The notes under the pieces: model-generated
What the model saw: only the letters and a program-made list of their open reading frames with translations
Databases searched by the model: none
What the model was told of the DNA's origin: nothing
NCBI GenBank assembly: GCA_007118855.1
Contig: SKQU01000205.1
Coordinates: forward strand, 1-42,638
Direction: 5' to 3'
DNA from: Spirochaetaceae bacterium
Lineage (GTDB): Bacteria; Spirochaetota; Spirochaetia; DSM-27196; SLST01
Length of the DNA: 42,638 nucleotides
Shown: one piece after another, positions 1 through 42,638 of the stretch
Layout of the letters: every line of letters starts with the position of its first letter
Numbering within the stretch: the stretch's first letter is position 1
Translations under genes and position numbers: made by a program

Positions 1-2349
1 CCGGATCTGACCTACGAGGACTTCCTGGGGTTCCACCGGACCTGTTACCATCCGTCGACCGCGCGGATCTTCCTGTACGGCAACATACCCACCGACCACT
101 ACCTCGAGCTGCTGGACCGCTCCTTTCTCTCTCATTTCGGGAGGCTGGAGATCGCGCTGGAGGTTCCCGACCAGCCGCGCTGGGAGAGTCCGCGGGAGCT
201 CGTCGTGACCTGTCCCTCCGACGGCCCTGAGGGTCCCACGTCGATCACGGTGAGCTGGCTCCTGGACACCGTGACCGAGCCGGCAAACCTGATCGCGCAC
301 GAGCTTCTGTCCTACGTCCTGCTCGGCACCAGCGCCGGTCCGCTGCGCCGCGCCCTGATCGAGTCGGGGCTGGGGGAGGATCTCTCGGCGCCCACGGGGC
401 TGGAAACCGATCTGAAAGAGATGGTCTTTGGCGTGGGGCTGCGCGGCACGAGCCCGCAGAAGAAGGCGGAGGTCGAAGCGCTCGTGCTCGACTCGCTCGC
501 AGCCGTCGCCGAGGAGGGGATTGAGGCGGACATCGTTGAGGCGGCGTTGCGCAAGGTCGAGTTCCGTAACCGCGAGATCAAGGGCGGCGGTCCCAACGGG
601 CTGCGGCTGATGAACAGGGCGCTTCGCGGCTGGCTGCACGGCGCCGCACCGGATGAGACGATGCGCTTCGAGGAGCCTTTCGAGGCCCTGCGACGGGAAG
701 CCGCGGCCGACTCCCGGTTCTTCGAGAAGCTCATCGTCGGCTCACTGCTGGAGAACCGTCACCGCGTGACGGTGACCGTGCGACCGGATCCCGAAAAGGC
801 CGACCGTGAGCGCGCCGCGGTCACCGCGCGGCTTGCAGACATCGCGGCCGGCATGACCGAAGCCGACCGGGACCAGCTGCGCAGGCAGCAGGAGGAGCTC
901 GAGCGGCTGCAGTCCGCACCGGATCCTCCGCAGGCCGTCGCGAAGATCCCGTTCCTGAGCGTGGGCGATCTGCCCGCGAAGGTCGAGGTTATCCCCACCG
1001 AAACGAGACACGTTGACGGCGCGCCGCTGGTCTACCACGATGTGTACACCAACGGGGTCGTCTACCTCGATCTGGTCTTCGACATCTCCCGACTGCCGAC
1101 CGAGCTGCTTCCCTACGTGCCGCTCTACGTCGATGCGATCGGCGAGCTCGGACTGCCCGGTCGCAGCTACGACGAGGTCGCCACCGAGATCGCGCTCAGG
1201 ATGGGCGGATTCGGGAGCTACTGCGAAGCGGGGCTGCCGGCAGGAGAGGCCGGGAGTGCCGAACGATTCATCGTGTTCCGGATCAAGACCCTCGATTCGA
1301 CCGTGGAGGACGCGCTCGAGCTCGTGCTGAAGCTGCTCCTCGAGACACCCTTCGGCAATACCGAGCGGCTCGACGATCTCGTCAAGGAAGCGAAGAGCGG
1401 CATGAGCGGTGCCGTGCTGCCTGCCGGTCATCATTTCGCCGCTGTCCGGGCCGCCCGGGCGTTCTCGGACGCGGATCGCTACGAGGAGCAGTGGCGCGGC
1501 GTAACGCAGCTGCTCTTCGTCCACGAGCTTGCGGCGAGTCCCGTCGGCTCGTCGAGCGAAGCACTCGCGCGGATAGCCGACGCCGTGATTCGCCGGCCCA
1601 ACGTCACGGTGAATCTCACCTGCGCAGCCGACGCGGCGGCGGCCGTGACCCCGCCGCTCACGCGGCTCCTGGACGGGTTGCCCCACGGACCCGCGGACTC
1701 GCCGCTCGCCGACGAGCCGCCGTCTGCCGTTCAGTCGGGGCGCGCCGATCCGCCGGCATTCGAGTCGCTCATCGTTCCTTCGGATGTCGCCTACGTCGCC
1801 GCCGCGTGTCGCGGAGGACGCTACGGCTCGCCGCGCTCCGTGCACGAGGAGGTGCTCGCGCATCTGCTTCGCACCGGGTTTCTCTGGGAAGTCATCCGGA
1901 TGAAGGGCGGCGCCTACGGCGCGAACGCGAGCGCGCGCGGGCTCGACGGGGTGTTCGGGTTCTGGTCGTACCGCGACCCCCGGATCACGGGCACGCTCAC
2001 CGCATTCCGGGCCGGCCTTGAGCGTCTGGCCGATGCTCCCGTCCCGGATCGCGAGCTCGAGCTTGCCGTCATCGGGGTCACCGGCCATCACATCAGACCG
2101 CTGTCGCCCGGAGAGAAAGGCATCGTGGCGCTGCGTCGGCACCTCTACGGCGTGACCGACGCGATGCGCCAGGAGAGTCACGAGAGACTGCTCGCAACGA
2201 CCCCGGCCGACCTCCGGCGGGCGGCGGCCGGACTGCTCGAGGCGATGACCGACGCGCGAGTCGTGGTCGTCGCCGGAACACAGGCGGTATCGCAGGCGGC
2301 GGACGAGGTGCCCGGACTCGCCGAGCATCAGACCATTCTGCCGCTGTAG
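1..2349 (+). CDS. M16C (presequence protease-type) zinc peptidase, 5' truncated by window edge
   Basis: The reading frame is open from base 1, so the start lies outside the window; 782 codons are present. Full M16C proteins (PreP, falcilysin type) are about 970-1000 residues, so roughly the first 200, including the inverted zinc motif HxxEH, are missing here. What remains is typical: the FRNREIKGGGPNGL stretch of the linker region, the long helical segment near codons 270-310, and the C-terminal RMKGGAYGANAS motif, matching the (V/M)KGGAYG substrate-clamp signature of the family. Family knowledge: two-lobed metallopeptidases that degrade unfolded peptides of up to about 65 residues inside a closed chamber. 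No signal peptide can be judged. The next gene starts seven bases after the stop with its ribosome site overlapping this stop, so they are probably cotranscribed. Family call is firm; substrate is unknown. Confidence 0.9.
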   Translation, partial: PDLTYEDFLGFHRTCYHPSTARIFLYGNIPTDHYLELLDRSFLSHFGRLEIALEVPDQPRWESPRELVVTCPSDGPEGPTSITVSWLLDTVTEPANLIAHELLSYVLLGTSAGPLRRALIESGLGEDLSAPTGLETDLKEMVFGVGLRGTSPQKKAEVEALVLDSLAAVAEEGIEADIVEAALRKVEFRNREIKGGGPNGLRLMNRALRGWLHGAAPDETMRFEEPFEALRREAAADSRFFEKLIVGSLLENRHRVTVTVRPDPEKADRERAAVTARLADIAAGMTEADRDQLRRQQEELERLQSAPDPPQAVAKIPFLSVGDLPAKVEVIPTETRHVDGAPLVYHDVYTNGVVYLDLVFDISRLPTELLPYVPLYVDAIGELGLPGRSYDEVATEIALRMGGFGSYCEAGLPAGEAGSAERFIVFRIKTLDSTVEDALELVLKLLLETPFGNTERLDDLVKEAKSGMSGAVLPAGHHFAAVRAARAFSDADRYEEQWRGVTQLLFVHELAASPVGSSSEALARIADAVIRRPNVTVNLTCAADAAAAVTPPLTRLLDGLPHGPADSPLADEPPSAVQSGRADPPAFESLIVPSDVAYVAAACRGGRYGSPRSVHEEVLAHLLRTGFLWEVIRMKGGAYGANASARGLDGVFGFWSYRDPRITGTLTAFRAGLERLADAPVPDRELELAVIGVTGHHIRPLSPGEKGIVALRRHLYGVTDAMRQESHERLLATTPADLRRAAAGLLEAMTDARVVVVAGTQAVSQAADEVPGLAEHQTILPL

Positions 2350-2356
2350 GAGGACA

Positions 2357-2803
2357 ATGAAACGGGAATCTCAACGACTGACCTGCATCCTGCTCGCCCT
2401 GCTGGTCGCCTCGGCGCTTGGCGCGAACGAGGACGACCCGGCGCTCTACGCCGTGGGCGCGCTCGGCGCCTCGAGCCTCTACACGAGCTACTTCCTGCTC
2501 GGGACGCTTGCCGACGGATACGCCACCGCGGCCTATACCGCCTCGTTCACCGACGAGCTCGCGCGCGATCTGATCGGTCTCAGCCAATCGTCGATCGAGG
2601 CGCTCGAGCGCATCGTCTTGGACGAACGGATCGCGGCCGGCGATCGCGAGCTGCTGAGCCGGATGCTGCGCGCGCACGAGCTTCTCATCGCCCAGGCCTG
2701 GGGCCTGATCGCCTACGTCGAGGACGAGGAGGATACCGACGACTGGTTCCGTTACCGACGCGCGGCGTGGGACGCGATCAGGGACCTGCTCGGTCTCGAG
2801 TAG
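2357..2803 (+). CDS. Small secreted protein of unknown function
   Basis: 148 residues. The N-terminus has a basic start (MKRESQR), a hydrophobic run (CILLALLVASALGA) and then a polar mature part, which looks like a Sec signal peptide. There is a cysteine in the hydrophobic core but no proper lipobox. The mature part is acidic and predicted helical by eye (ELARDLIGLSQSSIEALERIV, LSRMLRAHELLIAQAWGLIAY), ending in a DEEDTDD acidic patch. AGGAGG at 2348-2353 overlaps the stop of the peptidase and sets the start. It lies between an M16C peptidase and the TRAP lipoprotein gene; the latter has its own promoter, so this gene goes with the peptidase. I recognise no family. A role in the same periplasmic space as the TRAP proteins is inference from position only. 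Confidence 0.8.
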   Translation: MKRESQRLTCILLALLVASALGANEDDPALYAVGALGASSLYTSYFLLGTLADGYATAAYTASFTDELARDLIGLSQSSIEALERIVLDERIAAGDRELLSRMLRAHELLIAQAWGLIAYVEDEEDTDDWFRYRRAAWDAIRDLLGLE

Positions 2804-2826
2804 AGCGAGGCGCCTGAATCGCAAGA

Positions 2827-2855
2827 TTGACAGGTGCCGAGCATACCCGTAGACT
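2827..2855 (+). promoter_or_regulatory. Sigma-70-like promoter of the tatT-tatP-tatQM operon
   Basis: TTGACA at 2827-2832, 17-base spacer, TAGACT at 2850-2855. The predicted start of transcription is about 2862, only some six bases before the tatT ATG, and no Shine-Dalgarno sequence is visible, so the mRNA would have almost no leader. Confidence 0.65.
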
Positions 2856-2867
2856 CTCATCCCGTAT

Positions 2868-3842
2868 ATGCGCCGTATTCACCCCTTCGTTCTGGTGATC
2901 TTCACTGCTCTCCTCCTCGTCCTGGTTGCCGGCTGCTCGATCAACCAGATCGCGGTGAACGCCCTCGCGAACGCGCTCGCCGGCGGCGAGGGCGACGAGG
3001 GGTCGGTGTTCACCGCCGACGACGACCCGGAGCTCGTGGGCGATGCCCTGCCCTTCGCCCTGAAGCTCTACGAGACGATTCTGGAACAGACTCCCGAGCA
3101 CGAGGAGCTCCTGCTCGCGACCGGCAGCGGCTTCGTCTCCTACGCGAACGCCTTCGTCGCGACCCCGGCGAGCATGCTCCCGTTCGAGGAGTGGGATCGC
3201 CGCGAGGCGATGCAGGCCCGCGCGAAGCGGCTCTACCTTCGCGGGCGTGAGTACCTCGTGCGGGGGCTCGAGGCGCGGTACGCCGGGTTTCGCGAGGCGT
3301 TGTTCGACGCCGACCGGCAGGCGGTCTTCGCCTACCTGGGCAGGATGCGGCGGGACGACGTTCCCTTTCTCTACTGGATAGGCGCGAGCTGGGTTGCCGC
3401 GTTCGCGCTCGACCCCTTCGATCTGGACCTCGCGTTCACCGTCACGAGGGCCGAACCGCTCATGCTGCGCGCGCTCGATCTCCACGAGGAGTTCAACGAC
3501 GGGGCGATCCACGACTTCCTCGTCCAGTACTACGCCGGGCTTCCGGATTCGATGGGCGGGGACAAGGCGAAGGCGGAGTACCATCACGCCCGCGCGCTCG
3601 AGATCGCCGCCGGACGGCTGGCCGGGCCCTACGTGAGTTACGCGGAGGCGGTCGTCATTCCCCGGCAGGACGTCGATCTGTTCGTCGACCTGATGAACCG
3701 GGCGCTCGCCGTTGATCCCGACGACCATCCTGCGGCTCGCCTGATAAACATTTTGACTCAACGGAAGGCGCGCTGGTACCTTCAGAACATCGAGGATTTC
3801 TTCCTGCTCGACTGGCCGGAAGACGAAGGAGAGGAGTTTTGA
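2868..3842 (+). CDS. tatT: TRAP-associated TPR lipoprotein (TatT family)
   Basis: 324 residues. A lipoprotein signal peptide ends in LVAG-C with the lipidated cysteine at residue 23. The rest is all-helical with repeated aromatic/alanine helices of the TatT (TPR-like) family, including YWIGASWVAAFALD and HDFLVQYYAGLPDSMGGDK, followed by KAEYHHARALEIA. In T. pallidum the homologue (Tp0956) forms a trimer of TPR proteins with a central pore and binds the DctP-like partner TatP; that partner is encoded immediately downstream here. The stop overlaps the TTG start of that gene, so they are translationally coupled. The protein should be lipid-anchored in the periplasm and help deliver hydrophobic ligand to the TRAP binding protein. 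The family assignment rests on length, lipobox, helical repeats and context; the ligand is not evident from sequence. Confidence 0.9.
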   Translation: MRRIHPFVLVIFTALLLVLVAGCSINQIAVNALANALAGGEGDEGSVFTADDDPELVGDALPFALKLYETILEQTPEHEELLLATGSGFVSYANAFVATPASMLPFEEWDRREAMQARAKRLYLRGREYLVRGLEARYAGFREALFDADRQAVFAYLGRMRRDDVPFLYWIGASWVAAFALDPFDLDLAFTVTRAEPLMLRALDLHEEFNDGAIHDFLVQYYAGLPDSMGGDKAKAEYHHARALEIAAGRLAGPYVSYAEAVVIPRQDVDLFVDLMNRALAVDPDDHPAARLINILTQRKARWYLQNIEDFFLLDWPEDEGEEF

Positions 3843-4828
3843 CCAGACGAGGCATGCTCACGGGTTTGCTCCTGATCGTCCTCTGTGCCGCCCCATCGGC
3901 CGCGCAGGAGATCAAGCTGGCAAGCGTCGCGCCGGAAGCGTCGCCGTGGGGACAGGCGCTGAACCGGATGGCCTCCGAGTGGAGCAGGATCTCCAACGGG
4001 CGCGTGCGGGTCCGTATCTACCACAATTCGATCGCCGGCGAAGAGGCGGATGTCATCCGCAAGATGCGCATCGGCCAGTTGCAGGCGGCCGTCCTGACGA
4101 GCGCCGGGATGAAGAATGTCGTGCCGGAGGTCTTCTCGGTGAGCGTGCCCTTCATGATCAGCTCAGAAGAAGAGCTCGAATACGTGATGGAACGGATCGA
4201 GCCGCAGCTGAACGAGGAGTTCGAGCGCAACCGCCTCCACGTCCTGGCCTGGTCGCACGCCGGCTGGATTCACTTCTTCAGCAAACAGCCGGTCACCTAT
4301 CCGGACGACCTCAAGCGACAGCGACTCGCGGCGAACCCCAACGATCAGGAGCTTCAGCAGGCATTCCGCATCATGGGGTATCGGCCCATTCCCATGCCGC
4401 AGCCCGATCTGCTCACGTCACTGAACAGCGGCATGGTCGATGCGTTCTATACCTCGCCGCTCGTGGCAGCCGGGTTCCAGTGGTTCGCTCTTGCTCCAAA
4501 CATGCTCGATCTCAAGGTCGCGCCCTTCCTGGGGGCGATCGTGATCACCGACGCCGCCTGGCGGCGTGTCCCGGACGCGATCAAGGACGAGCTCCTGAGA
4601 TCTGCCGACGTGGTGGCGAACCAGATCGACGACCAGATCCGCGATCTGGAACGCGAGGCGCTCGTGATGATGCGTCGCCACGGTCTGTCGGTCCAGGAGC
4701 TGAGCCCTGAGGTCCACGAGCTGTGGCGAGCCGACGTTGAGCAACACAGCCAGGCGATCCAGGAGGTATTCGACGCGGAGATGACCGCCCGGATCCAGCG
4801 AATCCTCGCCGAGTATCAAAGCCGCTGA
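3839..4828 (+). CDS. tatP: TRAP transporter solute-binding protein, DctP/TatP type
   Basis: 329 residues with a signal peptide (LLLIVLCAAPSAAQ) followed by the DctP opening EIKLASVAPEASPWGQAL. Further DctP landmarks: NGRVRVRIYHNSIAGEEADVI, the MRIGQLQAAVLTSAGM segment, the KRQRLAANPND stretch where family members carry the carboxylate-binding arginine, and NSGMVDAFYTSPL. The start is taken as TTG at 3839, overlapping the tatT stop (TTTTGA), because GGAGAGGAG lies just upstream; an ATG at 3854 is a possible alternative with poorer spacing. The protein binds solute in the periplasm and hands it to the membrane permease encoded next. In the T. pallidum homologue the ligand is thought to be hydrophobic; here that is inference from synteny. 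Confidence 0.93.
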   Translation: MTRRGMLTGLLLIVLCAAPSAAQEIKLASVAPEASPWGQALNRMASEWSRISNGRVRVRIYHNSIAGEEADVIRKMRIGQLQAAVLTSAGMKNVVPEVFSVSVPFMISSEEELEYVMERIEPQLNEEFERNRLHVLAWSHAGWIHFFSKQPVTYPDDLKRQRLAANPNDQELQQAFRIMGYRPIPMPQPDLLTSLNSGMVDAFYTSPLVAAGFQWFALAPNMLDLKVAPFLGAIVITDAAWRRVPDAIKDELLRSADVVANQIDDQIRDLEREALVMMRRHGLSVQELSPEVHELWRADVEQHSQAIQEVFDAEMTARIQRILAEYQSR

Positions 4829-6705
4829 TGAGCGACGCTCGACCCCGGTTCTTCAGGGTGCTCCGCGCCGTCGAATCGTGGGCGGGCGGGCTTGGACTGC
4901 TGCTGCTGGCGCTCCTTCCCATGATCGAGATCGTGGTCAGGATCGTGGCGGCCGGGGGAATCCCCGGCTACAACGCGTATCTGATCCATCTCGTGCTCTC
5001 CTGTGCCTTTCTCGGAGGCATGATCACCGCGCGCGAAGAGCGTCATCTCGCGATCACGGTCGCCGTCGACGCGCTGCCGCGGCATCTGCGCGACGCCGCC
5101 GGCGTGGCGCGGGCCTTCTTCTCGGCCGCGCTCGGATCGGCCTTCTTCTGGGTGTCGCTCTCCTTCGTGTTCATCGGGTTCGAGCCCCGGGCCAGGGTCG
5201 GAGTGTTTCCGGTGCATCTGTTTGCCGCCGTGATGCCGCTCGGGTTCCTCGTGATGACCGTGCGGTTCATGCTGCGTACGCCGCGGAGCGCGGTAGCGTG
5301 GATCGTTGCGGCGCTCGGCGTCCTGACCGGGACCTTCCTCGCCTCGCAGTCGCTCGCGGACATCGTCTACCTGCACGCGCCGGTGATCCCTGAGTTCGTC
5401 GACCGGGTCGTCGATCTCTGGTACCTCCTCGTGCCGGTTGTCTCGGTGCCGCTGATCGTGCTGCTCGTCGTAGCCGCCTTTCTCGGTGTGCCGCTGTTCA
5501 TCGTGCTCGGCGGGGTCGCGCTCCTGCTCTTCGCGCGCGACTTCGGCGCGCTCGCGGTCGTGGCGAACGAAGGCTACGAGATGCTGACCGGCGGGACGAT
5601 CCCCGCGATCCCGCTCTTCACGCTCGCCGGGTTCTTTCTGAGCGAAAGCCGGGCGGGGGAGCGCCTCGTGCGGCTCTTCCGCGCGCTGTTCGGATGGATG
5701 CCGGGAGGACTCGTGATCGCCGCGGTGCTCGCGAGCACCTTCTTCACGACCTTTACCGGCGCCTCCGGGGTGACGATCCTCGCGCTCGGCGGGCTGCTTT
5801 ACTACGTGCTCGCCGGAAGCGGAGCCTACGACGAGCGTTTTTCCACCGGCGTGCTGACCGGCAGCGGCAGCATCGGCCTCCTCTTTCCGCCGAGCCTCGC
5901 GCTGATCGTCTACGGGTCGATCGCTCAGGTCAGTATCTTCGACCTCTTCCTCGGCGGTATCCTGCCCGGTCTCCTGATGGTCGTTGCGATGTGCGCGGTG
6001 GGGGTCGTGGTCGCGATCCGCCGCGGCACGCCGTCGGTGCCCTTTGACGGTCGTGAGGCACTCGAGGCGCTCGCGGAGTCGGTCTGGGAGATTCTGCTGC
6101 CGGTGCTGATCGTCGTGGTCTACTTCACGGGTATCGCCACGCTCGTGGAGACCGCCGCGGTCGCCGTGTCCTACGTGATCGTCGTCGAGGTCGTGATTCG
6201 CCGGGAGATCGGCTACCGGCAGCTCGTAGACGTATCGCTCAAGGCGCTGACGATCATCGGCGGCGTGCTGATGATCCTCGCGCTCGCCCGCGCGCTCTCC
6301 TACTATATCGTGGATACTCAGCTGCCCGTGATGCTGCGCGACTGGGTGCAGACGGCAATCGCCTCACGGTTTGTCTTTCTGATGCTCGTCAACCTGGCGC
6401 TCCTGGTGGCCGGAATGTTCATGGATATCTTCGGGGCGATTCTCATCGTTGCGCCGCTCATCATCCCACTGGGACCGGTGTTCGGCGTCGACCCGGTGCA
6501 TCTGGGGATCATCTTCATCGCGAACATGGGAATCGGCTTCATCACGCCGCCGGTTGGGCTCAACCTCTTCCTCGCTGCCTATCGTTTCGAGATGCCGCTC
6601 GCGCGCATCTACCGCAACGTCGCGCCGTTCTTTCTCATTCAGCTCGCGATCGTCCTCGTCATCACCTACTGGCCGTGGCTGAGCACGGCGCTGCTCGGCC
6701 GGTAG
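4828..6705 (+). CDS. tatQM: Fused TRAP permease, DctQ-DctM (TatQM)
   Basis: 625 residues, an integral membrane protein. Roughly residues 1-165 form a DctQ-type four-helix small subunit (helix starting GLLLLALLPMIEIVV, then MITAREERHLAITV, typical of the QxxAREE-H region). Residues of about 190-625 are the DctM large permease with FFTTFTGASGVTILALGG, GSGSIGLLFPPSLALIVYG and NMGIGFITPPVGLNLFL. TRAP transporters use an ion gradient rather than ATP to import a solute given by the binding protein. The start ATG overlaps the tatP stop (TGATG), so the three genes are coupled. Fusion of Q and M in one chain is known in part of the family, including T. pallidum Tp0958. The gene ends two bases from a convergent gene; no terminator hairpin is seen between them. 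Confidence 0.95.
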   Translation: MSDARPRFFRVLRAVESWAGGLGLLLLALLPMIEIVVRIVAAGGIPGYNAYLIHLVLSCAFLGGMITAREERHLAITVAVDALPRHLRDAAGVARAFFSAALGSAFFWVSLSFVFIGFEPRARVGVFPVHLFAAVMPLGFLVMTVRFMLRTPRSAVAWIVAALGVLTGTFLASQSLADIVYLHAPVIPEFVDRVVDLWYLLVPVVSVPLIVLLVVAAFLGVPLFIVLGGVALLLFARDFGALAVVANEGYEMLTGGTIPAIPLFTLAGFFLSESRAGERLVRLFRALFGWMPGGLVIAAVLASTFFTTFTGASGVTILALGGLLYYVLAGSGAYDERFSTGVLTGSGSIGLLFPPSLALIVYGSIAQVSIFDLFLGGILPGLLMVVAMCAVGVVVAIRRGTPSVPFDGREALEALAESVWEILLPVLIVVVYFTGIATLVETAAVAVSYVIVVEVVIRREIGYRQLVDVSLKALTIIGGVLMILALARALSYYIVDTQLPVMLRDWVQTAIASRFVFLMLVNLALLVAGMFMDIFGAILIVAPLIIPLGPVFGVDPVHLGIIFIANMGIGFITPPVGLNLFLAAYRFEMPLARIYRNVAPFFLIQLAIVLVITYWPWLSTALLGR

Positions 6706-6707
6706 CC

Positions 6708-8249
6708 TCAGGCGAGCGGGAAGATCGCGACGACGAGCCACCCCAGAAAGAGCGCATTGCCTACCGCGTACGCCCAGGGGTCGTCCGCGATTCCCCCCAG
6801 GAGCGCGGTTGCGGCGAAGGCCACCGGCAGCGCCGGCAGGACGAGCGTGAGGAAGAAGAGCCCGTTGACGGTGAGCCCGGCGATCGCGAGCGCCGCGAGA
6901 ATGGGGAGCGTGTAGGCAAGATAGAGACCGACGCGATACCGCAGCGAAGCTTTTGCCTGCGCATACCCCGCCGCGAGTTGCCACGGCAGCATCGCGAGCG
7001 CCACAACCGGCCAGCGTGCCAGGCGCGAGGGGATGAGGATCCATTGCAGCGCGACGTGCTGGCTCATGAGCCCCGCGGCGAGCCACAGCAGAGCGAAGAG
7101 CCCGGCTCCCAGGACGATGCTGGCAAGCCGTGGACGAGAAGGCCTGAACCCCACGACAAGCCAGATCAGCCCGAAGACGAGGAACCAGAGCGCCGCGGCG
7201 CCGGCCACGAGCATCCCTCCGAGCTCCGCGACCGGCACCACGACGGCGATCGCCGCGAGCGCCCCGGTCGCGAGGAAGGGGGCGCCGATCATGGATGCAA
7301 TCCACCATCGCGCCCGGATCGCGGGCGCGCCGGCCGCTCCGCGACCGGCGCCGTGCGGCACGAGGCGGCGCACGTACGGACCGGCCGCCCAGGCTGTGAG
7401 CAGCCAGCCGACGAAGTGGAGCGCGTAGAGCAGGGCTCGTCGATCGGTGTAGGCCGGAATCCCGTCGCGCTCGACTGCGAACGCCCGGTCGAGCCAGTCG
7501 ACGACCGACTGCTGGCCGCGGTCGCTGAAGAGGATCGTCATATGCTCAACCCCGGGCACGATCTCCATCGCCCGGGCGGCCCCGGCGGCGAAGGCCCCCT
7601 TGGACTCTTCGGTGCCGCCGGCCTCCGCGAGGAGGCGTTCGGCGTTGGCCGCGAACCGCGGCTCGAGGCTGCCGGCCTGCAGAAAGAGGTTCCGTGGAAC
7701 TGCCTCGGTGAAGAGTGCTCCCGTCGGAGAGATCGCCACAACCGCGGCGAACACGTCCGGCCGTCTCGTGCCTGCGCGCATCGCGGCCCCGCTTCCCATC
7801 GAGTGACCCACGATCGCGATACGCCCCGGGTCGATCCCTTCGCGATCGATCAGCGCGGCGAGCGCCGCGTCCACGTTCTCCTGCAGCGCATCGCGTGACT
7901 CATCCAGGGGCCGGCGGTTCGCTCCATGCCCGGCGAAATCCCAGAGCATCACGCCGTATCCCGCGTAGGCGAGGCGGTACGCGTAGCCGAGCATGATCCG
8001 TCGCGAGGCGCCGAACCCGTGGGCGATGAGCACGCCCGGGACCCCGCCCCGGACCGGCGCGGCGGTCCCCTCCGGCGCGGCCGGCGGCAGCTGCACATGG
8101 GTCAGGGGCAGGGCACCTCCATGGCCGGCCCGCAGGTGCGTGATCTCGAGGTCGCGCGAAGGCGCGGTCACGATCCACCAGGCGCCGGCCACGAGTGCAA
8201 GGCCGAAGAGGGCGACCAGGAGGCGTGCCGCGTGAGGAAGCCGCGTCAT
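6708..8249 (-). CDS. Membrane-anchored alpha/beta hydrolase with C-terminal polytopic domain
   Basis: 513 residues. One N-terminal helix (about residues 9-28) is followed by an alpha/beta hydrolase core: oxyanion region LIAHGFGASRR, WDFAGHGAN, and the nucleophile elbow GHSMG with serine at residue 150. The histidine of GVEHMTI near residue 245 may complete the triad. From about residue 285 to the end there are some seven hydrophobic helices, ending in NALFLGWLVVAIFPLA. The hydrolase therefore appears tethered to, or fused with, a membrane domain of unknown role. The substrate cannot be read from the sequence; dienelactone hydrolase or peptidase S9-like esterase folds are the nearest general class. 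It is convergent with tatQM and lies ten bases downstream of the amidohydrolase gene on the same strand, so those two are probably one operon. Confidence 0.85.
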   Translation of the reverse strand: MTRLPHAARLLVALFGLALVAGAWWIVTAPSRDLEITHLRAGHGGALPLTHVQLPPAAPEGTAAPVRGGVPGVLIAHGFGASRRIMLGYAYRLAYAGYGVMLWDFAGHGANRRPLDESRDALQENVDAALAALIDREGIDPGRIAIVGHSMGSGAAMRAGTRRPDVFAAVVAISPTGALFTEAVPRNLFLQAGSLEPRFAANAERLLAEAGGTEESKGAFAAGAARAMEIVPGVEHMTILFSDRGQQSVVDWLDRAFAVERDGIPAYTDRRALLYALHFVGWLLTAWAAGPYVRRLVPHGAGRGAAGAPAIRARWWIASMIGAPFLATGALAAIAVVVPVAELGGMLVAGAAALWFLVFGLIWLVVGFRPSRPRLASIVLGAGLFALLWLAAGLMSQHVALQWILIPSRLARWPVVALAMLPWQLAAGYAQAKASLRYRVGLYLAYTLPILAALAIAGLTVNGLFFLTLVLPALPVAFAATALLGGIADDPWAYAVGNALFLGWLVVAIFPLA

Positions 8250-8259
8250 TGCGAGGATC

Positions 8260-9561
8260 TCACGCCGCCGGACCGGTCAGGCCGAGTCCGAAGAACCGGT
8301 TCGGATTGTCGAAGCACCAGGCCCGTGCGATCTCCTCGGCCTCGCGCAGGGCCAGGTGGCTCATCTCGACGAGATCGCTGAGCGCGCAGGCGATGACCTC
8401 GCGCGCGAGCGCCGCGTGCGCCCAGGCGATATGGGGCAAGCCTCCGCCCACATCCGACCCGAACCCGTGAATCTTCGTGTACGGGACCGCCGAGACCGCC
8501 TGGACGAGCATGGCCCGGGCGTAGACCGGGTCGACGATGTGCGTCCAGCAGAAGTCGATCGTGACGTTGGGGTAGTTCTTCGCGAGGAAGAGCGCGTCGC
8601 CCGAATAGGGCCAGTTCGCGTGGAAGAGATCGAACCGGACCTCGCGGTGAACCTCGACGAGGCTGCGGAGCCCCGCAGCGTTCGCCTTGGCCACGTCGTT
8701 ACGGACCCCGGCCATGTGGCCGGTGTGCAGCTGGACCGGCAGATCGACCTCCCGTGCGACCCGCATCAGGTGGTGCATCAGGAAGTCGGACAGCGGGTTG
8801 CCGTCGGGGTCGTACTCGGCGTGGTAGCGCGGGTCGGCGAGGATCCGGTTGAACACCGCCTCGGCCTCCGCGCGGGGCGGCATGCGATAGGCGATCGACC
8901 GGTTGTAGGCCGACTGATCCTTGAGACAGACCGCGCCCAGGTCGCGCCCCGCCCGAATGTAGCGCCCGCACAGGTCGAGCCAGTCCTCGAGGCTCGTGAC
9001 CGTCGCGCCGCAGGCCGATTCGAGGCGGGAGAGGTCATCCCTCGTGCGGATCGCGTGGAGGAAGGGCAGCGAGAGCGCAAGCTGCTGCCGGGGAAGCGGC
9101 TTCCAGGAGCCGTCGAGGATCTCCGCCGGAGGCGGCCAGCAGTCGGTTATCCTCGCCACGATTCCCGCCTCCTCGAGGATGCTCTCGAAGGCGTCGGGCT
9201 CAGCGTAGTCGGGAAGCCGCTTCTGCGCGTCTTCCAGGGTTTCTCGCGTCGGCTCGTCGATCCCGAAGAGCTTGCGCATCGCGTAGCGGACCGCGATTCC
9301 GTACCCGGTGAATCGCGTGGCCCGCCAGGCGTCGAGGAACTCGTCGCACCGCTCCGCGAGCGCACGCGAGGGGTCAAGGATTCGCTCTGCCGTGCGGTCT
9401 CCGGCCGCTGAGGCAAGGTCGTGGCTGTAGTACCCGGAACACAGAAACTGCAGCACATCACCCATCCGCTCGCGGCCGGTCATGTGCTCGTGGCAGTCGA
9501 TGAGGGGCAGTCCCTCCACGTACTGAGAAAGATGATCGAACGATGCTGCGGTGCTTCTCAC
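8260..9561 (-). CDS. Amidohydrolase-2 family metal-dependent hydrolase
   Basis: 433 residues, cytoplasmic. It shows the metal-binding plan of TIM-barrel amidohydrolases: LIDCHEHM (histidines 24 and 26), an AVCLKDQSAYN strand, VQLHTGHM, FDLFHANWPYSG and the late aspartate in KIHGFGSDVGGG. This order (HxH, lysine or linker, H, H, D) fits PF04909 and related uronate isomerase-like proteins. Length and motif order argue for an amidohydrolase rather than a true glucuronate isomerase. The start is GTG at 9561 with AGGAG about seven bases upstream; no better ATG is in frame. Divergent from trkA across a 77-base gap. Substrate unknown; a sugar acid or aromatic carboxylate is family-based guesswork. 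Confidence 0.85.
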   Translation of the reverse strand: MRSTAASFDHLSQYVEGLPLIDCHEHMTGRERMGDVLQFLCSGYYSHDLASAAGDRTAERILDPSRALAERCDEFLDAWRATRFTGYGIAVRYAMRKLFGIDEPTRETLEDAQKRLPDYAEPDAFESILEEAGIVARITDCWPPPAEILDGSWKPLPRQQLALSLPFLHAIRTRDDLSRLESACGATVTSLEDWLDLCGRYIRAGRDLGAVCLKDQSAYNRSIAYRMPPRAEAEAVFNRILADPRYHAEYDPDGNPLSDFLMHHLMRVAREVDLPVQLHTGHMAGVRNDVAKANAAGLRSLVEVHREVRFDLFHANWPYSGDALFLAKNYPNVTIDFCWTHIVDPVYARAMLVQAVSAVPYTKIHGFGSDVGGGLPHIAWAHAALAREVIACALSDLVEMSHLALREAEEIARAWCFDNPNRFFGLGLTGPAA

Positions 9562-9602
9562 GGGAATCTCCTCGGCGGAAGCTTACACCGGATCGCGGTG
9601 GT

Positions 9603-9631
9603 TTGACACCGGTGAAACCCGGCGGTACGCT
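9603..9631 (+). promoter_or_regulatory. Sigma-70-like promoter of trkA-trkH, apparently leaderless
   Basis: TTGACA at 9603-9608, 17-base spacer, TACGCT at 9626-9631. The trkA ATG begins eight bases after the -10 box, exactly where transcription should start, and no ribosome-binding site precedes it. The spacer holds a perfect 8-bp palindrome CACCGGTG (9607-9614) overlapping the -35 edge. Confidence 0.65.
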
Positions 9632-9638
9632 TGCGCTC

Positions 9639-11045
9639 ATGAAGGTGGTCATCGTCGGCGCCGGCGCGGTGGGCATGCAGATCGCCAAACAGCTCATCGA
9701 CGAGAAGAAGGACGTCGTGCTGATCGAGCCGAACCCGGACCGCGCCCGGCTCGCCTCCAATCGCCTCGACTGCATGGTGCTGATGCGTGAGGGCAACAGC
9801 GTCGACGCGCTGCGTGAGGCCGGCACCGAAGACGCCGACTTCTTCATCGCCGTGACCGACAGCGACGAAGTCAACCTCATCTCCTGCGCGCTCGTTGAGA
9901 GCGAGTTCGATGTCCCGTGCAAGATCGCGCGCGTGCGAAACGTCGACTACACCTCCTCGCGGGTCGTGGAGAAGCGATTCCTCGGGATAGACTACATCCT
10001 CAGCCCGGAAACGGTGGCCGCGCGCGCGATCATCCGGTCGATCGAGCAGGGCGCGGTCAGCGACATTGTGTTGTTCGAGCAGTCCAACGTCCAGATGCGT
10101 CATCTGACGGTTACCCCCGATTCCGAGTTCGCGAACCGTAGCCTGAGCCAGATCGGTGCCGCCGTCGAGCTGAACTTCCTCGTCGCCATCGTGCTGCGGG
10201 CGAATCGGTACATCATCCCCTCCGGCCGGACCGAGCTCCAGCCCGGCGACATCCTCTACGTCGTTGCGACCCAGGACGGCTTCGAGAAGCTCTACCGGCG
10301 GCTTGGTATGCGGCCCGCGCCGATGCGCCGGATCGTGATCATCGGGGGCGGCAGGATCGGACAGATGATCGGCGCGTATCTGCTCGAGGGCAGAGGGCGC
10401 GACACCTCGCTCGCGCGCCGACTGTTCGGGGCGCTCAGGCAGGAGGGCCGGCGCAGCGTCAAGATCGTCGACTGGGACTACCAGCGGTGCAAGGAGCTCA
10501 CGCAACTGCTCCCCGGTGCGCTCGTGATGCACGCCGATATCTCGGACGAGGGGGTGCTCGAGGAAGATCACATCGCCGGCTCAGACCTCGTGATCGCCGT
10601 GACGGGAAACCAGGAGCTCAATATTGTTTCCGCCGTGTACGCGAAGTCGCTCGGGATCCAGCGCGCGGTGGCCCTGGTGAACAAGACCAATTACACCCGT
10701 ATCGCTTCCCAACTGGGGATCGACGTTCCGGTCAGCGTCAAGAACAGCATGGTCAACTCGATCCTCAAGCTCATTCGAAGCGGAAACGTCAAGAGCATCC
10801 ACTCCATCCCCGAGGGCGATCTTGAGGTGCTGCAGATCGTGGTGGACGGCCGAAGCAGCGCGGTCGGCCGGGAGATCCGCGAGATCAAGCTTCCGCAATC
10901 GTCGCTCGTGGTGAGCGTCCTGCGCGCGGAGGAGGCGTTCGTCCCTCACGGCACCTACCGGCTGCAGGCCGGTGACCACATCATCGTCATCGCGCGCCTG
11001 GAACACATCGAGCAGATCCAGGGCATATTCACCTCCGCCGCATGA
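9639..11045 (+). CDS. trkA: Trk potassium uptake regulatory subunit TrkA
   Basis: 468 residues if started at ATG 9639; a longer in-frame extension exists upstream but would add 32 non-conserved residues and run through the promoter. The chain has two tandem RCK units. The first opens with KVVIVGAGAVGMQIAKQL and has the acidic VLIEPNPD loop that binds NAD(H). The second opens near residue 228 with RIVIIGGGRIGQMIG and has KIVDWDYQRCKEL. Each Rossmann part is followed by a TrkA-C-like segment (LQPGDILYVVA and LQAGDHIIVIA). TrkA binds nucleotides in the cytoplasm and gates the TrkH potassium channel subunit, whose gene overlaps the end of this one by four bases (ATGA). The call is secure. Confidence 0.95.
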   Translation: MKVVIVGAGAVGMQIAKQLIDEKKDVVLIEPNPDRARLASNRLDCMVLMREGNSVDALREAGTEDADFFIAVTDSDEVNLISCALVESEFDVPCKIARVRNVDYTSSRVVEKRFLGIDYILSPETVAARAIIRSIEQGAVSDIVLFEQSNVQMRHLTVTPDSEFANRSLSQIGAAVELNFLVAIVLRANRYIIPSGRTELQPGDILYVVATQDGFEKLYRRLGMRPAPMRRIVIIGGGRIGQMIGAYLLEGRGRDTSLARRLFGALRQEGRRSVKIVDWDYQRCKELTQLLPGALVMHADISDEGVLEEDHIAGSDLVIAVTGNQELNIVSAVYAKSLGIQRAVALVNKTNYTRIASQLGIDVPVSVKNSMVNSILKLIRSGNVKSIHSIPEGDLEVLQIVVDGRSSAVGREIREIKLPQSSLVVSVLRAEEAFVPHGTYRLQAGDHIIVIARLEHIEQIQGIFTSAA

Positions 11046-12490
11046 ACATGATCCTGATCCTCCGCGTGCTGAGCGTGCTGCTGCTGCTCATAGTCGGTTT
11101 CATGGTCGCCCCCATCATCGTTGCCTTCTTCTACGGCGAGCTCATGACGATACGGGCCTTCCTGGTGCCCATCGTCGTCGTGGGCCCGCTCGCCGCTCTC
11201 TTCCTGTTCGCTACCCGCAGGCGGCGCGGCAGCCTGTCGACCAGGTCCGGCTTCCTGCTCGTTACGCTGAGCTGGCTCGCGGCGGCGGCGACCGGTGCGG
11301 TGCCGTTCGTGCTCTCCGGGTGGATTCCAGGCGTCACCGACGCCTTCTTCGAGACGATGAGCGGGTTCACGACGACCGGCGCGACGATCCTGACCGACAT
11401 CGAGGGCCTGCCCGCCTCGCTGCTCTTCTGGCGGTCGCTGACCCATTGGCTCGGCGGCATGGGCATCATCGTGCTGACCGTGGCGATTCTGCCGCTTCTC
11501 GGCGTCGGCGGCTACCAGATCATGAAGGCCGAGGCTCCCGGCCCCTCGGTGGACCGACTGACGCCGAAGATCACGCAGACCGCGAAGATCCTGTGGTTCA
11601 TCTACCTCGGTCTGACGGTTCTGCAGACGACGCTCCTCATGGTCGGAGGGCTCTCACTCTACGATGCGCTGACCCATACCTTCGGGACGCTCGCGACCGG
11701 AGGGTTCAGCCCCAAGGCGGCGAGCGTCGGTCATTACGCGAGTCCCTTCGTGCAGATCGTCGTCACGGTATTCATGCTTGCCGCCGGCGTGAACTTCATC
11801 CTCTACTACCGGCTGCTCCTGGGCCGCCTCCGGGTCATCGCGAGGAATACCGAGGTCAAGGTCTACCTCGCCGTCTTCGCGGCGGCAACCGTGGCGATCG
11901 CCTTTGCCCTGTACGGACGCGCCTATGACGGGATCGGCGAAAGCCTTCGCTATGCCGGCTTCCAGGCGGCGAGCATTCTGACCACGACTGGCTACGCAAC
12001 CGCCGACTTCGCGCAGTGGCCGGCGGTCGCGCAGGTACTGCTCTTTGCGCTCATGTTCGTGGGCGGGTCGGCGGGGTCCACCGGGGGCGGGATCAAGGTC
12101 GTGCGAATCGTGACGCTGATCAAGCAGGGGTTCAACGAGATGCGGTACCTCGTTCACCCGAGCGGCGTCTTCGCCATCCGGCTCAACGGGCAGGTGATCC
12201 GCAAGGACATTGTCTACTCCATCGCCGGGTTCGTCTTCCTCTACCTGCTCCTGCTCGTCGTCACCGCGATCGTTGTGGCGACCGGTGGGAACGACATCGT
12301 CACGAGCTTCACGACCGCCCTCGCGACCCTGGGGAACATCGGCCCCGGGTTCGGCCGCATCGGGCCGGTCGAGAGCTACGCCTTCTTCCCGGACTACATC
12401 AAGTGGTACCTGAGTGTCATCATGATGATCGGCCGGCTGGAGATCTACACGGTGCTGGTGCTCGTCACGCCGGCGTTCTGGAGGGGATGA
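11042..12490 (+). CDS. trkH: Trk/Ktr potassium transporter membrane subunit TrkH
   Basis: 482 residues and about ten membrane helices. The four pore-loop repeats typical of TrkH/KtrB are visible: SGFTTTGATILTD, TFGTLATGGFSPK, ASILTTTGYATADF and TALATLGNIGPGFG. The conserved HWLGGMGIIVLTVAILP and MFVGGSAGSTGGGIKVVR segments are also present. It forms the potassium pathway in the cytoplasmic membrane and is gated by TrkA. Start ATG overlaps the trkA stop; the TGA stop overlaps the ATG of the next membrane protein, so three genes are translationally coupled. Nothing essential is missing. Confidence 0.95.
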   Translation: MNMILILRVLSVLLLLIVGFMVAPIIVAFFYGELMTIRAFLVPIVVVGPLAALFLFATRRRRGSLSTRSGFLLVTLSWLAAAATGAVPFVLSGWIPGVTDAFFETMSGFTTTGATILTDIEGLPASLLFWRSLTHWLGGMGIIVLTVAILPLLGVGGYQIMKAEAPGPSVDRLTPKITQTAKILWFIYLGLTVLQTTLLMVGGLSLYDALTHTFGTLATGGFSPKAASVGHYASPFVQIVVTVFMLAAGVNFILYYRLLLGRLRVIARNTEVKVYLAVFAAATVAIAFALYGRAYDGIGESLRYAGFQAASILTTTGYATADFAQWPAVAQVLLFALMFVGGSAGSTGGGIKVVRIVTLIKQGFNEMRYLVHPSGVFAIRLNGQVIRKDIVYSIAGFVFLYLLLLVVTAIVVATGGNDIVTSFTTALATLGNIGPGFGRIGPVESYAFFPDYIKWYLSVIMMIGRLEIYTVLVLVTPAFWRG

Positions 12491-13392
12491 TGGCACGGCC
12501 GACGGCACGGCTTGTGGCACGGCTTGTGGCACGGCTTGTGGCACGGCTTGTGGCACGGCCGGCGGGACGGGCCTTCCCGCTTGCGAGTTTCGTGCGCCTG
12601 GGCGCTCCGCACCGGACCGTGGCGGCCGTTCTGACCGGCGCCGCTGTTGCGGTCGCCCGCGGCGGGGCGACACCGGGGGGGGCGGGAGTGTTTCTGACCG
12701 TCGCCGCGCTCACGACCGTCGCGCTCGTGGCGCTGCGGGCCCGGGATCTTCTTCAGGGTGCGGCGTCGGCGGCGGTCCGGGGCGTCGTGACGGGGATTGC
12801 CGGCGGCGCCGCCGGCGTGGCGCTCGTCGTGCTCATCATCGCGGCGAGCTGGCCGGCAGTCGCGATACTCGTCCTGCTGTTCCTCGTGGAATGGGCGTTC
12901 TTCCTGCCGCCCCTGTCGCTGGCACGCACCGTGCCTGTGGAAGCCGGGCTCGCCGCCGCCGAAGGAGTCGTTCTGCCCGCGCTCGGGTACGCCGCGGTGC
13001 TCGGGAGGTGGGCGGCGCCGTGGCCTCTGCTGGCCGCCACCCTGTGCGTGTCCATCGCGGCGGTTTCCGCGGCATTCGTGCAGGAGCAGACGGCCGACTC
13101 GCTCGCCCCCGGGCGGACGCTGCGCAGCTTCGCGCCGCCGACCGCGGTAGCCGTGCTCTCCCTTGCGGGCCTGACCGCGGCGATCGCGATGGTCCTCGCG
13201 GGAGCCGGGCCGGGGCTGGGCCCCGAGCTCGCGCTGCTCGCGAGCGCCGTCGCCGTGATGGCGGCCTTCTTCGGGTGGCTCTCGCTGTTCGACCCGAGGC
13301 CGCAGTCGCGCCTGCGGCGTCTTGAAGCTCTGGTGACACTATCCGTGCTGAGCTGGTACGGTGGGCTCGTGCTGGTGCTGCTCGTCGCGTAG
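12487..13392 (+). CDS. Polytopic membrane protein of unknown function with N-terminal ARLV repeat
   Basis: 301 residues. ATG at 12487 overlaps the trkH stop (ATGATG). The first 25 residues are a basic tandem repeat (ALRV-like unit, A-R-L-V four times) encoded by a perfect 12-bp repeat. After that come about eight hydrophobic segments rich in Ala, Val and Leu, for example AVAILVLLFLVEWAFFLPP and TLSVLSWYGGLVLVLLVA at the C-terminus. One soluble loop, AAFVQEQTADSLAPGRTLRSF, lies near residue 205. I do not recognise the family; the alternation of helices and short loops resembles general prenyltransferase-like or transporter folds but no signature is present. Position suggests a link with potassium uptake or the deacetylase that follows 36 bases downstream. 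Confidence 0.75.
   Translation: MMARPTARLVARLVARLVARLVARPAGRAFPLASFVRLGAPHRTVAAVLTGAAVAVARGGATPGGAGVFLTVAALTTVALVALRARDLLQGAASAAVRGVVTGIAGGAAGVALVVLIIAASWPAVAILVLLFLVEWAFFLPPLSLARTVPVEAGLAAAEGVVLPALGYAAVLGRWAAPWPLLAATLCVSIAAVSAAFVQEQTADSLAPGRTLRSFAPPTAVAVLSLAGLTAAIAMVLAGAGPGLGPELALLASAVAVMAAFFGWLSLFDPRPQSRLRRLEALVTLSVLSWYGGLVLVLLVA
12505..12552 (+). repeat. Perfect 12-bp tandem repeat, four copies, in coding sequence
   Basis: The unit GCACGGCTTGTG is repeated four times without mismatch and encodes A-R-L-V each time. Being a multiple of three, copy-number change would lengthen or shorten the protein's N-terminus without a frameshift. Confidence 0.9.
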
Positions 13393-13428
13393 CGGGAGGT
13401 CCGCGATCCATGGAGGGAGATCTGCGCC

Positions 13429-14484
13429 ATGAACCTGCGTGTGTACTACGACAGCCGGTGTCTCGCGCACGAGACCGGGCCGGGCCATCCCGAACGCCCG
13501 GAGCGTCTGATCGCCGTGCGTACCCGTATTGAGCAGGCCGACTACGGACGTCCGGTGCAGCTCGTCTCGCCGGACCCGGCCGGGCCGCAGGAGCTCGCGC
13601 GCGTGCACACCGCCTCCTACCTGGACGAGCTCGAGCGGTCGAGCCGACGCACTCACACCGTCTTCGACCCGGACACCCCGGCGAACGAGCACTCGTTCCA
13701 TGCGGCGCGCCTTGCCGCGGGAGGCGCGCTCGCCGCGGTCCGCTCGGTGATCCGCGGTGAAGCGGTCCGCCCCTTCGTCGCGATGCGGCCGCCCGGTCAT
13801 CACGCCGAGGCGGACCGCGCGATGGGTTTCTGCCTGCTGAACAGCGTCGCAGTCGCCGCCGCGGACGCGATCGCCGCGGGCCTCGAACGCGTGGCGATCG
13901 TCGACTGGGACGTGCACCACGGCAACGGCACCGAGCACATCTTCGCTGCTCGCCGCGACGTGCTCTACGTCTCGCTGCACCAGGCGCCGCACTATCCGGG
14001 GACCGGCCGTTCGACCGACGTCGGAGAGGGCGCCGGGGCCGGGTTCACCGTGAACGTCCCGCTGCCTTCAGGAAGCGGCGACGCGGAGTACCGGCACGCC
14101 TTCGACGAAGTCGTGATTCCGGTTCTCGAGCAGTACCGGCCGCAGCTTCTCATCGTGTCCGCGGGATTCGACGTTGATGAGCGCGATCCGCTGGCCGGGA
14201 TGCTGCTCAACAGCCGGTCGGTCTCATGGATCACCGCCCGACTGCTGGACACGGCACGGCGCACCGCGGATGGCCGGATTGTGCATGTGCTCGAGGGCGG
14301 GTACGATGAGGCCGGGCTCGCCGACGGCGTTGACGCGGTGCTCTCGGTCCTCGCGGGTCGACCTGCCGGGGCGCCGGAGGACTCCGATGCAGCGGAGCTC
14401 CTCCCGCGCGCGGCCGCCGCGGTTGAGGAGACCGGGCGCGCTCTCGCGCCGTACAGGCATCCGGGCGTGCCGGCCGAGGAGTGA
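13429..14484 (+). CDS. Class II histone-deacetylase-like amidohydrolase
   Basis: 351 residues, cytoplasmic. It carries the HDAC/AcuC arginase-deacetylase fold signatures: HETGPGHPERPERL near the N-terminus, RPPGHHAE with the paired histidines 124-125, DWDVHHGNGTE with zinc ligands Asp161 and His163, SAGFDVDERDPLA with zinc ligand Asp248, and EGGYDEAGL with the catalytic tyrosine region. These are the residues needed for zinc-dependent deacetylation, so the enzyme should be active. Bacterial members remove acetyl groups from acetylpolyamines, acetyl-lysine or other small amides; the specific substrate cannot be deduced. A clear ribosome site (GGAGGGAG) precedes the ATG. The next gene starts eight bases after the stop, so they are likely cotranscribed. 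Confidence 0.93.
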   Translation: MNLRVYYDSRCLAHETGPGHPERPERLIAVRTRIEQADYGRPVQLVSPDPAGPQELARVHTASYLDELERSSRRTHTVFDPDTPANEHSFHAARLAAGGALAAVRSVIRGEAVRPFVAMRPPGHHAEADRAMGFCLLNSVAVAAADAIAAGLERVAIVDWDVHHGNGTEHIFAARRDVLYVSLHQAPHYPGTGRSTDVGEGAGAGFTVNVPLPSGSGDAEYRHAFDEVVIPVLEQYRPQLLIVSAGFDVDERDPLAGMLLNSRSVSWITARLLDTARRTADGRIVHVLEGGYDEAGLADGVDAVLSVLAGRPAGAPEDSDAAELLPRAAAAVEETGRALAPYRHPGVPAEE

Positions 14485-14491
14485 CCGTATC

Positions 14492-15634
14492 GTGAAGGAC
14501 CTACCCCCCCCCGTCCCGCTGCGAACGCTCCTGCGCCTGGCCCTGCTCGTCACGGTCTGTCTGCGCGGCTTCGCCGTCGAGCCGGACCTGCCGGTCGGCG
14601 AGGCGCTTCGCCCCTCGCTCACCCTCTCCTTCGTCGGGGACATCATGCACCACATGGTGAACGCGCAGATGCCGGACTACGACCGTCTCTACGACGCGGT
14701 GCGCGGCGTGCTGTCGGTCGATGACCTGAGTTTTGCCAATATCGAGTTCCCCGTGGATCCATCCCGGGCGCCCGACGGCTATCCGATCTTCAACGGCAGC
14801 GTCGAGTACGTGGAAGCGGCGATCCGCGGCGGATTCGACGTATTCGCGCTCGCGAACAACCATACCTACGATCTCGGCGCCTCCGGGGTGGACGCGACGC
14901 GCGAGGTGTTCCGCAAGCTCGGCGAGCGGGTCCCTATCTACACGAACGGCATTCGCGAGAGCCGCGGCGCCGATCTGGCGGTGACCGAGATCCTGCACCG
15001 CGGGTGGCGGATCGGCTTCATTTCCATCACCTCGTTCTCCAACGTCTGGGGATCGGGTCCGTACATCAACCTGGTGAACTATCTGGACGCAACGACACGG
15101 ACGAGCTTCCTCGATCTCGTCCGGTCGTGGAGCGAAGAATATGACCTGCTCATCGTGAGCGTTCACGCGGGGGTCGAGTACGTCCTCTCGCCCGTGCCGC
15201 ACAAGGTGGAGTTCTTCCGCGACCTCTCGGACGCGGGTGCGGATATCGTCTGGACTCATCATCCCCACGTGCTTCAGCCGTGGGAGCGCCGGGGCGGGGG
15301 CGTGATCATCTACAGTGCAGGCAACTTCGTCTCCGGGCAGCGGCGCCATCAGAGCCCCTCCATTCCCTTCGGGCGATGGGCCCCTACCGGCGACACGGCG
15401 GTCTTCCAGGTCCTCGTGGAGGAGACGCGCAGAGGCGTCGAGTCGAGGCTCGTGCACATTCCGGTGTTCACGACCTACCTGCATCCTGAGCACGGGCTGG
15501 TGCTGCGACGATTCGACGAGATGCTCCTGATGGACCTCCCGCTGCCATGGCGAGCCTTCTACTTCGCGCGCTACGCTTTCATGCGCCGGTTCACGGCCAC
15601 AACCGCCTTCGCGGAGCTTGGGGTTGCCCGATGA
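14492..15634 (+). CDS. CapA/PGA_cap-type metallophosphatase-fold protein, exported
   Basis: 380 residues from GTG 14492; GAGGAG lies about ten bases upstream, inside the preceding gene's end. An N-terminal hydrophobic segment (TLLRLALLVTVCLRGFAVE) looks like a signal peptide or anchor. The body shows the CapA family motifs in order: LTLSFVGDIMHH, FANIEFPVD, FDVFALANNHTYDLGASG, IVSVHAGVEY, WTHHPHVLQPWE and IIYSAGNFVSGQ, which supply the metal-binding residues of the calcineurin-like fold. CapA of Bacillus works in poly-gamma-glutamate capsule export, but many homologues in organisms without such a capsule have unknown substrates. No capB or capC is near, so a role in poly-glutamate synthesis is not supported. 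Ends four bases from convergent radC. Confidence 0.88.
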   Translation: MKDLPPPVPLRTLLRLALLVTVCLRGFAVEPDLPVGEALRPSLTLSFVGDIMHHMVNAQMPDYDRLYDAVRGVLSVDDLSFANIEFPVDPSRAPDGYPIFNGSVEYVEAAIRGGFDVFALANNHTYDLGASGVDATREVFRKLGERVPIYTNGIRESRGADLAVTEILHRGWRIGFISITSFSNVWGSGPYINLVNYLDATTRTSFLDLVRSWSEEYDLLIVSVHAGVEYVLSPVPHKVEFFRDLSDAGADIVWTHHPHVLQPWERRGGGVIIYSAGNFVSGQRRHQSPSIPFGRWAPTGDTAVFQVLVEETRRGVESRLVHIPVFTTYLHPEHGLVLRRFDEMLLMDLPLPWRAFYFARYAFMRRFTATTAFAELGVAR

Positions 15635-15638
15635 TCGG

Positions 15639-16298
15639 TTACAGCTCGCCGTGTTCGAGGAAGCTGTAGTAGCCCCGCGAGCTGAAGATCACGTGGTCGA
15701 GCACCGGTATTCCAAGCAGCTGACCGGCGGAGTGAAGGCGTCGCGTGACTTCCACGTCTTCCGCGCTCGGCTCGAGGCTCCCGCTGGGGTGATTGTGCGC
15801 GAGTATCACCGACGCGGCGCGGTCGGTCAGGGGATCGGCGAACACCTCACGCGGGTGGACGATCGTCCGGTTCACCAGACCAACGGTCACCACGCGCGCG
15901 GCGAGCACCTCGTGCGCTCCGTTGAGACTGAGCGCGAGGAAGCACTCCTGGGGCCGATCCACGAACCGGTCGACGACCGGCAGCACGTCCGACGGTGAAC
16001 GTATCTTGCGCCGCTGCGGCGCGAGCACGCGTCGGCCCAGCTCGAAGGCGGCCGCGAGCGCCGCGACCTTGGCCGGTCCGAGCCCCGGGATCGTGCGCAG
16101 ATCGGCCGAAGCGGGAGCGCCGTTTCGCCGGTCGATGAGCGAGATCACTTCACGCGACACCTTGTCAACCGGACGCCCCGCGACGCCCGTGCCGATCAGC
16201 AGCGACACGAGCTCTTCGTCGCTGAGCACCGCGACCCCGTCCTGCTGGAACCGTTCCCGCGGCATCACCGTGCCGGTAACCGTCTGCAATTGCGTCAC
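15639..16298 (-). CDS. radC: RadC/UPF0758 JAB-domain protein
   Basis: 219 residues. The N-terminal part has MPRERFQQDGVAVLSDEELVSLLIGTG and a helix-hairpin-helix (LRTIPGLGPAKVAALAAAFELGRR). The C-terminal part has the JAMM/MPN metal-site motif HNHPSGSLEPSAEDVE, so metal binding is intact. The start is taken as GTG 16298; an internal ATG eleven codons later (MPRERF) fits the family's usual N-terminus equally well. Despite the name, a DNA-repair role for RadC has not held up well; family members are often linked to mobile DNA or competence. Here it is a lone gene between an exported phosphatase and an HMA-like gene, with no mobile-element genes around. Confidence 0.93.
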   Translation of the reverse strand: MTQLQTVTGTVMPRERFQQDGVAVLSDEELVSLLIGTGVAGRPVDKVSREVISLIDRRNGAPASADLRTIPGLGPAKVAALAAAFELGRRVLAPQRRKIRSPSDVLPVVDRFVDRPQECFLALSLNGAHEVLAARVVTVGLVNRTIVHPREVFADPLTDRAASVILAHNHPSGSLEPSAEDVEVTRRLHSAGQLLGIPVLDHVIFSSRGYYSFLEHGEL

Positions 16299-16345
16299 AA
16301 TCCAATGACGCCCCTGATTCGCCCGATGCTTGACTACTGTGACGG

Positions 16346-16374
16346 TTGCGCGCCGCGGCCGCCGGCGGTACTAT
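16346..16374 (+). promoter_or_regulatory. Sigma-70-like promoter of the HMA-like/Ig-OmpA unit, apparently leaderless
   Basis: TTGCGC at 16346-16351, 17-base GC-rich spacer and TACTAT at 16369-16374, six bases before the ATG at 16381. Transcription should begin at or next to the ATG. No ribosome-binding site is seen. Confidence 0.5.
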
Positions 16375-16380
16375 CTGGCC

Positions 16381-16602
16381 ATGCTCAGACGCAGGAGCTT
16401 CCACTACCTGGTCGACGGTCTGACCGCGGACAAGGCGGCGATTCTCAGACGAAGCCTCGCGATCCTGCCGGAGGTCTACGCGGTCGAGATCAGCATCGGT
16501 CGCGGTACGGTTGAAGTACAGGCCCGACGCGACCTTGCCGATCAGGTGCGCCTCGCCTGTTCGGTCGCGGAGGTACACTATCGCACGCGCGCGAAGCTCT
16601 GA
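16381..16602 (+). CDS. Small HMA-fold-like protein lacking the metal-binding cysteines
   Basis: 73 residues from ATG 16381. A GTG/ATG further upstream is in frame, but the region between holds the promoter. The sequence has the beta-alpha-beta-beta-alpha-beta rhythm of heavy-metal-associated domains: a strand ending YLVDGL, a helix AAILRRSLAILPEVYAV, then EISIGRGTVEVQARR and a second helix DQVRLACSVAEV. The usual GMTCxxC loop between strand 1 and helix 1 is GLTADKAA here, so the copper-type site is absent. The gene starts 12 bases before the stop-start junction with the first large Ig/OmpA gene, so it heads that operon. Function is unknown; a protein-protein adaptor of ferredoxin-like fold is inference. 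Confidence 0.7.
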   Translation: MLRRRSFHYLVDGLTADKAAILRRSLAILPEVYAVEISIGRGTVEVQARRDLADQVRLACSVAEVHYRTRAKL

Positions 16603-16614
16603 AGCGATACGGCC

Positions 16615-19428
16615 ATGAGGCTCGCCCTGATCACCGGGTTCCTGGTGGCCGTCGTGGTCACCGGGTGGCCGGCCGGCCGGCCCGAGACCGGCGATCCGGT
16701 CCGGATCGTCCTGGACGGTCCGGAACGTCGGTATCTCTCGCCCCGGGGGGATGAGTCGCTCCTCGAGATCGCGCCAGGAATCGTGCCGCCGGGGGCAGCG
16801 ATCGAATCGCTCACATTCTCCGTCTACGGCGCGTCGGCCCCCTTCGTCGGAGAGCTCGTCTTCAGGCGCGAGTATCGGCGCGGGCCCTTCGGCATCCGCT
16901 TACCCGCCGCGCTGACGTGGGACGCGACCTTCCGCGGCTCGACGGTCGGAGTCGACGGCGAACCCGTTCCGGACGGCGACTACACGTACGAGGTCGCGGT
17001 CACCGAGCCATCCGGCCGGGTCTCCCGAACGCCGCCGCTGCCGGTCGTCGTTGACACCCGCCCGCCGATGATCGCGTCGGTCTCCGCCGAGTACGACGTG
17101 TTTCACCCCACCGGTGACGGCTCCCGTGACTCGGTGAGGATATTCCAGCGTGGATCGCACGAGCAGCAGTGGATCGGGCGGGTTCGCAACGAGGCGGGAA
17201 TCACGGTCCGCGAGTACGCAACCGTCGACTCCACTCCGCCGGATATCGAGTGGGACGGCAGGACCGACGACGGGGCTCCGGTGCCCGACGGGCGCTACGA
17301 GTACGTCCTCGCGGGTGTCGACCGCGCAGGCAATCGCAGCGAGAGCGATCCCGTTGTGCTGGTCGTCCACACCAGGCTGAACGGCGTGCGGCTCTCTCCC
17401 CATGCGACTGTCGCGCCGGCCGCGGACCGCGGTGAGCCCGGTCCGGTGACCTACGACGTGACGATCTCAGGGCCGTCCGACGTGGTGGCCTGGCAGTTCG
17501 AGCTGACGCAGCCTGCCGCCGACGCGGTGGCGCGTCCGGCCGCGCCTGTCCTCACGCAGGAGGGTGACGGCGCGCCTCCGGCGCAGCTCGTCCTTGACGG
17601 CCGCGACGCCGACGGGAGGGCGCTCGCCGAAGGCGAGTACGAGGCTGCGCTGACCGTGGAGTACCGAAGCGGGGTTCGCGCGCGCTCGGCGGCGGTACCC
17701 TATATCGTGGACCTCACAGCCCCGCACGGCAGGATCGTCGCGCAGACCGTGCCTTCGCCCACCGCCGCGGGGCACGATTTCGTCTTCGGCGGCGCCGCTC
17801 GCGAGGCGGTCGAGTTCTCCGCCCTCGTCTCGGACGACCGCTGGGCGCTGCACGTCGAGCAGGACGGGCGGACCGAGAGGCTCCCGCTCTCGCACCTGGG
17901 GATTTCCGGCGAGGAGCTCTCGTACCGCTGGGACGGGCGCGACCTCGCCGGCAGACCGATGTCCGACGGGCGCTACGTGATTTCGCTCCACGGGATTGAC
18001 GCCGCGGGCAATACGGGCGCGACCAACGAGGTGCGTGTGGTCAAGGACAGCCGCGCCTCATCCGCGACGATCGCCGCACGGCCGGACCGCTTCTCACCGC
18101 TCGCCGACGGCGCGAGCGCTTCGGTGTCACTGACGCCGCGAATCCATCCGTCCGACCGCGTCGCCTCGGCCCGGCTCGAGATCATCGACCGTGACGGGCG
18201 CGTCGTGCGCAGCTGGACCGACGCCCTGCATGACCACCGGTACGAGTGGTCCGGCCGGACCGACGTCGGGGCCACGGCTCCAGACGGCGCCTATACCGCG
18301 CGCCTGGAGGTGCTCCACGCGAACGGCAACCGCGCCGTTGCAACCACCGGCCCGATCGTCCTGGACACCCGGCCCCCGGAGGTCCACCAGCTCGCCGCGC
18401 CGTACCTGGTCGTGCGGCCGACCGGCGACGGGTATCGCGAGACCGTGCGCATTCTGCAGTGGACCTCGGGGGCGCGGTGGACCGCTCGCATCGTCGATTC
18501 GCAGGGGCGGCTGGTCCTTGAGCGACGCTGGGATGACCGCGCCGAGGACTTCACCTGGGACGCTCGCGACGAACGCGGAAGGCTCGTCGGGGACGGCGAG
18601 TACCGGTACGAGCTCCTCGGGCGAGATGAGGTGGGAAACCTCACGCGGGCGGAGCTCGCCCTGGTCGTCGACACGACGTCGTTGCCGGCCCTTCGCCGAC
18701 CTCCGGAGGTCTCGATCTCCGCGGTGCCGCACCCGTTCGTGCCGTCCGTCGACCGTCCGGGTCAGGTGCTCACGCTCTCACTCGACGCGTCCGGCCCCAA
18801 TGAGGCCGCGTCCTGGTCCGTGGAGGTTTCGGACGGCACCGGCCTTGTGGTCAGGACGTTCCGCGGGAGCGGCGCTCCGCCGCCCGAGCTCGCATGGGAC
18901 GGCCGGTACGCCGACGGCCGGTATGTAGAGAGCGCCTCGGCGTACCGCGCGGCGCTCACCGTGACCGACGTGTACGGGAACCGGGGCGAGGCGGCCGTCC
19001 GCATCGAGACGGGCGTGCTCGTGCTGCGCGACGGGCTGCTGCCGCGCGTGATGGTGCCGGGCATCGTCTTTCCTCCGGCCGGCGCCGATCTGCTCGCCGG
19101 TAACGAGGAGGACGTGCGGCGAAATCTGGATGCGTTGCGAAGCCTCTCCGAGGTATTGCGTCGATCCCCGAAACATGAGATCCTTGTAGAAGGGCATGCG
19201 TCGTCGGATGAGTTCGAGGAGCCTCCCGGAGGCGGCGCTGCGGGCCGCGAGCAGCTGGTAGAGCTGTCCGCGATGCGTGCGCAGAGCGTCCGGCGCGCCC
19301 TGATCGTGCTGGGCGTGGAAGCCGGCCGCATCAGTGTGGCGGGCTATGGTGACGCCCGCCCGGTCGTTCCGCCCGAGGACAGGCGGAATAGCTGGAAGAA
19401 TCGTCGCGTGGAGTTTATCTTGAGGTAG
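16615..19428 (+). CDS. Large periplasmic protein: seven FlgD-Ig-like modules plus OmpA domain (paralogue 1)
   Basis: 937 residues. A short hydrophobic N-terminus (LALITGFLVAVVVTGWPAG) is a probable signal peptide. Seven beta-sandwich modules follow, each marked by the FlgD-Ig motif W-D-G-x(3-4)-G ... DGxYxYxL ... AGN. The key tryptophan, or its replacement, is at residues 102, 213, 327 (Leu), 439, 545, 648 and 761, a spacing of 103-114. From about residue 830 there is an OmpA-type peptidoglycan-binding domain: EILVEGHASS, LSAMRAQSVRRAL, ISVAGYGDARPV and NRRVEFILR. The arginine of the peptidoglycan (diaminopimelate) pocket is present; the usual Asp directly after GH(T/A) is replaced, with another Asp two positions on. 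The second gene in the pair is built the same way. Likely a long, peptidoglycan-bound periplasmic spacer or tether; exact role unknown. Confidence 0.85.
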   Translation: MRLALITGFLVAVVVTGWPAGRPETGDPVRIVLDGPERRYLSPRGDESLLEIAPGIVPPGAAIESLTFSVYGASAPFVGELVFRREYRRGPFGIRLPAALTWDATFRGSTVGVDGEPVPDGDYTYEVAVTEPSGRVSRTPPLPVVVDTRPPMIASVSAEYDVFHPTGDGSRDSVRIFQRGSHEQQWIGRVRNEAGITVREYATVDSTPPDIEWDGRTDDGAPVPDGRYEYVLAGVDRAGNRSESDPVVLVVHTRLNGVRLSPHATVAPAADRGEPGPVTYDVTISGPSDVVAWQFELTQPAADAVARPAAPVLTQEGDGAPPAQLVLDGRDADGRALAEGEYEAALTVEYRSGVRARSAAVPYIVDLTAPHGRIVAQTVPSPTAAGHDFVFGGAAREAVEFSALVSDDRWALHVEQDGRTERLPLSHLGISGEELSYRWDGRDLAGRPMSDGRYVISLHGIDAAGNTGATNEVRVVKDSRASSATIAARPDRFSPLADGASASVSLTPRIHPSDRVASARLEIIDRDGRVVRSWTDALHDHRYEWSGRTDVGATAPDGAYTARLEVLHANGNRAVATTGPIVLDTRPPEVHQLAAPYLVVRPTGDGYRETVRILQWTSGARWTARIVDSQGRLVLERRWDDRAEDFTWDARDERGRLVGDGEYRYELLGRDEVGNLTRAELALVVDTTSLPALRRPPEVSISAVPHPFVPSVDRPGQVLTLSLDASGPNEAASWSVEVSDGTGLVVRTFRGSGAPPPELAWDGRYADGRYVESASAYRAALTVTDVYGNRGEAAVRIETGVLVLRDGLLPRVMVPGIVFPPAGADLLAGNEEDVRRNLDALRSLSEVLRRSPKHEILVEGHASSDEFEEPPGGGAAGREQLVELSAMRAQSVRRALIVLGVEAGRISVAGYGDARPVVPPEDRRNSWKNRRVEFILR

Positions 19429-19455
19429 AAGCCGGATACGGGAAGGAAGGACAGT

Positions 19456-22278
19456 ATGCGCAGGATCGTGATAGGAGTCATCGTGGCGCTCGTCGCCTCG
19501 ACCGCGTTTGCCGGCGGTCGTGCCGAGGCGCCCAGGGTTGATGTAGACGCCGAAGACGTTTCCTACATCTCGCCGCAGAGCTCGCCCGGCATACAGGATA
19601 CCCTGATCATCCCGATTTCGGTCGTGGAGATACCACGCAACCGTGTCGTGGTCGCTTACGAGCTCGTTGTCCGGGATGCCCGCGGGAACATCGTCTGGGT
19701 CGAATCCGGCGTCGACGAGACCGAGCGTCCGGGATTCTTCGGCCGGCTGATGGAGGGGCTCGGGCTGCGCGAACGCGAGACCACGGTCCAGATACCTGAG
19801 CGCGTTGAGTGGGACGGGACCTATCAGGGTTCTCCGCTTGCTGCCGACGGGACACCTGTTCCGGAGGGTGAGTACGAGTACGTCCTGACCGTCGTGGACA
19901 ACCGGGAAGACACCGCGACGAGCGAGCCGCGAACGGTTGTCGTGGACAACACGCCGCCCGTTGCCGCCGCGGATGTCGACTATAACGTATTCGAGCCGGG
20001 CGGCCGGCGAGGGACGATCACGCTCACGCAGCAGACCAGCATCGAGGACGAGTGGGTCGGCCGTATCGTCCGCAACGGCGACATCGTGTACGAGGTTATG
20101 TGGGCCGGGCAGGCCGTTGACGTGTTCACCTGGGACGGCCTGAATCTCGCCGGGCTCGAGGTGGAGGACGGTGAGTATGTTTACACCCTGACCGCGACGG
20201 ACCGGGCCGGGAATACCGGGTCGATCGAGCCCATCACCGTGGTCGTAGATACCGCCCCGCGCCCGCTTGACATCGCCGCGTCCACGCCCGCCTTCTCACC
20301 GAACGACAGTGGGGTCAAGGACACGGTCGAGCTCACCTTCGGTCGCCCTTCACTGTTGCGCCTGGAGAGCGCCGTCATCGACGTTACCGACGAAGACGGC
20401 AGACCGGTGGGCAGCGTGGAAGTCGGCGAGCAGATCGCCGAATCCATTGTGCTGACCGGGTATCTCGACGAGGCACGAACCCGGCGAGCCCCGGAGGGGA
20501 CCTATCTGGTCTCGGTCACGGCGACCTACGGAAACGGCGCCGTCTCACAGGCCGGGCCTATCGAGATCACGCTCGACGTCACGCCGCCCGAAGGGTCGAT
20601 CAGCGTCTCCGACACGATCTTCAGCCCCGACGGCAGCGGGCTGAAAGACACCGTGCGCATCGTCCACGAGGTGGACGACGACGCCTATTGGACCGGGTAT
20701 GTTTCCAGGCCGGGCTACGACGTCGTCGAGACGATCCGGTTCGGTCGTGATGTGCCGCCGGTGGTGATCTGGGACGGAACCGGGCTCGACGGCAGTCCCG
20801 TGTCCGACGGAACCTACGCCTACAGCCTCTACGGTGAAGATGAGGCCGGCAACCGGACCCAGACGAACGAGATCCGCGTCACCGTCGATCGTCGCCCCAC
20901 GGACGTCGAGCTTCGGGTCAGCCGCGAGTATTTCGCTCCCGGCAGCGGAGAGAAGGGCGATTCGGTCGTCGTGACGCCCGTACTCTCGGTTCCTGATGGA
21001 ATCGCCGAGTTCTCCTTCCGCGTCATGGACGGATCGGGGAACGAGGTGTTCTCCGGTCGGGGAGCAGGGCCGCTTCCGCGGCAGATCGTGTGGGACGGCC
21101 GTGATCCCGACGGTGAGATCCTTCCGGAGGGCGAATACGTCGGAGTGCTCGATCTCATCTACGAGAAGGGCAACCGTCCGCGTGCGCTCACGCCCGTCGT
21201 GACTATCGACCAGACGGTACCGCAGGTCTCTCTGCGGGCCTCCACGTCCCGGATTGCACCCGAAGTCCAGGACGCGCCGCAGACCGTCTCATTCATCCCC
21301 TTCGTCCATCCGGTCGACCAGATCGTCCGGTTCACCGGACAGATTCAGTCGCTCGACGGCCGGGTCGTCCGTGAGGTGACCGGCACGCGACCGGTCGGCA
21401 CCGCCTATTGGGACGGGACGACCCGCACCGGGCAGCTCGCCGCCGACGGGACGTACGTGGGAATCCTCGAGGTCGAGCACCGTAATGGAATCGTGCGGCG
21501 CGCGCAGAGCGGCACGATCGCGCTCAGCACCGTCGACTACGTGGGGCCGCCCCCGGTCGCGCTGCGGCTGAACCCGCAGACCTTCGCTCCGGACGGCGAC
21601 GGCGTTCGGGACACCGTGATGGTGACCCTCGCGATTGGTGACGGGCGCCCCATTGCCGAATGGACGATCACGGTACGGGCGCCGGACGGCTCGGTGTTCT
21701 TCGAGTACACCGGTGAGGGTGATCCGGTTCGCTCCTTCGCGTGGGACGGCATGAACGACGCCGGCGATCGCGTACGCATGGCGAGCGACTATGACGTCGA
21801 GTACGAGGTGGTCGACGCGCAGGGCAATGTCGCGACCGGTAGCGAGGTGCTGACCGTCGACATCCTGACGGTGGAGCGCTACGGCATGCGCAAGATCGAT
21901 CTGCCGGACATCATCTTCGAGGGCTTCACGACGAGATATCTCAACTGGAACAAGGAGCTCTCCGAGCAGAACGTCGTCGTGCTCAACCAGATCGCCGACG
22001 CCCTGCAGAAGTTCCCCCACTACCGCGTCGAGCTCCACGGTCATGCAGTGAGCGTGCTCTACTACGATGCCGAGCTCTCCGATCTCGAGCACGAGCAGAC
22101 GCTGCTGCCGCTGAGTGAGGGGCGCGCGAGGACGATTCGCGACGCGATGGCGAACCGCGGCCTGAACACCGACCGCTTCTCGATCGAGTGGTGGGGCAAG
22201 CTGCGGCCGCTCGTACCGTTCAGCGATCTCGACGAGCGGTACATCAACCGCCGCGTGGAGTTCTACATCGAGCGATAG
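19456..22278 (+). CDS. Large periplasmic protein: seven FlgD-Ig-like modules plus OmpA domain (paralogue 2)
   Basis: 940 residues, 27 bases after paralogue 1 with a good ribosome site (AAGGAAGGA). The signal peptide is clear: IVIGVIVALVASTAFA then GGRAEA. Module tryptophans or their equivalents are at residues 119, 226, about 334 (Thr, degenerate), 439, 546, 652 and 763, matching paralogue 1 almost residue for residue from module 4 on. Several modules start with F(S/A)P(N/D)G(S/D)G..DT, the usual opening of cell-surface Ig modules. The OmpA domain (about 830-940) reads RVELHGHAVSVLYYDAEL, LSEGRARTIRDAM, FSIEWWGKLRPLVPF and NRRVEFYIER. The pocket arginine is kept but the Asp after GHA is Val/Ser, so peptidoglycan binding may be weakened. 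A hairpin follows at 22294-22325. Confidence 0.85.
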   Translation: MRRIVIGVIVALVASTAFAGGRAEAPRVDVDAEDVSYISPQSSPGIQDTLIIPISVVEIPRNRVVVAYELVVRDARGNIVWVESGVDETERPGFFGRLMEGLGLRERETTVQIPERVEWDGTYQGSPLAADGTPVPEGEYEYVLTVVDNREDTATSEPRTVVVDNTPPVAAADVDYNVFEPGGRRGTITLTQQTSIEDEWVGRIVRNGDIVYEVMWAGQAVDVFTWDGLNLAGLEVEDGEYVYTLTATDRAGNTGSIEPITVVVDTAPRPLDIAASTPAFSPNDSGVKDTVELTFGRPSLLRLESAVIDVTDEDGRPVGSVEVGEQIAESIVLTGYLDEARTRRAPEGTYLVSVTATYGNGAVSQAGPIEITLDVTPPEGSISVSDTIFSPDGSGLKDTVRIVHEVDDDAYWTGYVSRPGYDVVETIRFGRDVPPVVIWDGTGLDGSPVSDGTYAYSLYGEDEAGNRTQTNEIRVTVDRRPTDVELRVSREYFAPGSGEKGDSVVVTPVLSVPDGIAEFSFRVMDGSGNEVFSGRGAGPLPRQIVWDGRDPDGEILPEGEYVGVLDLIYEKGNRPRALTPVVTIDQTVPQVSLRASTSRIAPEVQDAPQTVSFIPFVHPVDQIVRFTGQIQSLDGRVVREVTGTRPVGTAYWDGTTRTGQLAADGTYVGILEVEHRNGIVRRAQSGTIALSTVDYVGPPPVALRLNPQTFAPDGDGVRDTVMVTLAIGDGRPIAEWTITVRAPDGSVFFEYTGEGDPVRSFAWDGMNDAGDRVRMASDYDVEYEVVDAQGNVATGSEVLTVDILTVERYGMRKIDLPDIIFEGFTTRYLNWNKELSEQNVVVLNQIADALQKFPHYRVELHGHAVSVLYYDAELSDLEHEQTLLPLSEGRARTIRDAMANRGLNTDRFSIEWWGKLRPLVPFSDLDERYINRRVEFYIER

Positions 22279-22293
22279 ACGGCTCGGCAGTAC

Positions 22294-22325
22294 CCGGAGG
22301 CAGGTCGCGACCGACCTGCTTCCGG
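22294..22325 (+). terminator. Strong hairpin after the Ig/OmpA operon (possible terminator)
   Basis: A 14-bp stem (22294-22307 with 22312-22325, one G-T pair) closes a four-base loop CGAC, 16 bases after the stop of paralogue 2. There is no T-run behind it, so termination without Rho is uncertain. The remainder of this 176-base gap holds the promoter of the next gene and nothing else I can recognise. Confidence 0.5.
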
Positions 22326-22399
22326 CGCCTCCACGCCTGGAAGCATCTCTTCACCGCAGAGGTCCGGTTGCACGTGCCGGCGGCATCGTGCCGGCGCAG

Positions 22400-22428
22400 T
22401 TGACGAGCAGCGGTCGCCTTTGTATCCT
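22400..22428 (+). promoter_or_regulatory. Sigma-70-like promoter
   Basis: TTGACG at 22400-22405, 17-base spacer and TATCCT at 22423-22428. Transcription should start near 22435; AAAGGAG at 22443-22449 then gives a normal leader before the ATG at 22455. Confidence 0.65.
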
Positions 22429-22454
22429 ACGCGTCACAGCTCAAAGGAGTCAGA

Positions 22455-22958
22455 ATGTCCAAGGCACACAGGGGTCGACCCCTGAAGGATGAGACGCCGC
22501 GATCGGGACGCGGCACATGCCCGGTTACCGGCCGGAGCGGCGTCAAGCTGCTCTACGAAGCCGAAGTCGACGGCACGAAGATGATGGTCAGCAAGGCGGG
22601 CAAAGCGACACTCGCGAACGCGAAGAAGCGCCAGGAGAAGACGACCCGCAAGGCGGCCGCGGTCGAGGCGGCGAAGGCGGCCGAGCAGGCACGCAAGGCC
22701 GAGGCTGCCGTTGCGGCGAAGGCTGCGCGCGAAGCCGAGGAGGCGGCCCGCAAGGCCGAAGAGGCCGCGAAGGCCGAAGCGGAAGCTGAAGCCGAGACAC
22801 CGGCCGCGGAGGCCGAGGCACCGGCCGCGGAGGCCGACACACCGGCCGCGGAGGCCGAGACACCGGCCGCGGAGGCCGAGACACCGGCCGCGGAAGAACC
22901 GGCCGCGGAGGCCGAGGCATCCGCCGCCGAGACCGAGGCGGATGAGACCGGGAAGTAG
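22455..22958 (+). CDS. Basic-head, Ala/Glu-rich-tail protein, possibly a degenerate zinc-ribbon family member
   Basis: 167 residues with its own promoter and a strong ribosome site. Residues 1-55 are compact and basic: MSKAHRGRPLKDETPRSGRG, then TCPVTGRSGVKLLYEAEV and MMVSKAGKATLANAKKR. The layout CPxx(T)GR ... VSKAGK resembles a treble-clef or zinc-ribbon small protein in which three of four cysteines have been lost (only Cys22 remains); that is my inference. Residues of about 60-110 form an Ala/Lys/Glu-rich helix likely to be a long coiled or single alpha-helix. Residues from 115 are acidic repeats of E-T-P-A-A-E-A, encoded by a 21-bp minisatellite. No signal peptide, so cytoplasmic. Nucleic-acid binding by the basic head is a guess. 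The long open frames on the other strand here are only by-products of the repeat. Confidence 0.8.
   Translation: MSKAHRGRPLKDETPRSGRGTCPVTGRSGVKLLYEAEVDGTKMMVSKAGKATLANAKKRQEKTTRKAAAVEAAKAAEQARKAEAAVAAKAAREAEEAARKAEEAAKAEAEAEAETPAAEAEAPAAEADTPAAEAETPAAEAETPAAEEPAAEAEASAAETEADETGK
22797..22895 (+). repeat. 21-bp coding minisatellite, about 4.7 copies
   Basis: The unit ACACCGGCCGCGGAGGCCGAG is repeated at 22797, 22818, 22839, 22860 and 22881 (last copy partial), with one or two substitutions. It encodes T-P-A-A-E-A-E, so changes in copy number keep the frame. Confidence 0.9.
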
Positions 22959-22968
22959 ACCGCACGTG

Positions 22969-23002
22969 CTGCGGCGGCAGCTCGATCGGGGCGCCGCCGC
23001 AG
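22969..23002 (+). terminator. GC-rich hairpin in front of the TSUP gene
   Basis: A perfect 10-bp stem (22969-22978 with 22993-23002) around a 14-base loop. There is no T-run. Its right arm touches the AGGAAG ribosome site (23001-23006) of the next gene, so it could end the upstream mRNA or dampen translation of the next gene; the sequence does not decide. Confidence 0.35.
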
Positions 23003-23012
23003 GAAGCAATCC

Positions 23013-23768
23013 ATGACAGAGAGTCTCATCTCCACGATCACACCGCTTCAGTGGGCGCTCATCGGGTTGAGCGGGATACTGATCGGGATGAACAAGGCCG
23101 GACTCATGGGCGCGGCGATGGCGGCCATCCCCATCATGGCCGGTATCTTCGGAGCCCAGCTGTCGGTCGGAGTCATATTACCCATGCTCATCACCGCTGA
23201 CGTGGTCGCGGTGATCTACTACCGACGCCACGCGGAGTGGGGTGTGATGCTTCGGCTCCTGCCCTGGACGATGGTCGGCGTAGGGATCGGTGCCGCGGTT
23301 GGGGGCACGATCCCGGAAGAGTCGTTTCGGACACTGCTTGCGATCGTGGTCCTCACGGCGGTCGCGCTGCTCGCCTACAAGGAGATCGCCCATCGGGACG
23401 TGCAGGTGCCCGAGAAGTGGTGGATCGCCGCGATCCTCGGTCTGGCCGCCGGCTTCGCGACCATGGTGGGCAATGCCGCCGGTCCCATTACGACGCTCTA
23501 CCTCTTCTCAATGGGTATGTCCAAGAACCGTCTCATCGGGACCGGGGCATGGTTCTACTTCGTGGTGAACACGCTCAAGGTACCGTTCCATGTCGTCTTC
23601 TGGGGCACCATCACGTTCGACACCCTGCTCGTCAACCTTGTCACCGTGCCCGTGATCGTCGTCGGCGGACTGCTCGGACTCTACCTCGTACGCCTGATCA
23701 AGGAACGGCCCTACCGGGTCTTCATCCTCATCGCAACCGCCACCATCAGTCTCCGCCTCCTGTTCTGA
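23013..23768 (+). CDS. TSUP (TauE/SafE) family membrane permease
   Basis: 251 residues with about eight membrane helices in two halves, as usual for TauE/SafE proteins (240-270 residues). Recognisable segments: GLSGILIGMNKAGLMGAAM in the first half and AGFATMVGNAAGPITTLYLF with GTGAWFYFVVNTLKVPFHV in the second. The paired GxxNxAG-type loops line the substrate path. The family exports or imports sulphur-containing anions such as sulphite, sulphoacetate or thiosulphate, and some carry other organic anions. No sulphur genes are next to it, so the substrate is open. Start ATG 23013 follows AGGAAG at a proper distance. Confidence 0.9.
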   Translation: MTESLISTITPLQWALIGLSGILIGMNKAGLMGAAMAAIPIMAGIFGAQLSVGVILPMLITADVVAVIYYRRHAEWGVMLRLLPWTMVGVGIGAAVGGTIPEESFRTLLAIVVLTAVALLAYKEIAHRDVQVPEKWWIAAILGLAAGFATMVGNAAGPITTLYLFSMGMSKNRLIGTGAWFYFVVNTLKVPFHVVFWGTITFDTLLVNLVTVPVIVVGGLLGLYLVRLIKERPYRVFILIATATISLRLLF

Positions 23769-23812
23769 TTCCTTCGGATCCGCTCCTCAGAGCCGGGATT
23801 CGGACCGTCGTC

Positions 23813-23842
23813 TTGCCGATCGCCGGCTCCCGTGCGCATACT
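23813..23842 (+). promoter_or_regulatory. Probable promoter of the DJ-1 family gene
   Basis: TTGCCG at 23813-23818, 18-base spacer, CATACT at 23837-23842; a CAGGGGGA ribosome site and the ATG at 23870 follow. The boxes are imperfect. Confidence 0.4.
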
Positions 23843-23869
23843 GGACGAAGACGTGCAGGGGGACAGACG

Positions 23870-24418
23870 ATGAAACGAGCGGTGGTGCTACTCGCTGACG
23901 GATTCGAGGAGGTCGAGGCGGTCACGGCGATCGACTTCCTGCGCAGGGCGGATGTGGAGACGGTGATCGTCGGGGTGACCGGAATCGACGTGGAGGGGGG
24001 GCACGCGATCCGGGTCAGAGCCGATTGCCGGATCGACGCTGTTCCGCAGGAGCTCGACGCGGTGGTCATCCCCGGCGGTGCCGGGGGGGCGGCGAACATC
24101 GCCTCAAGCGCTCCCGCGATGGAGCTGATCCGCAGGGCCGATGGGCAGGGCAGACTCGTCGCCGCGATCTGTGCGGCCCCCGGCCTGGTCCTTGGTGCCC
24201 ACGACCTGATCGGAACACGGACCTTCACCTGTTATCCCGGGTTTGAGTCCCACGTGACGAGCGGGTCATTCGTCGAGGACCGAGTCGTCGTGGACGGGAA
24301 TCTCATAACGAGCCGGGGGCCGGGCACCGCGGCCGAGTTCGCCCTGGCGGTTGTCAGGTATCTCGCCGGCGCCGACGCGGCGGCCGACCTTCACGAACGG
24401 ACGCTTCAGGCGGGATGA
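23870..24418 (+). CDS. DJ-1/PfpI family protein (YajL/ThiJ type)
   Basis: 182 residues from ATG 23870, preceded by AGGGGGA. The frame is open much further upstream, but that part overlaps the TSUP gene in another frame. It shows the DJ-1 core: VVLLADGFEEVEAVTAIDFLRRA with the conserved glutamate 16, VVIPGGAGGAANI, and the nucleophile elbow AAICAAPGLVL with cysteine 101, then TCYPGFE and ITSRGPGTAAEFAL. Bacterial YajL and relatives are reported as stress-protective or deglycase/chaperone proteins, a still debated activity. Cytoplasmic. The C-terminal 65 bases overlap the end of a convergent membrane-protein frame. Confidence 0.93.
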   Translation: MKRAVVLLADGFEEVEAVTAIDFLRRADVETVIVGVTGIDVEGGHAIRVRADCRIDAVPQELDAVVIPGGAGGAANIASSAPAMELIRRADGQGRLVAAICAAPGLVLGAHDLIGTRTFTCYPGFESHVTSGSFVEDRVVVDGNLITSRGPGTAAEFALAVVRYLAGADAAADLHERTLQAG

Positions 24419-24812
24419 CCCGCGCGACGGCGACGGCTGAGACGGCGAAGGCCCCCGCGACGAGCCAGTTGGCAGTCCCGATTCCTACCGTCGCGAAGAG
24501 CAGGATCGCGCTCGAGAACCGGAGCAGGGGAGACGAACGCCGGGACCTGTCGTGTGAGCGCACCGTCGCGTAGCGCAGGGCGACCGCCGCGGCGCCGGCG
24601 ATGAGCGAGCCTCGTCTGATCACCATGGTGATGGAGAGATCACCCGCCTCGAGGAGATCGGGCGCGAGGAGCCACACGACGAATGGAAGCGTGCCTGCGA
24701 GCGCCGCGCCAAGCGTGGTCACCGAGACAGGCGAGGCAAGCGAGATCAGGTAGCCGTATACCAGCAGCACGAGCGTGAGCAGGATCTTGAGCGACGTGAG
24801 GGGAGGGATCAT
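24354..24812 (-). CDS. Small four-helix membrane protein of unknown function
   Basis: 152 residues from ATG 24812. The frame extends upstream, but that part is arginine-rich shadow sequence. Four hydrophobic segments are seen: LKILLTLVLLVYGYLISLA, TTLGAALAGTLPFVVWLLA, a weaker GSLIAGAAAVALRYA, and a pair ILLFATVGIGTANWLVAGAFAVSAVAVA. The C-terminus is basic (PPRRRRRDT). It overlaps the end of the convergent DJ-1 gene by 65 bases, so the last 20 residues may be non-conserved. A weak promoter (TTGCGA, 17 bases, TAGACC on the minus strand, 24846-24818) ends five bases before the ATG. Divergent from the beta-rich secreted protein. No family recognised. Confidence 0.65.
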   Translation of the reverse strand: MIPPLTSLKILLTLVLLVYGYLISLASPVSVTTLGAALAGTLPFVVWLLAPDLLEAGDLSITMVIRRGSLIAGAAAVALRYATVRSHDRSRRSSPLLRFSSAILLFATVGIGTANWLVAGAFAVSAVAVARVIPPEASVREGRPPRRRRRDT

Positions 24813-24877
24813 GGCACGGTCTACCACGATATCCTGCACTTCGCAAGCACGGGGGCGTTTCTGCGCGTCTACCATGT

Positions 24878-26206
24878 GTGCGAGTATCCTTTCGGCCAAT
24901 CCCGCTCGTCGCGAGCCGCGCTCCCGGCAGATCACGCGTCGGTATTCTCCCCGCATTCTTCGCCATCGCGCTGCTCGTCCGCGCTCCGGTCCCGGCCGTC
25001 GCGAGCGACGCACGCGAATCGCTGCTGCTCGCCGTTCGTCCCGGGCACGAGATCGCGCTGCGGATCGTCTCGGAGCCAATGGAGGACCTGCGCCTGCTCC
25101 TCACCTCTCGTGCCCGTCATTCCGGACACTCGATCCGCGTCGGCCTGGCCACGCCCCGGCTTGTCGTGGGTCCGCTGTCGCTCTCCGGCATCTACGCGGG
25201 TCTGGAGAACCCCATGGGGGCCACCGCCTCCTCCGACCGATGGTTCACTCCCGGGCGAATCGCCCTTGACGGGAGTCTCGTCCCGGCGACGCGATCGGGA
25301 GTGACGGTTCGGCCCTTCCCGTGGGCAGAGGCGTTCGCCTGGCGGACCGACACGCTCGTGATCGGGGCGGCGCTCTGCGGGACGGTCGAGCGGGGCGCGG
25401 CGAGCGCGCATCTCCAGCTGGCCGGATCATCCTCGAGACCACTTCGCCCGGAGGATCCCGACCCGCGGGATCGCAGCTGGTTCGAGGACCGCAGACCGAC
25501 CGAGCCCGTCGAGCACGCCCTGGGACGACTCGTCGTTGTCGCCCGGCCGCTGCGGCTGAGTCTCGGGGCGACGGCTTCATTGCCCCGTCTCACGATGCCC
25601 GGGCTGCTGCTGCTTTCGGCCGCGGAGCTCCGGCCGGCGCGTCACTGGACGGTCGCCGCCGCCGGCGCGCTTTCGAGCCCTGACTTCACGGACACGCGGG
25701 GCAGGCGCCCCGGCGACTCGGGACGGTGGAGCGCGTCGGTGGTCTACGACGGTCACCGGCTGGGCGCGGCGGTCGAGCAGGACACCGGGTACGCCGGGAC
25801 CGGCCAGGCGTACCCGAGGGTCGGATTTCCCTGGGCGCTCGAGCCGTCCCGCAGACGACTGACCGGTCGCATCTCAGTCCGACCGGTTCGCGACGGTTCG
25901 GGCCTGCGCTCCGTCGCAGCAGACGGGCGCTACGAGGGGTTGACTCACGACTGGCAGGTGCGCCTCCATGGTCGGCTCGTGGGGCCCCGAGAGATCGTTG
26001 AGCTTCACCCGGCGGCGACCCTGCGATCGGACCGCTCCACCGCTCTGCGTCTTCGCGCGGTGGCGCACCTGACCGGCGCGATCATGGACCGGCTCGTCCA
26101 CGGTTCGAGCCTGCAAGTCTCGCTCGTGGGCGAGCACGAAGGCCGCCCCGACAGCGAGGGGAAGCTCACCTCGTCGGTCGAGATCGCCTTCCGCGCTTCG
26201 CGATAG
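24878..26206 (+). CDS. Secreted beta-rich protein, possible outer-membrane barrel
   Basis: 442 residues from GTG 24878, the only credible start in frame. A basic N-region (RAPGRSRV) is followed by a hydrophobic core and an A-V-A-S cleavage-type site near residue 42 (LPAFFAIALLVRAPVPAVAS). The mature part alternates polar and hydrophobic residues in many short strands (LRLSLGATASL, HWTVAAAGALSS, RWSASVVYDGHRLGAAVE, DWQVRLHGRLV, SSLQVSLVGEHEG, SSVEIAFRASR), as in spirochaetal outer-membrane proteins. It does not end in the usual aromatic residue of barrel proteins. No ribosome site is obvious. I do not recognise a family; barrel topology is inference from the pattern. A bulged hairpin at 26215-26246 lies between it and convergent murB. 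Confidence 0.7.
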   Translation: MRVSFRPIPLVASRAPGRSRVGILPAFFAIALLVRAPVPAVASDARESLLLAVRPGHEIALRIVSEPMEDLRLLLTSRARHSGHSIRVGLATPRLVVGPLSLSGIYAGLENPMGATASSDRWFTPGRIALDGSLVPATRSGVTVRPFPWAEAFAWRTDTLVIGAALCGTVERGAASAHLQLAGSSSRPLRPEDPDPRDRSWFEDRRPTEPVEHALGRLVVVARPLRLSLGATASLPRLTMPGLLLLSAAELRPARHWTVAAAGALSSPDFTDTRGRRPGDSGRWSASVVYDGHRLGAAVEQDTGYAGTGQAYPRVGFPWALEPSRRRLTGRISVRPVRDGSGLRSVAADGRYEGLTHDWQVRLHGRLVGPREIVELHPAATLRSDRSTALRLRAVAHLTGAIMDRLVHGSSLQVSLVGEHEGRPDSEGKLTSSVEIAFRASR

Positions 26207-26214
26207 GGAGCGCC

Positions 26215-26246
26215 GGGCGGACCGGGTTGGCGGGCTCCCGGTGCCC
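26215..26246. terminator. Bulged GC-rich hairpin between convergent genes
   Basis: GGGC(GG)ACCGGG pairs with CCCGGTGCCC across a ten-base loop. It lies in the 55-base gap between two converging genes and could serve both strands, but neither side has a T-run. Confidence 0.35.
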
Positions 26247-26261
26247 GGGGGACAGGAGGCG

Positions 26262-27185
26262 CTACTCGTCGTGTGGCCACCGGCCGACGTAGAGCACCTC
26301 GCGCTCGAGCTCGTATCCGAGCCGTCGTTGGACCTCGCCGCCGACGTGCTCGATGACGGCCCTGATGTCGGATGCCGTGGCGTTGCCGGTGTTGACGATG
26401 ATATTCGCGTGCAGATCGGAGACCCGTGCACCGCCTATCTGGAACCCCCGAAGCCCGAGGCTGTCGATGATCGCCCCGCTCGGTCGCCCGAACGCGCGGT
26501 TGTTCTTGAAGACACTGCCGGCGCAGGGGGCGGAGAAGTGACCCTTTGCCCGGCGGTCGGCTTCGTGGGCGCGCATCCGAGGCCAGAGGTCGTCCGGGCG
26601 GGCCCGCTGCAGGGTGAAGGAGACCGACGTCATGACCCCGGGTCGGTCCATGAACGGCGATCGCTTGTAGCCGAAATCCTCTGGCCGCGGCGTGTACTCG
26701 ACGACCGTTCCGTCCGGATCGACGAGTCTGACGAGGCGCAGGACATCATAGATCTCGCCGTCGTAGCAGCGGGCGTTCATCCAGACAGCACCGCCCACGC
26801 TGCCGGGCATGGAGTAGATGAAATCGAGACCGCCGAGTCCGTGTTCCGCCGCGAAGGCCGACGCATCGCTGACAGGGAGACCGGCCCCAACCGTGAGCGT
26901 CGTGCCGGCGATCGAACGGTGCCGCAGTTCGGATGTGTCGATGACCAGGCCCCTGACGCCGAGGTCCGAGACGAGGAGATTCGAACCCCCGCCGAGCACG
27001 AACCATGAGACCTGATGCCGGAGGGCGAACAGGATGAGCGCTCTCAGGTCTGCTTCGCTGCAGGGGCGTGCGTAGAGCTCGGCCGGACCGCCCACTCGAA
27101 ACGTCGTGTGGGGCGCCAACGGTTCCTCGGGGCGGAGTTCGCCGGCTATGTTGATTTTTCCGGCCCACTCACTTAGCCTACACAC
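26262..27185 (-). CDS. murB: UDP-N-acetylenolpyruvoylglucosamine reductase MurB
   Basis: 307 residues, the length of type II MurB. Motifs: [11 protein letters not shown], the FAD-binding loop [29 protein letters not shown], and the catalytic serine in CAGSVFKNN (Ser224). The acid residue near the C-terminus is in LEREVLYVG (Glu296). It reduces UDP-GlcNAc-enolpyruvate to UDP-MurNAc with NADPH in the cytoplasm, the second committed step of peptidoglycan synthesis. The start is GTG 27185; there is no ribosome site, but an extended -10 (TGATACGCT) ends six bases upstream, suggesting a leaderless message. Divergent from cysS. I recall murB next to cysS in treponemes as well. Confidence 0.95.
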
Positions 27186-27191
27186 ATCGCG

Positions 27192-27200
27192 AGCGTATCA
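27192..27200 (-). promoter_or_regulatory. Extended -10 promoter of murB, apparently leaderless
   Basis: On the minus strand TGATACGCT (TG-N-TAnnnT) ends six bases before the GTG start of murB. No clear -35 box exists at 16-18 bases, as allowed for extended -10 promoters. Same TACGCT hexamer as in front of trkA. Confidence 0.45.
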
Positions 27201-27248
27201 GAAAGGCGACGCGAATACTATGAAGGGCGCGCATCGGCGCGATGGGAT

Positions 27249-28655
27249 ATGGGACTCACACTGTTCAATACCGCGGGGCCCGGACTCGAGCCGTTCGTAC
27301 CAATCAGGGACGGACACGTCGGTCTCTACTGCTGCGGCCCCACCGTCTACAACTACGCGCACATAGGTAATCTGCGCACCTATGTCTTTGAGGATGTGCT
27401 GCGGCGCGTACTCGAGCGACACGGCTACGACGTGGCGCATGTGATGAACGTCACCGACGTCGGCCACCTGACCGACGACGCGGACGAAGGCGAAGACAAG
27501 ATGCTCGTTGGTGCACGAGAGCGGGGCATGAGCGTCTGGGAGATCGCCGAGTTCTTCACCCGGGCCTTTTTTGCGGACATAGGGAAGCTGAACGTCGTCC
27601 CGCCCACCACCGTCTGCCGTGCCACGGAGCACATTCCGGAGATGATCGAGCTCATCTCGCGCCTCGAGGAGCGGGGGCTGACCTATCAGGCGGGAGGCAA
27701 TGTCTACTTCAGCATCGATGCCTTTCCACGGTACGGCGAGCTGGCACGACTCGACCGGCAGGAGCTGCGCGCCGGCGCGCGTATAGCGGTCGACTCTGCG
27801 AAGCGAAACCCCCATGACTTCGTGCTCTGGTTCACGGAAGGCAAGTTCGAGCACCAGGCCATGCAATGGGACTCTCCCTGGGGAAGAGGGTATCCCGGCT
27901 GGCATCTGGAGTGCTCGGCGATGAGCATGAAATACCTGGGTGAGCATTTCGACATCCATTGCGGGGGAGTTGACCACGTCAACGTCCATCACACGAACGA
28001 GATCGCCCAGTCGGAAGGCGCTACGGGGAAGAGGTGGGTCAATTACTGGCTGCACGGGGAGTTTCTGATCATGCCGAGCGGGCGCATGGGAAAGTCCGAA
28101 GGGAACATGATCACGCTTTCAACGCTCGAAGAGGAGGGGTACCATGCACTCGATTACCGCTACTTCCTCTTTGGTGCCCACTACCGCACCCAGCTCTCCT
28201 TTTCGGTCGAGGCGCTCGATGCGGCCCGGTCCGCACGCGCCTCGCTGCTCGAGCATCTGCGATCACTGGCCGCAGATGCGCCCGGCGGGCCCTCACGCGA
28301 GCTCGGGCATGACGCGCGTCGTGCTCTCCAACGGATCGACGATGCGTTCAACGACGACCTGAACGCTCCCAGGGCTCTCGGCCTGCTTCGGGCCTTCCTG
28401 AAGGATGACACGGTTGCGGCGGCCGAACGTCTGGCCGTAGCTTACGATACCGATGGTGTCTTCGGGCTGGACATGCAGACCTCGCTGGCGCGGCGGGAGC
28501 AACTGGCGCCGGAGCACGCAGCGATGATCGTCGAACGCGAGGAGGCACGCAAGGCGAGGGACTTCGCGACCGCCGATGCACTGCGCGACCGGCTCAGGGA
28601 AGCCGGTGTCGTGATTGAGGACACCCCCTCAGGCACGAAGTGGAAGATCGTGTAA
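27249..28655 (+). CDS. cysS: Cysteinyl-tRNA synthetase
   Basis: 468 residues, a normal class I CysRS. Near the N-terminus: [19 protein letters not shown] with zinc ligand Cys29 and the HIGN signature (38-41). Further zinc ligands are in [10 protein letters not shown] and [18 protein letters not shown]. The second catalytic signature reads RMGKS (residues 279-283) in place of the common KMSKS; the second lysine is retained. The C-terminal anticodon-stem domain ends PSGTKWKIV. It charges tRNA-Cys in the cytoplasm. The stop lies 21 bases before the TTG start of an ECF sigma factor; the same order (cysS then rpoE) is, as I recall, found in T. pallidum (TP0091-TP0092). Confidence 0.97.
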
Positions 28656-28676
28656 CCGGTAGACAGGTGGGTTGTT

Positions 28677-29207
28677 TTGGAGATGCAAGGTTTCGTCAGT
28701 GCAGACATTTTCGAGCGCGTGTACGAGCACGTATACCCCATCATCATCCGCATCGCGTACCGGATCACCGGTCGGGAAGACGTGGCTGAGGAGCTATGCC
28801 AGGAAGCGTTCATCAAGTACTACGAGCGGATCGACTCGTTTCCGGATACGGATCAGGCAAAGTACTGGCTGATCAGGGTTGCAAAGAATCTCGCGCTGAA
28901 CTCCGCGAAGCGGTCGGGGCGGGAGCGCAGAGCGTACGAACGCGCCTACCATGAGCCGTCGCGGCTCCTCCGTACCGGCGAGGACGAAGTGATCCGCAAG
29001 GAGCAGGAGGCGGAGGTACAGGCGGCTCTTCGACTGCTGCCGCAGAAGATGAGGACGGTGTTGATACTCAAGGAGTACGGACAGCTGAACTACCGCGAGA
29101 TCGGCGCGATCCTCGGCATTACGGAAGGGAACGTCAAAGTCCGGGTGTTCCGGGCGCGCGAGCACTTGCTGGATCTGCTCAAGGAGGGCGATGTCCATGC
29201 GTCCTGA
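28677..29207 (+). CDS. ECF (RpoE-type) RNA polymerase sigma factor
   Basis: 176 residues. Region 2: IIIRIAYRITGREDVAEELCQEAFIKYYERI, which binds core and the -10 element. Region 4: LPQKMRTVLILKEYGQLNYREIGAILGITEGNVKVRVFRARE, the -35 helix-turn-helix. There is only sigma-2 and sigma-4, as in ECF factors. The TTG start at 28677 is chosen because AGGTGG (28665-28670) is six bases upstream; the ATG two codons later has GGAG touching it and is less likely. The reading frame overlaps the next gene, a membrane anti-sigma candidate, so production is coupled. Targets are unknown; the classical ECF -35 AAC motif is not evident in front of this gene. Confidence 0.93.
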   Translation: MEMQGFVSADIFERVYEHVYPIIIRIAYRITGREDVAEELCQEAFIKYYERIDSFPDTDQAKYWLIRVAKNLALNSAKRSGRERRAYERAYHEPSRLLRTGEDEVIRKEQEAEVQAALRLLPQKMRTVLILKEYGQLNYREIGAILGITEGNVKVRVFRAREHLLDLLKEGDVHAS

Positions 29208-29742
29208 TGCGAGAATTCTGTCCGCCTATCTCGACGGTGAGGTGCCCCAGCGCTTCGCCACGGAGATCGAGGCTTCGCTGCAACGCGATCCTGGCCTGCG
29301 CGCGGAGTACGAAGCGCTTGTAGCGCTGCGCGCGCGTCTGAACGTCGACGTTCCGTTCGATATCGCCGAGAGCTCGCGGCGGAGCTGGACCGAGATTGTC
29401 CGCAGGATACCCGATCGCAGGAAGGATCTCTGGCACCGGCGGGTTGCCGTGCCGCTGCCGCTCTTTGCCGCCGCCGCCGCGATAGTCCTTGTCCTCGGCG
29501 GGGCCTTGCTCTGGATGCAGCTTGCTCAGCCCGACGGCACGACACCCGCAATCGCACGGGGAGGCGACATTGATCTCACGATCAGCGTGGGCGGTGAGGA
29601 GATGGAGCGCCTGTTGCAGTGGCTGGTCGACAAGAATATGCTGGGGGAAGTCAACATCCAGCTGCCTGAGCAGCGATTCCAGATCGTTGGAGAGCCGGTG
29701 TTCGTGAGGCCGGCTCAGTACGAGGGGGGACGGTTGAGATGA
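29197..29742 (+). CDS. Probable membrane anti-sigma factor without zinc motif
   Basis: 181 residues from ATG 29197, nine bases after AAGGAGG; an ATG two codons earlier is too close to that site. The N-terminal 45 residues (RILSAYLDGEVPQRFATEIEASLQ) match the helical start of anti-sigma domains, but the HxxxCxxC zinc motif is absent. One membrane helix lies at about 80-108 (VAVPLPLFAAAAAIVLVLGGALLW). The outer part (ISVGGEEMERLLQWLVDKNML ... QRFQIVGEPVFV) would face the periplasm. Overlap with the sigma gene and with the following secreted protein, plus topology, make it the sigma's antagonist; direct evidence is lacking. Confidence 0.82.
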   Translation: MRPDARILSAYLDGEVPQRFATEIEASLQRDPGLRAEYEALVALRARLNVDVPFDIAESSRRSWTEIVRRIPDRRKDLWHRRVAVPLPLFAAAAAIVLVLGGALLWMQLAQPDGTTPAIARGGDIDLTISVGGEEMERLLQWLVDKNMLGEVNIQLPEQRFQIVGEPVFVRPAQYEGGRLR

Positions 29743-30239
29743 GGCGGAACCGCACGGCTATCGTCGCGTGCCTCTTCCTCGCTCTGAGCGTTTCACCGCT
29801 CCGGGCGGTAGAGCTCGACGACATCCTGCGTGCGCTGCTCGACCAGGCGCTCACGGTGAGAATCACCGCCCGCGTCGTGGAGAACGGACGGGTGACCGTT
29901 CAGAGCTATGAGCTGACGAGAGTGACGATATCCGGGCGGGCGGTCCGACTGCGGCTCGAGGGCGGGAACCTGATCGTCATTGCCGAGTTCACGCCCTACG
30001 AGGCCGACGACGGCATCCTCCTCGTGGCCGAGGGTAGAATCGTCCTTCGGACCCCGGAGGATGACGAGGTGAAGTACATGACGTCTCTGCGCAGCATCCC
30101 GCTCGCCATAGGTGAACGCGTCGTATTCTACCCGCTCGGGCGCACGACCTTCGACGTCGAGGCGGATGGAGACCACGGCAATCCGCTGAACATCGAGCTC
30201 GAGGTGGAAGTAACCCCCTACCAGTCTCCCCAAGGATAG
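29739..30239 (+). CDS. Secreted beta-rich protein of the ECF operon
   Basis: 166 residues. Signal peptide: IVACLFLALSVSPLRA. The mature chain is rich in short strands (VRITARVVENGRVTVQSYEL, RAVRLRLEGGNLIVIAEF, VVFYPLGRTTFDVE, IELEVEVTPY). No known domain is recognised. The ATG overlaps the stop of the anti-sigma gene (ATGA), and the next gene follows nine bases later. Because it is locked between the anti-sigma and the IPT/transglutaminase protein, a part in envelope sensing by this system is likely, but its activity is unknown. Confidence 0.8.
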   Translation: MRRNRTAIVACLFLALSVSPLRAVELDDILRALLDQALTVRITARVVENGRVTVQSYELTRVTISGRAVRLRLEGGNLIVIAEFTPYEADDGILLVAEGRIVLRTPEDDEVKYMTSLRSIPLAIGERVVFYPLGRTTFDVEADGDHGNPLNIELEVEVTPYQSPQG

Positions 30240-30248
30240 CCTGCCCGC

Positions 30249-31859
30249 ATGTCCCGCATCGCCGGTCGCCACTCGCTGATCCCGATTCTCATCCTCGTCG
30301 TAGCTCTTGCCGCGCTCGTGGTGCTCGTCGTACTCGTGAGCCGGGAGCCGGTGATCGAGACCCTGGAGCCGACCGTGCTCTCACCGGGCGATGAGGTCAC
30401 GATCAGGGGGCGCCACTTCGGCACCGCCCCGGCGGTCATCGTGGGCAGCCAGACCGTCCCGACCTCCGCGATCGTGACCTCGAGCAGCCGGGAGATCCGC
30501 TTCACCGCCCCCGGAAACGTGACTTCCGGACTGCTCTACGTCGTGTCTGATCGCGGCCGCAGCGATGGGCAGCTCCTTCAGGTCCGGGAGACGATTCCCC
30601 GCACCGGATTCACGGGCGAAGGGCCGGGGTCGCCGGTCATCACCGGCATCGACGCCTCGGAGCTGGAGATCGGCGGGCTGGTCACGCTCAGCGGGGCCAA
30701 CTTCGGTCGAACCAGGCACGGCTCGCATGTCGTCTTCCCCATGCTCCAAGGGCTGCGCTGCCAGGCATGCGGGGACGAGATCAGTTACGCGTTCTGGAGT
30801 GACTCGCGGATCGTCGCCCGGGTACCGGAGGGGGCCGTATCCGGCTTCCTCTCGGTTGCGACCCCCTGGGGCTCGAGCAATCCGCTTCGCGTGATCGTAG
30901 GGCGGACCGCCGGTGGCATCGTCGCCGAGGACCCGCTTGAGATCGCCCTGCACTACGGTGCGCGCATCAGTGAGGTCCAACTGCGTTCCGCGTCGAACCC
31001 TGACCAGCCTGGCGCGAAGGATGTCGTCGTGCGGTTGCCGTCCGTGCAGGTGTCGGCGTCTCAACGGGCCGTACGCTACCTTGGAGAACCCCCGGGTCCA
31101 CTGCGCTTCGAACGGATCGACGCGGGATTCGAGCGGACGCTCGCGCGCACCGTCATCGTCCGGCGCTACGCCGTTCGGACCGAAATCGACACCGCACGCG
31201 TGGCGGCTGCATACGAGAATCAGACCGGCTTCCATGCATACTATACGAAGCCGCTGCCGGGCCTGCCGGTCTCCGATCCGGATATCCGGCAGATCGCCGC
31301 GCGCCTCCGAACGAACCGGACGAATCCGTACCGGATCGCCGAGGCGGCGTACGCCTACACGGTGGACAACCTCGCGTACGCGCTCGGGCTATCCGACCGA
31401 TCACCGCTTGCCGGGCTCGAATCCGGGTACGGCGACAGTTATACCTATGCGCTTCTTTTCGTTACACTCGCCCGCGCAGCCGGAGTGCCGGCCCGCCCGG
31501 TGGGAGGCGTGCTCCTGACCGACGAAGGTAGCTCGTATCCGCACTTCTGGGCGGAGTTCTTTATCACCGGCATCGGCTGGGTGCCGGTCGACCCGGCGCT
31601 CGGTGACGGGGCCTTTCCGGCCGCCTTTCCGGTTCCGGCCGATGCACGGGCCTATTACTTCGGCAGTCTGGACAACCGCCGGGTGGCGTTTCACTACGGG
31701 TTCGACACGCGACAGCGAAGTCTTCTCGACGGTGTCCGGATTGCACCGCATGAGGCGTACACGCTGCAGCTGTCGTACGCGGAGGGCGGCTCCGGCATCG
31801 AGTCGTTTCGGCTCGGCTGGCCGGTGCCCCGGGTGATCGGCATGTTCGGTCTGGATTGA
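30249..31859 (+). CDS. IPT/TIG plus transglutaminase-fold protein with Cys-to-Ser active site
   Basis: 536 residues. One N-terminal membrane helix (about 11-31) anchors a periplasmic chain. Residues of about 34-115 and 128-215 are two IPT/TIG Ig-like domains (SPGDEVTIRGRHFG; IGGLVTLSGANFGRTR). Residues of about 350-460 look like a transglutaminase core: RIAEAAYAYTVDNLAYA, GDSYTYALLFVTLARAAGVPARPVGG and HFWAEFFITGIGWVPVDPALG. In that family the residue before xxYA is the catalytic cysteine; here it is Ser397, while the histidine (His432) and aspartate (Asp448) are kept. It is therefore a pseudo-enzyme or a serine-based variant. As last gene of the ECF unit it is the probable outer sensor or effector. 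glyA follows with its own promoter. Confidence 0.85.
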   Translation: MSRIAGRHSLIPILILVVALAALVVLVVLVSREPVIETLEPTVLSPGDEVTIRGRHFGTAPAVIVGSQTVPTSAIVTSSSREIRFTAPGNVTSGLLYVVSDRGRSDGQLLQVRETIPRTGFTGEGPGSPVITGIDASELEIGGLVTLSGANFGRTRHGSHVVFPMLQGLRCQACGDEISYAFWSDSRIVARVPEGAVSGFLSVATPWGSSNPLRVIVGRTAGGIVAEDPLEIALHYGARISEVQLRSASNPDQPGAKDVVVRLPSVQVSASQRAVRYLGEPPGPLRFERIDAGFERTLARTVIVRRYAVRTEIDTARVAAAYENQTGFHAYYTKPLPGLPVSDPDIRQIAARLRTNRTNPYRIAEAAYAYTVDNLAYALGLSDRSPLAGLESGYGDSYTYALLFVTLARAAGVPARPVGGVLLTDEGSSYPHFWAEFFITGIGWVPVDPALGDGAFPAAFPVPADARAYYFGSLDNRRVAFHYGFDTRQRSLLDGVRIAPHEAYTLQLSYAEGGSGIESFRLGWPVPRVIGMFGLD

Positions 31860-31884
31860 CAGGGCGATCGGCATCTCCTATGCT
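31856..31884 (+). promoter_or_regulatory. Sigma-70 promoter of glyA
   Basis: TTGACA at 31856-31861, 17-base spacer and TATGCT at 31879-31884, both close to consensus. The -35 overlaps the TGA of the preceding gene. Transcription should start near 31891, leaving a leader of about 14 bases. Confidence 0.75.
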
Positions 31885-31904
31885 CGGATCTCGAGGGGCA
31901 GGAT

Positions 31905-33200
31905 ATGCGCGAGCTAGAGCAGACCGATCCGGCGATCTTCCAGGTTCTCAGGGACGAGGAGAGGCGACAGCAGTCACAGCTCGAACTGATCGCGAGTGAG
32001 AACTTCGCGAGCCGGGCCGTGCTGGAGGCTGCCGGGTCGGTGTTGACGAACAAATACGCGGAGGGCTATCCGGGCAGCCGGTACTACGGCGGCTGCGAGG
32101 TCGTCGACGTCGCCGAGAACCTCGCGCGGGAGAGGGCCAACGAGCTGTTCGCAAGCGATCACGCCAACGTACAGCCTCATTCCGGCAGTAATGCGAACAT
32201 GGCAGTCTACATGTCGGTGCTCGAGCCGGGCGACACGATACTCGGCATGGATCTGTCGCACGGCGGCCATCTCACCCACGGCAGCCCGGTGAACTTCTCC
32301 GGGCAGCTGTACCGGTTCTGCCACTACGGGGTCGATCGCGAGACCGAGTTGATCGACTACGACGAGGTGGCACGCCTCGCGCGGGAACACAGTCCTCGGC
32401 TCATCGTTGCCGGCGCGTCCGCGTACTCCCGGACCATCGACTTCGTCCGGTTTCGGGAGATCGCCGACGACGTGGGCGCGTTCCTCATGGTTGATATGGC
32501 GCACATCGCCGGGCTTGTCGCCGTCGGCGAGCATCCGTCTCCGGTCCCTTACGCGCACTTCGTCTCCACGACAACCCACAAGACGCTACGCGGACCGCGG
32601 GGCGGGATGATCCTGATCGGGAAGGACGGGGAGAATACGATCGGCGTCAAGGCTGCGAAGTCGGGGCGAACGAGGAAGTGGAGCGAGCTGCTCGACTCTG
32701 CGGTGATGCCGGGGGTGCAGGGCGGACCCTTGATGCATATCATCGCGGCAAAGGCGGTAGCGCTCGGCGAAGCGCTGCGGCCGGAGTTCGCCGGCTACCA
32801 GCGGCAGACCATCGCGAACGCGGCAGCGCTCGCCTCCGCGCTGGCCTCCGGTGGGGCCCGCCTTGTGTCCGGCGGCACCGACAATCACCTCATGCTGCTC
32901 GATCTGACCCCGTTCGACCTCACCGGGAAGCGGGCGGAGACGGTGCTCGGCGACGCGGGCATCACGGTCAACAAGAACGCGATTCCCTTTGATACCCGGA
33001 GTCCGCTCGTCACTTCCGGTATACGTCTGGGTACCCCCGCCGCGACGACACGCGGCATGGGCGAGGCGGAGATGGAGCGGATCGGCGGGCTGATTCTTGA
33101 AGTTTTGCACTCCAAAGGCCGAAGAGAGATAGTAGAGTCGGTCGGGTCTCGCGTTGCCGAGATGTGTGCCGGGTTTCCTCTGGTCCAGGGTCCGGAGTAG
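31905..33200 (+). CDS. glyA: Serine hydroxymethyltransferase
   Basis: 431 residues, slightly longer than E. coli GlyA because of an insertion of about 15 residues before the [17 protein letters not shown] stretch ([18 protein letters not shown]). PLP enzyme landmarks: [51 protein letters not shown] and the PLP lysine 226 in [13 protein letters not shown]. It interconverts serine and glycine, feeding one-carbon units to tetrahydrofolate, in the cytoplasm. It has its own promoter and ends inside a terminator hairpin, so it is monocistronic. Confidence 0.97.
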
Positions 33201-33212
33201 GACCCTGGATTT
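33184..33212 (+). terminator. Terminator hairpin enclosing the glyA stop codon
   Basis: A perfect 10-bp stem TCCAGGGTCC (33184-33193) with GGACCCTGGA (33200-33209) around a six-base loop, followed by TTT. The TAG stop of glyA (33198-33200) falls in the loop, so a terminating ribosome would compete with folding. Short T-run, but the best terminator in the window. Confidence 0.65.
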
Positions 33213-33275
33213 CGCAGCGTCGTTTCGCCGGGGCCGTTGCAGACGCAAGGCTGGATAGGGGAGTCTGTGGTCGGA

Positions 33276-33305
33276 TTGACAAAGGAAAAAGCCGACTCGT
33301 ATACT
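33276..33305 (+). promoter_or_regulatory. Sigma-70 promoter of the cNMP-domain regulator and mraY
   Basis: TTGACA at 33276-33281, 18-base A-rich spacer and TATACT at 33300-33305. Transcription would begin near 33313, about 25 bases before the ATG at 33338. Confidence 0.7.
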
Positions 33306-33337
33306 GGTCGGGAAATGTCCGGCCGGCGGGATGCCTC

Positions 33338-34573
33338 ATGAGTGCGCCACTTCAGCTCTCTATCGTCAACTTCTCCAAGGGTGCCTATATCATCGTTGAG
33401 GGAAAGGCCAACGCCGACTACTTCTTCATCATCCGCAGCGGGAAGGTGCGGGTGAACAAGGAGGTGGAGGTCGTTGAGGAGGAGGGAGGCAACACCCTCG
33501 GTCCCGGCGACTTCTTCGGCGTCGTTGCGACGATGTCATCTCATAGCCACATCGAGACCGCCCAGGCGATAACCGACGTCAGCCTCATCTCGGTGCATCG
33601 CGAACAGTACGGGATGCTGATCGAGCGGAATACGCCCGTCGCGATGAAGATCATCGAGAGTTTCTCGCGCCGCATGAGATACCTCGATGAGGCTTTGGCG
33701 CGCCTGACGCTGAAGAGCAACGCCAACGAGGGCGGGATATCGCACCTTTTCGGCGTCGCCGAGTACTACGCGCGTCAGAGCCAGTACAACCAGGCGTACT
33801 ACGCCTACTACCAGTACCTGAAACACTGTCCGAGCGGTGAGCACGTGGTGACCGCACGGGAGCGGCTGGCGAAGATCAAGCCGTACGCGACGGCCGTCTA
33901 CCTCGACGCCGACGAAAACGTGTTCACGCGGACCTACCCCAAGGACACGATGGTCTTCAGCGAGAACATGCCCGGCAAGGAGATGTACATCATCCAGAAG
34001 GGCAGCGTGAAGATCACCAAGATCGTGAACGACAACGAGGTGCTGCTCGCGGTTCTTCGGCAGGGAGACATGTTCGGCGAGATGTCGCTGATCGAGAGCA
34101 AGCCGAGATCGGCCTCCGCGATCGCCTTTGAGGACGCGGTCCTGCTCGCGGTAAACAAGGAGAACTTCGCGAGGATGGTGCAGACGCAACCACAGATCAT
34201 CGCACGCCTGACTACGACGCTCGCGGAACGGATCTGGTTCATCTACAAGCAGCTCGCCAACACGCTCCTGTCCAACAAGGTCGGCCGGATGTACGATGCG
34301 CTTCTCATCCAGCTCGAGCGCGCGCGAGTGCCCATCCGTTCCGGAGAGCCGTACACGTTCGACTTCGGGATCAAGGAGCTCATCAATATGGTGGGTCTCC
34401 CGATCGCGGAAGGCAACCAGATCGTCCGGGAGATGCTGAAGAACTCCAAGATCAAGGCGGTCGAGAACAAGATCTACGCCTCGGACATCGAGGAGATCGA
34501 CAAGCAGGCCAAGTACTACCGCAAGATGGAGCGGATCGAGAAATCTCGACGCGAACAGCGTCGCATCAGTTGA
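33338..34573 (+). CDS. Double cyclic-nucleotide-binding-domain regulator with Crp-like C-terminus
   Basis: 411 residues from ATG 33338; the frame is open further upstream, but that part holds the promoter and glyA terminator. Domain order: cNMP-binding fold 1 (about 5-110), a short TPR-like helix pair (FGVAEYYARQSQYNQAYYAYYQYL, about 140-170), cNMP-binding fold 2 (about 190-305), then a winged-helix-like end (IKELINMVGLPIAEGNQIVREMLKNSKIKAVENKIYAS). The second domain has the phosphate-binding cassette FGEMSLIESKPRSASA with Glu248 and Arg257; in the first the cassette reads FFGVVATMSSHSHIETA, lacking both. It should bind one nucleotide per chain and may bind DNA. I recall TP0089 in T. pallidum as a similar protein near cysS. 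mraY follows three bases after its stop. Confidence 0.85.
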   Translation: MSAPLQLSIVNFSKGAYIIVEGKANADYFFIIRSGKVRVNKEVEVVEEEGGNTLGPGDFFGVVATMSSHSHIETAQAITDVSLISVHREQYGMLIERNTPVAMKIIESFSRRMRYLDEALARLTLKSNANEGGISHLFGVAEYYARQSQYNQAYYAYYQYLKHCPSGEHVVTARERLAKIKPYATAVYLDADENVFTRTYPKDTMVFSENMPGKEMYIIQKGSVKITKIVNDNEVLLAVLRQGDMFGEMSLIESKPRSASAIAFEDAVLLAVNKENFARMVQTQPQIIARLTTTLAERIWFIYKQLANTLLSNKVGRMYDALLIQLERARVPIRSGEPYTFDFGIKELINMVGLPIAEGNQIVREMLKNSKIKAVENKIYASDIEEIDKQAKYYRKMERIEKSRREQRRIS

Positions 34574-34576
34574 GCC

Positions 34577-35623
34577 ATGCTCTTTCTCCTCGGTGAGGCA
34601 CTGGAGCCGTTCTTTGGTCCTTTTCGGCTCTTCTCGTCGCACCTGTTCCTCATCGTCGCCGGTACGCTGGTCGGGTTTGCGCTAACCTTCTTCTTCGTCC
34701 CTCGCGCCTTTCCCTGGCTTCCGTCGGATCGCGGGCGCACCTTCGCGGTGGAGGGTCAGCTCGCCTGCGGGAAGCCGACCGGCGCGGGCTTCGTGTTCAT
34801 CACGGTTTTTGCGCTTGTGGCGGTGCTCGCGGTGCCGTGGGGGTGGCGGCAGCTGGCGATCATTGGTCTGACGTACGCCGCGATGATCACCGGATATCTC
34901 GATGATCGAAGCGAGACGGCGTGGAGCGAGTACCTGAAGGGCGCACTTGATCTGCTCATCAGCCTGGCGGCCGCCGTGCTGCTCTACGGGACCCATCACA
35001 CCTTCTGGGTACCCTTTACCACCGCGCCGATCGACGTGAGCGCCTTTGTCTTCGTGCCGATCGCCACGCTCCTCATCTGGACGAGTATCAACAGCACGAA
35101 CTGCACCGACGGCGTCGACGGTCTTTCGAGCACCCTGGTCCTGCTCGCGCTGATCAGCCTGGGCGGCTTCCTCTACCTGATCGTCGGCAACACCGTGATC
35201 TCAGCCTACCTGCTGCTGCCCTTCTACGCCGAGTCGGCGAGCTGGGCGATCATGATATTCACGCTCGTAGGCGCCCTGGCCGGATACCTCTGGTACAATG
35301 CGCACCCTTCGGCTGTACTGATGGGTGATGCAGGCTCGCGCGCGCTCGGGTTCTTCATTGGCGTTGCGATCATCCTGACCGGAAATCCGCTGATGATACT
35401 CCTCTCGTCGACGGTGATCCTCGTCAACGGCGGAACCGGACTGGTGAAGGTCGCCCTCCTGCGGTTTGCCCGTATACGGATCCTGCATACGATACGCTTT
35501 CCCCTGCACGACCACTTCCGTCACACGCGCAACTGGTCGAATTCTCAGGTGCTCGTTCGGTTCGCGCTCATCCAGATCCTGATCATCATCCTCCTGCTTG
35601 GCCTCTTCATAAAGGTGCGCTGA
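34577..35623 (+). CDS. mraY: Phospho-N-acetylmuramoyl-pentapeptide transferase (MraY-like)
   Basis: 348 residues with about ten membrane helices. Family motifs in order: GKPTGAGFVF (cf. PTMGG), GYLDDR with Asp109-Asp110, NSTNCTDGVDGLSS with Asp178 and Asp181, VLMGDAGSRALGFF with Asp251, and FPLHDHFRHTRNWSNSQVLVRF, which lines up with the C-terminal HHHFE...W.E..VV.RF of MraY. The middle histidine of the HHH motif is Asp312 here, and the loop-1 KxGTPTMGG lysine region is altered. It moves phospho-MurNAc-pentapeptide to undecaprenyl phosphate on the inner face of the membrane (lipid I). It is not in a cell-division cluster: its partner is a cNMP regulator. The family is certain; the HDH variant could alter sugar specificity, so a WecA-like role is the alternative. 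Confidence 0.85.
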   Translation: MLFLLGEALEPFFGPFRLFSSHLFLIVAGTLVGFALTFFFVPRAFPWLPSDRGRTFAVEGQLACGKPTGAGFVFITVFALVAVLAVPWGWRQLAIIGLTYAAMITGYLDDRSETAWSEYLKGALDLLISLAAAVLLYGTHHTFWVPFTTAPIDVSAFVFVPIATLLIWTSINSTNCTDGVDGLSSTLVLLALISLGGFLYLIVGNTVISAYLLLPFYAESASWAIMIFTLVGALAGYLWYNAHPSAVLMGDAGSRALGFFIGVAIILTGNPLMILLSSTVILVNGGTGLVKVALLRFARIRILHTIRFPLHDHFRHTRNWSNSQVLVRFALIQILIIILLLGLFIKVR

Positions 35624-35624
35624 T

Positions 35625-37235
35625 CTACGGCAGCCTCTCGACCGCGGCCGCCTCGATGGGCAGGCCGGCCGTGTAGCGGCTGAAGAAGGCGTCGAACCCG
35701 CGGACATCCTCCGGATCCGGATCGAATGCACCGGCAGTGCCACCGCCCGTGGACGACGTGAACACTCCGTCGAGGAAGTCCGGCAGCGACTGCGAGCGGT
35801 CCTCACGACCCGAATAGGCGGCGAGCAGCGCCATTCCCCACGCACCGCCTTCCCCCGCGGTCTCGAGCACACTCACCGGTGTCTTCGTGGCCGCCGCCAT
35901 GATGCGCTGACCGACCTCCGGCGTCTTGAAGAACCCTCCGTGACCGCGGATCTCCTCCACGCGCACCCCCTCCTCGTCGGTGAGAATGTCGAGCCCCGTG
36001 CGCAGCGCTCCGAGCGCGGCGAACAGGTGGGTCCGGATGAAGTTCGCGAGGCTCAGCGGTACGTCGGGTCGGCGCACGAAGAGCGGCCTGCCTTCGGTGA
36101 AGCCTGTGACATGCTCTCCGGACACGTACCCGTAGGCGAGCATCCCGCCGCCGTCGGCATCGCCCTCCAGGGCGAGCGGCATCAGGCGCCCGTAGACGTC
36201 TGCATCCTCAATATCGGTTCCCAGCGCACGGGCGGCCTCCGCGAACAGTGCGATCCACGCGTCGAAGTCCGACGTGCAGTTGTTGGAGTGGGCCATCGCG
36301 ACCGGCTTGCCGTCCGGAGTCAGGACGAGATCGATCTCCTCGTGGACTCTCGAGAGCTGTCGCTCGAGGACGAGCATCGCGAATACCGACGTGCCGGCCG
36401 AGACGTTTCCCGTGCGTGGGCGGACGCTGTTGGTCGCGACCATTCCGGTCCCGGCGTCCCCCTCAGGCGGGCAGAGCGGGATCCCGGGTGCGAGTGACTC
36501 GGACGGGTCGATCAGCTTCGCTCCCTCTGCCGTGAGCGTCCCGGCGGCCTCTCCGGCGGTGACGATGGCAGGCAGAAGCTCTTCGATCCTCCACGGGACC
36601 TTGCCCGCTGCGAGCTCGTTGAACCGCTCGATCGCCTTCCGGTCATAGTCCTGCGAGGCGAGATCGATGGGGAACATCCCTGAAGCCTCGCCGATGCCGA
36701 TGGCCCGCTCGCCGGTCAGTTTCCAGTGGACGTAGCCTGCGAGCGTGGTGATGTGCGCGACCTTGCCGACGTGATCCTCGCCGCTGAGGATGGCCTGGTA
36801 GAGGTGCGCAATGCTCCAGCGCTGCGCGATCGGGTAGGTGAATGCTCCGGTGAGCACCTTCGCGGCAGGCTCGGTGATGTTGTTTCTCCAGGTGCGAAAG
36901 GGGACGAGCAGGTTGCCGTCAGCGTCGAGCGCGACGTACCCGTGCATCATCCCGCTGAGACCGGCGCTCGCGATCGCGGCGGGCGGCGATCCGCAGGTCT
37001 CTCTGACTGCGTCGGCGAGCTCCCGGTAGCATGCGGCGAGACCTGACCAGACGTCGTCCATTGCATAGGTCCACACACCGTCGACGTACTCGTTCTGCCA
37101 GCCATGCGCCCCGGAGGCAAGCGGCCGGAAGTCGGGTCCTATGAGCGTCGCCTTGATCCGGGTCGACCCGAATTCGACGCCGAGTACGCCTGTGCCCGCG
37201 GTGATCACATCCTTCAACTCGGTTGCTGCGTTCAT
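35625..37235 (-). CDS. FGGY-family carbohydrate kinase, probable pentulose (L-ribulose-type) kinase
   Basis: 536 residues. FGGY kinase features: N-terminal phosphate-1 loop [15 protein letters not shown], the substrate segment [14 protein letters not shown] with TWRNN, the phosphate-2 segment [13 protein letters not shown], and a C-terminal [19 protein letters not shown] with [13 protein letters not shown]. It uses ATP to phosphorylate a ketose in the cytoplasm. The neighbour is an araD-type epimerase starting 33 bases upstream in the same direction, so L-ribulose or L-xylulose is the likely substrate; no isomerase or transporter gene for this sugar is in the window. The stop lies two bases from the convergent mraY stop. 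The start ATG at 37235 follows a GAGGTGTG stretch. Confidence 0.88.
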
Positions 37236-37267
37236 CCTTCACACCTCTCTTCGGCTTTCATCTGCGG

Positions 37268-37990
37268 TCAGCCCGGCTGACCGTAATAGGCATCGCTGCC
37301 GTGCTTTCGCTGGAAATGCTTGCGCTGCAGACGGTCCGGGATGGGCGGCACGGCCTCCCCGATCGCGCGGGTATGGAGAGCGATCCGCGCCACCGCCTCG
37401 AGCGCGATCGCGTTCTCCACCGCTTCCGCGGCCGACCGGCCCCAGACAAAGGGCCCGTGGTGAGGCAGGAGTACCGCGGGTACGTGCAGGGGATCGATCC
37501 CGTTGGCCCGGAAGTGCTCAACGATGATGTCGCCGGTTGCCGCCTCGTATCCGGCCTCGATCTCCTGGGCGCTCGGGTGCCGCGTCACGGGCACCGGACC
37601 GGCGAAGTGGTCGGCATGGGTCGTGCCCAGGCACGGAATCGGGGAGGCGGCCTGGGCGTAGCAGGTGGCGAACGTCGAGTGGGTGTGTACGACCGCGCCC
37701 ACCGACGCAAACGAGGCGAAGATCCGCTGGTGCGTGGCGGTGTCGGACGAGGGACGCGACTCGCCGTCTACGACCTCTCCCGACCCGATGCCGACCACGA
37801 CCATCTTCCCGGGCGACAGCTCGTCGTAGGCGACGCCACTCGGCTTAATGGCGAATACGCCGGCATCATGATCCGCGGCGCTCGCGTTTCCCCACGTCAG
37901 CACGATCAGACCGCAGCGGTAGATCTCCATGTTCGCCTCGTACGCCGCTTCGCGGATCGCGCGATAGGACGACTTTCGGCCGTTGGACAT
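37268..37990 (-). CDS. araD: L-ribulose-5-phosphate 4-epimerase
   Basis: 240 residues from ATG 37990, set by AGGAGGC nine bases upstream; the open frame upstream is promoter region. Class II aldolase/epimerase residues are in place: TWGNAS phosphate loop, KPSGVAYDEL, Asp83 (SSDTATH), zinc histidines 102 and 104 (VVHTHSTFAT), Asp127 (TTHADHF), zinc histidine 178 (HHGPFVWG) and the C-terminal tyrosine in DAYYGQ (235/236). It converts L-ribulose-5-phosphate to D-xylulose-5-phosphate, leading into the pentose phosphate pathway. First gene of a two-gene operon with the kinase, transcribed away from valS. Confidence 0.95.
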   Translation of the reverse strand: MSNGRKSSYRAIREAAYEANMEIYRCGLIVLTWGNASAADHDAGVFAIKPSGVAYDELSPGKMVVVGIGSGEVVDGESRPSSDTATHQRIFASFASVGAVVHTHSTFATCYAQAASPIPCLGTTHADHFAGPVPVTRHPSAQEIEAGYEAATGDIIVEHFRANGIDPLHVPAVLLPHHGPFVWGRSAAEAVENAIALEAVARIALHTRAIGEAVPPIPDRLQRKHFQRKHGSDAYYGQPG

Positions 37991-38008
37991 GACGCCTCCT
38001 GGGCCTCC

Positions 38009-38036
38009 ATTGTAGCGGTTCTCGGATCGATGTAAA
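38009..38036 (-). promoter_or_regulatory. Sigma-70-like promoter of the araD-kinase operon
   Basis: On the minus strand TTTACA (38036-38031), 16-base spacer and TACAAT (38014-38009), close to consensus, then the AGGAGGC ribosome site and the ATG at 37990. Confidence 0.65.
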
Positions 38037-38046
38037 CCGGTAGACA
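38031..38046. promoter_or_regulatory. Operator-like palindrome between araD and valS
   Basis: TGTnnACCGGTnnACA, a 16-bp inverted repeat with 12 paired positions centred at 38038/38039. It covers the -35 boxes of both divergent promoters, the site expected of a repressor such as a LacI-family protein. No regulator gene is adjacent. Confidence 0.4.
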
Positions 38047-38069
38047 GCGCGCCTGCGGTTCGGTAGCCT
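38041..38069 (+). promoter_or_regulatory. Probable promoter of valS
   Basis: TAGACA at 38041-38046, 17-base spacer, TAGCCT at 38064-38069, then a GGGAGG ribosome site before the ATG at 38091. Weaker boxes than the other promoters. Confidence 0.45.
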
Positions 38070-38090
38070 CTTAGCGTACCGGGAGGCATC

Positions 38091-40748
38091 ATGCAGGCAG
38101 TGGAGCTCGCCAGGAGCTTTGACCCCAACGAGTTTGAAGACCGAATATACGCCCTGTGGCAGGAGGGCGACTACTTCGCCCCGCGAGGCGAGGGCGAACC
38201 GTACGTCATTGTCATCCCTCCGCCCAACGTAACCGGCGTTCTGCACCTGGGACACGGTCTGAACAACAGCCTCCAGGATCTCGCCATTCGCTACTACCGG
38301 ATGCTCGGACGACCCGCGCTCTGGGTCCCCGGTACCGATCACGCCGGTATCGCCACGCAGCAGGTCGTCGAGCGTCAGCTGATCGACGAGGGGACGTCCC
38401 GGCTCGAGCTCAGTCGCGAGAAGTTCATCGAGCGGACGTGGCAGGTCAAGGAGAACCATCACCGGATCATCACGCAGCAGCTGAAGAAGATCGGCGCGAG
38501 TTGTGACTGGAGCCGGGAGCGGTTCACCATGGACGAAGGGCTCTCGCAGGCGGTGCGTGACGTCTTCGTGTCGCTCTACGAGGAGGGGCTCATTTACCGC
38601 GGGCTCTACATGATCAACTGGTCCGTGGGTGCCCAGACCGCGCTGAGCGATGATGAGGTGGAGTTCCAGGAGGTGCAGGGCAGACTCACCCATATCGCCT
38701 ATCCGCTTGAGGACGGATCCGGTTCGATCGAAGTCGCCACGACCAGGCCTGAGACGATGCTCGGCGACACCGCGGTGGCGGTGCACCCGGATGACGAGCG
38801 GTACGCCGGATTGGTCGGGCGACGAGTGCATCTGCCGCTCACCGGTCGGACGATACCGGTGATCGCGGATGAGTACGTGGATCGTGAGTTCGGGACCGGA
38901 GCGGTGAAGATAACCCCGGGGCACGACCCAAACGACTATGAGGTGGGTCTGCGGCACAATCTGGAGATCATCAGCATCCTCAACAAGAATGGAACCCTGA
39001 ACGACCACGCGCCGCAGAAGTACCGGGGGCTTTCGGTCGAGCAGGCCCGCAGGGCGGTCGTCTCCGATCTGAAGGAAGAAGGGGCCTTCGTTCGCGACGA
39101 GGAGCACGTCCATCAGATTGGTCACTGCTACCGCACGGGCGTACGTATTGAGCCCATGCTCTCGGAACAGTGGTTCGTCCGGATGCGCCCGCTTGCCGAG
39201 AAGGCGCTTGCCGCCTGGGAAAACGGCGACATCGTCTTCTACCCCAGACGATGGGAGAAGACCTACACCGCCTGGCTCACCAATATCCGGGACTGGTGCA
39301 TCAGTCGCCAGTTATGGTGGGGTCATCGCATTCCCGTCTGGTACCACGAAGAGACCGGTCAGACGCGCTGCCTTCGCGAGGATCCGCCGGCCGGAGATCT
39401 GGTGGAGAACGGAGGTCCATGGCGTCAGGATCCTGACGTGCTCGACACCTGGTTCTCGAGCTGGTTGTGGCCGTTCAGTGTCATGGGATGGCCCGAACAG
39501 ACGTCGGATCTCCGGACCTACTACCCCACGACGGCGCTCGTGACTGCATACGACATCATCTTCTTCTGGGTCAGCCGGATGATCATGGCCGGGATGCACT
39601 TCACCGGGAAGGCGCCCTTTCGCGACGTCTACATCACGAGTCTCGTTCGCGACAAGCAGGGCCGCAAGATGAGCAAGAGTCTCGGAAACGGGATCGATCC
39701 GCTTGAGGTCGTCGATGAGTATGGAGCCGACGCGCTGAAGTTCACGCTTGCCTTCATGGCCGCCCAGGGGCAGGACGTGCTGATAGACAAAGAGAGCTTC
39801 GGGCTCGGGAGCCGGTTCGGAAACAAGATATGGAACGCCGCGCGGTACCTGCTGATGAATCTCGAGGGTCGAACGCTCCTGCCCATGTCGCGGATCGAGC
39901 TGCGGCCGGTCGATCGGTGGATCTTCCACCGGCTGAACGAGACGGTGCGCGGCGTGGCGCAGGCGATGGCCGTCTATCGGTTCAACGAGGCGGCTCAGCT
40001 CGGGTACGAGTTTTTCTGGAACGAGTTCTGCGACTGGTATATAGAGGCGAGCAAGCTGTCTCTCTACAGCGACGACGAATCGGAGAAGGACCGGGCGATC
40101 ACCCTGCTGGTTCGATTACTCGAGGAAAGTCTGCGGCTGCTGCACCCGTTCATGAGCTTCATTACCGAGGAGATTTACCAGAAGCTCCCGGAGATTCCGG
40201 AGCAGGAGCGTTCCCCGGCTCTGATCGTCGCCTCCTATCCGGGCGAGAGCGCCGAACGGGAAGCGCCCGAGGAAGCGGCCGCCTTTGCCGCGCTCCAGGA
40301 GGTCGTGCGGCTCGTGCGTTCGCTTCGCAGCGAGTTCACCATCCCGCCTGCCTCCCGGATCCGGTTCACGGTGCGGTGCGAGCCGACTTTCACCCACCGG
40401 TCCTACCTGGGTGCCCATTGCGAGCTCATCGAATCGCTCACCGGTGGTGAGAGTACCGACTACACGGACGCGACGCCTGACACGGCGGGAAGCGTCACAC
40501 TCGTGGGCAACGGTTTCGAGGTGTTCGTCTACGTGCGCGATGCGATCGATCTCGAGGCCGAAACGGCAAAGCTTCGCAAGACGCTCGAGAAGACCGAGGA
40601 GCTCCTCGCGGCAAGCGACCGGAAGCTCTCCAACCCCGGGTTCCTGCGCAATGCATCGGACGAAGTGGTCCAGAAGGAGCGCGGCAAGCGGGCTGAGTTC
40701 GCGGGAAAGGTCGAGAAGATGCGCACCTACCTCGCCCAGATCGGCTGA
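38091..40748 (+). CDS. valS: Valyl-tRNA synthetase
   Basis: 885 residues, the normal length. Class I signatures: PPPNVTGVLHLGH (HLGH at 52-55) and KMSKSLGNGIDPLEVV in the second half. The editing domain in between contains TTRPETMLGDTAVAVHP and GTGAVKITPGHDPND. Tail: the anticodon domain and a C-terminal coiled-coil (ETAKLRKTLEKTEELLAAS ... KVEKMRTYLAQIG) typical of ValRS. It charges tRNA-Val and edits threonine mischarging in the cytoplasm. A good ribosome site (GGGAGG) sets the ATG. It is flanked by divergent araD and a convergent lipoprotein gene and seems to stand alone. Confidence 0.97.
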   Translation: MQAVELARSFDPNEFEDRIYALWQEGDYFAPRGEGEPYVIVIPPPNVTGVLHLGHGLNNSLQDLAIRYYRMLGRPALWVPGTDHAGIATQQVVERQLIDEGTSRLELSREKFIERTWQVKENHHRIITQQLKKIGASCDWSRERFTMDEGLSQAVRDVFVSLYEEGLIYRGLYMINWSVGAQTALSDDEVEFQEVQGRLTHIAYPLEDGSGSIEVATTRPETMLGDTAVAVHPDDERYAGLVGRRVHLPLTGRTIPVIADEYVDREFGTGAVKITPGHDPNDYEVGLRHNLEIISILNKNGTLNDHAPQKYRGLSVEQARRAVVSDLKEEGAFVRDEEHVHQIGHCYRTGVRIEPMLSEQWFVRMRPLAEKALAAWENGDIVFYPRRWEKTYTAWLTNIRDWCISRQLWWGHRIPVWYHEETGQTRCLREDPPAGDLVENGGPWRQDPDVLDTWFSSWLWPFSVMGWPEQTSDLRTYYPTTALVTAYDIIFFWVSRMIMAGMHFTGKAPFRDVYITSLVRDKQGRKMSKSLGNGIDPLEVVDEYGADALKFTLAFMAAQGQDVLIDKESFGLGSRFGNKIWNAARYLLMNLEGRTLLPMSRIELRPVDRWIFHRLNETVRGVAQAMAVYRFNEAAQLGYEFFWNEFCDWYIEASKLSLYSDDESEKDRAITLLVRLLEESLRLLHPFMSFITEEIYQKLPEIPEQERSPALIVASYPGESAEREAPEEAAAFAALQEVVRLVRSLRSEFTIPPASRIRFTVRCEPTFTHRSYLGAHCELIESLTGGESTDYTDATPDTAGSVTLVGNGFEVFVYVRDAIDLEAETAKLRKTLEKTEELLAASDRKLSNPGFLRNASDEVVQKERGKRAEFAGKVEKMRTYLAQIG

Positions 40749-40778
40749 CAGGGTACGGCTGCAGGACGCCGTCAGCCG
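40742..40778. terminator. Weak hairpin between convergent valS and lipoprotein genes
   Basis: An 8-bp perfect stem CGGCTGAC with GTCAGCCG across a 21-base loop, starting at the valS stop. No T-run on either side, so its role is uncertain. Confidence 0.25.
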
Positions 40779-40794
40779 CGTTGCCCGGCAGTCT

Positions 40795-41475
40795 TCAGTC
40801 TCCCTCGAAGCCGCGCTCGAGGTCGTCGCCTGAGAAGGCCACGTCGACCTCCGCATACGGGATCGTCGCGATCAGGTAGGGCGCGGTGAGCGCCTGGGTG
40901 ACCATGTCGTCGGGGCCGGGGCTCTCGACCTCGACCTTGACCTCAACGACATCGCCGCGCGGTATCACGGAGGTGATCCGGACCGAGTAGCCTCCGGTTC
41001 GACGCTCTCCGAGCAGGAGTACCACGACCGTCTCGCGCTCGAAGTCGACCTCCGGACGATCCGGCTGAGGATGACGGTTCGCGTGAAGGGCCGCCCACAC
41101 GTCGGCCCAGAGCTCAGGGTCGGCGATCGCCCGGGCGACGGGTACGCGGACGGCACTCTGTTGCCCCGAGGCGAGGACCTCCCACCGCGTCTCCTCCGGG
41201 ACGGGCGTCGGCTCGCGGGGGGCAGGCTGTGGCGCAGGTTGGGGCTCCGGCGGGTCGTCGGGTCTCACGGCGGCCGGCGGTGCTTCCGGCGGTGCTTCCG
41301 GCGGTGCTTCCGGCGGTGCTTCCGGCTTCACAGCGGCCGGCGGGTCCTCGGGCGGGCCGTCGGGTGGTTCGGTCTCGGGGAGTGACGGTCGAAGCAGCGC
41401 GCACGAGGCGACGGCCATGAGGGCGGCGGCCAACCCGGCGAGACGAAGCAGATTGAACGGCCGGAGGCTCTTCAT
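40795..41475 (-). CDS. Lipoprotein with proline-rich linker and PrcB C-terminal domain
   Basis: 226 residues. Lipoprotein signal: RLAGLAAALMAVAS-C, lipidated Cys25. Residues of about 30-95 form a Pro/Ala/Glu-rich linker with PPEA repeats encoded by a 12-bp tandem repeat. The globular end (about 97-226) matches the PrcB_C domain: VDFERETVVVLLLGERRTGGYSVRI, DVVEVKVEVESPGPDDMVTQALTAPYLIATIP. In Treponema denticola PrcB is an accessory lipoprotein of the dentilisin surface protease complex; PrcB_C domains also occur alone in many bacteria. No prtP or prcA is in this window, so only the domain, not the complex, is supported. A TATACT box ends seven bases before the ATG. Confidence 0.88.
   Translation of the reverse strand: MKSLRPFNLLRLAGLAAALMAVASCALLRPSLPETEPPDGPPEDPPAAVKPEAPPEAPPEAPPEAPPAAVRPDDPPEPQPAPQPAPREPTPVPEETRWEVLASGQQSAVRVPVARAIADPELWADVWAALHANRHPQPDRPEVDFERETVVVLLLGERRTGGYSVRITSVIPRGDVVEVKVEVESPGPDDMVTQALTAPYLIATIPYAEVDVAFSGDDLERGFEGD
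41276..41323 (-). repeat. 12-bp tandem repeat, four perfect copies, in lipoprotein linker
   Basis: Plus-strand unit GGCGGTGCTTCC repeated at 41276, 41288, 41300 and 41312; on the coding strand each copy gives P-P-E-A. A length change stretches or shortens the linker in frame. Confidence 0.9.
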
Positions 41476-41482
41476 CTCCCGT

Positions 41483-41488
41483 AGTATA
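41483..41488 (-). promoter_or_regulatory. -10 box of the PrcB lipoprotein gene, apparently leaderless
   Basis: TATACT on the minus strand, seven bases before the ATG at 41475. No convincing -35 at the expected distance (AGACCA at best). GGGAG touches the ATG and is too close to work as a ribosome site. Confidence 0.45.
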
Positions 41489-41573
41489 CCCCCTCTCCGC
41501 AGGGATGGTCTCTAGCGGGGACGGCCTCCGGAGGGGATGGCCTCGCACTCGCGAGTCGGTGTAGGGTTGAGGC

Positions 41574-42638
41574 ATGCGACGGATGGTTGTTCCGGGTGTG
41601 CTCTTCGTGATGCTCGCGACGACGGTGGCCGCGCTTCCGACGCTCGTCCACCGGGATGATCCGGTGTACGCGCAGGTGAGGCGGCTTGCGCTCGCCGCCG
41701 GCTCGGCGCCACCCTCCGCGGTGAGTCCGCTCACGGCGGCGGAGCTGCTGCTCGTGCTCGGGCAGATCGACCTGGACGCTCTGTCCGCCGACCTGGTCGC
41801 CGAGTACCAGGAGGTGACGCGTCGGCTCAGACCGGAGCCGGACGGCGCGCCGTTCGGGTCGGTGGGGCTCGTCCTTTCTCCCGAGTTCTACCTGCACACC
41901 TCAGACGACCCGGGCGCCTGGCGCTACTGGTATCCTCATCGGCGGTCCGTCCTCTCGGTGCCCATCCGGGTGAAGCCGCTCGTGCCGCTTGCGATCGAGT
42001 TCGACCTCGACTGGAGGAGGAACTACCCCTTCTTCCCGGGAACGGATCACATCACGCCGAATCCTGATCCGGTGACCAACGTGCCCTTTGATGTGCTGGA
42101 ATCCGACGTGCAGTTCCCCTTCCGGGCGCTCGTCTCGGCCGGAGGCGAACACTGGTCGCTCCAGTACGGACGGGGCCTCGTCACGCTTGGTTCCGGTGAG
42201 AGCGGGAGCCTCTTCCTGAGTGACCACGTCGACTACCATGAATACCTGATGGCGAGCGTCTGGGGCCGGCTCTTCTCCTATCGCGCGCTCTACCTGGACC
42301 TCGAGGCGCACTACACCGGTCCGGTGGACAACCGGATGTTCTTCGCCCACCGCATAGAGATGCGTCCGGCCCCCTGGCTCTCGCTCGCGGCGAACGACGG
42401 ATGGATCTACGCCGGGCCGCCGCTCGAGCTTCGCTACTTCAACCCGCTCATGATCATGCACAGCTGGTTCCTGCCGGACAGGGGGAACTCGCTTCTGAGC
42501 TTCGAGGCCGCGGTGCGCCCGGTGCACGGCCTCGAAGTCTACGGCCATTTCGCGATCGAGCAGCTTCAGATTGCGCTTGAGGAGGAGCGTGGTTACGCAG
42601 AAGGTGATCCAAACGCGTTCGGGTTCCTCGCGGGCCTC
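41574..42638 (+). CDS. Wzi-like outer-membrane beta-barrel protein, 3' truncated by window edge
   Basis: 355 codons from ATG 41574, with no stop before the window ends. The N-terminus (MVVPGVLFVMLATTVAA) is a signal peptide. The following 60 residues are helical (AELLLVLGQIDLDALSADLVAEYQ), the spacer often found before these barrels. Then come many aromatic amphipathic strands and family-like blocks: HWSLQYGRGLVTLGSGESG with SLFLSDHVDYHEYL, FFAHRIEMRPAPWLSLAAND and LRYFNPLMIMHSWF. These resemble Wzi/capsule-assembly-like barrels widespread in spirochaetes and Bacteroidota. Wzi proper anchors capsule polysaccharide; whether this one does is unknown. Divergent from the PrcB lipoprotein across 98 bases. 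The identification is by pattern, without alignment. Confidence 0.75.
   Translation, partial: MRRMVVPGVLFVMLATTVAALPTLVHRDDPVYAQVRRLALAAGSAPPSAVSPLTAAELLLVLGQIDLDALSADLVAEYQEVTRRLRPEPDGAPFGSVGLVLSPEFYLHTSDDPGAWRYWYPHRRSVLSVPIRVKPLVPLAIEFDLDWRRNYPFFPGTDHITPNPDPVTNVPFDVLESDVQFPFRALVSAGGEHWSLQYGRGLVTLGSGESGSLFLSDHVDYHEYLMASVWGRLFSYRALYLDLEAHYTGPVDNRMFFAHRIEMRPAPWLSLAANDGWIYAGPPLELRYFNPLMIMHSWFLPDRGNSLLSFEAAVRPVHGLEVYGHFAIEQLQIALEEERGYAEGDPNAFGFLAGL

Follow-up and report, generated by a model that had tools for sequence, protein, structure and literature searches.

Canonical OmpA domains bind peptidoglycan through three residues, an Asp, an Asn and an Arg, which are found in the motif TD(x)7NxxLSxxRA (PMC5104382). 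Most spirochaetes have ornithine instead of DAP in the wall, and Tp0624, in which loss of the Asp has been reported, did not bind DAP (PMC5104382). Lsa66 of Leptospira has been shown to bind laminin, fibronectin and plasminogen in vitro, and immunofluorescence revealed the protein on live cells (PMC3130794). Here, we analysed a window of 42,638 nucleotides from a Spirochaetaceae bacterium (contig SKQU01000205.1), in which two adjacent genes encode proteins with serial Ig modules and an OmpA tail, hereafter A and B. The periplasm of spirochaetes is wide and holds the flagella, and the attachment of the outer membrane to the wall is poorly known there. The family of Ig-rod and OmpA proteins to which A and B belong, with and without a barrel, provides obvious candidates for this attachment.

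Results

Protein A (937 aa; positions 16615..19428 of the window) and protein B (940 aa; 19456..22278) are encoded in tandem on the forward strand and are separated by a gap of 27 nt. Both start with a type I-like signal peptide, continue with seven FlgD-type Ig modules and end with an OmpA domain. A Shine-Dalgarno-like GGGAAGGAAGG (GGAAGG; 19440..19450, forward strand) precedes the ATG of B, and a search for a promoter-like site ahead of A found none. Directly upstream of A, ending 12 nt before it, lies an ORF of 73 aa (16381..16602, forward strand). Its place is conserved in family f1, with 46-75% identity, and elsewhere in the order the ORF is found at other loci. The divergent neighbour radC (15639..16298, reverse strand) is a landmark of the A locus in several families across the order. 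On the other side of the pair, a small protein (22455-22958, forward strand) has an Ala/Glu/Pro-rich and repetitive C-terminal half, with AEAETPAAE repeats and no Pfam match. Farther downstream (28677-31856, forward strand), an ECF-type sigma factor is followed by two unassigned small proteins and then by a transglutaminase-like protein containing a TIG domain.

A, B and their congeners carry a signal peptide and have no lipobox Cys. The cleavage region in congeners reads ARA/GGRAE or AFA/GGRAE, the latter being the form in B. Extra N-terminal domains in the A frames of two congeners (L051, L052) were considered and dropped. The signal peptide begins at the aligned start, so that the long N-terminal extensions reflect an open frame that continues 5' of the real start site and not additional domains. 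The description of A and B as giant proteins does not hold up either, as relatives in the same genome have frames of up to 1354 aa. Within the genus, both genes are under purifying selection, with dN/dS of about 0.25 for A and 0.10 for B. A evolves faster (68-71% identity) and B more slowly (88-89%), with radC (88%) serving as the local yardstick.

The two proteins match FlgD_ig (PF13860) with 118.4 bits for A and 82.3 bits for B, above the Pfam cut-off of 27. The C-terminal OmpA domain (PF00691) scores 43.8 bits in A and 29.7 bits in B, above the cut-off of 27.2. An HMM built from modules of the family recovers exactly seven copies per protein, so that the predicted architecture of seven Ig modules and an OmpA tail is borne out. 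The first module starts at residue 36 in A and 26 in B. All modules lie on the forward strand. In A, they span 16720..17073 (module 1, W102), 17065..17376 (module 2, W213), 17410..17724 (module 3, with Leu327 for Trp), 17797..18057 (module 4, W439), 18061..18384 (module 5, W545), 18391..18681 (module 6, W648) and 18700..18996 (module 7, W761), and the OmpA domain follows at 19132..19386. In B, the corresponding spans are 19531..19959 (module 1, W119), 19951..20259 (module 2, W226), 20257..20592 (module 3, with Leu333 for Trp), 20581..20907 (module 4, W439), 20896..21228 (module 5, W546), 21220..21534 (module 6, W652) and 21547..21861 (module 7, W763), with the OmpA domain at 21955..22248. The 12 Trp positions are those of the original prediction, which placed the module-3 site of B one residue off, at 334. 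Module 3 is also the only module without the Trp in both proteins, as had been claimed, but this is not particular to the pair. Nearly all relatives, six-module paralogues included, have F, L, V or Y at the site, and W is found only in family f3. The loss of the module-3 Trp thus predates the A/B pair.

Structure prediction with AlphaFold2, run on a six-sequence alignment, returned serial beta-sandwich modules followed by an alpha/beta OmpA tail for both proteins. The anticipated all-beta fold of the modules was therefore recovered. Mean pLDDT was 73.5 for A and 68.8 for B, and pTM was 0.43 and 0.31, respectively. The models hence support the fold class of A and B and not their overall shape, since at such modest confidence a rod shape is not established by the models. 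Foldseek searches with the full-length models matched generic multi-sandwich proteins (complement C3/C5, alpha-2-macroglobulin), and no specific relative emerged from them.

A and B align end to end with 28% identity (E 8e-85). The collinearity of the modules was assessed with per-module orthologue profiles, using the single-copy genes of other families as a bridge. For modules 1-5 and 7, the best matches of A or B to the single-copy genes fall mostly on the diagonal, although modules that resemble each other tie (2 with 4, 3 with 5). Module 6 is not equivalent in the two proteins. The profile score between A6 and B6 is 38, compared to 141 between A6 and B2 and 90 between A5 and B6. A6 is similar to module 2 and to the sixth module in family f8, and B6 is similar to module 5. 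A plain alignment of A and B modules had hinted at wider shuffling (A3-B5, A5-B6, A6-B2). This was dropped, as the orthologue profiles leave only module 6 clearly out of order. The even spacing of the Trp residues carries little information, because modules have a length of about 107 aa throughout the family (median 107; 5-95% of modules at 103-122). The profiles thus point to whole-gene descent for most of the length, with one module turned over. The original view of whole-gene duplicates with seven collinear modules, rather than products of module shuffling, is right in the main and fails for module 6. Whether A and B are sisters is also doubtful.

The OmpA domains of A and B deviate from the canonical DAP-binding motif. 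Motif alignment places GHAS in A and GHAV in B, with the canonical Asp lost, a Leu replacing the Asn, the Arg kept and a longer loop. The same change was found throughout the class. In counts that include close relatives, so that rows are not independent events, the 64 family members from Spirochaetia retain the Asp in none, the Asn in none and the Arg in all. Between the Asp and Asn sites, these members have a longer stretch, with a median of 13-18 residues instead of 8. In contrast, the 24 barrel-type members from other classes keep the Asp in 22 cases, and the Asn and the Arg in all 24. Seven Lsa66-like proteins have lost the Asp and kept the Asn. The Arg is retained by every family member examined (95/95). 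The MotB of the same genome (L131, C140) keeps a canonical GHTDD...N...R motif, and three other OmpA-domain proteins encoded there have Ala for Asp. Wall chemistry alone hence does not explain the loss, which is not simply an adaptation common to every wall-binding protein.

Homologues are widespread in the phylum. A search with the Lsa66 model found matches in 269 of 296 Spirochaetota genomes. Many of the weakest, in the Borrelia-like f12 and in f29 (E about 1e-3 to 1e-12), score no higher than an isolated OmpA domain would. Members across Spirochaetota carry 4 to 10 or more Ig modules. Apart from A and B, the same genome encodes proteins of six (C401), eight (C363) and at least seven modules (C159, a truncated frame), as well as a fragment on C81. 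Single-copy orthologues across the order mostly have seven modules, with eight in f2, and six or eight in some members of f7 and f8.

About 310 residues precede the first module in C363, C159, several relatives from the order and the four-module proteins of other classes. Barrel-type N-termini of 300-350 aa were recognized in L043, L048, L110, L111, L096 and L098, two of which come from the genome studied here. Four of eight barrel-type N-termini match PorV_fam (PorV/PorQ), with a best E of 3e-9. The N-termini of Spirochaetales and those of other classes align with each other (hhalign 98.8%, E 9e-17). The domain contains an NPA motif, which has been described for the hatch of FadL (PMC8407342). 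Judging by these likenesses, the barrel members can be read as OmpA proteins with a long linker of Ig modules, joining the outer membrane and the wall. The N-terminal barrel domain of about 310 aa is absent from A and B, and no outer-membrane anchor was seen in either protein. We found no named family for the whole barrel-Ig(4-10)-OmpA architecture, and a literature search combining FlgD Ig-like and OmpA returned nothing.

Orthologues of A were detected in eight families of the order (f1-f8), and outside f1 a single gene is the counterpart of both proteins. The orthologue of A lies beside radC in f1, f3, f4 and f7. The A-B tandem was found in six genomes of f1, with B always next to A. The orthologue pair was hence seen in f1 only. 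Trees of the C-terminal part, as well as of the full length without module 6, place A inside the orthologue group and B outside.

Discussion

The distribution of the two genes suggests that A would be the order-wide orthologue in its ancestral place and B an adjacent paralogue kept only in f1. B could be either an old paralogue lost elsewhere or a fast-evolving local duplicate. Under local duplication, B arose from A in tandem within f1 and then evolved fast, and its deep position in the trees reflects long-branch attraction. We consider this nearly evenly balanced, leaning slightly against, and the question is independent of that of function. The confinement of B to f1, always beside A, and its long stem branch (0.8-1.2) are expected from such a history. 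The topology tests give a divided answer. Sister status of A and B is rejected when an outgroup is included (p-AU 3.5e-6) and left undecided when it is omitted (p-AU 0.057), so that the case for a simple duplicate pair is not made. The different type of module 6 in B and its now slower evolution within the genus further argue against a local duplication.

We suggest that A and B are periplasmic, wall-associated spacers or tethers, an interpretation that we hold tentatively as just short of probable. The signal peptides without lipobox point to secreted, soluble proteins, which would form rods of seven FlgD-type Ig modules in the periplasm. The C-terminal OmpA domain would associate with the cell wall, and each rod might act as a wall-attached spacer or tether reaching across the wide spirochaete periplasm to a partner. 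A and B would thus represent the barrel-less branch of the family, and the barrel-bearing members would be very long OmpA proteins linking the outer membrane to the wall. With two of the three canonical ligand residues lost, peptidoglycan binding by A and B cannot be assumed. Wall binding is plausible at most. A broader proposal is that the Spirochaetia have Ig-rod tethers of variable length, with or without a barrel, in which the OmpA site was rebuilt for a ligand other than meso-DAP, and that the barrel-bearing relatives of other classes keep the DAP-type site. We find this possible but on the whole doubtful.

Other functions could be drawn from the same architecture. A long Ig rod with a wall-binding type of tail in the periplasm was the core of the original prediction and agrees with the domain, signal-peptide and fold evidence. 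Its extension to a ruler or distance sensor appears improbable. In that view, the length of seven modules (25-30 nm) would fit the distance from peptidoglycan to another layer and also determine it. Length is conserved in much of the orthologue group, since A, B and the majority of single-copy orthologues in the order have seven modules. Yet, one genome holds paralogues of 6, 7, 7, 8 and at least 7 modules, orthologues of A depart from seven in f2 and in some of f7 and f8, and the family as a whole spans 4 to 10 or more. Such variation within a genome and across the family speaks against a rod whose length is dictated by the periplasm. A role as an accessory of the periplasmic flagella, with the rods guiding, spacing or sheathing the endoflagella, is unlikely as well. 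The modules take their name from FlgD, the hook-cap protein, but FlgD_ig domains are present in many proteins unrelated to flagella. Of the 296 genomes, 18 lack FliG, and 16 of these make up the whole sample of f17, a Spirochaetia family which we liken to Sphaerochaetaceae and in which the Ig-rod family is absent from all 16 genomes too. As f17 is a single clade and thus one event, co-occurrence with flagella was set aside as an uninformative clue to function. Furthermore, f12, presumably akin to Borreliaceae, and f29 have FliG and only weak, OmpA-level family matches, so that flagella do not need the rods.

The nearest match among named proteins raises the idea of a surface adhesin like Lsa66, with Ig modules binding extracellular proteins. 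The best NCBIfam model for both A and B is indeed the Lsa66 equivalog NF053608 (174.3 and 193.2 bits, respectively). However, both scores remain far below the cut-off of 700 bits, and the family is widespread in the phylum, with no tie to host-associated lineages that the group codes would reveal. Among relatives that carry a name, CSSed16 Spirochaetales MAGs are the nearest, and we take these to be free-living inhabitants of soda-lake sediment. An adhesin function for A and B hence seems decidedly remote, and we retain the spacer or tether as the preferred reading.

A and B are ordinary members of a widespread and little-studied spirochaete family, here in a presumed soda-lake spirochaete, and the interest of the pair itself is modest. 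Two details are worth keeping, the barrel-bearing relatives and the wall-binding site that has changed throughout the class. The latter offers a direct binding test.

Comparison with known systems

Several described proteins share parts of the architecture of A and B. The FlgD hook cap has the same type of Ig module (PF13860). Its N-terminal domain has no Pfam match in A or B, which have many modules and an OmpA tail instead. Like A and B, Tp0624 of Treponema pallidum is a spirochaete protein whose OmpA domain lacks the DAP-binding Asp and retains the Arg (PMC5104382). Its N-terminal domains are not Ig modules though, and A and B additionally lose the Asn and have a longer loop. The two N-terminal domains characteristic of the Tp0624 family are lacking in A and B, whose N-terminal parts are Ig modules, and PDB sequence searches with A and B did not list Tp0624. 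E. coli OmpA and Pal likewise direct a C-terminal OmpA-type domain at the wall. A and B differ by having no barrel or lipid anchor, by changed ligand residues and by the long Ig rod. Lsa66 (LIC10258) also combines Ig modules of this family with a subsequent OmpA domain and has no barrel. Lsa66 is shorter, at about 580 aa and 4 modules compared to the seven of A and B, and the Lsa66-like relatives examined keep the Asn and have K or S for the Asp, whereas A and B lose both. The barrel-Ig(4-10)-OmpA proteins of Spirochaetota differ from A and B by their barrel, and those of other classes by the retained Asn and, mostly, Asp. They share homologous Ig modules and the OmpA tail with A and B, and paralogues of this kind are encoded in the same genome.
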